44,523 bases of DNA, taken from positions 1 through 44,523 of the IMG/VR virus record IMGVR_UViG_3300044826_000309, one strand, 5' to 3'. Below the pieces are notes generated by a model that made no database searches, was not told the DNA's origin, and saw only the letters and a list, made by a program, of their open reading frames with translations. Source of the DNA: a virus. A program made the position numbers and the translations under genes. Positions 1 to 44,523 of this stretch are shown in pieces. Numbering within the stretch: position 1 is the first letter of the stretch; each line of letters begins with the position of its first letter.

Positions 1-273
1 TTAAACGGCCTCTTTGTTTTGCAAGAAGATAGCGAGTTCGGTGAGCTTGACGAGCCACTTTGTTTTCTGGCTGTCGCCCAGTTTGAAGACTGGGATGGGG
101 AATTGCCCTGTGTTGATCATTTCGTTGACGCGGTAATGGTCGGTAATGCCTAGGATTTTTTCGGCTACTTGTGCCGCCGTTGGGTAGAGGGAGCCGTATT
201 CGGTGTGGAGAAGCTGCACTTCAGTGGTAGTGATCAGCTCGGAATATTGGGGTTTTAGTTTTTGCTTTGCCAT
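1..273 (-). CDS. PrtN-like transcriptional activator / AlpA-type small DNA-binding protein
   Basis: Product is 90 aa from the ATG at 273. The body resembles the pyocin activator PrtN family: a TEVQLLHTEYG start, a TAAQVAEKILG helix, then the characteristic PIPVFKLGDSQKTKW and VKLTELAIFL segments. PrtN of Pseudomonas activates pyocin and lysis genes; related small proteins act as phage regulators or excisionases. An ATG at 330 would add 19 residues, but those bases are taken up by the preceding small ORF (281-397), and TAGGG lies just before 273, so the shorter form is preferred. It follows that ORF by 7 nt in a tightly packed leftward operon. If the genome is circular the next gene is 44254-44523. 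Family assignment is by motif reading; the target promoter is unknown. Confidence 0.7.
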   Translation of the reverse strand: MAKQKLKPQYSELITTTEVQLLHTEYGSLYPTAAQVAEKILGITDHYRVNEMINTGQFPIPVFKLGDSQKTKWLVKLTELAIFLQNKEAV

Positions 274-280
274 GATTGCC

Positions 281-397
281 CTACTCTTGGTCACGAATTT
301 GTTTAAGAAGGTTAAGAATGGTGTGTTCAAACTCGGCTTTAGTGCCGTTGTTGACGAATTCTATGATTGTCTGTAATGCCTCAATTTCAGTTATCAT
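281..397 (-). CDS. 38-aa mini-protein made from a duplicated kinase C-terminus
   Basis: This reading frame has an excellent AGGAGG ribosome site 5 nt before its ATG at 397. It overlaps the end of the DUF5131 gene by 11 nt and stops 7 nt before the PrtN-like gene. Its last 24 residues (VNNGTKAEFEHTIL then NLLKQIRDQE) match the C-terminus of the nucleotide kinase encoded at 1152-1766 at 16 of 24 positions. The first 14 residues are unrelated. It is therefore a partial gene duplicate that acquired its own start, or a remnant kept for translational coupling. No function can be assigned; the protein would be largely alpha-helical. Confidence 0.55.
   Translation of the reverse strand: MITEIEALQTIIEFVNNGTKAEFEHTILNLLKQIRDQE
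288..357. repeat. Partial duplicate of the kinase 3' end (partner at 1159-1228)
   Basis: About 70 bp starting TGGTCACGAATTTGTTTAAG recurs at 1159-1228 in the same orientation with roughly 80 percent identity by eye. Both copies encode a kinase-type C-terminus on the minus strand, and each is followed on that strand by the start of another gene. The DUF5131 gene lies between the copies, suggesting a tandem duplication or a recombination event that inserted it. Confidence 0.75.
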
Positions 398-1142
398 TTG
401 CCCTCCTGATAATAATTTCGCTTGGGTATTGGCGGTATGTTTTCCCAAGCAGTTCGTGACCGTTTGCCGCTTTGCTGCGTTTTTTTCCGTCTGCTCCCCA
501 TGTTCCCCATTGCTTGAAAAAGAATGGCACTTGTTGCTCTTCGCATTGACGGCGGATGCTGTCTACCCACGTTATCTTCATGCGTCGGGCATGGCTGCCG
601 CTTTCACCGCCGACGATGACCCAGTGAATGCCGGTTAAATCTAAGTCGCCTAAGTGCTCTAGTAGCGGCTCTATGGATAGAAAACGGGTTTTGCAGGGTA
701 CTTGGCGCAGGATGTCAATGCGGGGCTTGCCGTATTTCTGGTCTTCGACACTAACTCCTAGCCATGCATTGTCGGGAATCTCCTTGTTTAATGCGTATTC
801 AAGAAGTCTGTCGGCACGTTTTGTTAGTATCTGATATGTATGTCGTTTCGACGCACTGATAGTTTTGAACACAGAATTTATGGCAAATAGACCAACATCT
901 TCATGGAACAAATCAGACATGCTGTTGACAAAGTAAAGAGTTGGCTTTTTTCGGGCAAGCGGCAGCGTCATTCGGTCGTAGACAGTGTTCACTTGGCTGA
1001 ATGGGTCTTCGTAGCCTTCCACGCCAATGGATCGTAGTCGTGCGTGCATCTTTTCGGCGTAGCAATGTTTGCAGCCGGGAGAGATTTTCGTACATCCGAC
1101 CGTGGGATTCCATGTTTTTTCAGTCCATTCTATTTTGCTCAT
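387..1142 (-). CDS. Phage Gp37/Gp68-family (DUF5131) radical-SAM-like protein
   Basis: Product is 251 aa. It begins MSKIEWTEKTWNPTVGC and has a CX6CX2C cluster (Cys17, Cys24, Cys27) followed by YAEKM, typical of the DUF5131 or phage Gp37/Gp68 family. Other family signatures are FVNSMSDLFHE (about residues 73-83), QILTKRADRL, WLGVSVEDQ and the C-terminal VIVGGESG and FFFKQWGTWG segments. The cysteines probably hold an iron-sulfur cluster, as in radical-SAM enzymes; the substrate is not established. Length is normal for the family. The gene lies between the kinase and the duplicated kinase tail. Start ATG at 1142 follows AGGTAGG. Family assignment is secure, the reaction is not. Confidence 0.88.
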   Translation of the reverse strand: MSKIEWTEKTWNPTVGCTKISPGCKHCYAEKMHARLRSIGVEGYEDPFSQVNTVYDRMTLPLARKKPTLYFVNSMSDLFHEDVGLFAINSVFKTISASKRHTYQILTKRADRLLEYALNKEIPDNAWLGVSVEDQKYGKPRIDILRQVPCKTRFLSIEPLLEHLGDLDLTGIHWVIVGGESGSHARRMKITWVDSIRRQCEEQQVPFFFKQWGTWGADGKKRSKAANGHELLGKTYRQYPSEIIIRRANDN

Positions 1143-1151
1143 TGTTGCTAC

Positions 1152-1766
1152 CTACCTATGGTCACGAATTTGTTTAAGGAGTTTGAGTACAGATTGTTCA
1201 AACTCTGGCTTAGTACCGTTGTTTGTAATTATGTGATGGGTTTTGGTGTAATCATTAGGCTTTACATATTCGCGGGAGTCGTTGGCGAAGGTGCAGCCGT
1301 CGCGGTAAATGTTAATGAGGTGCACGTCGGCACGGGCAGAAACGAGCAGACTGAAGGTGTCGTATTCGGTTTGAAAGCCGCAATCACTCACTAGATAAAG
1401 AGTCGGGTAGTAATAGTTACGTCGGGGCGGGATTTGTTTGGCGGCAAGGTGTCCGAAGATGCCCTGCCCCAACAAAGGTTTGGCGAATTGTTCGCTGAAG
1501 GCAATCATGATTTCACGGGCGGTTTTTCCGCTGGAACTCAGGAATGCTTCGGTGTTTTTTAGTTCCGGGTCGTGACGAAGTTTGTTCCAGCGGTGGCTGT
1601 ATCCCTCTGACATGGAAAACATGCCTTGGATTCCTCGGTCGATAGGGTCAGCGAATTTGAGTTTGTGGATTTTGCGCCAGCCGCCTGCCTGTTCGTGCAA
1701 GTAGTCGACGGCGGTGTCTTTGCCGCTGGCGGGTGGGCCGTTGAAGAGGAGGATTTGGGTGTTCAT
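1152..1766 (-). CDS. Deoxynucleoside-monophosphate-kinase-like P-loop protein
   Basis: Product is 204 aa with an N-terminal Walker A motif, GPPASGKDT (about residues 10-18), and a central SSGKTAREIMIAFSEQ segment as seen in phage deoxynucleotide monophosphate kinases. The C-terminal half holds the LVSDCGFQTEYD and VHLINIYRDGC strands of the core fold. Such enzymes phosphorylate dNMPs to supply precursors for phage DNA synthesis. The gene starts 4 nt after the stop of 1771-2310, so translation is probably coupled. Its last 24 codons are duplicated at 288-357. The P-loop is certain; substrate specificity is inferred. Confidence 0.75.
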   Translation of the reverse strand: MNTQILLFNGPPASGKDTAVDYLHEQAGGWRKIHKLKFADPIDRGIQGMFSMSEGYSHRWNKLRHDPELKNTEAFLSSSGKTAREIMIAFSEQFAKPLLGQGIFGHLAAKQIPPRRNYYYPTLYLVSDCGFQTEYDTFSLLVSARADVHLINIYRDGCTFANDSREYVKPNDYTKTHHIITNNGTKPEFEQSVLKLLKQIRDHR

Positions 1767-1770
1767 AATT

Positions 1771-2310
1771 CTACTGGCTCAAATAACTTGGCGTGGTGGT
1801 CTGTACTTTTAAGCCGCCTGTTGCCATGCGCTCAAACTCAATACGGGTAGCATTCAGTAGTTTTTCTAGTTGGTTAAGTGAATTATGGATAGCGGCTAGG
1901 TCAGCTTTGTCTTCAGTTGTAAAAGATAGACCGCGTGCCTTTTCCACTTCTGTTAAAGTCGCTGTACGAATAAAAGTCACACTCAACGGGTAGTTGTGGC
2001 ATTCAACGTCATTGATGTCGCTTAAGTACCCATCACCCTGAAGCGATTTAAAAATTCCATAGGTGCTGAGGCGGACGACATCGGGTTCGAGATCATCATC
2101 AAGCTCCAGTGCACGTTGATCAGAGTAGTCAACATATAATTGAGCTGCTAATAATCCCGTGGTATCTGATATTTCAAAAAATTCCTTTAAGACTTCACTG
2201 TATTCGGCTTTTAATTTAGTGGCATTCCATACTGGGCATACCGTTAAACCTATGGGCGTGTTTCTAACAATATCTCTGAGTTGTTGCTTGATTTCTTTGT
2301 TAATACTCAT
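1771..2310 (-). CDS. Hypothetical protein, 179 aa
   Basis: I do not recognise this gene. The start at 2310 has a good AGAGGA ribosome site. The product is soluble and acidic (LELDDDLEPDVV around residue 70), with a helical C-terminal half (HNSLNQLEKLLNATRIEFERM). There is no signal peptide or membrane segment. It sits between the DHH phosphoesterase and the nucleotide kinase in the leftward operon, a nucleic-acid or nucleotide metabolism neighbourhood. Confidence 0.75.
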   Translation of the reverse strand: MSINKEIKQQLRDIVRNTPIGLTVCPVWNATKLKAEYSEVLKEFFEISDTTGLLAAQLYVDYSDQRALELDDDLEPDVVRLSTYGIFKSLQGDGYLSDINDVECHNYPLSVTFIRTATLTEVEKARGLSFTTEDKADLAAIHNSLNQLEKLLNATRIEFERMATGGLKVQTTTPSYLSQ

Positions 2311-2324
2311 GTTGATTCCTCTTT

Positions 2325-2349
2325 AAAAGGCAGGGCAAGACGCTCTGCC
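2325..2349 (-). terminator. Weak hairpin with U4 tail between two leftward genes
   Basis: Read leftward, GGCAG and CTGCC (2345-2349 and 2329-2333) can pair and are followed by TTTT. The stem is only 5 bp, so it is more likely an attenuator or processing hairpin than a full terminator. It lies between the DHH gene and the gene at 1771-2310. Confidence 0.3.
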
Positions 2350-2369
2350 GGTTGGATTTTGTTGGTTAG

Positions 2370-3284
2370 TTACAGGTTTTTTACAAAACTTGGGAGGTGG
2401 TATTCGCCGATGGGGGTGGTAAATCCTGCGGCTTGGGCATGACCTCCCCCGCTGTATTGATCTCCAAAATAAATAAGCATGGCATCGCCAATTAATTTAG
2501 CGATAGCTGATACATCTGTGTTCCCCCGACTGCGTAGTGAGTAGACACGTTTGTTATCGACAGTATCGAAATAGCTGCAAGAGCAGGGGTAATCCGCCGC
2601 TAGGCGTTCGCCTACTTCGCTAATTAGGGTATTTGTGTTGATTAATGGGGCTACTATATCGCCGTCGGGTGTTGGTAATGAAATAAAGCGGGGGGATTTC
2701 TTCCAAGCGCCGACGATGCGATCCACTTGTTGGGTTTGGTAGCGAAGAATGGCCTCTCCTTCTAGCTGCATTCTGGCGGTTTCGTTATTGTTCAACAAGG
2801 GTAGCCATGCCTCGAATGTCATGGGGTAGCTGGCAAGCGCAGCGTTATATTCTTTGGTGAGATGTAGTTTGTTTTGCCATAGATCGCGGTCTTCGGTGTA
2901 AAGAATCAGGTCTGGAATATTACGGTCTGCGGGGTGTGCGTCCCACTCATGTTGTGGGTTTAGGTAGTCCCATGTCAGCCGTCCGCCACTTTTTGTCATG
3001 TCGAAAATGCAGTAATCCAAGCCGTCCAAAGCGGATTGCGCGGTTTTATGGTGATCAAGGACGATTAGGCTATTGGCCTGTGCGTGCATTTGCTCTAGCA
3101 CATCTCTCGGGTAGGAAAAGTCGACGATGATTACATCGTGTCCGGTTACGTCTGGCGGTGGGTTGCCGTAGTGAGCAGTCACAAAATTAGTATCACTGCC
3201 CCACTTTGGGCTAGTGTATACGCTGATGGCGGCTGCCATTCCATCGGGGCAGTTAGCGTGATAGATGCAGGTTTTGGTTGTCAT
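2370..3284 (-). CDS. DHH-family phosphoesterase (NrnB / oligoribonuclease-like)
   Basis: Product is 304 aa. It has the ordered DHH superfamily motifs: HANCPDG (residue 9 on), VIIVDFSYP (Asp55), the name-giving LDHHK (77-80), and near the C-terminus SGGGHAQAAG, the DHHA1 substrate motif. Family members hydrolyse short RNAs or nucleotide phosphodiesters with manganese. The layout is closest to NrnB-like nano-RNases or phosphodiesterases; nucleotide recycling during infection is inferred. The start at 3284 was chosen because AAGGA lies 9 nt upstream; an in-frame ATG at 3332 would add 16 residues read from the GTGTGCACAC repeat region. The second-messenger alternative (cyclic dinucleotide hydrolysis) cannot be excluded. 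Confidence 0.88.
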   Translation of the reverse strand: MTTKTCIYHANCPDGMAAAISVYTSPKWGSDTNFVTAHYGNPPPDVTGHDVIIVDFSYPRDVLEQMHAQANSLIVLDHHKTAQSALDGLDYCIFDMTKSGGRLTWDYLNPQHEWDAHPADRNIPDLILYTEDRDLWQNKLHLTKEYNAALASYPMTFEAWLPLLNNNETARMQLEGEAILRYQTQQVDRIVGAWKKSPRFISLPTPDGDIVAPLINTNTLISEVGERLAADYPCSCSYFDTVDNKRVYSLRSRGNTDVSAIAKLIGDAMLIYFGDQYSGGGHAQAAGFTTPIGEYHLPSFVKNL

Positions 3285-3294
3285 GATTACGTCC

Positions 3295-3609
3295 TTAGTT
3301 AGTTGTTTGAGGCTGTGCGTGGGTGTGTGCACACGCTTCGGGTGACTGTGCGCACACGGTTTTTAAGTGTTTTGTTATTCGTTCGCCACTCCAGTCGGCT
3401 GGGAGTTCGGCTTTATAAGTCGTGCCATAGATTTCAAATCTCTCAATGCGTCGGGCTTCCTCCCCTTCTTGTAGCCAGTACAGGCCGTCGTCTGTCCAGT
3501 AGTAGATGATTTGCATCTGTGACTGTGCGTTGTTTGGGGTGTGCGTGGGTGTGTGCACACGGTCTGAGGGGTGTGTGCACACGGTTGTTGGGGTGGTTTC
3601 GTTAAGCAT
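3295..3609 (-). CDS. Small protein whose two ends are encoded by dispersed GTGTGCACAC repeats
   Basis: Product is 104 aa, with a GGAG ribosome site before the ATG at 3609 and an 8-nt overlap with the preceding gene's stop. The N-terminal stretch TTVCTHPSDRVHTPTHT and the C-terminal AQSPEACAHTHAQPQT are translations of a dispersed DNA repeat. Between them is a compact domain, MQIIYYWTDDGLYWLQEGEE to ADWSGERITKHL, which looks like a real folded beta-strand-rich module. Function unknown. The gene may be an original ~65-aa protein extended at both ends by repeat insertion. Confidence 0.6.
   Translation of the reverse strand: MLNETTPTTVCTHPSDRVHTPTHTPNNAQSQMQIIYYWTDDGLYWLQEGEEARRIERFEIYGTTYKAELPADWSGERITKHLKTVCAQSPEACAHTHAQPQTTN
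3313..3360. repeat. GTGTGCACAC repeat, diverged copy A
   Basis: This stretch contains GTGCGTGGGTGTGTGCACAC followed 13 nt later by GTGCGCACACGG, the same bipartite layout as copies B and C but diverged. It encodes the C-terminus of the 3295-3609 product. Confidence 0.75.
3539..3597. repeat. GTGTGCACAC repeat, copy B
   Basis: This 59-bp unit is identical to copy C (3894-3952) at 58 of 59 positions. It is made of GTGTGCGTGGGTG followed by the palindrome GTGTGCACAC, a short linker TCTGAGGG, and a second GTGTGCACAC. Here it encodes the N-terminus of the 3295-3609 protein. Confidence 0.85.
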
Positions 3610-5203
3610 GGTTAGTCTCCACTAATAGGTATTTGGCTTTGCCCGGACGGTAGTCGGGGTTTAATGTGATTTTGCTGTTAGGGTCATTGACTGCACGCTG
3701 AAATAGGCTTTGGGTGAGTGCGTCAATGTCTACCGGTGTGGGTGTGCTGCGGCGGGCTTGGCTACCTTTGCCTGCAATTTTGCTTTGCACCCAAGGGCGG
3801 GTTTCACGCACTGTGGCTTTGCACTGGCCTGTGTGGATGGCGGTTAGCCATTCTTTATAAAGACTGGGGGTGGCTGCCAGTGGTTTATTCTGGGTGTGCG
3901 TGGGTGTGTGCACACGGTCTGAGGGGTGTGTGCACACGGTTGCTGGGGTGGTGGGTGTGCGGTTAATCACGGCCTGAATGTCTGCGAGTGGAGCCGATTT
4001 GTTTAGTGCTGGATCAGGTGGGAATTCCACGCCTGCTTTGCGGAGTTCCTCGGCGTAGGTGCTGATAGCGGGAATGCTCAGTTGATGTTCGTTTGAGGTG
4101 TGCGTGGGTGTGTGCACACGGTTGCTTGATGTATTCCAGATGAAGCCTATCGGTTTATGTTCCTGTTCCTGTTCATCGTGCGCGTGGGTGGTCGATGGAA
4201 CCAGTGGGGCAGTAGATGGCAACGATAATGATTGAGTGATGGGGGTTGGTATGTTGAATCCCATCGTCGGTTTGTAGTTAGGCATGCTAGGCGTTAAGGG
4301 AGTCGATGTAGACAAGGCTGGGTCTTGGCTTTGTAACTCGGCTAGTTGCATTTCGAGTGTTTGAATAGCCGCTGTACTTTGTCCTTTAGCTCTACTCAAG
4401 AAATGGTGCAAGATTTCAAAGCTGATTGCGACAATCAACATGATGAATACAACGGCTGCTTTAATGTGTGATTTGTAGTCAGTACCCGAGAATAGGCTCA
4501 TCAATTGAGCCATCATAACTACGACGGGATTGTACGCCTCCGCCTTTAGCTGATCTTGGCGCTCATAGCGTAGTTTTTCGTTTTGACTATTTGCCTGAAT
4601 TTGTGCTGACAAATTATTTTTCTCAGAGTCGAGAAGAGCTTGTAACTGAGCGCGGTCACCTTCGCAGTGTTTTTCTTTTCCTGCCTTTATATTTTCTTCG
4701 CATCGCGCTAGCGTTTGTCGGGCTTTAGCAATACGACTCACTAGATAGATATCAGCAGTAATAGGGGTGTTGCTTTGTCGTGTATCGCGGAATGATGCAC
4801 TCCGCTCTACATTGATATTGGCTTTCGCGTCTTGGTTCGCCGAACTGCTAAAAAATTCCGCGAAGAGGGCAAAGCCGATGACTGTCACGACAATGAGGGC
4901 AATTGAGCCAAATAGGCCAAAATGCAGGTAGGCGTGATGTTTGGTGGCGGCTAAGAAGATGGCTGTGAGCATTACGATACTCATCGTAAATATAAAGCCT
5001 AGTGTGCCATGCCAACTGGCGAAGTATGCTGACCACCCAAGGTAGTTCCCGAGGTACAGCTCTAAGCCAAAAGCTATGAAAAACAAAAAGGTTAGCACGG
5101 CCGCCATTTTTAGTAATTTGGCTGCTCGTTGATCATGGGTCACTAAGTCAGTAATTTGTTGCTGCAAGATCTCAGCTTGTTTTTGCTTGAGTAAATCGGA
5201 CAT
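3602..5203 (-). CDS. Membrane protein with four helices, coiled coil and repeat-interrupted tail
   Basis: Product is 533 aa with a perfect AAGGAGG site before the ATG at 5203. Three hydrophobic helices lie at about residues 32-50, 67-86 and 94-117, then a charged region (about 150-225, predicted coiled coil), then a fourth helix at about 248-268. The remainder is a long low-complexity Pro/Thr/Ser linker containing two translated GTGTGCACAC repeats, and a C-terminal domain (about 440-533, YKEWLTAIHTG to KYLLVETNHA) that is basic and could bind nucleic acid. I do not recognise the family. The layout suggests an inner-membrane protein with a soluble effector end; superinfection exclusion or membrane anchoring of replication are possible but unsupported. 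Confidence 0.75.
   Translation of the reverse strand: MSDLLKQKQAEILQQQITDLVTHDQRAAKLLKMAAVLTFLFFIAFGLELYLGNYLGWSAYFASWHGTLGFIFTMSIVMLTAIFLAATKHHAYLHFGLFGSIALIVVTVIGFALFAEFFSSSANQDAKANINVERSASFRDTRQSNTPITADIYLVSRIAKARQTLARCEENIKAGKEKHCEGDRAQLQALLDSEKNNLSAQIQANSQNEKLRYERQDQLKAEAYNPVVVMMAQLMSLFSGTDYKSHIKAAVVFIMLIVAISFEILHHFLSRAKGQSTAAIQTLEMQLAELQSQDPALSTSTPLTPSMPNYKPTMGFNIPTPITQSLSLPSTAPLVPSTTHAHDEQEQEHKPIGFIWNTSSNRVHTPTHTSNEHQLSIPAISTYAEELRKAGVEFPPDPALNKSAPLADIQAVINRTPTTPATVCTHPSDRVHTPTHTQNKPLAATPSLYKEWLTAIHTGQCKATVRETRPWVQSKIAGKGSQARRSTPTPVDIDALTQSLFQRAVNDPNSKITLNPDYRPGKAKYLLVETNHA
3894..3952. repeat. GTGTGCACAC repeat, copy C
   Basis: This is the near-identical partner of copy B, but it lies inside the coding region of the 3602-5203 membrane protein, where it adds the peptide TVCTHPSDRVHTPTHT in frame. 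The near-identity of B and C next to a diverged copy A suggests recent duplication or gene conversion. Confidence 0.85.
4098..4124. repeat. GTGTGCACAC repeat, half copy D
   Basis: Only the first half of the unit is present (GTGTGCGTGGGTG plus GTGTGCACACGG). It is in frame in the same membrane protein gene, giving SNRVHTPTHT. Confidence 0.75.
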
Positions 5204-5213
5204 GTCTGCCTCC

Positions 5214-5498
5214 TTAAATTAATAGCGCGTTTAAAACTGTGCTGCTGGTAGCTAAAAAGCTGATTAAGGGGTTGGTTTGGACAAGCCAGACTGTTACGCA
5301 TGACGAGAAAACTGTAAGGAAAGGGTGTAATCCGATGTTAGTAAGGACTTGGATGCCCTCTTGTTGTGTCATTAATGCGGTGTGTGCGCCTGCAAAAGCG
5401 CAAATGATGATGACTAAGGCGAAAGAGCTTACTTCGTAGACTGTGCGCCAGTTGACGCGATTTTCCATGAAGCCCTTGTTTTTTATACCTGTTTTCAT
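5214..5498 (-). CDS. Small membrane protein, 94 aa
   Basis: Hydrophobic segments lie at about residues 25-44 (FALVIIICAFAGAHTAL) and 56-90 (two short helices), so the product is an integral membrane protein with two or three spans. An AAGGAG site sits 11 nt before ATG 5498; an alternative ATG at 5468 (MENRVNW) has AAGGG close by. It lies 10 nt upstream of the large membrane protein and is probably co-translated with it. Function unknown. It differs from the late holin candidate at 18069. Confidence 0.65.
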   Translation of the reverse strand: MKTGIKNKGFMENRVNWRTVYEVSSFALVIIICAFAGAHTALMTQQEGIQVLTNIGLHPFLTVFSSCVTVWLVQTNPLISFLATSSTVLNALLI

Positions 5499-5515
5499 TA
5501 GTTTATAATCTCCTT

Positions 5516-5584
5516 GCCCGTCGTACTTTCCACGGAGGACGGGCGGGGGTTGATGGGAAGGCTGGTCTTTGATCAGCCTTTTTT
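5516..5584 (+). ncRNA. Possible plus-strand antisense RNA with terminator, opposite a leftward gene leader
   Basis: On the plus strand GCCCGTC (5516-5522) pairs with GACGGGC (5538-5544). A second hairpin, AAGGCTG (5558-5564) with CAGCCTT (5574-5580), is followed at once by TTTT, the form of an intrinsic terminator. All neighbouring genes are leftward, so a plus-strand terminator here would end an antisense RNA covering the ribosome site of the 5214-5498 gene. The simpler alternative is that the hairpins act in the leftward transcript as a spacer structure. No promoter was identified. Confidence 0.3.
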
Positions 5585-5591
5585 ATCGGTT

Positions 5592-5939
5592 TTAGTCATT
5601 ACCCTGTTTAGAAGGGATTAAGACAAACTTAAATAAATTGATGGTGTAATCTTCTTTTTTAGTGGTGCTTAGAATCTGTAAGCTGCCACTACCTTCTGCC
5701 CCACAGTTCGTGGTAAATACATACCTTCCTACTGGGAGTTCTCGTTTCCAACTGCTGCCGTAGAAGGGGTTGCCTTTTACGGGGTTGCCGTCTTCGTTCA
5801 TGATCCGCCACTCGCAGATATGGTTTTTGTTTAATCGCTTTCCATCTTGTTGGTTGAGGTTGATCTCAATCATTCCGGCGTTTGTGCTGCTGGTGGCGAT
5901 TAGTAAACAAGCTGCTGTATTGATAACGAGTTTTTTCAT
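5592..5939 (-). CDS. Small secreted protein
   Basis: From the ATG at 5939 the product is 115 aa. It starts with a clear signal peptide (MKKLVINTAACLLIATSST, cleavage after about NAG). The mature part holds a Cys pair (HICEW and FTTNCGAEG) likely to form a disulfide in the periplasm, and is strand-rich (KEDYTINLFKFVLIPS). The upstream in-frame ATG at 6074 is rejected because it lies in the promoter and hairpin region and would bury the signal peptide. It is the first gene after the leftward promoter and a ~130-nt leader. Function unknown; a periplasmic moron-type protein is likely. Confidence 0.6.
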   Translation of the reverse strand: MKKLVINTAACLLIATSSTNAGMIEINLNQQDGKRLNKNHICEWRIMNEDGNPVKGNPFYGSSWKRELPVGRYVFTTNCGAEGSGSLQILSTTKKEDYTINLFKFVLIPSKQGND

Positions 5940-5987
5940 TTTTAAGCCCTTTGTTGTGTTGTTATGTGGCTTCTTGCCCTTTGGTAG

Positions 5988-6063
5988 TCCTTTAGCAAGC
6001 AGCCTTATCCCCTTTGAGGAGATGGAGAGGAGAGCGCTAGGAGCAAAGCTGCTTGCTGAAGGA
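5988..6063 (-). promoter_or_regulatory. 5'-terminal leader hairpin with 16-bp stem
   Basis: TCCTTTAGCAAGCAGC (5988-6003) and GCTGCTTGCTGAAGGA (6048-6063) are inverted copies with one mismatch. They lie just after the predicted start of the leftward transcript (near 6067), so the mRNA would begin with a 16-bp stem. The 44-nt loop on the leftward strand is pyrimidine-rich, with several CTCC motifs complementary to ribosome sites. It may stabilise the mRNA or control translation. Confidence 0.65.
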
Positions 6064-6072
6064 CATAGCAGC

Positions 6073-6116
6073 AATGTTAAGTTTAATTGTTTTAATTGTC
6101 AAGTTTTCTTAACATT
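6073..6116. promoter_or_regulatory. Inverted operator pair AATGTTAAG / CTTAACATT
   Basis: Perfect 9-bp inverted copies at 6073-6081 and 6108-6116 flank the leftward promoter and overlap its -10 box. CTTAACATT also occurs at the cro promoter (7633-7641). This fits binding of the CI-like or Cro-like protein at both early promoters. Confidence 0.6.
6074..6102 (-). promoter_or_regulatory. Leftward early promoter
   Basis: On the minus strand TTGACA (6102-6097) and TAACAT (6079-6074) are separated by exactly 17 nt. The -35 box is consensus. The same TAACAT -10 box and the overlapping AAACTTAACATT sequence are found at the cro promoter (7612-7640). It drives the gene at 5592-5939 and probably the rest of the leftward operon. 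Confidence 0.7.
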
Positions 6117-6122
6117 ATAATT

Positions 6123-6152
6123 AAACGTACTTAAGCGTACTTAAACGCCCTT
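6123..6152. repeat. Three 10-bp tandem repeats upstream of the leftward promoter
   Basis: AAACGTACTT, AAGCGTACTT and AAACGCCCTT follow each other directly, and a fourth partial match (AAAGCGTCTT) lies at 6161-6170. The period equals one helical turn, so a regulator could bind on one face of the DNA at about -50 to -90 relative to the leftward start. Confidence 0.5.
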
Positions 6153-6189
6153 ATTTTCCTAAAGCGTCTTTAAATTCACTTTTTACTGA

Positions 6190-6846
6190 TCAGTAACACC
6201 GTCTTGCAAAGCCAGTGCCGTAGCAGCTAACGCCAGTGCCGTAGTTATGGTAAAACTTAGTCACGGGGTCATACGTCCAATAGTTATTATTGGAGTCATA
6301 GCCGCTGGTTCTGCCATTGGCATCCGTGCGGCTTGTCCAACGTGATCCGGTTGCATAGTTGTTGCCTGTTACTTGGGTGTTACCGAACATATCCGTTTGG
6401 GTTTGATAGGTGTTGCCTGTCCGATAGTCATAGCTTGTTTGGGGTAGTGTGTTGGGGGGTGTCATGCCCATCATGCGACTACTGGTTGCTATGCCTTGAT
6501 TCATTCCGGCTACAAAGCCACCGCCGCCCCCTTGCATTGCAGCCGCCGCGCCAAGAACCAAAAGAGCTGCCCCTAGGTTTTGAGTGTAGTCAGTTTTTTG
6601 ATTGGCGTAGTCATCGGGGATTTTAAGCTCGGTACTCGAGGGGGGAGATTTTTCTGGGAGAGAAGAAGACTTCAGGGCTGCTAACTTTTGCTGATAATCT
6701 TGCTTCGTGATGAGATTAGCTCTAAGTTGCTCTGTGTAGTGAGCGCGTGCTTCGGCTTTGGATTCAAAGCTTTGGGTCGGGGTCACCGTGCAGGCTGTCA
6801 ATAAGTATAGGCTACAGGTTGTTGTGAGGAGTATTGATTTAATCAT
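6190..6846 (-). CDS. Outer-membrane lipoprotein with SHOCT-like segment
   Basis: Product is 218 aa. A lipoprotein signal ends in the lipobox LTAC (Cys19). Residues about 37-58 (YTEQLRANLITKQDYQQKLA) resemble the short SHOCT oligomerisation motif. A glycine-rich hydrophobic stretch (ALLVLGAAAAMQGGGGG) follows. The C-terminal half is Tyr/Asn/Gly/Thr-rich (TGNTYQTQTDMFGNTQVTG) and ends in a Cys-containing YGTGVSCYGTGFARRCY tail, a composition common in surface-exposed repeat proteins. Resident lysogenic lipoproteins can alter the cell surface and exclude related phages; that role is inference. It lies upstream of the leftward promoter, so it needs its own promoter. Confidence 0.75.
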   Translation of the reverse strand: MIKSILLTTTCSLYLLTACTVTPTQSFESKAEARAHYTEQLRANLITKQDYQQKLAALKSSSLPEKSPPSSTELKIPDDYANQKTDYTQNLGAALLVLGAAAAMQGGGGGFVAGMNQGIATSSRMMGMTPPNTLPQTSYDYRTGNTYQTQTDMFGNTQVTGNNYATGSRWTSRTDANGRTSGYDSNNNYWTYDPVTKFYHNYGTGVSCYGTGFARRCY

Positions 6847-6965
6847 CAGTAAGTCTCTTGGGTTGTTAAGGCTTACTCTCTACATAGTGGGTTGTTGATT
6901 TTTGGTTATTATGCTTGTTTTTTTGGTGGAATAAATCACAAATTATGACTTATCAGCGAACAAAT

Positions 6966-6980
6966 ACCGTTTATCACGGT
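6966..6980. promoter_or_regulatory. Short palindrome in the 6847-7209 gap
   Basis: ACCGT-TTATC-ACGGT is a 5-bp-arm palindrome, the size of a simple operator. It lies in an AT-rich gap between the leftward lipoprotein gene and the convergent small ORF at 6997. No convincing promoter was identified beside it. Confidence 0.25.
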
Positions 6981-6996
6981 CTATCTGTGAACAATA

Positions 6997-7260
6997 ATGA
7001 TAGGCCGCGCCAGTGGCTTCGACTTGGGGTATCCTTTTAACGTTTTAGTGTCAAACAGGGATGCAAAATTGAGCGATGAAACCAGTCAAACCCAAAAAAA
7101 TGACATACTATCTGCCGATGATTTTGAGCATTTGGTATTGCTATGCACTGAAGAAAGGGTATTTGTTGTTGAGTTAATTACCCGCGCTAAGCAAGTTAAG
7201 ATTAAGGATTCATCGAGTTTTGTTGATGATAGCGTTTCTGGATTTTGCAAGGTCAATTAG
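6997..7260 (+). CDS. Possible small ORF convergent with the repressor gene
   Basis: The 87-aa frame overlaps the 3' end of the repressor gene by 51 nt on the other strand. The residue mix looks protein-like (SADDFEHLVLLCTEERVFVVELITRAKQVKI) and codon use is ordinary, but the first ~20 residues and the start have no ribosome site. If it is false, the stretch 6847-7209 is an AT-rich non-coding gap with only the palindrome at 6966-6980. Confidence 0.35.
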   Translation: MIGRASGFDLGYPFNVLVSNRDAKLSDETSQTQKNDILSADDFEHLVLLCTEERVFVVELITRAKQVKIKDSSSFVDDSVSGFCKVN

Positions 7261-7557
7261 CTTTTTAATGTCTGTTTTGTGTTCATCGCCAAGGTGGTGA
7301 ACATTTTCTTTTACGAAATCTACGAATCGTTGATCATCTGCTGCAATCGCATGCTTGCTATCGCCATTCATAATCCATTCGGGTGATCTATCTAATGCAT
7401 GAGCTAGCAGCAGCAGAGCTTCGCCGGTGGGTTCTGTTTCGCCACTTTCCCATAGCGATACAGATGCGCCCGTCACGTTGCATTTTGAGCCTAGTTTTCG
7501 CTGAGAAAGCTTTAATTCGCTTCTTCTGGTTTTAATTCGGTCTCCGACTGTCGCCAT
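7210..7557 (-). CDS. CI-like XRE-family repressor
   Basis: From ATG 7557 (GAGGG site upstream) the product is 115 aa. An XRE/Cro-type helix-turn-helix covers about residues 7-62: GDRIKTRRSELKLSQRKLG, then CNVTGASVSLWESGETEPTG, then LLLLAHALDRSPEWI. The C-terminus is helical and probably dimerises. There is no LexA-like peptidase domain, so induction is not by RecA self-cleavage; an antirepressor (Rha/KilAC at 43535) or the RNA system at 8982-9202 may serve. It is divergent from the cro-like gene across a 15-bp inverted operator. The longer start at 7602 would read through that operator and is rejected. Confidence 0.85.
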   Translation of the reverse strand: MATVGDRIKTRRSELKLSQRKLGSKCNVTGASVSLWESGETEPTGEALLLLAHALDRSPEWIMNGDSKHAIAADDQRFVDFVKENVHHLGDEHKTDIKKLIDLAKSRNAIINKTR

Positions 7558-7575
7558 TATTTTTTCCCTCGTTAT

Positions 7576-7616
7576 GTCAAGCAATCTTAACTTTTTGAGC
7601 ATTAAGTTTGCTTGAC
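7576..7616. promoter_or_regulatory. Repressor operator, 15-bp inverted repeat
   Basis: GTCAAGCAATCTTAA (7576-7590) and TTAAGTTTGCTTGAC (7602-7616) are inverted copies with one mismatch around an 11-nt centre. The right arm overlaps the -35 box of the cro promoter, as expected of a repressor site. The inner TTAAG is shared with the motif CTTAACATT at 7633-7641 and 6108-6116. Confidence 0.75.
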
Positions 7617-7640
7617 CTTTTTGATTAGAAAACTTAACAT
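7612..7640 (+). promoter_or_regulatory. Cro promoter (pR-like)
   Basis: TTGACC (7612-7617) and TAACAT (7635-7640) are 17 nt apart. The -10 box ends only 6 nt before the cro ATG at 7647, so the predicted RNA start falls on or beside the A of ATG. The left box lies in the operator. Confidence 0.7.
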
Positions 7641-7646
7641 TCTTGC

Positions 7647-7970
7647 ATGGAAGACTTAATTTTTACGACAAGAGCCGTTTTAGAAGCATTTGCACCGGGT
7701 CGAGGCGGTGCAACAAAAGCTGCTGCCGAATTTGGAATTACTCGTTCGGCTGTCCATCAGTGGCCGAAGGATGGTTCTATTCCGGGTAAGTGGAAGCTAC
7801 ATCTTTATTTAAAACGACCCGACATTATCGAAAAAATTAAAGCAAAACAGGGGACTAACCAAGCACACGTAATGGAGTCCGTCAATGGCAAGGATCAGCC
7901 ACCCACACCCCTCTCTGAAGCTGGAACGATTCAGTGTGAACACATCCCTGATCATAGCCATGCAGCTTAG
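7647..7970 (+). CDS. Cro-like (YdaS-type) regulator, probably leaderless
   Basis: Product is 107 aa. Residues about 20-41 (GGATKAAAEFGITRSAVHQW) form a helix-turn-helix, followed by SIPGKWKLHLYLKRPDI, as in the YdaS/Cro antitoxin-type regulators that sit opposite cI in lambdoid phages. The C-terminal third is Pro/Gly-rich and probably disordered. No ribosome site precedes ATG 7647 and the promoter -10 box is 6 nt away, so translation is probably from a leaderless mRNA. A ribbon-helix-helix-like ORF starts inside its 3' end. Confidence 0.8.
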   Translation: MEDLIFTTRAVLEAFAPGRGGATKAAAEFGITRSAVHQWPKDGSIPGKWKLHLYLKRPDIIEKIKAKQGTNQAHVMESVNGKDQPPTPLSEAGTIQCEHIPDHSHAA

Positions 7971-8049
7971 ACAGGCTGCACAGAGAGACCGTATTAGTAT
8001 TTCGCAGTACATCGAACACGCCTTGTTAGAAACCCTGCATAAACGCTGA
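7885..8049 (+). CDS. 54-aa ribbon-helix-helix-like mini-protein
   Basis: This ORF starts at ATG 7885 with GGAG 7 nt upstream, inside the 3' end of the cro-like gene in another frame, and ends at 8049. The product reads SLKLERFSVNTSLIIAMQLR then QAAQRDRISISQYIEHALLE. A strand followed by two helices, with the second starting at ISISQYI, is the pattern of Arc/MetJ-type ribbon-helix-helix DNA-binding proteins. A role in early regulation is inferred from size, fold and position next to cro. Confidence 0.6.
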   Translation: MARISHPHPSLKLERFSVNTSLIIAMQLRQAAQRDRISISQYIEHALLETLHKR

Positions 8050-8060
8050 GGGAGTTGTAT

Positions 8061-8291
8061 TTGGAGTGGAAGACTCGCTGCTTAGCGGTGAGGTTGCTGC
8101 TCAGCAGAAGACTCCTAGTCGTTGCTGAGTATTTGTATAGCGGTTTGCTGGTTCTGGGGCTGTTGTATACGGCAGTCATTGCCGCCGTCGTGCTGGTGAT
8201 ATTTATCGGGGTAGGGCTGGTCGCTCTGCCTGCGGTTTGGTTTGTTGCTGAGTGCATTAAAGGCGCTGAGCAGCAAATGGATGGGTATTAG
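8061..8291 (+). CDS. Small membrane protein
   Basis: The start is uncertain: TTG codons at 8055 and 8061 and a GTG at 8091 are in frame. TTG 8061 lies 6 nt after GGGAG and is used here (76 aa). The product has a basic N-terminus and a long hydrophobic stretch, LYSGLLVLGLLYTAVIAAVV through VGLVALPAVWFVAEC, enough for two membrane spans, then an acidic tail. Function unknown; host-membrane effectors are common at this position after cro. Confidence 0.5.
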   Translation: MEWKTRCLAVRLLLSRRLLVVAEYLYSGLLVLGLLYTAVIAAVVLVIFIGVGLVALPAVWFVAECIKGAEQQMDGY

Positions 8292-8322
8292 GTTTTAATT
8301 TTTTAAATAGTGAGGAACAGAA

Positions 8323-8949
8323 ATGAGTTTAGAAACTATGCAGGTTGATCAGGCTGATAGTCAAAACAATGAGTTAGCAGCAGCAGGGGAGGGTATACAG
8401 GTGAGTACGCCGCTAGTGCCTCGGATGCTAAAGCATGGGCTTTCAGTAGTGTTTCTGGCGAGTACGCTGACCGTTAATGGCGAGTTTAATAGTTATATTT
8501 TGGCAGAGCATATCAATACGTTGACTCACGATAGACGTGATTTGGTATGTATTTACAGAGATGATGAAATCGGCAACGAAGATCCTTTATTTTTACCTGA
8601 CCTTAATCAATCTATTGAGCTGCATTGCGATAGCAAGGCGGTGCTGGTGATTATTTATAATTATCAAGGATCAGCCTCGTTTACTGCGATTAGAGATTAT
8701 CTGAATGCCCGTTATCAGGGGATTCACTATGAGGTTTCCCTCGTGCAAAACAAGGGGGAGTGTGTCGATCTTTTTTACCAATATGCTTATGAGATAGAGC
8801 CAGAGGATACGCGGATTGCTGCATTCCGCTTGGCTATGTCTATTTTTGAAGATAATGATCCAAGAACTTTGAAGCGGAAAGCGGCACAGCTTGATATGAG
8901 CCTTTGCAATATCAAGAAGCTTGCTCTCCAAACTTTGACGAATTCGTAA
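8323..8949 (+). CDS. Hypothetical protein, 208 aa
   Basis: A GAGGAA site precedes ATG 8323. The product has an acidic, probably disordered first 30 residues, a strand-rich middle (VVFLASTLTVNGEFNSYIL, AVLVIIYNYQG) and a helical C-terminus (FRLAMSIFEDNDPRTLKRKA) that ends in a possible helix-turn-helix (LDMSLCNIKKLALQTL). I do not recognise it. Its stop TAA overlaps the ATG of the next ORF (TAATG at 8947-8951). It is the first gene of the rightward transcript that then enters the antisense-RNA region. Confidence 0.7.
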   Translation: MSLETMQVDQADSQNNELAAAGEGIQVSTPLVPRMLKHGLSVVFLASTLTVNGEFNSYILAEHINTLTHDRRDLVCIYRDDEIGNEDPLFLPDLNQSIELHCDSKAVLVIIYNYQGSASFTAIRDYLNARYQGIHYEVSLVQNKGECVDLFYQYAYEIEPEDTRIAAFRLAMSIFEDNDPRTLKRKAAQLDMSLCNIKKLALQTLTNS

Positions 8950-9461
8950 TGAAAAAGCCCGATTCAGGTAAGGTCGGTGTCGGGTTTAGCAGCCTGAAAC
9001 TTACAAAAGGCGCACAAGCGCCAATTTCTTCGGTGCTTTTTTTATTTGTAGCACCCGAAGTTTCTCCCTTTGGTAGTGTGCGTGGGGAGACCTTCGGGTC
9101 TGCCGGTTTAGCCTTTTGTAGCCGGTCTGCTAACCCCGCGCATGCTGCCACCAATTTATTTAGCAGTGGATTGTGGCAGTGGTTATTCACCCTACAAAAG
9201 GCCACAATCATGCCTATTTTAATAGTTCGGCATGCGGCTACGCTCAAGGAGCTAGCTGAGCATGCACGCATTCATTCGGCGCAAACCTGCGCATTAGCTG
9301 AAACAATTCATACTTTAGCTGCGGATAAAGACGAGTTCCAAGACGCTCGGCATTTTATCCAAGTCACTTCATTAATTTGGTTGCTGCTGGCACTGCTGGA
9401 GCAGCAGGAAGCGTTGTGCGAGCGGATTGAGAGTTTAGTGTTTGAGGGGGCTTCAGCATGA
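8949..9461 (+). CDS. Long in-frame ORF across the RNA immunity region (Ash-like)
   Basis: The frame is open from ATG 8949 (TAATG overlap) to 9461, 170 aa, and contains the shorter 9210 gene in frame. Its first part, KPDSGKVGVGFSSLKLTKG then VLFLFVAPEV, recalls the Ash-type ORFs that overlap the CI RNA of P4-like elements. Much of that sequence is constrained by RNA structure, so it may be a leader ORF translated only under some conditions. Treat the part before 9210 as uncertain. Confidence 0.4.
   Translation: MKKPDSGKVGVGFSSLKLTKGAQAPISSVLFLFVAPEVSPFGSVRGETFGSAGLAFCSRSANPAHAATNLFSSGLWQWLFTLQKATIMPILIVRHAATLKELAEHARIHSAQTCALAETIHTLAADKDEFQDARHFIQVTSLIWLLLALLEQQEALCERIESLVFEGASA
8982..9011 (+). 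promoter_or_regulatory. Leader target segments (seqA) of the antisense RNA
   Basis: GGGTTTAGCAG (8982-8992) and TTACAAAAGGC (9001-9011) are each complementary to a segment of the downstream RNA: CTGCTAACCCC (9127-9137, 10 of 11 pairs) and GCCTTTTGTAG (9111-9121, 10 pairs plus a G-U). GGCGC-ACAA-GCGCC and a GCAC/GTGC hairpin with T7 follow at 9009-9042, a candidate conditional terminator. Confidence 0.65.
9062..9185 (+). ncRNA. P4-CI / P1-C4-type antisense immunity RNA
   Basis: Ends are approximate. The segment contains a perfect AGACC-TTCG-GGTCT hairpin (9088-9101), a loop closed by CCGG/CCGG that exposes GCCTTTTGTAG (9111-9121), the single-stranded CTGCTAACCCC (9127-9137), and a final stem CTGCCAC (9145-9151) with GTGGCAG (9173-9179). 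The two exposed sequences are complementary to paired sequences both upstream (8982-9011) and downstream (9159-9202), the latter covering the ribosome site of the 9210 gene. This is the logic of the CI RNA of P4 and the C4 RNA of P1/P7, which are processed from the leader and cause early termination or block translation. Family membership is inferred from layout, not from a covariance search. Confidence 0.65.
9159..9202 (+). promoter_or_regulatory. Downstream target segments (seqC), including a ribosome site
   Basis: TTTAGCAG (9159-9166) and CTACAAAAGGC (9192-9202) repeat the leader pair and are complementary to the antisense RNA; the second is an exact 11-nt match. AAAAGG inside it is the ribosome site of ATG 9210, so pairing would block that gene. 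Confidence 0.65.
9210..9461 (+). CDS. Small protein under antisense-RNA control
   Basis: Product is 83 aa from ATG 9210, with AAAAGG 8 nt upstream. It is helical (LKELAEHARIHSAQTCALAE, then a hydrophobic LIWLLLALLEQQEALCERIE). It holds the position of ant in P1 and of kil or icd-type host-inhibition genes in P4-like elements, but the sequence is not clearly similar to those. Blocking by the RNA predicts that it is harmful to the cell or promotes lytic growth. The stop overlaps the next start by 4 nt. Confidence 0.65.
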   Translation: MPILIVRHAATLKELAEHARIHSAQTCALAETIHTLAADKDEFQDARHFIQVTSLIWLLLALLEQQEALCERIESLVFEGASA

Positions 9462-9703
9462 CTTCATCGACCCAAGAAATCGAAACCATCGAGTCATGGA
9501 CGGCCAATATGCTGCTCGTGGCTTTCTTACGCAAGAACCCTAGTCGGTATATCAAGCAAGAGGCGCAAGCGGCTTTAAGGGGCTGGGCGAAGCGGGAGGA
9601 TACGACTACGCGGAATATCCTGAAGACGATTATTCGTTGTAAGGCGGATCGTGGGGAGTTGTTGCGGATGACGTATGAGAACTTGAGGGAGGGGACAGCA
9701 TGA
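9458..9703 (+). CDS. Hypothetical protein, 81 aa
   Basis: This ORF overlaps its neighbours by 4 nt on each side (ATGA junctions), so it is part of a translationally coupled set ending with the replication initiator. The product is basic and helical (LLVAFLRKNPSRYIKQEAQA, TRNILKTIIRCKADRGELLR). Function unknown; an accessory replication or regulatory role is inferred from position. Confidence 0.65.
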   Translation: MTSSTQEIETIESWTANMLLVAFLRKNPSRYIKQEAQAALRGWAKREDTTTRNILKTIIRCKADRGELLRMTYENLREGTA

Positions 9704-10548
9704 GTATCAAGTTGATGTCTGCGGCGTGGGAGATACCCGAAGGTGTCATGTCGCAAGGGCGTAAATTTTTGCTAGTCGCACTCTGTGATATGGCGAATGA
9801 TGCGGGGGCTTGTTTTCCTTCGGTGGGGTATTTAGCCCGTAAATGCTCTATGTCGGAGCGGACAGCTCAGGGGCATATTCAATGGCTTGCTGAGAATAAA
9901 TTCTTGTCGCTTGAAACTCGTGAGGGGCGGTCTACGATTTATACCGTGAATGCTGCCCTGTTATTAGCACCCCCGCAGAATCTGCACCCCCGCAGAATCT
10001 GCACCCCCGCAGAATCTGCACCCACCCCCGCAGAATCTGCACCCACCCCCGCAGAATCTGCACCCACCCCCGCAGAATCTGCACCCATAACCCAAACTAA
10101 ACCACCACCTAACCACCACCTAACCACCACGGGGGAGTCCGCTAGCGCGTCCGTCGTCGTGTCGGATGCTACGCAGTTGGAAAAAAGCTTGCCTTGGCCT
10201 GCTGGCTTGAGTGCTGAGCAGCGCCAGCATGGGGCACGGTTGCTGTGTGGCTTGCCTGTGGCGCAAGCGGAGGTTTGTGTCCGGCTGCTGGCGCAAGCCT
10301 TGGCGAGTCGAGATGTGCCAAAGCCTGCGGGGTATTTGGCGGCCTTGGCGGTGCGGGCTAGGGCGGGGACGCTGGATGTTAGCGCATTGGAGTCGACGGT
10401 GGCGGTAAGGGCGGAGCAAGTTCCTGTGAGTGCGGCGCATCGGGATTGGAAGGTGGTGAAGGCTGAGGCTGAGCGGGTTTCGGCGGCAGAACGGGCGGCG
10501 GAGGCGGCGCATTGGGCACGGTTGAGGGAGTTGGGGGAGGCGCTATGA
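9700..10548 (+). CDS. Replication initiator (lambda O-type) with internal origin
   Basis: Product is 282 aa. The N-terminal ~90 residues are a winged-helix domain of the phage replication-protein type: AWEIPEGVMSQGRKFLLVAL, then ACFPSVGYLARKCSMSERTA, then GHIQWLAENKFLSLETREGR. A central Pro-rich linker (about residues 90-150) is encoded by six DNA iterons. The C-terminal part is an Ala/Arg/Glu-rich helical region that may recruit the helicase. As with lambda O, the initiator gene probably carries the origin it binds. The stop overlaps the next start. Confidence 0.75.
   Translation: MSIKLMSAAWEIPEGVMSQGRKFLLVALCDMANDAGACFPSVGYLARKCSMSERTAQGHIQWLAENKFLSLETREGRSTIYTVNAALLLAPPQNLHPRRICTPAESAPTPAESAPTPAESAPTPAESAPITQTKPPPNHHLTTTGESASASVVVSDATQLEKSLPWPAGLSAEQRQHGARLLCGLPVAQAEVCVRLLAQALASRDVPKPAGYLAALAVRARAGTLDVSALESTVAVRAEQVPVSAAHRDWKVVKAEAERVSAAERAAEAAHWARLRELGEAL
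9975..10082. repeat. Six iterons, GCAGAATCTGC core (putative origin)
   Basis: The near-palindrome GCAGAATCTGC (5-bp arms, one central base) occurs at 9975, 9992, 10009, 10030, 10051 and 10072, each preceded by a run of C. Spacing is 17, 17, 21, 21 and 21 nt. The first three are read in three different frames (PQNLHP, RRICTP, PAESAP), so DNA, not protein, is conserved. A CCTAACCACCA tandem follows at 10101-10130. Confidence 0.9.
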
Positions 10549-11381
10549 GTAAACACATCGTTTGTTTTTCCGGCGGACACTCGTCTGCCCTGGTGGCAGT
10601 AGAAGTAGCTAGACGATTTGGCGCAAAGAACACCATCCTCCTTAATCACAACATTAGCCCAGAAGTAGAGCTTCCTGACATCAAGCGCTTTAAGCAAGCA
10701 GTAGCTGACTATTTAGGCATTGAGATTACCTATGCCAATCATCCTGAGTGGGAGACTAAAACGCCCATGCAGGTTTGCATTGATGCTGGGAGCTGGATTA
10801 ATCCATCTAATCGACAAATTTTATGTACTAATAGATTAAAAACAACACCGGCATTTGAGTGGTATGCGCGTAACTATGTTGACGGTGATGTAGTTTATTT
10901 TGGTTTCGATGTGGCCGAAAAAAACCGCATTACCCGTCGCTCACAACTAATGGGAAAAAAAGGTTACAAAACAGACTATCCGCTAGCACTGTGGCCTGAG
11001 CGCAGTATTTATTCAACAAACGAAATAATGATCGACCCCCCGTTATCATACGGGCAGTTTAAACACGCCAATTGTATTGGTTGTTTAAAAGCGGGCTGGC
11101 AACATTGGTACGTCATTTTTTGTGATTACCCACATATTTGGGAGCAGCTTAAAATCGCTGAAGAATCAATTGGCTATCCAGTACATGGGTTTGATTTCGC
11201 CGAAGACATGGAGGAAAAGTTTGTGTTAATGAAATCTCTATCTATACCGGCTACTGAGCATATACAGAGCGCGGCTTTTTGGGCAATGACTCGCAAAGCC
11301 ATTGGCCGGTCATTTGCCGGTAATTATGAGCTGCCGTTATTTGAGCAGTCCACCGAGTGTACGGGGGATTGTAGGATTTAG
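10545..11381 (+). CDS. PP-loop ATPase / PAPS-reductase-like phage protein
   Basis: From ATG 10545 (GGGAGG upstream, ATGA overlap) the product is 278 aa. The N-terminal CFSGGHSSALVAVE holds the SGG(x)S PP-loop of adenine-nucleotide alpha hydrolases (residues 9-14). Further features are TILLNHNISPEVE, ILCTNRLKTTPAFEW and a Cys pair CIGCLKAGWQHW, with a C-terminal CTGDC. Phage members of this PAPS-reductase-like family are frequent but mostly uncharacterised; candidates include sulfur transfer, nucleotide or DNA modification. The Cys residues suggest a metal or iron-sulfur site. Its place inside the replication module supports a nucleic-acid role. Confidence 0.8.
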   Translation: MSKHIVCFSGGHSSALVAVEVARRFGAKNTILLNHNISPEVELPDIKRFKQAVADYLGIEITYANHPEWETKTPMQVCIDAGSWINPSNRQILCTNRLKTTPAFEWYARNYVDGDVVYFGFDVAEKNRITRRSQLMGKKGYKTDYPLALWPERSIYSTNEIMIDPPLSYGQFKHANCIGCLKAGWQHWYVIFCDYPHIWEQLKIAEESIGYPVHGFDFAEDMEEKFVLMKSLSIPATEHIQSAAFWAMTRKAIGRSFAGNYELPLFEQSTECTGDCRI

Positions 11382-11383
11382 GG

Positions 11384-12232
11384 ATGAATGACGCACTAGC
11401 CAAGCTCCAGAGTCAAATGCAGCAGTTGGGGATTACTCCCCCGACTGCTTTTTCAATTGACGGAAAACTGCACCGGTTCGGTGAGATAAAAACTAAGCAG
11501 CATGGGTGGTATGTGTTGCGCTGGTTTCGCTTAGATTCGGGGATTGAGGTACTCACTGGGGCGTTTGGGGATTGGAAGCTGTATCAAGACCAGTCGTTTG
11601 TTGTGGATTTTGATTTGCCCCCCTTTTCGGATGAGGAAAAGGCAAAGTTTAAGGCAGAGCAGAACCGGATTCGACGGGCTAAGGCTGAAGAGCAGAAGGC
11701 GCGGCAGAAGGAGGCGGCAGAACGAGCGGGGCGGATTTGGGGGAAGTTGCCGACTGAAGGCTATTCCCAGTATTTGCAGCGAAAGCAGGTGGCGGGGGTC
11801 GGGGTTCGGTATTCGCGCGGGTCGGTAGTTGTGCCGGTTTGCAATATCGAGTCGGGGGCTTTGGTGGGATTGCAGTTTATTGCTGAGGACGGGACTAAAA
11901 AGTTTTTGACAGGGACTGCCAAGGAAGGGGCAGGGCATGTGTTAGGGCTGCTGGAGGGGGCTAAAACGGCGTTTATTGCGGAGGGGTATGCTACGGCGGC
12001 TTCGGTATTTATGGCGATGCAGAGGCCGGTTATTTGTGCATTTGATGCGGGTAATTTGTTGTCGGTGGCTAAGGCATTGCGGGCTAAATATCCTGAACTG
12101 AAGCTGGTGATTGCTGCGGATAATGACACAGAGACGGAGGGGAATCCGGGGTTGACGAAGGCAAGGGCAGCGGCTAAGGCTGTCAATGGGCGGGTAGTTA
12201 TACCCCTGCAAACGGCTGCGCCTCAGCCATGA
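11384..12232 (+). CDS. TOPRIM primase subunit
   Basis: Product is 282 aa. A lysine-rich helix (about residues 85-115) links an N-terminal domain to a TOPRIM domain with FIAEGYATAAS (Glu near residue 198) and VIAADND (Asp residues near 244-246), the metal-binding motifs of DnaG-type primases, as in the P4 alpha / D5 class. The N-terminal region lacks a clear CHC2 zinc finger. The domain ends early: the DWND element that usually closes it is found at the start of the next ORF, in the same frame but after several stops. Hence this looks like half of a split primase-helicase. Confidence 0.8.
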   Translation: MNDALAKLQSQMQQLGITPPTAFSIDGKLHRFGEIKTKQHGWYVLRWFRLDSGIEVLTGAFGDWKLYQDQSFVVDFDLPPFSDEEKAKFKAEQNRIRRAKAEEQKARQKEAAERAGRIWGKLPTEGYSQYLQRKQVAGVGVRYSRGSVVVPVCNIESGALVGLQFIAEDGTKKFLTGTAKEGAGHVLGLLEGAKTAFIAEGYATAASVFMAMQRPVICAFDAGNLLSVAKALRAKYPELKLVIAADNDTETEGNPGLTKARAAAKAVNGRVVIPLQTAAPQP

Positions 12233-12259
12233 TAACGACGATAACAATGAAGGTTTACA

Positions 12260-13696
12260 GTGGATTGGAATGATTGGCATGTGTCTTACGGGTTAGATGC
12301 GCTACGGGTTGCAATTGTAGAGCAACTACAGGCTATGGCAGCAGATGACGCGGCTAAAGCTGTGCCAGCGCCAGCGGGGGATGCTGCTGATGCAGATGCA
12401 GAGGTGCATTGGAATGGTTTATTGCTACGTGATCAATATGGTTACATCAAGCCGATCATGGGGAATATTGCACTGATTCTGACGTATCACCCTGAGTTTA
12501 AAGGAGTGTTGGCCTATTGTGAATTTTCTAATCAGATCAAAAAATTAAGCAACAGCGGGATAGGGGAAACAGGCGCGTTAGATGATGAGGACACGCTAAA
12601 AGCCAAAGATTGGCTTACTACGCATTATCGAGTATCGCCGAAAACTCAGGAAATTGAAGAGGCCATGCGGTTAGTTGCAAGAAAGTCTAGCTTCCACCCC
12701 ATTCGGGAATTTTTAAGTAAATTGGTATGGGATGGGGAAGAGCGCTTAGGGCGGTTTTTGGCGGATGTGTCGGAGTCAGAGCAAGACCCTGAATATTTAA
12801 GGCTAGCTTCACGTAAGTTTTTTATTGGGTCAGTGGCGCGGATTTTTAAGCCGGGTTGCAAGATGGACACGATGTTAATTTTGGAGGGGAGGCAAGGCAA
12901 ACGGAAGTCTAGCTTTATTGAGATGATGTATGCACCGTGGTCGATTAGTTCAACATTTGATATTCGCTCCAAAGAGGGGTTCCAGTTTATCCAAGGGCTG
13001 TGGGCGGTGGAGTTTGCTGAGCTGGATGCGATGAATCGGGCCGAGTCGACGGCGGCGAAGCAGTTTATTACGTCGCCGGTGGATCGGTTTCGGCCACCGT
13101 TTGGGCGGCTTGTTAAAGATTATCCGCGTCAGTGTGTGTTTTTAGGGACGACGAACGATAAGCAATATCTTAATGATCCGACGGGGAATAGGAGGTATTG
13201 GCCGCTGGAATGCCCGACGGTGAATTTTGAGTATGCGCAACGTGTGAGAGATCAGGTTTGGGCTGAGGCGGTGGTGGCATTTAATGCGGGGGAGGACTGG
13301 TGGGTTAAGGCGCATGAGCAGCCTTTGTTTGAGGCCGAACAGGATCGGAAAACAATTGATGATTTGTGGCAAGCGCCCATTGAAGAGTATTTGCGTGATT
13401 CGATGATTAAAGATAAGCCGATATTGAGCGGTGCGCAGATATTAAAGGGCGCATTAGGTAAAGACGTGGGACATGGGTCAAAAGTCGATTACAAGCGGAT
13501 CAGCGATGTGATGAAAGGATTGGGCTGGGAAAAGCAAAAAAAGCGATTGATTGATACGTCTAATCCGGTCTGGGTGTATGTAAGGCCAATCAAGAATAAT
13601 GCGCCAGCAGAGAAAAATGGCGGTTTAAATAGCGTGCCAAGCGCCAGCGTGGGGTTGAGTGCGCAGGAGTGGCAGGACTTTGAGGAGGGGATTTAA
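12260..13696 (+). CDS. VirE/D5-type replicative helicase with GTG start
   Basis: Product is 478 aa. GTG 12260 follows GAAGG by 7 nt. The N-terminus (DWNDWHVSYGLDALRVAIVE) matches the tail of fused TOPRIM proteins. The VirE-type superfamily-3 ATPase core follows: LILEGRQGKRKSSF (P-loop, about residues 206-218), AVEFAELDAM (Walker B), FITSPVDRFRPPFGR, VFLGTTNDKQYLNDPTGNRR (sensor and arginine finger). The P-loop reads GRQGKRKS, with Arg where the family normally has Gly before Lys-Ser. A C-terminal winged helix (LKGALGKDVGHGSKVDYKRI) probably contacts DNA. Confidence 0.85.
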   Translation: MDWNDWHVSYGLDALRVAIVEQLQAMAADDAAKAVPAPAGDAADADAEVHWNGLLLRDQYGYIKPIMGNIALILTYHPEFKGVLAYCEFSNQIKKLSNSGIGETGALDDEDTLKAKDWLTTHYRVSPKTQEIEEAMRLVARKSSFHPIREFLSKLVWDGEERLGRFLADVSESEQDPEYLRLASRKFFIGSVARIFKPGCKMDTMLILEGRQGKRKSSFIEMMYAPWSISSTFDIRSKEGFQFIQGLWAVEFAELDAMNRAESTAAKQFITSPVDRFRPPFGRLVKDYPRQCVFLGTTNDKQYLNDPTGNRRYWPLECPTVNFEYAQRVRDQVWAEAVVAFNAGEDWWVKAHEQPLFEAEQDRKTIDDLWQAPIEEYLRDSMIKDKPILSGAQILKGALGKDVGHGSKVDYKRISDVMKGLGWEKQKKRLIDTSNPVWVYVRPIKNNAPAEKNGGLNSVPSASVGLSAQEWQDFEEGI

Positions 13697-13704
13697 GGTG
13701 GGTC

Positions 13705-13983
13705 TGTTCCAGATGTTCCAGTATGTTCCAATGGATTTTCGAGCATTGGAACAGGTTTTTTATTTTAAGAATCAATTGCTTGTAAGGTTTTGTTCCAATG
13801 TTCCAAAGAAATTGGGGGTTTACGCATACGTGTGTGCGCGTGTGCAGGCGTGCGCGTGCGTGCGCATACGCGCGCGGAATATGTATATTTTAATGGAACA
13901 CTGGAACAAAGTAGAAATACTTAATAAGTATCAATTAGTTAGCGTGTTCCAATGAAATGAATGTTACTGGAACATCCGGAACA
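13705..13983. repeat. Ten-copy TGTTCCA / TGGAACA array
   Basis: Exact TGTTCCA lies at 13705, 13714, 13724, 13791, 13799 and 13945; exact TGGAACA at 13747, 13894, 13902 and 13968, plus a one-mismatch copy at 13977. Several come as pairs 8-9 nt apart. The array fills the gap between the helicase gene and 13957. It could be an origin, a partition-like site or a multi-site operator. Confidence 0.85.
13821..13876. other. Alternating purine-pyrimidine tract (Z-DNA-prone)
   Basis: Two runs of strictly alternating purine and pyrimidine, 26 nt (13821-13846) and 29 nt (13848-13876), rich in CG and TG steps, lie in the middle of the TGTTCCA array. Such DNA readily adopts Z-form under negative supercoiling. 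Confidence 0.8.
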
Positions 13984-14232
13984 GAAGAGGAAGTAGGCCA
14001 AGGGGTTATCTGGAAGGATAAATCTAAGTATTTCATTCGGTCGGCGTGTCGGCATTACAACATTAGTAAGGCATTTATAGTCGATGTGGCGCGGTATACG
14101 GCTTGGTTTACGGAGTTTCCTGATAATCCTTATTGTCGGGCAGTGGCGTTGGGTCGGGCTGTTAATAATGTGGCGGCGGCACAGGTTTTGTGTGATGAGC
14201 ATTTAAGAGCAACAATCAAATCGAGGATTTAG
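13957..14232 (+). CDS. Hypothetical protein, 91 aa
   Basis: The ORF starts inside the end of the TGTTCCA array, without a clear ribosome site. The product (DKSKYFIRSACRHYNISKAF, VARYTAWFTEFPDNPYCRAV) is mostly helical, with no known motif seen. It is separated from the next ORF by 1 nt, so the two are coupled. A regulator acting on the array is possible but not shown. An alternative start at GTG 13993-14010 would shorten it. Confidence 0.6.
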   Translation: MNVTGTSGTEEEVGQGVIWKDKSKYFIRSACRHYNISKAFIVDVARYTAWFTEFPDNPYCRAVALGRAVNNVAAAQVLCDEHLRATIKSRI

Positions 14233-14233
14233 C

Positions 14234-14671
14234 ATGATAGAGATCGTTAATAAAAAGCTAGCGCCAGAAGCAGTGTTTGCGGATTTTGAGGCAGTCGTGT
14301 TAGATGGTCATCAGGCATTAAATCAATGGGGGCAGTTTTGGGGGCAGAATCAGCGGGTGGCGAACTTGGGGTATCCAAGTATGACTCCGTTTACTCGACT
14401 CGTTACGCCGAGTCGCAGCAGTGATTGGGATATGGATGTAATGCCGTTGGAAGTGGAGCATGTGGATCAGTTGATTAAGCGGCAGTCGTTGTTAGTGATC
14501 GAGGCGGCACGGTGTTATTACGTTCTGCATCGGGGGGAGTCGATACGGGATGGGGCGGATAGTTTGGGGCGTAAGGTAGGGGGAGTGGTGGCGGCTACGC
14601 GGTTTAATGAGCTACTTCGGATTGCTAAGTACGTGGTGGGCATGGGGCGGGTGGCGGATGGGTTTGTTTGA
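14234..14671 (+). CDS. Q-like late-gene regulator / antiterminator candidate
   Basis: Product is 145 aa. The pattern QWGQFWG, then LGYPSMTPFTRL, then VEHVDQLIKRQSLLVIEAAR, then a C-terminal helix-turn-helix-like region (SLGRKVGGVVAATRFNELLR) matches the layout of phage Q/ArpU-type late regulators: a short W-rich start, a GYPS..PF.RL motif, an intermediate helix and a sigma-region-4-like end. It lies after the replication genes and 1.1 kb before a promoter-terminator pair (15752-15930), the expected target of an antiterminator. Function is inferred from motif order and position; sequence similarity to lambda Q itself is not evident. Confidence 0.5.
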   Translation: MIEIVNKKLAPEAVFADFEAVVLDGHQALNQWGQFWGQNQRVANLGYPSMTPFTRLVTPSRSSDWDMDVMPLEVEHVDQLIKRQSLLVIEAARCYYVLHRGESIRDGADSLGRKVGGVVAATRFNELLRIAKYVVGMGRVADGFV

Positions 14672-14684
14672 GCTGTTTTAGCAG

Positions 14685-14776
14685 ATGTTCCCCGTCTTTA
14701 TTTGGGGATGAACCGCGTCTATGAAAACTGTGTGTTTTTAGTATTCTATGTTCCCCGCTATTGTGGGGATTTATTT
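14685..14776 (+). CRISPR. Type I-E-like repeat-spacer-repeat (mini-array)
   Basis: Repeat 1 (14685-14715) begins ATGTTCCCCG and ends GGGGATGAACCG, the two ends of type I-E CRISPR repeats, with a 9-nt rather than 7-nt centre. The spacer at 14716-14747 is exactly 32 nt, the I-E length. Repeat 2 (14748-14776) is ATGTTCCCCG, CTATTGT, GGGGAT with a 6-bp stem and TATT loop; its 3' end is degenerate (TTATTTT), as terminal repeats often are. No cas genes are present. An inverted TTCCCCG half-site at 14795-14802 overlaps the next promoter, so these could instead be operators. Confidence 0.55.
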
Positions 14777-14788
14777 TTTTAATACCCA

Positions 14789-14817
14789 TTTACACGGGGA
14801 ATAAAATAACGTAGTAT
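14789..14817 (+). promoter_or_regulatory. Promoter of the small-gene operon
   Basis: TTTACA (14789-14794) and TAGTAT (14812-14817) are 17 nt apart, 33 nt before ATG 14850. CGGGGAA, the inverse of the CRISPR-like TTCCCCG, lies at the start of the spacer region and could be an operator. Confidence 0.6.
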
Positions 14818-14849
14818 AACCAAATCAAGCAACGAAAAAGGAAGCGGAA

Positions 14850-15185
14850 ATGAGTAGCAAAGATTTATCAGAATTCTACAACCAGTATGTTGTAGCAAAA
14901 GACTCTCTCTACGGAGAGAAAATAGGACTAGTTACAAGCGCATCGCCATTTTCGATGCACGTAAAGTATAGCCACGATGATTATACCCCATTCAGAATGG
15001 GGTGTGATGGACTAACTGTAAGGCTAGCAAACGCTAATGAGATTCAGGATTTTCTGGATCGAATGAGCCGTACTGCACCAAGCAGTGCAACAAAAATGTT
15101 GCAAAGGGGTGAAAAGCTACTGAAAGCCCTGAATAAAGGGCAAGCCGAAGCGGATTATGAGTACAACACACTGGAGAGAAAGTAA
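14850..15185 (+). CDS. Small-operon protein 1, 111 aa
   Basis: A good AGGAAG site precedes ATG 14850. I do not recognise the family. The product has a strand-rich first half (EKIGLVTSASPFSMHVKYSH) and a helical second half (NEIQDFLDRMSRTAPSSATK), is soluble and mildly charged. It is the first of three coupled small genes with their own promoter, inserted between the Q-like gene and the late promoter. The layout (small unknown genes followed by a DNA-binding gene) is that of many phage anti-defence operons, which is only a contextual hint. Confidence 0.7.
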   Translation: MSSKDLSEFYNQYVVAKDSLYGEKIGLVTSASPFSMHVKYSHDDYTPFRMGCDGLTVRLANANEIQDFLDRMSRTAPSSATKMLQRGEKLLKALNKGQAEADYEYNTLERK

Positions 15186-15448
15186 TGGATAGAATTCTGA
15201 TAACTGCGCGGCATCGCCGCGAGGTTAATAATAGTCTCATTTTAGGGAACTCCATTCGAGTAGAAATAGATGGATTTACAGTGCAAAGCCATTTTGCTCC
15301 ATGTCTCCGAGAGTATGACCAAAATGCTCTTAATCAAATCAAAAGAAAGGGCGCTATCGTCAATTTAAAAAACCACAAAAAAATACAAGAAACCCTAGAA
15401 GCGCTTAAGGCTAAATATCCTGGTCTGCCAGTTCAGGATAACTCATGA
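15185..15448 (+). CDS. Small-operon protein 2, 87 aa
   Basis: The start overlaps the previous stop by 1 nt (TAATG). The product is basic: ARHRREVNNSLILGNSIRVE, then NALNQIKRKGAIVNLKNHKK, then a helical tail. Strand-then-basic-helix content would suit nucleic-acid or nucleoprotein binding. No family recognised. It is coupled to genes on both sides (4-nt overlap with the next). Confidence 0.7.
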   Translation: MDRILITARHRREVNNSLILGNSIRVEIDGFTVQSHFAPCLREYDQNALNQIKRKGAIVNLKNHKKIQETLEALKAKYPGLPVQDNS

Positions 15449-15744
15449 AAACCATTAAACTATCCAAGGCTCTTCGGGGTCTTGGAGCAACAAGCATTTT
15501 TGATATGGAGGTACTGCTGACCATTGCGGCACATCCTGAGTCTGGTAAGTCTGACCTAGTAGAGTATGTCTATGGGGCACGGGACGCCACAAAATCGGGA
15601 CTGGATGGGTCGATAAATAGGCTGTTGAAGTGGGATTTAATTCAATCGACTCAGCCAGAGCACGCTAACCGAAAGGCAGGTGATGCTCTAAAACACTATA
15701 GTCTGACAGAAAAAGGCGTCGAACTAACCAGAGGAATAAAATAA
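15445..15744 (+). CDS. Winged-helix regulator ending the small operon
   Basis: Product is 99 aa. It has a MarR/PadR-like winged-helix pattern: SIFDMEVLLTIAAHPESGKS, then SGLDGSINRLLKWDLIQ (recognition helix), then HYSLTEKGVELTRG, the typical wing strand and closing helix. It probably represses its own operon; candidate sites are the TTCCCCG inverted motifs at 14748-14802. Its place as the last gene of a short operon resembles anti-CRISPR-associated (Aca) regulators. A transcription factor fold is well supported, the target is inferred. Confidence 0.75.
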   Translation: MKTIKLSKALRGLGATSIFDMEVLLTIAAHPESGKSDLVEYVYGARDATKSGLDGSINRLLKWDLIQSTQPEHANRKAGDALKHYSLTEKGVELTRGIK

Positions 15745-15751
15745 AAGTAAG

Positions 15752-15780
15752 TTGACTGTTCAAACGCTAAATGCTAGGTT
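15752..15780 (+). promoter_or_regulatory. Late promoter (pR'-like)
   Basis: TTGACT (15752-15757) and TAGGTT (15775-15780) are 17 nt apart, with TG one base before the -10 box (extended -10). Two strong terminators follow within 150 nt, before the lysis genes, as at lambda pR'-tR'. Confidence 0.6.
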
Positions 15781-15817
15781 TGTGATACGCTGGCGACTAG
15801 TCAGCAAAAGTTAAGTT

Positions 15818-15853
15818 AAAAAGCCGCACGGGAAACCGGAGCGGCTTTTTTTA
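15818..15853 (+). terminator. Late-leader terminator 1
   Basis: AAAAAGCCGC pairs with GCGGCTTTTTT around a 13-nt loop and ends in T7. It also serves as the end of the small operon. Confidence 0.85.
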
Positions 15854-15894
15854 TGCCTGCGTTTTGAGTAACGCTGGGTAACGGTTTCCTTGTT

Positions 15895-15930
15895 AAAAGC
15901 GCCTCTGCTCGAAGGGCGCTTTTTTTATTT
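15895..15930 (+). terminator. Late-leader terminator 2
   Basis: AAAAGCGCC pairs with GGCGCTTTT and ends in T7, only 40 nt after terminator 1 and just before the late genes. Confidence 0.85.
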
Positions 15931-15942
15931 GAGGGTTAGGTT

Positions 15943-16434
15943 GTGAGTCAGTGGGTATTGGTGATCTTAGTGTTAGTCATGGGATCACTGGCTATCGGCT
16001 GCACTGCACAACAGCAGGCACGGCGGATTGAGCCAAGTTATGTAGGGCAAGGATTCAATGTAACTGAGTGCGGCCCCGCTAGTGCAGCGATGCTTGTGAA
16101 TTTCGCTGGCGGAAAATCGTCTGTCGCTGAAGCCCGAAGGATCACTAGACCGCATGGGCTATGGACGCTGGATGATATTGAGAGTCACATCACTAATAAA
16201 AATATCACATTCAAGGTTTTAGCTGGGTTCAGTGTTGCAGAGTCATTAGCTGACGGTGGAGCTATTGCAGCGCTCATCAACATTGGAATCACTCATCATT
16301 TTGTTGTCGCATATGAGCTGCGTGACGGCTTGGTACGTGTGGCAGATCCGCTTTTTGGCATGCGCTGGGATAGTGTGGAGTCGTTTGATAGTCGAGCTGT
16401 GCCGATGTTTATCAAAGTAGAGCGCAAGCGATGA
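15943..16434 (+). CDS. Lipoprotein with C39-like cysteine peptidase fold
   Basis: Product is 163 aa from GTG 15943. The lipoprotein signal ends in AIGC (Cys20). The rest fits the peptidase C39/papain-like layout: ECGPASAAMLVNFAGG with catalytic Cys43, THHFVVAYEL (His118 or His119) and VADPLFG (Asp135). C39 domains cleave double-glycine leaders, but single-domain lipoprotein versions are of unknown use. It starts the late region just before a second lipoprotein and the lysin-like gene, so a role in lysis or envelope disruption is inferred. Confidence 0.7.
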   Translation: MSQWVLVILVLVMGSLAIGCTAQQQARRIEPSYVGQGFNVTECGPASAAMLVNFAGGKSSVAEARRITRPHGLWTLDDIESHITNKNITFKVLAGFSVAESLADGGAIAALINIGITHHFVVAYELRDGLVRVADPLFGMRWDSVESFDSRAVPMFIKVERKR

Positions 16435-16550
16435 GAGGCTTGCTGCTTGCCTTGGCTTATGTCACTGCTCTAGTCCTAGTGAGCGGTTGCAGCCACTTGA
16501 CCGTGCATGTGCATGTATCACTGACTGAGAAAGTGGAGTTGCGTCAGTAA
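16431..16550 (+). CDS. 39-aa lipoprotein (Rz1-like candidate)
   Basis: ATG 16431 overlaps the previous stop, and its own stop TAA overlaps the next ATG at 16550. The product begins MRGLLLALAYVTALVLVSGC with a lipobox at Cys20, followed by only 19 residues (HLTVHVHVSLTEKVELRQ). Tiny outer-membrane lipoproteins next to lysis genes are usually o-spanins (Rz1), though no Rz partner is evident and the peptide is not proline-rich. Confidence 0.6.
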   Translation: MRGLLLALAYVTALVLVSGCSHLTVHVHVSLTEKVELRQ

Positions 16551-17998
16551 TGCGTATCGTCGTTAGTCAGCGACCGCATCAAGTAGGGCAGTGGCTCTAT
16601 GTCATTGAGCGAAAAGATGCGGGTTTAGTGATTGATGAGCTGATTATCAAAGGTTCGGCGGACGATAGTAGCGACGAGGCTTGGAATGCTGGCGCTGCGA
16701 ATGGTTTGTTGATACTCGCAGACAACGTGACGATCAAACGATTAGTGATTAGTCGATTGCATGTCGGGGTTGAAGTAAGAGGCCACAACTGCACGATTGA
16801 GCGCGTTGAAGCTAATTTGATTAGCGGTGATGTAATCCAAGGCGAGGGTCAACGGCCTGTTATTAAAAGTTTAATCGCTAGTGATTTGCTCAAGACGTTC
16901 CCTGATGAGCAATATCATCCCGATGTAATTCATTGGAGGGGTGATGTTAATGGCGGGGTGATCAAAAAAGTTGAAGTCATTCCTTCTGCACATCCGCTGG
17001 CTCGTAAAAACTACCAAGGGCTGATGTTCAGTGATGGGATTTTTACGGACTGGTGCATTGATGATGTGAAGATTCCGGGTTGCCATCCTGAGCATGGGGT
17101 GACATTTGCAGAGGCGCATGGCTGCACTGTTAAAAATGTGCCGTTTGGTGCAGTACGGTTTAGAAATTTGAATGGGGTTGCTAGCACAGGATGTACAGCA
17201 ACTAATGTTGGTGGATATGTAGAGGGTGCTACAACGATGACTAATAAAGATTTTTATGATGCTGCGGCAGAGCTGGGTTTAACGGGGGATTTGCCACGCG
17301 GGATCGAAAATAATAACCCCGGTAATGTCGAATATAGCTCACGTAACCAATGGATAGGTTTAGCTGATCCGGCTAGTGATGGGCGGATGTGTCGGTTTAC
17401 ACATCCCAGCTATGGTATCAGGGCTATGCTGTTGGTACTGATTAAGTATCAAACAAAGGATCGTCTAAAAACCATCAGTAAAATGATCGGGAAGTATGCG
17501 CCGCGCCAAGGCCAAGATAATAACCCGACCGATGAGTATGTTGATTTTGTTGCTAAAAAAGTAGGTGTTGGGGCACATGATAAGGTATCCATGCGTGATT
17601 ACCGGACTGCCGTAGCAATTATTTCAGCGATGATTCATTTTGAAAATTCAATGCAGCCGTATCCTAGTGAATTAATAGAAAAAGCAGTGGGTCTAGTCAT
17701 TACAACCGACGAAGAAGTTAATGTCGGAAATGTGAAGCCAGCTATTCAAAGCACTGAGCAAATTGCTGTAGGGTCTGCCGCAGTTGGCACGGGTGGTATG
17801 GCGGGATTGGAGTGGTTAAAAACTCAGGTCGAGAACAATCAGACGGCTGTCATTGACGGACTCACTAAAGCACAAGATCAGTTGTCCGGGGTGCAAACGC
17901 TGGGCTGGATTCAGGTTGCGCTATTAGTGGCTGTGCTGGCTAGTATTTGGTACTTGGCTTGGAGACGGGGCGAGGCTTCGTTTTTGGGTATCCGGTAA
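16550..17998 (+). CDS. Beta-helix / P5-type lysin fusion with C-terminal membrane anchor
   Basis: Product is 482 aa with three parts. Residues about 20-230 are a right-handed beta-helix-like region with regular short repeats (NVTIKRLVISRLHVGVEVRG, NCTIERVEANLISGDVIQG). Residues about 245-385 match the phage structural protein P5 or virion lysin family, with GIENNNPGNVEY, RFTHPSYGIRAMLLVLIKYQ and APRQGQDNNPTDEYVDFV. The end has a hydrophobic helix (IQVALLVAVLASIWYLAW, about 453-472). The beta-helix could bind or cleave a polysaccharide, the P5-like part may act on peptidoglycan, and the anchor suggests membrane retention. As it sits beside the holin, it is the best endolysin candidate. Confidence 0.7.
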   Translation: MRIVVSQRPHQVGQWLYVIERKDAGLVIDELIIKGSADDSSDEAWNAGAANGLLILADNVTIKRLVISRLHVGVEVRGHNCTIERVEANLISGDVIQGEGQRPVIKSLIASDLLKTFPDEQYHPDVIHWRGDVNGGVIKKVEVIPSAHPLARKNYQGLMFSDGIFTDWCIDDVKIPGCHPEHGVTFAEAHGCTVKNVPFGAVRFRNLNGVASTGCTATNVGGYVEGATTMTNKDFYDAAAELGLTGDLPRGIENNNPGNVEYSSRNQWIGLADPASDGRMCRFTHPSYGIRAMLLVLIKYQTKDRLKTISKMIGKYAPRQGQDNNPTDEYVDFVAKKVGVGAHDKVSMRDYRTAVAIISAMIHFENSMQPYPSELIEKAVGLVITTDEEVNVGNVKPAIQSTEQIAVGSAAVGTGGMAGLEWLKTQVENNQTAVIDGLTKAQDQLSGVQTLGWIQVALLVAVLASIWYLAWRRGEASFLGIR

Positions 17999-18026
17999 TG
18001 ATTTTCATAGTAAGACCTCGCTATTC

Positions 18027-18057
18027 AAGGCCGCTAAAAAGCGGCCTTGTTGTTTTT
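18027..18057 (+). terminator. Internal late terminator
   Basis: AAGGCCGC and GCGGCCTT form an 8-bp stem with a TAAAAA loop, followed by GTTGTTTTT. It separates the lysin gene from the holin gene. Confidence 0.8.
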
Positions 18058-18068
18058 GGAGGCTTGGA

Positions 18069-18350
18069 ATGAATGACGTGATGGATTGGCGCTTGGTTGC
18101 TCATGAAGCAATCAGCGACGGGCTGGTGAAAACTGCATTAACAACAAAGCTCAGTCTAGCAGGAGCACTAAGCGCAGGCGGTGTAGCGGTGATGCAAAAC
18201 ATTGATTGGTTAGCGTGGGTTGCTGCTGCTACTGCTGTAGCTGCGTTGGTAGCAAGTTTATTTAAGATTTTGGAGAGCATTATGCGTATCTGGACGGACT
18301 GGCGTAGACACCAGCGCGAAGAGCAGAAAGCGAAAGGAGGGCGATTATGA
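18069..18350 (+). CDS. Holin candidate
   Basis: Product is 93 aa with GGAGG upstream. It has two hydrophobic helices (LAGALSAGGVAVMQNI at about residues 30-46 and LAWVAAATAVAALVASLFKI at about 48-67) and a strongly basic C-terminus (DWRRHQREEQKAKGGR). Size, two spans and basic tail fit class II holins. It follows the lysin-like gene. The stop overlaps the next start. Confidence 0.7.
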   Translation: MNDVMDWRLVAHEAISDGLVKTALTTKLSLAGALSAGGVAVMQNIDWLAWVAAATAVAALVASLFKILESIMRIWTDWRRHQREEQKAKGGRL

Positions 18351-18913
18351 GTTGCTGCCCTATTCAGTTTGCAACATTCAAAACGCAAACCTCAGTCACG
18401 TTACCCGCAGGCTTAAAGTCTGTGGCGGTGCGCAACAAAGGCGATGGTACGGTTTACGTGGCGGGGAAGGAGCTTTGTCCACCGTCCACTGCGCCTAGTA
18501 CGCCATGCGGTCATTGCACGGGCGAGACACTTACACTAGATGCTGGCTGTGGTGTTTATTGGCAGGAAATTAACGTCAATATCCCTGCTGACGGCTGCGC
18601 TGAAATTTATATCGAGTGGTCACCTAACCCGCTATTAGATATGACTGATTCGGATGGAGATGGTGTGCCGGATTGGTTAGAGGCATTAAATCCCTGTCTT
18701 GCTTTGTCTGAGCCGGATGTGATTGTAACCACACCAGGCGGTCAGCCAACAGGTCGAGCCTATAGCTTTAGTTCACCGTGTTTCGATGTGTTCATCGAAG
18801 ATTTGGCAAACAATATCAGCTATTACGCAGCGAGCGCCCCGATTTTAAACAAAGCATACGTGGCTCAGCCGAATTTAGCTGGTAACACTACACACTATTT
18901 ATTAGCACTGTAA
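18347..18913 (+). CDS. Cys-rich virion protein with calcium-binding DSDGDG motif
   Basis: Product is 188 aa with nine cysteines (MSCCP start, PCGHC, DAGCG). Residues about 101-112 read DMTDSDGDGVPDWLEALNP, the thrombospondin-type-3 / EF-like calcium loop found in exported bacterial proteins. The strand-rich N-terminal domain (TFKTQTSVTLPAGLKSVAVR) suits a jelly-roll decoration or fibre base. It probably belongs to the adsorption apparatus with the next genes; the role is inferred. Confidence 0.6.
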   Translation: MSCCPIQFATFKTQTSVTLPAGLKSVAVRNKGDGTVYVAGKELCPPSTAPSTPCGHCTGETLTLDAGCGVYWQEINVNIPADGCAEIYIEWSPNPLLDMTDSDGDGVPDWLEALNPCLALSEPDVIVTTPGGQPTGRAYSFSSPCFDVFIEDLANNISYYAASAPILNKAYVAQPNLAGNTTHYLLAL

Positions 18914-18928
18914 TTTGAGGATTGAGTA

Positions 18929-19822
18929 ATGCCTAAAATTGTACATGATACCGACATTGGCGCGGGTTTAGAAATTAGCGTCGGAAAGCTCAATGCAGCT
19001 TCTACGATGGCAACAGATGCTGAAGTGGCTGCAGCAGTCCAAGCAAGCGAAACAGCGGACAACATCGAAGAAAACAAATTACTTGAAAGCGTAAGATTGC
19101 AAGATGGGTTATTCCACAATACGATGTGGGAACTGCAAGGAAATAAGGTAAAAGCTCACACCGTTGATGAATCGGTTATCCGCTTTATCTCCATATCAAG
19201 TGCTGGGTACGAAACTTACGCTGCATTTTACTTTCCTGCTGTCGGTGCATCAGTACCCTCTCTTTCTGGCGGTAGCCCTATTGTTGTAGATGCACAAGGG
19301 TTTATTGAGCTGCCAAACTGGGGTGTGCTGTGGTACAAATATACAGGCTCAGGAAAAGGCTGGTATTGGTCAACCTTTACAGGTGTGGATATTAACCCAT
19401 CTGCAGAATATATTCGTGTATTAGCTTTAAATCACGACGATCTAGCAAGCAATCAAGTCAATGCGCAACTAAGCAATAGTCGCACAATTATACAAGGTAA
19501 AAACTATCCTGATACAGGTTGGATTGATTTAGCTCCTTATTTTGAGGCGGGTGTCGCCAATTTCGGTGGCGGCCATCAACCTGCTAGATTCCGCCGTCTG
19601 AATAATCGCGTTTACATCGAGGGGCTGATTACCTGCCCTGCCGGATATGTCGGCACGTTGGCTACATTACCCGCTGGATTTCTACCGGCCAATGGGCACC
19701 TTTTTATGTGTCTTGCCCCTAACAGCTCCCGTGTAGACGTAAACATATCTGGAACTCTGTTCCAACATACAGCGAATGGCGGTTGGGTATCACTGGACGG
19801 CATTAACTTTGGGTTGGAGTGA
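18929..19822 (+). CDS. Tail fibre / receptor-binding protein
   Basis: Product is 297 aa. The N-terminal helix-rich stretch (LNAASTMATDAEVAAAVQAS) can trimerise. The C-terminal ~100 residues follow the phage fibre-tip pattern, ARFRRLNNRVYIEGLITCP then GTLATLPAGFLP and WVSLDGINFGLE, seen in many short-tail and appendage proteins. It probably binds the host surface. A terminator follows. Confidence 0.65.
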   Translation: MPKIVHDTDIGAGLEISVGKLNAASTMATDAEVAAAVQASETADNIEENKLLESVRLQDGLFHNTMWELQGNKVKAHTVDESVIRFISISSAGYETYAAFYFPAVGASVPSLSGGSPIVVDAQGFIELPNWGVLWYKYTGSGKGWYWSTFTGVDINPSAEYIRVLALNHDDLASNQVNAQLSNSRTIIQGKNYPDTGWIDLAPYFEAGVANFGGGHQPARFRRLNNRVYIEGLITCPAGYVGTLATLPAGFLPANGHLFMCLAPNSSRVDVNISGTLFQHTANGGWVSLDGINFGLE

Positions 19823-19919
19823 TGATGCGAGTACGCTCAGGCTGAGTACGTCAGCAACCGCTGGGCGAGCCGTGTTTGTTTATAAGTATCAGTTTCCATA
19901 GTTTTAAGTAAATTCATAG

Positions 19920-19940
19920 ACCCGCTTCGGCGGGTTTTTT
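19920..19940 (+). terminator. Internal late terminator, TTCG loop
   Basis: CCCGC-TTCG-GCGGG followed by T6. The preceding 19823-19919 shows no gene; it contains two GAGTACG direct repeats (19829 and 19845). Confidence 0.85.
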
Positions 19941-19956
19941 CATTTCTGGAGGGTCT

Positions 19957-20499
19957 ATGTCTGAGTCTGATCCGCAAGTTGTTGATTTAAGTGTGGGGTG
20001 TGTGGCGCTTGCTGCCCCCGACGGTCAGCCGTATGCCACGATTGTTGCACTGACTGACAATAAAGTATCAGTTGCATGGGGTAGTAAGCCGATTGATCCG
20101 GCAGCGGTACAGTCGGCGTATTGGACAATGGCGAATGCTACACAGTATGCGGTTTATGACACGTATGTTGACTGTGCGGCTATTCCAGCCAATTTAGTTC
20201 CGGCGAATAATTTGGTGACGGTATATGCCGAGGATGTGACTGTTAATGCCCCCGCTTGCGTGATGCCGGGGACGGTTTATGTTCCTCCGGCTGAAGCACA
20301 GCGGGGGATTACACTAGCTTTGGTAAATAACCCGAACTCTAAAACCTTATATCCCGCTTCGTTTCGTAATACTGAAACCGATTTGTATTTTGCGGGATGG
20401 GTACAGTTAACTGCGAATGATCCGAGTTCAGCCGAGTGGTTAGATCAAGCGGGTGTTGAGCTGGATAAAGCTGTGCATGTGCTGATTGAGTTTGGTTAG
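19957..20499 (+). CDS. Virion-associated hypothetical protein, 180 aa
   Basis: A GGAGG site precedes ATG 19957. The product is strand-rich and acidic (YATIVALTDNKVSVAWGSKP, NNLVTVYAEDVTVNAPACVM) with an aromatic C-terminal part (ETDLYFAGWVQLTAND). It is flanked by terminators on both sides, so it depends on readthrough. It may be a fibre or decoration protein; no family recognised. Confidence 0.6.
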   Translation: MSESDPQVVDLSVGCVALAAPDGQPYATIVALTDNKVSVAWGSKPIDPAAVQSAYWTMANATQYAVYDTYVDCAAIPANLVPANNLVTVYAEDVTVNAPACVMPGTVYVPPAEAQRGITLALVNNPNSKTLYPASFRNTETDLYFAGWVQLTANDPSSAEWLDQAGVELDKAVHVLIEFG

Positions 20500-20523
20500 T
20501 TAGTTAGTTTTCCTTTGGTGGTT

Positions 20524-20546
20524 GGCTGCTTCGGCGGCCTTTTTTA
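20524..20546 (+). terminator. Internal late terminator, TTCG loop
   Basis: GGCTGC-TTCG-GCGGCC (with one G-T pair) followed by T7. It overlaps the leader of the next gene. Confidence 0.8.
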
Positions 20547-20561
20547 TTTATGGAGTTAGTA

Positions 20562-21344
20562 ATGGCTTGTCGTAATTGTGTGATGTGTTTTGCGTTTGCT
20601 GCGGTGGCGGGTGTAGTGGATGGGCTTTATAAGCGAATTCAAGAAGAAGGTGCGCCGAAGTGGTTTGGACTCGACGGCAAAGAATCGGATGCAACGGTCA
20701 GCGCGGCTTTGGAAGCTGGCTATACTACGCAAACTCGCGTAGATTGCTCGCTGTATGAGTCACAAATTAATGCTGAGTCGCGTTTTGTATTGCTGGAAGA
20801 AATTGACAGCACTACGAAGCAGCCGACGGGTACGCTCGTACAAGTCGAAACTAAGCCTGATGGTACATTGGTTTATACCAATATGGCGACGGGTGCTGTT
20901 TACGCTGCGCCAGCGGGTACTGAGCTGGTTAAGGAAGAAGATTCTGATTTTGAGTTAGTGCGTACTTTGGGCTGCGATGCTGGCACTAGCATTGAGAAGC
21001 GCGAGTGGTTCAAGGTTGGGGTAGCGGTCGCGGTCGCTAGTGCAGTGGTCAATGTGGCCACCGGTGCTGCTCATGCTTTATCAGGTGCGGAAATTTGGGG
21101 TAGTTATTGTGTGGCAGGTACGCGCTTCACTGAGCCTGAGTTGGTATGTGCTAAGGTGCGTGCGGCAGCCGCTCCAGCGGCAATTCCTACAGGTACTGCG
21201 CCTGAAAAACTGTATCGCGTAGTCGAGCAAAATGCTGTGACGGGTGTTCCTGTAGCAACTAAGTTCTATAAGCAAAGCGATAACTCTGAAGTGACTGTCG
21301 GAGATGCGGCTGGTAACTACTGGGTTGATGACGGCTGCTGTTAA
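20562..21344 (+). CDS. Cys-ended virion-associated protein, 260 aa
   Basis: ATG 20562 is chosen because GGAG lies 8 nt upstream; 20550 would precede it. The product starts MACRNCVMC and ends DDGCC. A hydrophobic stretch at about residues 155-175 (VGVAVAVASAVVNVATGAAH) could enter a membrane. Two similar repeats (LVQVETKPDGTLVYTN and LYRVVEQNAVTGVPVATKFY) suggest a duplicated small beta-domain. Function unknown; position between fibre genes and terminase and the terminal cysteines point to a virion protein. Confidence 0.6.
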   Translation: MACRNCVMCFAFAAVAGVVDGLYKRIQEEGAPKWFGLDGKESDATVSAALEAGYTTQTRVDCSLYESQINAESRFVLLEEIDSTTKQPTGTLVQVETKPDGTLVYTNMATGAVYAAPAGTELVKEEDSDFELVRTLGCDAGTSIEKREWFKVGVAVAVASAVVNVATGAAHALSGAEIWGSYCVAGTRFTEPELVCAKVRAAAAPAAIPTGTAPEKLYRVVEQNAVTGVPVATKFYKQSDNSEVTVGDAAGNYWVDDGCC

Positions 21345-21349
21345 TTGCT

Positions 21350-21922
21350 ATGAGTGAAGAGGTTCGGCAGGCGTATTTAGAAGGGTTTGAAGGCGGGGAC
21401 TTGAGGCCAGAACGTGCGCGAATGGTTGAAGCGTATGTGAATGGGGTCGATGGGGAGCTGTTGGATAATCGTGCGCTTTGCCGAATCGGTGGATTTAAAC
21501 CTAAGGACAATGATTCGGCCAGAACCATTGTCTGGAAGGTCTTCTTGTCTAATAACGAGAGCTATCGTGAGTTGTATGCAAAAGAACGCGAATATATGCG
21601 TTATTTGCAGGCTGAAAATAAGGTGCGCTCGACATGGTGCGCCGCTGAGATACGCCAGCGTTTACAGCGGAATGTGATGTTAGCCCAAGGCGAAATTCCG
21701 TTTGATAAGCTGTTGGTGGCAAATCATAAAGGGATGATATGTACTAGGGTTGTTCGGGTTGCTGAGTTAAATATTCCTGCTGCTACTCAAGCGCTGCAAT
21801 TGTTGGGCAAGAATATCGGTATGTTCAAGGATCAGGTTGAGCATGAGCATACGGGGGCTGATGGTAAGCCGATTGAGCTTGTGAGACGAGTTGAGTATGT
21901 GAGGGCGGCTGGTCATGAGTGA
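21350..21922 (+). CDS. Terminase small subunit
   Basis: Product is 190 aa, immediately upstream of and overlapping the large terminase by 8 nt. The N-terminal part reads like a helix-turn-helix DNA-recognition domain (ARMVEAYVNGVDGELLDNRA, then LCRIGGFKPKDNDSARTIVW), followed by long helices (REYMRYLQAENKVRSTWCAA) that would form the oligomer ring and a C-terminal segment contacting the motor. Assigned by gene order and layout. No clear ribosome site. Confidence 0.75.
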   Translation: MSEEVRQAYLEGFEGGDLRPERARMVEAYVNGVDGELLDNRALCRIGGFKPKDNDSARTIVWKVFLSNNESYRELYAKEREYMRYLQAENKVRSTWCAAEIRQRLQRNVMLAQGEIPFDKLLVANHKGMICTRVVRVAELNIPAATQALQLLGKNIGMFKDQVEHEHTGADGKPIELVRRVEYVRAAGHE

Positions 21923-23342
21923 GTTGCCGATTATTCAACTGCCAGAACGGTTTGAGGCGTTGGCACGACCTAAGCGACTAAAGATATTTTTTGGGGGCAG
22001 GGGTTCGGGGAAGTCTGAAACATTTGCCCGTCAGTTATTGGTTAATGCGGAGAGTATTCCGCGTTATAAAGTTTTATGTACTCGTGAGTATCAGAACAGT
22101 ATTGACGACTCAGTACATGGGATGCTCAAAGCGTTTGTTGATCAATATCAGTTCCCGTTTGAAGTACAAAACACGGTGATTAATACCCCGTCGGGTGGGT
22201 ATTTTAAGTTTTTTGGACTGAGCCGAAATGTCAATTCGATCAAGTCAAAATTTGACTATAACGTTGTCTGGGTGGAAGAAGCTGAAGATATAAAAGAATC
22301 GACGTGGGATTTATTGATCCCGACGATTCGGAAAACGAATTCAGAGATTTGGGCATCTTTTAATCCAGCGGATGAAGCTTCAGCGACGTATCAGCTATTT
22401 GTAAAACCTTACTTAGCGCAGATTAAGCAGCATGGGTTTTATGAAGATGACCAGATTTATGTAGGGATGGTTAACTACGATGATAATCCATTTTTCCCTG
22501 CTGAGTTACGCCAGCATTCTGAACAGTTAAAGCAAACCAATTTTAAGAAGTGGCTGCATGTATATGGTGGTGAGCCGAACATGCAGTATCAGGACGCATT
22601 GATTGAGCCGGAGTGGTTTGATGCGGCGGTTGATGCACATATTAAGTTGGGGTTTGTGCCACGGGGTGAGAAGGTTTGTGGGTTTGATCCGGCTGATGAA
22701 GGGCGTGATGCCAAGGCAAGAACACTGCGACATGGGGTGTTGATCGTTGATTGTTGCTCTTGGCTAGATGGGGATATTACGGAAGCGACTCAACGAGCCG
22801 TTGATGATGCAGTGGAGTTTAGAGCTACTGATTTTATCTATGACAATGTAGGGAACGGAGCCAGTGTTAAGACGTATGCAAGCATGGGTGGCAAGCCTGC
22901 TGGTTTGGAGTTTCACGGTTTTGGGGCGGGGGAATCTCCTGATTTTCCAGATGAATCTTTTGAAGAACTGGAAAAAACCATCTTGGAGCCGCGCACCAAT
23001 GCGGATGTATTTAAAAATAAGCGGGCGCAATACTGGTGGTATTTGCGCGAACGGTTTTTTAGGACGTGGCAGGCCGTGGAGAAGAAGGTCTATCACGATC
23101 CAATGACCTTGATCAGTATTAGTAGTGAGATTAAAGAGCTGGCTAATCTGAAGAGTGAGATTGTGAAAGTGCCGCGCAAGCGGACGGCAGGGAGTCGGCT
23201 GATCCAGATTGTGTCGAAGGATGAGATGCGAGCTAAGGGGATTCCAAGCCCTAATTTGGCGGATTCGCTAATGAAGAGTTTTGCCTTAGCGCCTAAAGGT
23301 AATTTTGTATTTGAGCGCCGACCTGTGCAGCGTCGGCGGTAA
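21915..23342 (+). CDS. terL: Terminase large subunit
   Basis: Product is 475 aa. It has Walker A GGRGSGKS (residues 27-34), Walker B VVWVEEAED (117-125) and the coupling motif IWASFNPADEA, typical of the Terminase_3 / P22-gp2-like class. The C-terminal nuclease has acidic residues in CGFDPADEGRDAKA, DFIYDNVGNG and NLADSLMKSFALA. It packages DNA into the prohead and cuts it; P22-like motors use headful packaging, which would explain a circularly permuted map. Confidence 0.95.
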   Translation: MSELPIIQLPERFEALARPKRLKIFFGGRGSGKSETFARQLLVNAESIPRYKVLCTREYQNSIDDSVHGMLKAFVDQYQFPFEVQNTVINTPSGGYFKFFGLSRNVNSIKSKFDYNVVWVEEAEDIKESTWDLLIPTIRKTNSEIWASFNPADEASATYQLFVKPYLAQIKQHGFYEDDQIYVGMVNYDDNPFFPAELRQHSEQLKQTNFKKWLHVYGGEPNMQYQDALIEPEWFDAAVDAHIKLGFVPRGEKVCGFDPADEGRDAKARTLRHGVLIVDCCSWLDGDITEATQRAVDDAVEFRATDFIYDNVGNGASVKTYASMGGKPAGLEFHGFGAGESPDFPDESFEELEKTILEPRTNADVFKNKRAQYWWYLRERFFRTWQAVEKKVYHDPMTLISISSEIKELANLKSEIVKVPRKRTAGSRLIQIVSKDEMRAKGIPSPNLADSLMKSFALAPKGNFVFERRPVQRRR

Positions 23343-23360
23343 TTATTTATGGAGAATTTT

Positions 23361-23696
23361 ATGAACGACCAACACATTGAACAGGCCATTATAGATGCTG
23401 GAGCCAATGTCGCTCCACGGGTATCTGCTGCTCAGATTGATACATTGATGGGTTCACTACGTTATGAATCGTGGGTAGTACCTGATACGACTACCACAGT
23501 GGTTGTTGCTATTTTGCCAAATGGATTCACAGTCGGATTGGGGAAAAGTGCGTCAGTGTCTAAAGCTAATTTTAATCCTAAGATTGGGTTTGATATTGCT
23601 AAAGCCGAAGCCGATAAAAACGCCCGTGACAAGTTATGGGAATTAGAAGGCTATGCTTTAAGCAAGGCTTTATTAGCTAAAGAAGAGGCTAAGTAA
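23361..23696 (+). CDS. Gp49-like phage protein
   Basis: ATG 23361 is preceded by GGAG. The 111-aa product matches the Gp49/Gp66-like family: SWVVPDTTTTVVVAILPNGF, then ASVSKANFNPKIGFDIAKAE and DKLWELEGYALSKALLA. Family members are common near phage structural or packaging genes and have no defined activity. The stop overlaps the next start. Confidence 0.8.
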   Translation: MNDQHIEQAIIDAGANVAPRVSAAQIDTLMGSLRYESWVVPDTTTTVVVAILPNGFTVGLGKSASVSKANFNPKIGFDIAKAEADKNARDKLWELEGYALSKALLAKEEAK

Positions 23697-24214
23697 TGGC
23701 TGGAAAATTAGAAGCGCAGAAGCAGATTGAAGAGTTGCAAAAGCGGGTGGTCGAGCTTGAAACAGCGAATGCTGATTTGCAATCAAAACTAGTGAATGTT
23801 GATCGTGAGCGGTCTGGGGCTACGCAAGACGAGGTTGCAGAGTGGGAGGGTAAGATCAAGGCTGAAAAGGCTGAGGTTGAGCGCCTGAAAGCAGCTCTAT
23901 TAGCGAGTGATCAGGATCGGACTGAACTACGGGCTAAAGTCAGTGGGCTATTGCAAGCGGATAGTATGCAAGAGGCGTTAGAGGGTAAAAGCTTTATTGA
24001 TATGCAGCCGATTCCTAGTATGACAGGTTTTACTGAACCGTTGCCGGGGATTGAATCCATGAAAATGGCGACGTTTGCGATGGATATGGATGGCGGTGGG
24101 GTGGTTATGGTGACGGTAGTGAATGATCAACCGGTGGTGAGTGTGTTGGATAAGGTAAAGCTGGCTAATACAGCAACGGGTGCTGCTTTAAAACGTCGTC
24201 CTGAGTATCGTTAA
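23696..24214 (+). CDS. Coiled-coil protein before the portal
   Basis: Residues about 3-85 are a strong coiled coil (AQKQIEELQKRVVELETANA, EKAEVERLKAALLASDQDRT); the C-terminal part (about 95-172) is strand-rich (MATFAMDMDGGGVVMVTVVN). It lies between terminase and portal, where scaffolding or packaging accessories occur. Function unknown. Confidence 0.7.
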   Translation: MAGKLEAQKQIEELQKRVVELETANADLQSKLVNVDRERSGATQDEVAEWEGKIKAEKAEVERLKAALLASDQDRTELRAKVSGLLQADSMQEALEGKSFIDMQPIPSMTGFTEPLPGIESMKMATFAMDMDGGGVVMVTVVNDQPVVSVLDKVKLANTATGAALKRRPEYR

Positions 24215-24231
24215 CAGGTAGGTTTCCGCGC

Positions 24232-26277
24232 ATGAAATTCGATTTTAACGCCATGTTGTCTGACATTGAGGCTCAGGATAAAGAGTGGCGGCTAACAGCG
24301 GAAAAATGCGCGGAATATTATGATCATCGGCAATTGACGGATAAGCGCTTAAAAGATTTAGAGTCGTGTGAGCGCTTGCCTGTAATTGGTAATCTGATTC
24401 AGCCAGCGATTAATAGTGTGTTGGGGCATGAGGAAAGTACACGGCGGGATTTCCGCGTGGTGGCTGATGATGTGGAGGGGGATTTAGTTGCTGAAGCGCT
24501 TAATCAGCGGGTGAATGAAGAAACGCGACTGAGCAATGTAAACAGGTACTGTTCAGATGCGTATAAGGGGATGTTGATAAAAGGGCTAGATTGGTTGTTT
24601 GTGGATAAAAATACAGACCCGTTTGGTAAGCATTTCCTGATTGAGCGCGTGCCTATGTCGGAGATTTATTACGACATGCGCGGGATTGATCCCGAATTCG
24701 GCGATTGGCGCTGGATTGCACGGCGCAAGTTTATGGATGTGGATCAGGCGAAGGCTTATTTTCCCGAGCAAAAAAAGTTGATTGATACGCTCAAGGCTGC
24801 CTCAGCGTCGGGTTACTTTATGATTGGGGATGAAGTATCTGCCGATGATGCGGTCTTGCGAACCAATGAATGGACGAGTGCCGCTAATATCAATCGGGAG
24901 CATATTTATCATCAGGACTCAAACCGTTTACGGATTGCAATTTATGAGGTCTATTACCGTGTTTATGAGCAGGTTTTAGTCTATCGTTTTGCGGATGGTG
25001 TGGTCATGGATGAGAAGAAAGCTAAACGTGCGTTCTCTGCCCGTGATCTCGCTGCCATGAGAAAACTGGGTTTGGTGACTGAAACGGAAGAGGTGACTGC
25101 TAAAATTAGGCGTAAGTGGTTTATTGGCTGCCATGAAATAGCCGATGAGCCTAGCCCACACCCACATAATTACTTCCCCTTTGTGCCGTTCATGGGCTAC
25201 CGCGAAGATAAGTTGAACGTGCCGTATGGTTTAGTGCGGGGTATGGTAGATGCTCAGGATAAATACAATGAAGCTGAGTGGGAGATTCAGCGGATTATAG
25301 AGAGTTTGCAAATTTTCTATGATCCGAAAGCATTGGCTGATCCAAAGATGACGGCCAGTGATTTGGTGCATGAGTTGAACCGGAAAGATGGGGTGATACC
25401 TGTTACGGATTTAAACCGGATTCGGGTGGAGCGGGATTTAACACGGCTGCAAGAGATGCATCAGCGCCAAGCAATGGCAAGAGACGAAATCCGCTTGTAT
25501 TCGGGGATTTATGAGTCGTATTCAGGGATTGATCAAAAAGGGCAGTCGGGTCGGGCGATTAATTCGCTGGCGGCTTTGGGCGCTACTACTTTAGCTGAGA
25601 TCAATGCCAATTATGAATTAGCGCGTGCGCAGGTGGGTAATTTGATACTTGCATATTTAATTGAGGAGATCGGGGATAAGCCGACGGATGTGGTTGTGCG
25701 TGATCCGATTACGCAGAAACCCAAGCGCACGATTAGTTTAAATAAAGAAGATGAGCAGGGGATTAGTAATCGGATTGTGTTTGCTAATTATCGAGTGGCA
25801 TTGACTGAGGCAACGGCTAGCCCCGGTAATCAGCAACAAGCGTATACCGACTTCGTGGATATGTTTAAGGTCACAGGTGGGAATCCGGTGATGCAAACAA
25901 TTATTTTGGAAGGCGTGATTAAGAATAGTTCGATTGTGAATAAACATGAGCTATTGGAAAAGTTTGAGAAGCTGTCAGGGTTGAATACTGAAGCTAGCCC
26001 TGAGCAGCAAGCCGCATTGCAAGAGCAGCAGATGAATCAGCAGCAAATGGCGATGCAGATTGAGCAAGCTAAGTTGCAAGCTGAGATTGAAGCTAAGCAA
26101 GCTGCGGCAGCACGAGAGGCTGCACATTCGAGGCTTTATGAGGCTCAAGCGGCGTTGGAAATCGTGAAGGTGGAGCAGTTGAAGCAGGAAATGGCGATGA
26201 AAGACGCAGGGGCTAAAGCTGCTTTGGTGCAGAGCCAGCGAAGGAATATGGCAATGGAGCAAATGGAAGGTATTTAA
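24232..26277 (+). CDS. Portal protein, P22-like
   Basis: Product is 681 aa, with AGGTAGG upstream. The N-terminus (WRLTAEKCAEYYDHRQLTDK, then NLIQPAINSVLGHEESTRRD) and FLIERVPMSEIYYDMRGIDP follow P22-type portal proteins, and RDEIRLYSGIYESYSGI is in the crown-proximal core. The last ~110 residues are a Gln/Glu/Ala-rich helical barrel (NQQQMAMQIEQAKLQAEIEA), as in P22. It forms the dodecameric DNA channel and contacts the adaptors at 29438 and 30121. Confidence 0.88.
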   Translation: MKFDFNAMLSDIEAQDKEWRLTAEKCAEYYDHRQLTDKRLKDLESCERLPVIGNLIQPAINSVLGHEESTRRDFRVVADDVEGDLVAEALNQRVNEETRLSNVNRYCSDAYKGMLIKGLDWLFVDKNTDPFGKHFLIERVPMSEIYYDMRGIDPEFGDWRWIARRKFMDVDQAKAYFPEQKKLIDTLKAASASGYFMIGDEVSADDAVLRTNEWTSAANINREHIYHQDSNRLRIAIYEVYYRVYEQVLVYRFADGVVMDEKKAKRAFSARDLAAMRKLGLVTETEEVTAKIRRKWFIGCHEIADEPSPHPHNYFPFVPFMGYREDKLNVPYGLVRGMVDAQDKYNEAEWEIQRIIESLQIFYDPKALADPKMTASDLVHELNRKDGVIPVTDLNRIRVERDLTRLQEMHQRQAMARDEIRLYSGIYESYSGIDQKGQSGRAINSLAALGATTLAEINANYELARAQVGNLILAYLIEEIGDKPTDVVVRDPITQKPKRTISLNKEDEQGISNRIVFANYRVALTEATASPGNQQQAYTDFVDMFKVTGGNPVMQTIILEGVIKNSSIVNKHELLEKFEKLSGLNTEASPEQQAALQEQQMNQQQMAMQIEQAKLQAEIEAKQAAAAREAAHSRLYEAQAALEIVKVEQLKQEMAMKDAGAKAALVQSQRRNMAMEQMEGI

Positions 26278-26310
26278 AGCGGTTGATCTAATCTAATCGG
26301 CATACATAAG

Positions 26311-26341
26311 GCCACTTCTGGCAACGGGAGTGGCTTTTTTT
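26311..26341 (+). terminator. Internal late terminator between portal and scaffold
   Basis: GCCACT (26311-26316) pairs with AGTGGC (26329-26334), followed by T7. Further downstream ATGCC and GGCAT (26363-26401) enclose nested CTAG pairs, a second hairpin without T run. Confidence 0.8.
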
Positions 26342-26449
26342 ATGTCCGTTGGCTGGCGGTGTAATGCCTCTAGGCTGCTGTGAAAGCGGCTAGATCGGCA
26401 TGACTAAACGAGCTTATCAGAAACCTTACTGCCCAAAAAGGAAATAAAC

Positions 26450-27466
26450 GTGAGTGAAAATTTAGCTGAATTAAAGAAGCAAATGCTGGAAGGCTTGAAT
26501 ACGGTGGAAGAACAAGATGAACCGGACGAGCTAGAAACGTTTGTTGAACGGCCAGAAGAAGATGAGCCTGCTGCTGTGCAAGTGGAGGATGCTGACGATT
26601 CTGAAGAGACTGCAACTGTTGATGCTGAGCAAGCAGACAGTGGAGCGGATCAGGCGTTGAAGCGGGATAACCCCAAGGGTTTTATTCCTATTCGTGAGTA
26701 TCGGAAAACGGCGCGGCAGTTGTCAGGAGCGGAAAAGACCCGCTTGAAGCTTGAGCAAGAAAATCAAGCTTTGAAAGAAAAACTGGCGTATGCAGAAAAG
26801 CGGGGGCTGGTTGTACCAGAACCGCCAACGGAAATTAATTATGCGGCGATTGGTGAAGGTGATCCCGATGCGATGCGGGAAGCGATTGAGCTTCAGCAAA
26901 AGCGGTTGGATGCGCTCAATCAACCAAGTGTCGCTAATTATGTGATTGACCCCGAAGCCTACTCTGAACAAGAGCATGCATTTTTTAATGTGGTCGATCA
27001 AGCACCTGCGGATCATCCTATCCACCAGATTGCTGAATGGATTGATGGGGCGAAACAACGTGGGAAGACCCCTGCTAACGATACTTACGCAAAGCTTGCA
27101 CAGGCTGCTATTACGATAGAGCAGCAATTACTCGCTGATCCCCATTTTGCAGGACTCGATGATGTTTCACGCACGGCTGAAGTGGTCAAGCGTGCTAAAG
27201 CTAGTCTGCAATCACAAACAACCAATCAATCTCGTCAAACCAAAGCTATTGAACCGCAACCAGCAGCTACTCAGGTAGCTCCCAATAAACCCAACACGCC
27301 ACGGAGTCTATCGGCTCAAGCTGGGGTAGTAGGTGCGGGGTTAGCAGCAAAAAATAGCCAATTGAATAACTTTCTTGGCTTAAAACCAGAAGAAATGGTG
27401 TCGCAAATGCGCGGCATGAACGGTAAAAGCCGTGATCAGTTATGGGATGAAGTGGGTTTAGATTAA
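26450..27466 (+). CDS. Scaffolding protein
   Basis: Product is 338 aa from GTG 26450 (AAGGA upstream). It is acidic in the first 70 residues (EEQDEPDELETFVERPEEDE), helical in the middle (KLEQENQALKEKLAYAEKRG) and ends in a small basic-amphipathic helical element (LNNFLGLKPEEMVSQMRGMN), the typical scaffold layout with a C-terminal coat-binding helix. It lies between portal and coat genes, as in P22 and N4-like phages. Assigned from composition and order. Confidence 0.78.
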   Translation: MSENLAELKKQMLEGLNTVEEQDEPDELETFVERPEEDEPAAVQVEDADDSEETATVDAEQADSGADQALKRDNPKGFIPIREYRKTARQLSGAEKTRLKLEQENQALKEKLAYAEKRGLVVPEPPTEINYAAIGEGDPDAMREAIELQQKRLDALNQPSVANYVIDPEAYSEQEHAFFNVVDQAPADHPIHQIAEWIDGAKQRGKTPANDTYAKLAQAAITIEQQLLADPHFAGLDDVSRTAEVVKRAKASLQSQTTNQSRQTKAIEPQPAATQVAPNKPNTPRSLSAQAGVVGAGLAAKNSQLNNFLGLKPEEMVSQMRGMNGKSRDQLWDEVGLD

Positions 27467-27514
27467 GGATGAATAGCCGCTTGGCCGTTTGGAAACTCTT
27501 AATGAGTAACAACA

Positions 27515-28825
27515 ATGGCCAATTCAAGTGTGCGTTCTCTATCGGCTGTGAAGTCTACCGATGTTCCGGTAGTCCGGTCGATGCTGACAATGGTGGAGCT
27601 TGCTTCTTATCCAAGCCTGCCGAATATGTTACGGGCTGATATTTCCAGCATTATTCCGAAAGATGTGTCTAAAGCAGGTTCACGGATGGAGTCGGGGCAG
27701 TATGCGCCGATTGTGACTATCAATGATCTGTCTAAGCAGGATGCTGCGGGGGATACGGTACGGTTAGATATTCAGCATTCGCTGAATAATTTACCGACGA
27801 TGTGTTGTGATCCGCTCGAAGGACGGGAAGAGGAAAGAACTTATTCCAGCTTTGAGATGAAGATTGGCTTAACTCGCCACGGGGTTAAAGATCGTTGTGT
27901 GACGACGAATACCCTGCGTTTAGGTAAAAATTCGTTCAATTTAGCCCGTCCGCTGTTAACGGCGTATATGGATCGGCTGAAAACTGAGAGGGTTATTTAT
28001 CAATTGGCGGGTGCGCGGGGGCATCACTATAACCCAGAAAACCAGATTCTACCGCTGGATGGCATTGATTTCAGAAAGGCAATGATCAATTGCTTGGAAG
28101 CACCGACCTATTGCCGTCATTTCTATGGTGGGGATGCAACGGACTTTGATGGTCAGTGTGGTGATGCTTTAGACAAGGATGATATTTTCAGTCTTGATAC
28201 GCTGACCCGCTTTGTTGCTGGGATGGAAGAATCAGCGCATCCGCTGTTGCCGATTAAGTTGGGTGAGAGTGGTATGGATATTAAGTATCTCATGCTGGTG
28301 ACTCCTTCCCAATGGCGGGATTTCCGTACCTCTTCGGATGGAAAATGGTATGCCGAATTGCAAGCGGCGGCTAAGCAAGCTAAAGCGGATTGCGGTGGTC
28401 ATCCAGCCTTTTCGGGGGATTGTCTGTACTGGGATGGTATTTTAGTTAAGAAATATACGCATCCAGTACGCTTTAAGCCGGGGCATTCTGTGATTGTCAG
28501 TAATGATGATGATTGTGCATCCACTCACGTAGCGACCTTATCGGCAAATGCTAAGTTTGCAGTAGATCGGGCATTGATTTTGGGGGGTGCTGCACTGGCG
28601 GAGGCTTGGGGTAGTGTGAACGATGCTGAAGGTAAGCATTTGGGGAAACTCAATTATGTTTATTGGAGCGGGACTTACGACGGCGGCGAAGGTCGGCGCG
28701 TGCATATCAAGGCACTCGATGGTGAAAAGAAGATCCGGTTCGCATCCAAAACAGGGCGGGTCTACGATCATGGGGTGGCGGTGCTGGACACTGCGGTCAA
28801 AAACGACGGCATGAAGAGCTGCTAA
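27515..28825 (+). CDS. Major capsid protein, N4-gp56/DUF4043 type
   Basis: Product is 436 aa. MTKIGLTRHGVKDR-like core (KIGLTRHGVKDRCVTTNTLR), QLAGARGHHYNPENQILPLD, LMLVTPSQWRDFRTSSDGKW, and FAVDRALILGGAALAEAWGS follow the N4-gp56 coat family with an HK97 fold. Ten or so cysteines (TMCCDP, APTYCRHF, C-terminal KSC) are many for a coat protein. It follows the scaffold gene by 48 nt; the ribosome site is weak, unexpected for the most abundant virion protein. Confidence 0.85.
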   Translation: MANSSVRSLSAVKSTDVPVVRSMLTMVELASYPSLPNMLRADISSIIPKDVSKAGSRMESGQYAPIVTINDLSKQDAAGDTVRLDIQHSLNNLPTMCCDPLEGREEERTYSSFEMKIGLTRHGVKDRCVTTNTLRLGKNSFNLARPLLTAYMDRLKTERVIYQLAGARGHHYNPENQILPLDGIDFRKAMINCLEAPTYCRHFYGGDATDFDGQCGDALDKDDIFSLDTLTRFVAGMEESAHPLLPIKLGESGMDIKYLMLVTPSQWRDFRTSSDGKWYAELQAAAKQAKADCGGHPAFSGDCLYWDGILVKKYTHPVRFKPGHSVIVSNDDDCASTHVATLSANAKFAVDRALILGGAALAEAWGSVNDAEGKHLGKLNYVYWSGTYDGGEGRRVHIKALDGEKKIRFASKTGRVYDHGVAVLDTAVKNDGMKSC

Positions 28826-28836
28826 GGAGTATCAAA

Positions 28837-29373
28837 ATGGCTTGTGCAAAAGAAAGTTTATATAAGCGTTGGGATGCTCTGTACCGTAAGGGGTGGAACA
28901 ATGACACGATGGGGGTCAATGTCCACCGCATGAGTATGCAGTTTGACGGTGGTGTTGAGCATAAGGCGGGTAGTCGCTGGGCGCTTGCTCCGGTGATTCC
29001 GGGGTTTACGATCCTGAAAATTCAGGTGGCTACAGCAGGCTTACAGGCTGCTGGTGGAGCACCCGTTACGATTGATTTGGGCTGTGTAAGCTTTGAACGA
29101 GATTGTAATTGTGATCCACTTTGCCTCGACTTTGAAAAAATCTTAAATGATTATGATGTGTCGAGTGCGAAATGTGGCGATGTACCGTGTGGCCCGTGGG
29201 ATTGTGGTGATAGTTGTATGCCGGAGTGTTGCCCGTCGCAAATGCCGCCGACCTGCTGCCCCCCTGATAACACTAAGAAAGCCTGCGGCTTGTCGGATTT
29301 GGTGATGACCTTAAATGGTACACCAGCCGCTTGCAGCAAACTGGACATTATCATTTGGTATGTGATGTCTTAA
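28837..29373 (+). CDS. Very Cys-rich capsid-associated protein
   Basis: Product is 178 aa with about 15 cysteines, most in a central block (RDCNCDPLCLDF to TCCPPDNTKKACGL). The N-terminal part (AGSRWALAPVIPGFTILKIQ) is strand-rich. AGGAG lies before ATG 28837, 11 nt after the coat gene. Position suggests a head decoration or stabilising protein, with disulfides or bound metal. No family recognised. Confidence 0.7.
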   Translation: MACAKESLYKRWDALYRKGWNNDTMGVNVHRMSMQFDGGVEHKAGSRWALAPVIPGFTILKIQVATAGLQAAGGAPVTIDLGCVSFERDCNCDPLCLDFEKILNDYDVSSAKCGDVPCGPWDCGDSCMPECCPSQMPPTCCPPDNTKKACGLSDLVMTLNGTPAACSKLDIIIWYVMS

Positions 29374-29397
29374 TTAGTGTGATCAGTTAAACAAGAA

Positions 29398-29425
29398 GAA
29401 GCCGTCCTTCGGGGCGGCTTTTTTA
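29398..29425 (+). terminator. Internal late terminator, TTCG loop
   Basis: GCCGTCC-TTCG-GGGCGGC (7 bp with one G-T pair) followed by T6. Confidence 0.85.
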
Positions 29426-29437
29426 TTGGGGGGCAGT

Positions 29438-30118
29438 ATGGCCGATAAAATAGATGCGCAGTATCTAATCGGTCGACTTGCACGCTTGTTGACCGATGAG
29501 CATTTGGATTTTTGGACGCGCGAGTTTCAGGCTGAAACGATTAATGAAGCGGTGCGTGCCATCATCAGGGTTCGACCTGATGCGAGTTATAAAACCGTTG
29601 ATTTTCCTACTAGCAAAACTGCTTTACAGAAATTGCCGGAGGATGCTTACCGCCTGATGGATATAGCGGGGGTGATCAATGCCGATGGCGAAGTGTGTCG
29701 GGCTATTTTGCCGAAGCCTGTGGCGGAATTAAACAAGATTGATCCGTGCTGGCGGACTGAGGCCGCGACACCTAACACGGAGTATTTTGCGTATGAAGAG
29801 CATAAGCCGCGTGATTTTTGGATTTATCCAAAAGCACCGGATGGTCACAAGATTAGCCTGACTTACTCATGGATTCCGCCAGCGATTGATAAGAACTCAG
29901 TCGAGTTAATTTTCCGCTCTGAGTTTGAGCAGGATATTTTGAATTACTGCCTGTATCGCGCTTATCAGCGGGAAGGTACTCAAACCCAAAAAGAGCAGTT
30001 CTATCGGACGGTGTTCTATGAAGGATTAGGGATTAAGACCACGGCTGATGCCTCTTATCATCCGCACCATCGGCATGAGAAAGACATGCTGAGTGAGCAT
30101 CAGGTTCGGAGAGTTTAA
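29438..30118 (+). CDS. Head-tail adaptor (DUF6682-like)
   Basis: ATG 29438 is used; GGGGGG lies just before it. The 226-aa product follows the adaptor pattern: ETINEAVRAIIRVRPDASYK, LQKLPEDAYRLMDIAGVI, PRDFWIYPKAPDGHKISLTY, then helices with FRSEFEQDILNYCLYRAYQR. Such proteins form a ring under the portal in podovirus-like phages. Annotated from motif order and position. Confidence 0.7.
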   Translation: MADKIDAQYLIGRLARLLTDEHLDFWTREFQAETINEAVRAIIRVRPDASYKTVDFPTSKTALQKLPEDAYRLMDIAGVINADGEVCRAILPKPVAELNKIDPCWRTEAATPNTEYFAYEEHKPRDFWIYPKAPDGHKISLTYSWIPPAIDKNSVELIFRSEFEQDILNYCLYRAYQREGTQTQKEQFYRTVFYEGLGIKTTADASYHPHHRHEKDMLSEHQVRRV

Positions 30119-30120
30119 GC

Positions 30121-30816
30121 ATGGCTGAAAATTGTTGTGCTGAAACGGGTAGCGTCTTTGATGACGCTGCTCAACAAATCAAGCAGTTGTTGCCGGGCAT
30201 CCCGGATAAGGTGATCCGGCGCGAACTGTCGGATGCGACCGTGCGCTTGTGCTTGGAAGCTGAAATCTGGCGCTATGACTTTGAACGCCTTGAAATCGCG
30301 GCGGGTGATGATTTTGTAGATTTACCCACGGATGAAGGTGTTCGAGTTGCACGGGTGATTGAAGTTTTTACGGATGGAGGGAAGGGAGATTGTAGCGGCT
30401 GCGGGGAAAGCTCCGGCGGCTGTGATATTCGTATTCCTGAGCGTAAAGATATTTGGCGATGTAAAGGCAAGCAGTATTGGTACGAAAACATGCCGGGGCG
30501 GGTGCTGTTGAATGAGCCGTCGAAAGGGGAGACGTTACGTGCTGCTGTGGCTTTAGCGCCTGAGCGCGGGGGGGATGAATTCCCTGAAAACCTGATGTTG
30601 AAGTATCAAGATACCATTATGAACGGGGCGTTAATGATGGCGCACATGATGCCGGGGCAAGAGTGGACGGATTCAGAGCGGGGAATGTATTACCGGGCTT
30701 TGTATGAGCGCAGCATTGAGCAGGCACGGCTAGAGCGCGTTATGGATGTAAAGCCGTATCGCCCCACTTATAACGCAAAAGATGGCTGGAAGGCTGCGGG
30801 AGGGTGTGGATGTTGA
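30121..30816 (+). CDS. Neck / adaptor-like structural protein
   Basis: Product is 231 aa. It begins MAENCC and ends AAGGCGC, with another Cys cluster in GDCSGCGESSGGCD. Outside these, the pattern (IPDKVIRRELSDATVRLCLE, DFVDLPTDEGVRVARVIEVF, NLMLKYQDTIMNGALMMAHM) resembles podoviral tail-adaptor proteins with a helical bundle and a strand insertion. It overlaps the next ORF by 7 nt. Confidence 0.65.
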   Translation: MAENCCAETGSVFDDAAQQIKQLLPGIPDKVIRRELSDATVRLCLEAEIWRYDFERLEIAAGDDFVDLPTDEGVRVARVIEVFTDGGKGDCSGCGESSGGCDIRIPERKDIWRCKGKQYWYENMPGRVLLNEPSKGETLRAAVALAPERGGDEFPENLMLKYQDTIMNGALMMAHMMPGQEWTDSERGMYYRALYERSIEQARLERVMDVKPYRPTYNAKDGWKAAGGCGC

Positions 30817-31235
30817 GTGAGTTTGATTTGGGGTTTTTGCAGCAACGCAGCAATCCTTATTTACGGTCACGGCCTTTTGTCAAGCGACAGTGTAATGCAA
30901 CTGGCTTTGATGTGTTGGGTTATGACCACTCATTAGCCCTCGAAGGTAGGGTTCAGCAAGTGACGCTGCTGGGTAAGCGGGAGATGGGTAAAACGCCTGT
31001 TTTGCAATGGGTGGATGGACTGCTTGCAGTGTCATTCGGCAAGGCTGGGGCGGTGCAGTGTATTCGCTCTATCAAACCTATTGCTGGTGCGATGAGTGCT
31101 ACTAAAAAGCGGCAGCGCTGGTTATTAGAGGGTGTGCAGGCTGACAGTTTAGTCAAGCTGGAACTGTGTTTAGAGGATAACTCTAAACGCGAGATTAAAT
31201 TTAGAGTGAAGGGCTGTGAGCCATGTTCCAATTAA
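30810..31235 (+). CDS. Hypothetical tail protein, 141 aa
   Basis: ATG 30810 follows GGGAGG by 6 nt. The product is strand-rich (GRVQQVTLLGKREMGKTPVL, GLLAVSFGKAGAVQCIRSIK) and ends VKGCEPCSN. Its 3' end overlaps the next gene by 13 nt. Position suggests a small tail or neck component; no family recognised. Confidence 0.65.
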   Translation: MLSEFDLGFLQQRSNPYLRSRPFVKRQCNATGFDVLGYDHSLALEGRVQQVTLLGKREMGKTPVLQWVDGLLAVSFGKAGAVQCIRSIKPIAGAMSATKKRQRWLLEGVQADSLVKLELCLEDNSKREIKFRVKGCEPCSN

Positions 31236-32578
31236 ATGCTAAAACACGTACTAACTCGATTCTGACTGAAGCAGGGACTAGTGTGCGCCTTGATCACCCT
31301 CAGTATTTAGCGGAGTGTGAGGGTGATCGTGTTCCTTATGTGATGCCTGCTCGTGAGGGAGGGTATCTGATTTTTGTTGAGTATGGTGATCCTTGCGCTA
31401 CTACAAGCGCGAAGTCTGAAACTAAAAGCGGTTGTTGTAGTGATCCTTGCAGTGAGAGTAAAGAGACCGCTAGCGCTAGTTCCTGCCCTCCGATTCAGCG
31501 CCTGTTGGCGATGGAGGTGGTGCGATATAGCGGGTATCAAGAGGATGGAGTAACGCTCAATATCACGGCAAGGGCTTTAGAGGGGACGAGTAAGCGGGAG
31601 TGGCCTGCTGGGAGTTTAGTGATCCAGTCAATGACCGGTGCTGAACTCAAAGATGTGCTGAACTGGTTGCAACGCATCCAGACCTTTTTAGATGAGTTGG
31701 GTTGTATTCTGGCTGTGCCTACCAAACCCACAGCGGGTTGCGGTGGTTGGAATAAAGGCGAGTGGCGCTGCTACAAGAATAAATATTATCGCAGCAAGGA
31801 AAATGGGAATTGTACTAACCCGCCTAATGATACGTGGGAGTGTGAGGCTGATGTGTTCAGTCTACTCAATTTGCATTGTGACTGGCTGAAAACGTGTGAC
31901 GATAAACGTTTGCCCTTTGGAAGTAAGGTTTTACGGGTTGGGGATTTTTTGGGTTGTGATAATGAGCCACTGCCGTGTGGGGTGAAGTTAGCGCAGTGTA
32001 AAGATATTCCGAAAATACCAGAGCCTAGTATTACTGATCTGGATCAAGTACCTAATTATGATAACGGGACTATCACTATAAAAAGTTCGGATGGCGAAGA
32101 TACGGTTATTAATGTGCTTGATCCGAAGTTTTGGCCGTCGGCTCATATCAGAGTAGCCAGTGTTAATAATAAAGGTGGGAACGGTTTAAAGCCGCCTAAT
32201 GTCTCGTTAACGGCTGGTAAATCTGATTTAGCGGGTGGGTTTGACTATGACGATAATGGAAATTTAGTTGTGCCCTATAACCGACGTTATCGCGTGCTCT
32301 TTAGACCCGCTACGATTGCCCAAGAGCAGAAGCTATACCCTACTGGTGAGCGCTGTGTCTGCCAAGTCGTCGTAAATGGGTTAGAGCAATTTGAGATTAT
32401 TGCGGATGACCATTCAGGGATTCATGTCGGTGAAGAGTTGAATGATTTTAAAGTGCGGCATTCTGGGGTCGGCATACCATTAAAGAAGGGTGACAAAATC
32501 AGCGTCAATGTGAAAGAAGAAAGCGCCAATCACTATTTGGACGCTTATGATTTAGAAATTACAACATTATCTATGTAG
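31223..32578 (+). CDS. Tail appendage protein A (paralogue pair, CBM-like motif)
   Basis: Product is 451 aa. Residues 1 to about 255 are shared with the following gene: KTRTNSILTEAGTSVRLDHP, GDRVPYVMPAREGGYLIF, a Cys-rich variable linker (about 62-90), then EVVRYSGYQEDGVTL. Near residues 172-205, WRCYKNKYYRSKENGN then PPNDTWEC resembles carbohydrate-binding module 5/12 (Y.NK.Y.s......P....W). The C-terminal ~170 residues are a beta-sandwich-like head unique to this copy (RYRVLFRPATIAQEQKLYPT, SVNVKEESANHYLDAYDLEI), of the C1q/TNF-like tip type. It is a receptor-binding candidate. Confidence 0.65.
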   Translation: MFQLNAKTRTNSILTEAGTSVRLDHPQYLAECEGDRVPYVMPAREGGYLIFVEYGDPCATTSAKSETKSGCCSDPCSESKETASASSCPPIQRLLAMEVVRYSGYQEDGVTLNITARALEGTSKREWPAGSLVIQSMTGAELKDVLNWLQRIQTFLDELGCILAVPTKPTAGCGGWNKGEWRCYKNKYYRSKENGNCTNPPNDTWECEADVFSLLNLHCDWLKTCDDKRLPFGSKVLRVGDFLGCDNEPLPCGVKLAQCKDIPKIPEPSITDLDQVPNYDNGTITIKSSDGEDTVINVLDPKFWPSAHIRVASVNNKGGNGLKPPNVSLTAGKSDLAGGFDYDDNGNLVVPYNRRYRVLFRPATIAQEQKLYPTGERCVCQVVVNGLEQFEIIADDHSGIHVGEELNDFKVRHSGVGIPLKKGDKISVNVKEESANHYLDAYDLEITTLSM

Positions 32579-32593
32579 AAATAGGATATTGAT

Positions 32594-34513
32594 ATGTTTA
32601 AAACCAATGCACGGACTAAAACTGAAACGGCTTTATCCTATGATGGCATGAGATTACGCTTGGAGTATCCACAATTCTTAGCAGAATGTTTAGCTGATCG
32701 GGTACCTTATGTCATGCCATCTGCTGAGGGTGGCTATTTGATTTTGGCTGAATATGGAAATCCATGCCCTAAGCCTGTCAAGCCTACTAAACCTAATAAT
32801 GGTTGTGGCACCAGCGGGGGCTGTTCACAAGAGAAACCCTGCTGTGATGAGTGTGATCATAAAAAGCCTAAGCCTAGTGATCAGTGTAAGCAAGATAACC
32901 GTGGTGGCCTTGAAAAAGATGATGAGGATAAGCTAATTCGTTTTGAGGTAGTTAAATATAGCGGTTATGAAGAAGATGGCCGCACGCTAATTATTGAAAA
33001 GCGTGGGGTTGATGGTACGGTTAAACAGGAATGGCCGGTTAAAACCTTGGTTTATCAAACGATGACAGGCCAAGAGTTGCGTGATGTTTTAGAGCAAATT
33101 AAAGCGATTAATGATTATCTGGCAGGTTTAGGTTGCATTGTTGCAGTGCCGACGATTTCTAGTAATAGTTGTGGCGGGTGGAATACCGGACAATGGCGCT
33201 GTTATAAGGGTAAATACTATCGTAGTAAAAAAGATGGGAATTGTACCATTCCGCCGAATGACACATGGGGCTGTGCGTCTGATTTTTTTGATGTGTTGAA
33301 TTTAAACTGTGAATGGCTGCAAACCTGTGAAGGAGAGCGCTTACCCTTAGGTAGTAAAATCCCTACTTGTGAGACGCTTAATGATTACCAAAAAAAGCTA
33401 AGCGATTGTAATAACAAGCCAATTAATCAGCGGGCGGTAGTGGCTTGTGATCTGTTAGATTCTGAAGTGTTTTGTAAAACAGAAGATGGAAAAATCACTA
33501 TTTGCCCTGAGTGGATTTGTAAGGTTTTGGCAGGGTGTGCGCCGAGTAATAAGCCACCGACTGCGGTTATCACAGGGGTAGGGAGTGCATCGAGTGCTGC
33601 TACAGTGAGTTTATCTGGGGCTAGTTCAAGCGATAGCGATGGGACTGTAGTGAGCTATGCTTGGTCACAGGTGAGTGGGCCTAGTGTAGTGATTAATAAT
33701 CCAACTGCACAGGTTGCTACATTACAACTTCCCGCCGTGACTAGCGATACAGAGGTAGTTCTTAAATTATGTGTTAAGGATAATGATGGGGCTGAACACT
33801 GTACGACACATACGATTTCTTTAACTGTTGTACCGACCTGTAATGATATTGATAAGGTGTTGCCCACAGGGGCTAATGTGTTACGTAATCCGCAATTAGA
33901 CAAATTCGATGCTGGCTATACGGCTAATACCAATAGTTATTATGGCGAGTATTTAAACGATTGGCATCAGTTATGGAACTACATTGATCGTTCTGACTTT
34001 TTGCATTATTTCCATAGTTCATGGGGTAGTATTTATTCGTCCTATGGCAATATCAATATGCCAGCGGCTGGTGGAATTGCTGAGGTCAATTCAGAGAATA
34101 ACCCTCATACCGCAGTACATTTAGCGCAGATATTAACAACTCCACTAATAGCAGGTAGGGAGTATATGTTAATTGCTACGGTCGGTGGTGGTACAACTGA
34201 CTCTGATTTTAGACATGTTAATGATATTGATCGTCTATTTACCGTCAATGGTTTAACAACGGCGGAAGGTACTGCGCCTCGCCCATTTGATTTTATGGGG
34301 ACTATTATTGAGCTAGGCACTGCCGCAGTAACTGCCCAAAATAAAGATTGGCAAAAAGTGGCAGTCACATTTACACCTGCAGCTGATATTTTGACATTAG
34401 CGCTGTCCTGTAGAAAAACAGCTTTTGATCCATTGACTGGGGCAACTGCTTATACACCGATGTTCGTCACAGATATTCAGTTAGCTGAAAAATCGTTGTT
34501 TACGTGCCCATGA
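32594..34513 (+). CDS. Tail appendage protein B (paralogue, with PKD domain)
   Basis: Product is 639 aa with AGGA upstream. It shares the ~255-residue N-terminal module and the CBM-like WRCYKGKYYRSKKDGN segment with protein A. A different second half follows: a PKD-type domain (residues about 318-413, PPTAVITGVGSASSA, SSSDSDGTVVSYAWSQVSGP, KLCVKDNDGAEH) and a carbohydrate-binding-like C-terminal domain (NVLRNPQLDKFDAGY to TFTPAADILTLALSC). A conserved base with swapped tips suggests alternative or dual receptor binding. Confidence 0.7.
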   Translation: MFKTNARTKTETALSYDGMRLRLEYPQFLAECLADRVPYVMPSAEGGYLILAEYGNPCPKPVKPTKPNNGCGTSGGCSQEKPCCDECDHKKPKPSDQCKQDNRGGLEKDDEDKLIRFEVVKYSGYEEDGRTLIIEKRGVDGTVKQEWPVKTLVYQTMTGQELRDVLEQIKAINDYLAGLGCIVAVPTISSNSCGGWNTGQWRCYKGKYYRSKKDGNCTIPPNDTWGCASDFFDVLNLNCEWLQTCEGERLPLGSKIPTCETLNDYQKKLSDCNNKPINQRAVVACDLLDSEVFCKTEDGKITICPEWICKVLAGCAPSNKPPTAVITGVGSASSAATVSLSGASSSDSDGTVVSYAWSQVSGPSVVINNPTAQVATLQLPAVTSDTEVVLKLCVKDNDGAEHCTTHTISLTVVPTCNDIDKVLPTGANVLRNPQLDKFDAGYTANTNSYYGEYLNDWHQLWNYIDRSDFLHYFHSSWGSIYSSYGNINMPAAGGIAEVNSENNPHTAVHLAQILTTPLIAGREYMLIATVGGGTTDSDFRHVNDIDRLFTVNGLTTAEGTAPRPFDFMGTIIELGTAAVTAQNKDWQKVAVTFTPAADILTLALSCRKTAFDPLTGATAYTPMFVTDIQLAEKSLFTCP

Positions 34514-36576
34514 TCCAACTTCGCACCTTCTCCGGTGAGCGGCCAATAGTCGAGCCGCTCAATTTGCAGGATGATCAAGCGACGCTATGCAGGGATTGTT
34601 ACTTGCATAGCACCGCACTTGATCCGCTGCGGCATACTCTGTTTGTTGCGGCGGGGTATGCGAAGGCTAAGACGCTGTTTATGGTCTGCGGCAAGATGAT
34701 TTATATGAGTCGTTGGACTAATTTTGCACGTAGCCCGATTATTCAGGACAAGCATGAGCGGATTTACTGGACACAGTGCAACGGTACGGGGCTGCGTGTG
34801 GAGTCGGCTAGTAATATGACGAATGATGCTGCGGGTACGAACCTCAGTAACCTGAAACCGCCTACTGCTAAACCGACTGTTGTCGTAGATCGGGGTGGAG
34901 CGGGTACGGATACAGAAGCGATTCAGTTTGTGATGACCTTTATAGATACCAGCACTACGCCTAATGTTGAGATTGCACCTTCGCCGTTGTCGAATACTTT
35001 GCAGTATATCGACGGTACGGATGGGGTGAAGCTTACCTTAATTGTGCCGACTGACACCTTAGCCAATGGTGAGTTTCGGTATAAAAAGAAGCGGGTCTAT
35101 GCGTTTTTGGATGGTAATTATTATTTGTTGGCAGAGTTAGATCGAACTGAAGCCACTTATATTGTTAATCCCCTGAAAGTATCGACGACCACGGCGGTGA
35201 CTTTGCCTACCCCCCCCTTGCCTAGTGTCAATGTAGCACCCGTGGCTACGTTGATTCAGGGAGGGGATAATACAAAATCCACGGCCTTTGTGTATACCTA
35301 TGTGACGGTGCGCGATGAAGAGACTGCACCTAGCCCTGCTTCTGAGGTGATTACTTATAATGATGGGGTGGATTGCGCGACGATTAGTTGGCCTGCACCA
35401 ACGAATCCTGATGTAGTGAAAGTACGCCTCTATATGGCAGTGGAGGGGGATTATTACTTATTGGTGGAGCTGCCTGCTTCAACCACTAGCTATACGGTTT
35501 GCCCCTTGGATGATGATTTTATCAATGGGAATCGGCTTGATCCTGATTCGATTGTGGGTGTGCCACTGACCACTGATAATTATGATCCGGCTCCTAAGAA
35601 TCTTTGTGGATTGATTGGCTTACCGAATGGGGTACTAGCTGGGTTTACGAATGATTCAGGCTGTGAGATGACGGGTACTGTGCATTTTAGTGAGCCGTAT
35701 CAGCCGCATGCTTGGCCTGTGGAGTATCGGATTAAAATTCGCTATAAAATTGTGGCTTTAGCTGAAGTGCCTGAAGGGGTTTTGGTCTTAACTGAGGGCA
35801 GGCCGTCGATTATTACCGGATCAACACCGGAGGTCATGCAAGAGCATACCTTAGAAACCTACCAATCCTGTCGGGATAAACGTTCTGTGGTGCACATGGG
35901 GACGGCGGTGTTCTGGTCTAGCCCGGATGGTGTAGCGGTGTATGGTGGTCGGCAAGTAAAGGTCGTCAGTGAAAATGTCTGGAGTCGGGAGCAGTGGCAG
36001 CGGCTGGAGCCTGATGAAATGATTTTCGGGTTGTATGAAGATCAGTTAGTCATTTATCCGCAAGCACCCACTCCACCCGATAATGCGTTGACACAAGCGG
36101 AACAGTGGCCACTAAAGGTAGGGGAAGGGGTTTTATATAACATTCAGCGCGGGGATGTGACGCGCATGACCGAAGGCAAGGCGCACGCCTTGTTGTATGA
36201 AGTCGAGCATGATGCTTTATGGGTGGTGCGTGGGGATAATCTGGAGCGCTTCAATGAAGGGGAAAAGATGGAGGCGGAGTGGATTGGAAAAACACTCGTG
36301 GTTCCGGCGGCACGCACTTATAACAGTGCGCGGTTAATCCCTGAGGCTGAAACCTTATTTTCACTGTATCACTCCACCAATGATGCCACTGTTGGCCGCC
36401 ATGATCGGGCGGATGAGATTGATACGGCATTTTGGAGCCGGAGTATCACTGACCAGCGACCGTTTAGAGTGGGTAGTGCGGGGCGGATGCGGGGTATACG
36501 GTTAGGGTTTAAGTTAATCGGCAAGGAGCGCTTGCGGGCGGCTTTCTTAGCGCAAGATATGCGGGAGATTCCGTAA
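34510..36576 (+). CDS. Large tail hub / nozzle-like virion protein
   Basis: ATG 34510 overlaps the previous stop; GTG 34504 is an alternative. Product is 688 aa and strand-rich throughout. It contains two fibronectin-like repeats (about residues 140-230 and 250-345, with PSPLSNTLQYIDGTDGVKL and PSPASEVITYNDGVDCATIS) and beta-propeller-like blades later (VVHMGTAVFWSSPDGVAVYG, LYEDQLVIYP, HDALWVVRGDNLERF). Such layout fits the podoviral tail nozzle or hub. Assigned from structure-like features and order, not by a specific family. Confidence 0.6.
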   Translation: MIQLRTFSGERPIVEPLNLQDDQATLCRDCYLHSTALDPLRHTLFVAAGYAKAKTLFMVCGKMIYMSRWTNFARSPIIQDKHERIYWTQCNGTGLRVESASNMTNDAAGTNLSNLKPPTAKPTVVVDRGGAGTDTEAIQFVMTFIDTSTTPNVEIAPSPLSNTLQYIDGTDGVKLTLIVPTDTLANGEFRYKKKRVYAFLDGNYYLLAELDRTEATYIVNPLKVSTTTAVTLPTPPLPSVNVAPVATLIQGGDNTKSTAFVYTYVTVRDEETAPSPASEVITYNDGVDCATISWPAPTNPDVVKVRLYMAVEGDYYLLVELPASTTSYTVCPLDDDFINGNRLDPDSIVGVPLTTDNYDPAPKNLCGLIGLPNGVLAGFTNDSGCEMTGTVHFSEPYQPHAWPVEYRIKIRYKIVALAEVPEGVLVLTEGRPSIITGSTPEVMQEHTLETYQSCRDKRSVVHMGTAVFWSSPDGVAVYGGRQVKVVSENVWSREQWQRLEPDEMIFGLYEDQLVIYPQAPTPPDNALTQAEQWPLKVGEGVLYNIQRGDVTRMTEGKAHALLYEVEHDALWVVRGDNLERFNEGEKMEAEWIGKTLVVPAARTYNSARLIPEAETLFSLYHSTNDATVGRHDRADEIDTAFWSRSITDQRPFRVGSAGRMRGIRLGFKLIGKERLRAAFLAQDMREIP

Positions 36577-36770
36577 TGGCAGCCCAACGGACTCCTGAGC
36601 ATGGTTACCCTAAAGTACCGACTAATAATTTAGAAGAGCGGGTATTGCGTCGGTTTTTACAAACTTTAGTGGATGCGCTGGAGAAAGAGCGCAAGCGTAC
36701 CCGTGAGTTAGAGGATTCAGTCAAAGCGTTGACCGTTCGACTTGAGAAACTAGAAAAAGCAGCGAAGTAA
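36576..36770 (+). CDS. Small coiled-coil protein, 64 aa
   Basis: TAATG overlap with the hub gene. Residues about 17-62 form one long charged helix (RRFLQTLVDALEKERKRTRE, VKALTVRLEKLEKAAK) with heptad leucines. Probably a small virion or assembly component that trimerises. Confidence 0.75.
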   Translation: MAAQRTPEHGYPKVPTNNLEERVLRRFLQTLVDALEKERKRTRELEDSVKALTVRLEKLEKAAK

Positions 36771-36783
36771 GTTAGGTAAAAAG

Positions 36784-37101
36784 ATGCGTTTGATGCCTTC
36801 CAGCATGGTGTTTGAACTGGCTGGAGGCTACGCTATTGTCACTCCAGCTCATCAGGGGCTGTTCATTGATTTGGTGTATAGCACTCAGCCAAACACCTTA
36901 AAAAAAACCTTCCCTTTATTTGTCCAACAAGCCCGCGCCTTGGGCTACTCCTATTTGTATTGCATTCCTAATACGCCAGCCCATGCACGGCTTTATCGGC
37001 GATTTGGGTTTGTACCTGAACAACAAAATCTGCTTAGTCTCGACCTAAGCCGTTATCCCACAAAGGTGAATCATGGGAAAGCCAAAAGTACCGACCATTA
37101 A
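36784..37101 (+). CDS. Short GNAT-like protein
   Basis: Product is 105 aa. FPLFVQQARALGYSYLYCIP then ARLYRRFGFVPEQQ is the C-terminal half of a GNAT acetyltransferase fold, but it is shorter than full GNATs (~150 aa) and the acetyl-CoA loop (RxxGxG/A) is not visible. Similar short GNAT-like genes occur among podoviral structural genes. Either a virion protein that reuses the fold or a decayed enzyme. It overlaps the next gene by 29 nt. Confidence 0.6.
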   Translation: MRLMPSSMVFELAGGYAIVTPAHQGLFIDLVYSTQPNTLKKTFPLFVQQARALGYSYLYCIPNTPAHARLYRRFGFVPEQQNLLSLDLSRYPTKVNHGKAKSTDH

Positions 37102-37795
37102 ACCCACTGCCCAAGAAATCCAGCAGTTTGAGATTAATAAGGATAAGTGGGCCAACTATCAGCAGAACGGTGTTCCCGTTCAAAACGAAATTATTCGGCG
37201 CACTTTGACGGATAAGTTAAATCCTGATGGCTCTGTTAAAACCGATGCAGGGCAGGCAATGGCCTTGGCGCAAAAGCAGTGGGAACCTTTGCTGAAGCGT
37301 CCGGTTAATCCGAACTCAGGGGCGGGGCGAACGGGGATGTTGAGCATGTTGCAAGACAAGATGGGGAGTGACATGCGGATTGAGTCGCAAACCCGTTATG
37401 GGCAGCAAACCGGATACCTTGGCGCAATGCAGGATGTGATTAATATGGGGCGGGGTTTGGAGAGTTCTAATGTGCAGAATCTGGGGAATCTGACACAACT
37501 AGCCGCACGGCAAGCCGCTAATGATGCACAAAACACGTTTAATCGGCGCTTGGAAAATCAAACGGCCTTAGGTGGGTTAGTGGGGATGGGTAGCACCTAT
37601 CTGATGAATGGGGTGAATACGGTTGCCCCTGATGGTTCTTACATCAAGGGGGCTTACGATAATGCGCTTAAAGGCTGGATGGGCAGCCTGACGGGGAATA
37701 ATGCGATTTATCAGGGCGATAAAACGTATCAGTTGAATACGATGCAGCCGACTAATCCACATAGCTACTTGAGTGCTTTACAAGGAGTGTATTAA
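37073..37795 (+). CDS. Internal virion / ejection protein 1
   Basis: Product is 240 aa, Gln/Asn/Gly-rich and mostly helical (QLAARQAANDAQNTFNRRLE), with a small hydrophobic Gly-rich stretch (ALGGLVGMGSTYLMNGV). It is the first of four consecutive overlapping genes encoding Ala/Gln-rich helical proteins, the layout of the ejection proteins of P22 and T7-like phages. Function from order and composition. Confidence 0.65.
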   Translation: MGKPKVPTIKPTAQEIQQFEINKDKWANYQQNGVPVQNEIIRRTLTDKLNPDGSVKTDAGQAMALAQKQWEPLLKRPVNPNSGAGRTGMLSMLQDKMGSDMRIESQTRYGQQTGYLGAMQDVINMGRGLESSNVQNLGNLTQLAARQAANDAQNTFNRRLENQTALGGLVGMGSTYLMNGVNTVAPDGSYIKGAYDNALKGWMGSLTGNNAIYQGDKTYQLNTMQPTNPHSYLSALQGVY

Positions 37796-38481
37796 TGGAC
37801 GGTGATGCAATCAGTTATGACACTGCACCCGCTAATGTCCTACCTGCGGATTGGGATAAGTATAAGCAGTGGCAGGCGAGCCAAGCTAAGGGGGGTAGTT
37901 TATCGCTGGATAATATCCAACAGCAGTATGCCGATATGTTGCGCTCTGACTATGACGACTGGAAGAAGCGTTTTCAGCCGTATGAACAGCAGTATCGGCA
38001 GTTGGTAGATGATCCTGATTTTCATAATCAAGCTTTAGGTTATGTCGATCAGGCGGCCAATAGTGCGTTTAACCGTGCGAATGCTTATCAGAATTTTCAG
38101 AATCGTAAGTATGGGGTGCAGTTGGATGGACTTGAAAAAGCAGCAGTGAATCGGCGCTTGGGGAATGAGAAAGCGGCACTGTTGGCGCAAGGCCGGACGA
38201 ATATGGAGCAAGCCTTAGACCAGCGCTCCTTAGGGATGCTGCAAAATCTGAATGGGCTTTATACGCAGGATCGGGCGCAAGCCTTGGGGCAAATGGGCTA
38301 TTTGTCGGGGTTGGCTGCTAATCGGAATGCACAGAATCAACAGATGAATGCAGCGGCACGGTCGCAGCAAATGCAAACCATCGGCGGTGCATTAGGAACT
38401 TTGGGGACTTATGCGCTGATGGGTCATCCGGTCACGGGTGGGATTATGGCGGGGATGAGTATTTTAGGGAGTTTATTCTAA
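37795..38481 (+). CDS. Internal virion / ejection protein 2
   Basis: TAATG junctions on both sides. Product is 228 aa: helical Gln-rich repeats (YEQQYRQLVDDPDFHNQALG, NAYQNFQNRKYGVQLDGLEK), then a hydrophobic Gly-rich C-terminus (IGGALGTLGTYALMGHPVTG). The latter can insert into the membrane, as expected of a T7 gp14-like outer-membrane ejection protein. Confidence 0.65.
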   Translation: MDGDAISYDTAPANVLPADWDKYKQWQASQAKGGSLSLDNIQQQYADMLRSDYDDWKKRFQPYEQQYRQLVDDPDFHNQALGYVDQAANSAFNRANAYQNFQNRKYGVQLDGLEKAAVNRRLGNEKAALLAQGRTNMEQALDQRSLGMLQNLNGLYTQDRAQALGQMGYLSGLAANRNAQNQQMNAAARSQQMQTIGGALGTLGTYALMGHPVTGGIMAGMSILGSLF

Positions 38482-40646
38482 TGGCAGCACTCGGATTTTT
38501 GAGCGGATTGCAAAGTGGTATGCAGTCGACGATGGGTTTGTTAGATGCCCTAGAGCAACGCCAACGGCGGGAGCAGGAGGCCAAACAACAGCAGGTTATC
38601 TTTGATAATAAGCTAGAAGAATATAATTACGATAAGAGTGTGTTGCGTCCACTCCGTGAAAATGAGGTGCGGTATCGGTTGCAGGATTTGGAAGGAAGTG
38701 TTGATTTTAATAAAAAGTATCGACCGATGCAGTTGGAGGATACTCGACTTAGCTTAGATGATAAACGCGCCTTAATTGCACACAATAAGCAGTATCGTCC
38801 CTTGCAGTTGAATGAAGCGAATTTACGGTTGGATATTCTACGGAATGATAAGAAGTGGGCGGAGGATGACCGTGGGTATACGTTAGAGGTGTTACGTCCT
38901 CAGGAGAAGCGGGTTAATGACCTGAACTATAAGGTGAGTCAGTATAACTTTGATACGACCAAGCTTGAGAATGAGCGGAAGCAGCAAGAGCAGAACCTAA
39001 CACGGGCTAATCAACTGTATACCGCCGCGTCGGGGTTAGTAGACAGTAATCCGAAAGAAGCTGAACGCCTGATGAGTGAGGCAGATAAGTTAAGTGGTGG
39101 GTTATTCACGAATGCGGCGAATGGGGTGAATTCTAGGATGTATCAGCAGGCTCAGGAGGTGATGGCTGGGCAGCGTGAGTTAGATGATCCCGATTTTTTG
39201 TCGACGAGTCGACAGTTCACGCAACCTACCTTAATTACGACGGGGCGAAGTGGTAAGTACGAGTTATCTCATTTCCAGCCTTTGCCTAATAATAAAATTG
39301 CGTATGCGCTGCAACCGACGGAGATTGGGGCTATTACCGATAGGATGATCGAGGTGGAGTCGGGTGGACGTGCCAATGCTAAAAACCCGTTGAGTAGTGC
39401 CACTGGGTTAGGGCAATTTACAGAAAGTACGTGGTTAGCGATGGTAAAAAACCATCGGCCTGATTTAGCTAAGGGTAAAACGACTGCTGATATTTTGGCA
39501 CTGCGCAATGATCCAACTATTTCACGGGCGATGACCCAACAGTATGCAGTGGATAACTCAAATTTCTTAAAAGAAAACAATGTGCCTATTAATGGCAGCA
39601 CCATTTATTTAGCGCATCACTTTGGCCCCGAAGGTGCTGTTAATCTCTGGTCGGCTGATAATGATCAGCCTGCTGTGAATATATTAGGGCAAAAGGTCAT
39701 AGCTGCTAATCCTCATTTGCGCGGTAAAACAGTAGGTGAGGTTAAGGGCTTTATTCGTGACAAGATGACTGTACCTGCCACTAAAAATCGTAGCAAAGAC
39801 CCGAATGATCCAATTGTGGCGGACTCGTTGGAGCAGGTGCAAGAAAAAATCAAGCGGGGTGTTGAGTTAGAACAGGGGATGAATCCGCGCCTTAAAGAGA
39901 TGTTATTGGCTCGGCAGTTAGCCACAGGGAGTAAGCCGGGGGCTGGCATTACGGGTAAAGATCGGTATATGGCTGTAGATGGGCGGGTCTTTGATGTGGT
40001 GAGCCAGCAGTTTGTGACGGATAAGGCGGCTGCTGAGCAAGATCGGAAGCAGTGGCAAAAGTTGGATGATACGACTTTGTATAATGAATACACCGGAGAG
40101 TCCAAAACCATTGGTTCCACTGGAAAAAGTGCCCTATCTAGCTTTACCAAAAGCTTTGGTGATGATCCTGAAACGGCTAAAGCGGCCTTAGTTGATCAGC
40201 AGTTCCCTGAGTTGGGTACTGAGGCTAAGGCCACGGTATTAAGTCAATTAAGCGAAGCACAAACGCCTGATGAGGTATTCAGCACACTCAAGCCTATTCG
40301 GATTGATCAGGATGCCAGTGCTTGGGCGAGTGATCTAACCCAAGGTATTGATCCTGAGCTGGTTAAAGGCAATCCGCAAGCGGCTGCTATTAGTCAATTA
40401 TCGGATCGGGCAAAAGCACTCGGTTTAGCAGAAGGTGATATTAAGGAGCTTGCACTGGAAGTATTACAGTTACCGGGGGTCGCTAATAATCCTCAAGCGC
40501 AGATTCAGTTGATGGCGGAAAAGCTAAAGATTGCTGAATTAGAGCGTAAAGCTGAAGAGCGTTACCAGCGTAAGCAACAAGCCGCTGCTGAGTTGCCAAA
40601 AGAATCGATGCCTGTGGGTTCACCGTTAAGCGTATTTGGAGAGTAA
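38481..40646 (+). CDS. Ejection protein with lytic transglycosylase domain
   Basis: Product is 721 aa. A helical N-terminal half is followed by a transglycosylase-like domain (about residues 285-430): IEVESGGRANAKNPLSSATG with catalytic Glu near 290, LGQFTESTWLAMV, STIYLAHHFGPEGA. It would open peptidoglycan while DNA enters, like T7 gp16. The remainder is Ala/Gln-rich helices with a C-terminal Arg/Lys/Glu helix. Part of the four-gene ejection set. Confidence 0.8.
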   Translation: MAALGFLSGLQSGMQSTMGLLDALEQRQRREQEAKQQQVIFDNKLEEYNYDKSVLRPLRENEVRYRLQDLEGSVDFNKKYRPMQLEDTRLSLDDKRALIAHNKQYRPLQLNEANLRLDILRNDKKWAEDDRGYTLEVLRPQEKRVNDLNYKVSQYNFDTTKLENERKQQEQNLTRANQLYTAASGLVDSNPKEAERLMSEADKLSGGLFTNAANGVNSRMYQQAQEVMAGQRELDDPDFLSTSRQFTQPTLITTGRSGKYELSHFQPLPNNKIAYALQPTEIGAITDRMIEVESGGRANAKNPLSSATGLGQFTESTWLAMVKNHRPDLAKGKTTADILALRNDPTISRAMTQQYAVDNSNFLKENNVPINGSTIYLAHHFGPEGAVNLWSADNDQPAVNILGQKVIAANPHLRGKTVGEVKGFIRDKMTVPATKNRSKDPNDPIVADSLEQVQEKIKRGVELEQGMNPRLKEMLLARQLATGSKPGAGITGKDRYMAVDGRVFDVVSQQFVTDKAAAEQDRKQWQKLDDTTLYNEYTGESKTIGSTGKSALSSFTKSFGDDPETAKAALVDQQFPELGTEAKATVLSQLSEAQTPDEVFSTLKPIRIDQDASAWASDLTQGIDPELVKGNPQAAAISQLSDRAKALGLAEGDIKELALEVLQLPGVANNPQAQIQLMAEKLKIAELERKAEERYQRKQQAAAELPKESMPVGSPLSVFGE

Positions 40647-40649
40647 TTC

Positions 40650-43244
40650 ATGAGTTCCTTGTTAAATCGTTGGAAGCTAAATCAGGATTTAGGGATCAAT
40701 AATGAGATCGAAAATACGGATGGGGAATTTTCTAAGGGGGTCGGTCGAGCGTGGGAGAATACTAAGGCTACTACCAAGGCTGCCATTGGTGCTATGGGGG
40801 CTGAAGATTTCTTGATAGCGGCTGATTTTAATCAGCATGCCGCGCAAAAATATGCGCCGAAGGTAGGTCGATTTACTGATATTGATAGCCTCAGTGATGC
40901 GGGGAATTGGTTGGCGGGGACTGCCGGGGAGTCAGTAGTTGACATAGGTACAATATTGGCGGGAGGAGGGATGGGGGGGGTAGCCGCACGGAGCGCTGCG
41001 AAAATGTTGGGGAGTACCGCCTTAAAAAGTGCGACCCGTGCAGGTACGATCGGTGGCTTGGTAGCGAGTAATTATCCACAGCAGTTTGGAGAGGATATTC
41101 AGGCGGTGCGGGCTGAGCATGGCGGGACATTACCTGAAGGTTCTGTGCCAACAATGGCGCTAACCGCTGTTGCCCAGACGGCACTGGATACTCTGCCGGT
41201 GATGGGGGTGCTAGGGAAGCTAGGCTTAGCAGACAAGGCGCGGGGCGATATTCTGCAAAAGACCCTTACTAGCCCGACCCGAATCCGCCAGATTGGGCGA
41301 GATTTGGGGGGTATTGCACTCAAGGAGGGGGCTACTGAAGCGGCGCAAGAGGCGATGAAGCTGGGGGCTTTGGAGTGGATTGATTCAAACAAGGATCATT
41401 TCGGGGTTGAGCAGATGAAGCAGTTGGTGGATTCATTTGCAGCCGGTGCAGTGGGTGGGGCAATCATGGGTGCTCCTGTGGCGGGATTGAATGCGCTGCA
41501 TAGTGATAAGCCGTGGTTTAGGCAGAAAGAGGCGATGAAGGCGGAGGCTATCAAACGCTTTGAGGAGTCGGGGGATGCTGAGCAGTTTGCGGTGGATAAG
41601 GAGGCTATCCGTAGCTTTACGGATGAGCAATTAGGGGCTGAGACGGTTCAAAGCCCAGTCGAGATTGCACCGCCTGCACCTGTACCTGTTACTCCTGCAA
41701 CCACGATACCAGAACAGAAGTTAGCTATTCAGCCTACTGTTAATCCAATGGAGGAAGCTGCGTCTATTCAATCGGATGCGCCTGTTGTAGTTGATCCTGT
41801 AGAAGTAGCAAAACCTAATGATTCACCGATGGGGTTTGAGCAGGGGTTTAAGGATTTAGCGGGGGCTATCAGTGATAATTTTTATAAGCAAGCCTTTGAT
41901 GCGGTTAGCACTAATCAAGCCACCTTGTCGGGAGTAAAAGACCCTGTTTTAGCAAGAGCCAAACCTTATTTTGAGGCAGGCTTGATTAATAGCCCTAATG
42001 ATTTACGGCAGTTTGAAAATCAGGGTTATCCTGAGTTACCGATGCCTAAAGCAGTTATACCTGAAGCTGCGCAAATCGCGGCGGAAAAGGTTATTCCTTT
42101 AGAAAATCTAAGTTACGAACAAAATACGAACGCACAAAAGCCGCTAGAATCGACGGAAATAGGGCAGGGAATACCTGAGCCTAGGGTGGATGATGCTGCA
42201 ATCCTAGGAGATTTGCCGATAAATAATGCTTCACCCCTATCATCGCCCTCCTCATTTACACCTACGCATGAGTTGGCGGACGGAACTCCAGTGGTTGCGC
42301 ATCCTGAAGATGCTGGTATTTGGGTAGCAAAGGATGGTAGTGAGTATGAAGGGAGTCAGGCTTATCCAGTTCAAGTGTCTAGTGATCCGTCGTTAGTTCA
42401 GCATCAAAAGCTGATTGATCAATATCAGGCAGATACAGCAAAAGTTGAGCAGTCGGCCAGTGAAGCAGCCTTATCGCCACTCAATGACTTGTCTGAGCCA
42501 AGCTTAGTACAGAAGGAGGCGGGGAATTTAACGAGTGGTAACAAAACTAAGGATGTGTCTTTGCCAGACACGGATGCAGGCATTAGAGAACGTGAAGCTT
42601 TAAAAAAACAAGAAAAGATGTTTAATGAGTATCAGTCAATCAGGGATAGCTTGATTGAAGCGGATGCTGTGGATGAGATGCGGCGGCTGAATGAGGGGTA
42701 TCGGTTGCGGCGGGGGGTGTTATGGCCGGATTATATGTCATCGCTTGATGAGTATAATGACATGCGGGGAGGCGGATTTACTGAGGCTGATCTTGTTCGT
42801 GATCGGTTTAATGTGATCATGCGCGAAGGAAGTAGAGCCGCTATTGTGGAGGCTGCGAACGATGTGGGCATTAAATTAGGAGGGAGTGCTCCTATTGATG
42901 TGACTAATGGTAATACGACGAATCAGGCCGTGAGAGGGAATCAGCCCTCGGTGCTGGGTCTGGTTGATGCAGCGTTTGAGCAGGGTAAGAAGGTGGTAGT
43001 CGTGGCGGGGGATGCGGCTTCAGCTCGTTTGTTAGCGGGTGAAGGGGTATTGGTAGTGAAGCATTTGAGTATTGCACAGAAAAAATTAGTCGGGGTGAAG
43101 CGGCTAGTGCTGGATGGGGTTTCGCCGGAGCAGGTGGCTAAGAATCAACGTCTGAAGCAGTTGAGGGGGGAAGGAATGCAGTTGGTATTGGTGAGTCAGC
43201 AGCCTGCTAGGGAAATGGAGAGTAGGCTACGGGGAATTTGTTGA
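40650..43244 (+). CDS. Largest ejection / internal virion protein with extra C-terminal domain
   Basis: Product is 864 aa with GGAGAG upstream. Residues about 85-290 are Gly/Ala-rich with hydrophobic helices (IGTILAGGGMGGVAARSAAK, FAAGAVGGAIMGAPVAGLNA), as in channel-forming ejection proteins. A Pro-rich, low-complexity linker (about 330-620) follows, then helices. The last ~95 residues (SVLGLVDAAFEQGKKVVVVA, RLVLDGVSPEQVAKNQRLKQ) look like an alternating alpha/beta Rossmann-like domain, unusual for this class. It is the last late gene before a strong terminator. Confidence 0.7.
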   Translation: MSSLLNRWKLNQDLGINNEIENTDGEFSKGVGRAWENTKATTKAAIGAMGAEDFLIAADFNQHAAQKYAPKVGRFTDIDSLSDAGNWLAGTAGESVVDIGTILAGGGMGGVAARSAAKMLGSTALKSATRAGTIGGLVASNYPQQFGEDIQAVRAEHGGTLPEGSVPTMALTAVAQTALDTLPVMGVLGKLGLADKARGDILQKTLTSPTRIRQIGRDLGGIALKEGATEAAQEAMKLGALEWIDSNKDHFGVEQMKQLVDSFAAGAVGGAIMGAPVAGLNALHSDKPWFRQKEAMKAEAIKRFEESGDAEQFAVDKEAIRSFTDEQLGAETVQSPVEIAPPAPVPVTPATTIPEQKLAIQPTVNPMEEAASIQSDAPVVVDPVEVAKPNDSPMGFEQGFKDLAGAISDNFYKQAFDAVSTNQATLSGVKDPVLARAKPYFEAGLINSPNDLRQFENQGYPELPMPKAVIPEAAQIAAEKVIPLENLSYEQNTNAQKPLESTEIGQGIPEPRVDDAAILGDLPINNASPLSSPSSFTPTHELADGTPVVAHPEDAGIWVAKDGSEYEGSQAYPVQVSSDPSLVQHQKLIDQYQADTAKVEQSASEAALSPLNDLSEPSLVQKEAGNLTSGNKTKDVSLPDTDAGIREREALKKQEKMFNEYQSIRDSLIEADAVDEMRRLNEGYRLRRGVLWPDYMSSLDEYNDMRGGGFTEADLVRDRFNVIMREGSRAAIVEAANDVGIKLGGSAPIDVTNGNTTNQAVRGNQPSVLGLVDAAFEQGKKVVVVAGDAASARLLAGEGVLVVKHLSIAQKKLVGVKRLVLDGVSPEQVAKNQRLKQLRGEGMQLVLVSQQPAREMESRLRGIC

Positions 43245-43269
43245 GGGAGTAGACCTCTTTCTAAAAATT

Positions 43270-43310
43270 AAAGCCCGACTAGGCGGTAATCTGGTCGGGC
43301 TTTTTTGTTT
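43270..43310 (+). terminator. End-of-late-operon terminator
   Basis: AAGCCCGAC pairs with GTCGGGCTT around a 14-nt loop and is followed by T6. It closes the rightward late operon. Confidence 0.9.
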
Positions 43311-43376
43311 GGGTGTCGCTGCGGTCTGAACCACCCAGCGGCGCGGTAAGAATGAAACATAAAACAGGATTCCTAC

Positions 43377-43520
43377 ATGGAAGATTTTACCCGAATAATT
43401 GTTTGTTTACTACGTGAGGTTCGACGCATGCCACTCGGTAGACTCGTTCTGATGTTTCTTTTGGTCGTCTTGTGCATTCTTGCATGGCAATCGCCACAAA
43501 TTATTGTGGCGTTGCGGTAG
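43377..43520 (+). CDS. 47-aa single-span membrane protein
   Basis: ATG 43377 has AGGA 7 nt upstream. The product is a basic amphipathic start (MEDFTRIIVCLLREVRRMPL) and a hydrophobic helix (LVLMFLLVVLCILAWQ). It lies beyond the late terminator, converging on the leftward Rha gene, so it needs readthrough or its own promoter. Small one-span proteins in phages act as holins, antiholins or inhibitors of host membrane enzymes; none is indicated specifically. Confidence 0.55.
   Translation: MEDFTRIIVCLLREVRRMPLGRLVLMFLLVVLCILAWQSPQIIVALR
43492..43511. terminator. Hairpin between convergent genes
   Basis: CGCCACAA-ATTA-TTGTGGCG is a perfect 8-bp stem with 4-nt loop, 24 nt beyond the stop of the leftward Rha gene. 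No T run on either strand, so it may be a 3'-end stabiliser or a weak, factor-assisted terminator. It also falls inside the 47-aa ORF. Confidence 0.45.
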
Positions 43521-43534
43521 TAGCTTGAGGTCGA

Positions 43535-44257
43535 TCAAGCAGGTTGGATGTCTAGCATTTTTGCTAGTTTGGTCATACCTTTAGCGGTGATGCGGACTTG
43601 AGTGACTAGTTTGTCCGTGCCGTCGCCGCGTTGAACGACTTCGATTTTGTGTTCAATCAGTCCTTGCCTAAGTTTGTCTTGGTAACCCGACCATGCGCTT
43701 GAGCCGGTGCGTTTGAATATCCATTCATGGGTGAAGAGGAAGCCAAACAGTTTTTTGGGTTGGATTTGCAGTTGTTTAGCGGCATCGGTCATGCACAAAG
43801 AGCCTTCGGCTTTAGCAAGGCGCTCAAGGGCTTGAACGTCGGGTTGCATTTCTTCGACCTTGTGTTCTAAGGCTAGGCGTTCTTGTTCGGCTTGCATCGC
43901 CATTTCGAGGAGCTGCAAGCGGCTCAAGTTGGTTGGGTCGAGTGCTTGGCAATTGATCTTGTGAGCCAGCTCATAAAAGGCTTTAACTAGGCGCTTTTTG
44001 AAGGTTCGCACGATTTCAGTGTTTTTTAAGTAAGTGAGAATGAGTGTTGCTTGCTGCTCATTAAGTAAGGCGTATTCTGTTGGGCTGCCTTTGGGGTTAA
44101 GTCGCATTTCAAATGTGACTTCTCCAAAATCTTGCAAGTCACCTAAATAGCGTCGAACTAATTGAATAACTGCCTTGTGTTCGTTATTCACGCCTTCAGC
44201 GATAGCAATCGTTGAAGTATATGCAGCGTCGTTTTTGAAAATGATCAAAACGTTCAT
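43535..44257 (-). CDS. rha: Rha-family regulator with KilAC (antirepressor) domain
   Basis: Product is 240 aa. The N-terminal ~95 residues match the Rha family (AIAEGVNNEHKAVIQLVRRY, NPKGSPTEYALLNEQQATLI, IVRTFKKRLVKAFYELAHKI). A coiled linker (LEMAMQAEQERLALEHKVEE) leads to a C-terminal KilAC/ANT domain (EGSLCMTDAAKQLQIQPKKL, AKGMTKLAKML). Such proteins counter repressors or regulate phage growth. Since the CI-like protein lacks a cleavage domain, this antirepressor may be the induction route. It overlaps 44254-44523 by 4 nt and would end the leftward operon if the genome is circular. Confidence 0.85.
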   Translation of the reverse strand: MNVLIIFKNDAAYTSTIAIAEGVNNEHKAVIQLVRRYLGDLQDFGEVTFEMRLNPKGSPTEYALLNEQQATLILTYLKNTEIVRTFKKRLVKAFYELAHKINCQALDPTNLSRLQLLEMAMQAEQERLALEHKVEEMQPDVQALERLAKAEGSLCMTDAAKQLQIQPKKLFGFLFTHEWIFKRTGSSAWSGYQDKLRQGLIEHKIEVVQRGDGTDKLVTQVRITAKGMTKLAKMLDIQPA

Positions 44258-44523
44258 TGTGCCTCCCGCTGGTAGAGTTCCAGCATGGATTCATGGTCGG
44301 CTTGGAGGCGTTTGAGAAGGTCGCAGCAGCCGAGTAGGTAACTGCTGAGAATGTCAGCGCTGTAGGTTTTGAAGTCATCACAGACGGCTACGGCGAGGAA
44401 AGCGTGTAGCTGGCTGAATCCTTGCTCCATACGGTCGGTGAGAGCGTTGAACTCGGTGGTTTGCTGAACAAGGGCGAGGGTCGGAGTGCCAGTGGTCTGC
44501 TTGGGGTGGTGATTAGCGTGCAT
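44254..44523 (-). CDS. Hypothetical protein, 89 aa
   Basis: The start codon is the last 3 bases of the window. The product is helical (LVQQTTEFNALTDRMEQGFS, ADILSSYLLGCCDLLKRLQA), with no known motif. It is translationally coupled to the Rha gene (4-nt overlap). If the two window ends are joined, its ribosome site AGAGG lies in the last codons of the PrtN-like gene, 8 nt before the ATG. Confidence 0.65.
   Translation of the reverse strand: MHANHHPKQTTGTPTLALVQQTTEFNALTDRMEQGFSQLHAFLAVAVCDDFKTYSADILSSYLLGCCDLLKRLQADHESMLELYQREAQ

Follow-up and report, generated by a model that had tools for sequence, protein, structure and literature searches.

A degenerate type I-E CRISPR-like mini-array behind the replication genes of a phage, and its possible action on host Cas proteins

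Features of the locus

The window, i.e. the whole stretch of DNA that was analysed, is the complete IMG/VR viral record IMGVR_UViG_3300044826_000309 and comprises 44,523 nt (44.5 kb). Two repeats of type I-E character, here called R1 and R2, enclose a single spacer between a run of replication genes and a group of three small genes. The features are as follows.

14234-14671, plus strand: orphan ORF of 145 aa, last of the replication-gene run, with its stop codon 13 nt before R1
14685-14715, plus strand: R1, I-E-like repeat of 31 nt, ATGTTCCCCGTCTTTATTTGGGGATGAACCG, with both conserved ends intact (covariance model and end-base score)
14708-14715, plus strand: 8-nt crRNA 5' handle AUGAACCG, a perfect I-E match by sequence
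14716-14747, plus strand: spacer of 32 nt, CGTCTATGAAAACTGTGTGTTTTTAGTATTCT
from 14748, plus strand: R2, ATGTTCCCCGCTATTGTGGGGATTTATTTTTTT, starting exactly 32 nt past the end of R1
14748-14768, plus strand: 5' part of R2, the putative 21-nt 3' hairpin of a crRNA-like RNA (covariance model, fold)
14708-14768, plus strand: predicted crRNA-like RNA of 61 nt (8 + 32 + 21), from geometry and fold
14752-14780, plus strand: intrinsic terminator made of the R2 hairpin plus TTTATTTTTTT, which stands in place of the repeat's 3' end (terminator scan)
14789-14817, plus strand: promoter-like TTTACA-17-TAGTAT ahead of the small-gene cassette, from a consensus scan alone in which the number of sites found was near chance
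14795-14801, minus strand: inverted TTCCCCG (CGGGGAA on the plus strand), between the -35 and -10 of the promoter-like site
14850-15744, plus strand: three orphan small ORFs (111, 87 and 99 aa)

The I-E repeat form at issue is ATGTTCCCCG...GGGGATGAACCG. In R1 the two ends are separated by 9 nt instead of the usual 7, a centre 2 nt too long as had been noted in the initial annotation; the stem of only 4 bp given there has to be extended, as the four G-C pairs are joined by a flanking U-A and a closing G.U pair around an 8-nt loop (-9.5 kcal/mol). R2 folds into the stem CCCCGC/GUGGGG (6-7 bp, one G.U) with the tetraloop UAUU (-13.0 kcal/mol), and the spacer on its own forms a weak A-U hairpin. 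The geometry typical of I-E repeats (28-29 nt, 6-bp stem, tetraloop) is seen in R2, R1 being 31 nt long with its 8-nt loop. Of the conserved I-E ends R2 retains just the 5' end and GGGGAT. Its lost 3' end is now a T-tract (U-tract in the RNA), so that R2 is also an intrinsic terminator, a property absent from the initial description.

Mature I-E crRNAs have a standard format of 61 nt, with an 8-nt handle, a 32-nt spacer and a 21-nt hairpin. All parts retained in a mature I-E crRNA are present at the locus, and decay is confined to the R1 centre and the R2 3' end. From the biology of type I-E systems, Cas6e is predicted to cut after position 14707. No cas genes were recognised among the window proteins searched, which leaves a mini-array (at least two repeats, a spacer of 32-33 nt, no cas genes); Cas5 (PF09704), the sole Cas family tested directly, gave no match in the window. 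The earlier description of an I-E-like mini-array without cas genes and with one 32-nt spacer is borne out here by sequence, geometry and covariance model, and so is its reading of two diagnostic ends in R1, of an interval to R2 of exactly 32 nt, and of an R2 with a 6-bp stem, a tetraloop and a degraded 3' end.

Assignment of the repeats to type I-E

With the centre left free, the conserved ends of R1, TGTTCCCCG and GGGGATRAACCG, match the I-E consensus at 21 of 21 bases, whereas the best end score in dinucleotide shuffles of the window (n=200) was 17. A covariance model built from 38 I-E repeats, all taken from other viral contigs, returned R1 (28.8 bits, E=5.7e-9) and R2 (14.0 bits, E=0.007) as its top two matches in the window, on the same strand and 63 nt apart. 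The best scores of this model in control DNA were 13.9 bits (1.1 Mb of prophage DNA) and 16.3 bits (a further 0.94 Mb of viral DNA). The two-ended motif with a centre of 7-10 nt occurs in 8 of 369 gammaproteobacterial genomes, seven of which also have Cas6e; all copies among the matches listed have the canonical 7-nt centre, and a reversed-pattern control in the same 369 genomes gave 0 matches. Both ends intact around a centre of 8-16 nt were found in no other IMG/VR contig. From the shuffles, the covariance model and the genome and IMG/VR searches taken together, the ends are diagnostic and the R1 centre is unusual in its length. By sequence, geometry and statistics R1 and R2 are shown to be I-E repeats and not chance matches. 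The window has 12 copies of the heptamer TTCCCCG where 5.0 are expected; with the heptamer so common, it means little when taken alone.

Comparison with other viral arrays

A strict I-E pattern matched 46 IMG/VR contigs. When these were followed by a tolerant walk, the commonest form was two repeats with one spacer (18 contigs), and a single repeat was seen in 7; the counts are approximate, since one array is common to L030 and L047 and some of the second repeats are weak. Single traits of the array recur among these contigs: a terminal repeat with a damaged 3' end (L017, L037, L040, L048), a position few nt past a same-strand stop codon (L018, L031, L042) and a terminator immediately behind the final repeat (L033, L040). 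The G.U pair in the stem of R2 has precedents in the repeats of L039 and of genome G079. Seven one-spacer contigs (L006, L012, L018, L031, L040, L042, L048) share the 61-nt-type period, often have a damaged terminal repeat, and in several cases carry the array directly past a same-strand gene; they differ in that their intact repeat has the canonical 7-nt centre and their R2 is not fused with a U-tract. The array fits among the viral one-spacer I-E arrays, a known kind. A degenerate three-unit I-E-like array, whose repeats differ in centre and ends, was seen on the reverse strand of contig L004 at about 10100-10250.

Mini-arrays carried by viruses can be directed at rival viruses (PMC6858448, PMC11656645). 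The array resembles these in its small number of spacers (one or two in such arrays), putatively host-type repeats, lack of cas genes and location in a virus genome; in the published cases, however, repeats are described as identical to those of the host and most spacers match related viruses (PMC6858448; PMC11656645), whereas the present array has degenerate repeats and a spacer without a match. The phage-encoded I-E repeat mimics RacrIE1 and RacrIE2 inhibit I-E systems, a non-targeting crRNA, like RacrIF1, also lowers interference, and RacrIC1 shares a transcript with an acr gene (PMC10651486). With RacrIE1 and RacrIE2 the array has in common that it lies in a phage, mimics I-E repeats, lacks cas genes and likely acts through host Cas proteins; it departs from them in its two repeats and spacer, the longer centre of R1 and a terminal repeat that is a terminator. 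The term solitary-repeat type, used in the initial annotation, does not apply, as the published definition bars a partial repeat within 100 bp and R2 lies 32 nt downstream of R1 (PMC10651486). As we read it, the published filter for such solitary repeat units (SRU) drops repeats with a partial copy nearby, and two-repeat RNA anti-CRISPRs may therefore be under-counted (PMC10651486).

Spacer

The spacer, which had been thought able to steer host Cas proteins against a rival, gave no significant match, to related viruses or otherwise, when searched against phages, plasmids and IMG/VR. Targeting of the phage itself was likewise rejected, with no match in the window. A match to a related virus is typical of mini-arrays but no strict requirement, and unmatched spacers are common. 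The lack of a match makes a decoy a little likelier than a guide, although most spacers have no known match.

Neighbouring genes and transcription

The ORF at 14234 belongs to no family and has no convincing homologue in IMG/VR or phages; its structure model is all-helical and of low confidence (mean pLDDT 48), too poor for a fold search. The promoter scan gave no dedicated site immediately upstream of the array. In the minimum-energy fold the inverted TTCCCCG pairs with the left arm of R2 to give an alternative long hairpin or dyad. It was also considered as a third repeat and is not recognised by the covariance model.

A hairpin with a T-tract, seen by eye, lies at about 15823-15852, beyond the three-ORF cassette. 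The third ORF of the cassette (15445) has a winged-helix-like predicted secondary structure of low confidence (mean pLDDT 43), again too poor for a fold search. Nothing convincing was found for ORF 14850 in IMG/VR, phages or the 369 genomes, for ORF 15445 in phages, or for the small genes in tblastn searches against every fetched locus. Known defence or anti-defence families were absent from the small genes, and the region has no DNA relatives in phages. The layout of 14850-15744 appears to resemble that of an acr-aca cassette, and its genes are candidates for anti-CRISPR or other moron genes.

Virus and host

Portal, major head protein and terminase of the window are P22-like. For VapE the highest identity found is 39%, to proteins of Pseudomonas and Marinobacter phages; genomes and viral contigs scanned by alignment yielded no relatives of it above 38%, and the portal shares about 31% identity with enterobacterial phages. 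Assignment of a host via VapE, portal and coat was attempted and no host is named, because the relatives, chiefly from Pseudomonas and enterobacterial/Vibrio phages, are just 31-39% identical. Cas6e is present in 34 of the 369 gammaproteobacterial species sampled. A C4 antisense RNA (Rfam RF01695, 72 bits) is located at 9066-9155 on the plus strand; such RNAs are typical of P22/P1-like immunity regions. The anti-repressor Ant-like gene is distant from it, at 43535-44257 on the minus strand.

Proposed function and alternatives

The reading that we prefer, and regard as just about probable, is that the 3' UTR of the replication operon contains a degenerate virus-borne I-E mini-array, which gives a crRNA-like RNA that occupies host Cas proteins. 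The transcript of the upstream gene (ORF 14234) would run through the array and end at the R2 hairpin and U-tract. Host Cas6e would cleave it at the foot of the hairpin in R1, and perhaps at R2 as well, and the resulting 61-nt crRNA-like RNA would be taken up by type I-E Cascade of the host, the partner that we infer. The likeliest outcome would be a decoy in the manner of an RNA anti-CRISPR, with Cas proteins occupied by a guide not directed at the phage; if the spacer has a target, the host complex could also be directed at a competitor. The strongest objection to a functional array is that 5' processing depends on the R1 hairpin and this is where the wear lies, with a 9-nt centre and fewer G-C pairs; the absence of so long a centre with intact ends from other IMG/VR contigs, and the failure to find a promoter just upstream or a spacer target in phages, plasmids and IMG/VR, also count against it. 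As there is no homologous locus showing conservation, selection on the array is not demonstrable.

The main rival, which we consider rather unlikely, is a relic of an I-E array, inert and preserved only because R2 became the terminator of the replication operon. The quality of R2 as an intrinsic terminator speaks for it, as do the decayed R1 centre and R2 3' end, the failure to find a spacer target in phages, plasmids and IMG/VR, and that to find a dedicated promoter just upstream; yet the 21 end bases of R1, the exact 32-nt spacing and the canonical geometry of R2 are all intact, and a terminator needs none of them. Quite improbable in our judgement is a regulatory dyad, in which TTCCCCG would form the sites of the winged-helix-like 15445 protein, or an attenuator of 14850-15744, with the I-E likeness incidental or secondary. 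The inverted copy (14795-14801) does pair with the left arm of R2 and overlap the promoter-like site, but the I-E model misses this copy while finding R1 at E=5.7e-9, an operator leaves GGGGATGAACCG and the 32-nt interval unexplained, and the winged helix is a low-confidence call. That two terminator-like hairpins resemble I-E repeats by chance is scarcely credible and already disfavoured: hairpins with GC-rich CCCC/GGGG stems are common and TTCCCCG is over-represented in the window, but the shuffles reached 17 against 21, the E-values are 5.7e-9 and 0.007, and longer-loop matches number zero elsewhere in IMG/VR and zero among the matches listed in the 369 genomes.

A more specific form of the preferred crRNA-like decoy, unlikely as it stands, would be a compact anti-CRISPR, namely an early phage operon with a degenerate I-E mini-array in its 3' UTR, the terminal repeat of the array being crRNA 3' hairpin and terminator in one, beside an acr-aca-like cassette. 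If the array is functional, phages can dispense with everything in a host array except what persists in the crRNA, and can merge the final repeat with a terminator, and the three-gene orphan cassette becomes a source of candidate anti-CRISPR proteins.

Further features of the genome

On the minus strand at 3602-5203 a protein of 533 aa without PHROGs or PADLOC match is encoded. Primase (Toprim) and VapE-like helicase form a split pair at 11384-13696, with in-frame stops around 12230-12235; in related phages they are a single protein, and the split in the window is either natural or a broken gene. Between VapE and the next gene, at 13829-13877, lies an alternating GT/GC purine-pyrimidine tract, gtgtgcgcgtgtgcaggcgtgcgcgtgcgtgcgcatacgcgcgcgg, which is possibly Z-DNA-forming. 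The gene at 15943-16434, which adjoins the lysis/endolysin gene, encodes a protein that resembles C39-family peptidases and has a lipoprotein-like signal at its N-terminus.
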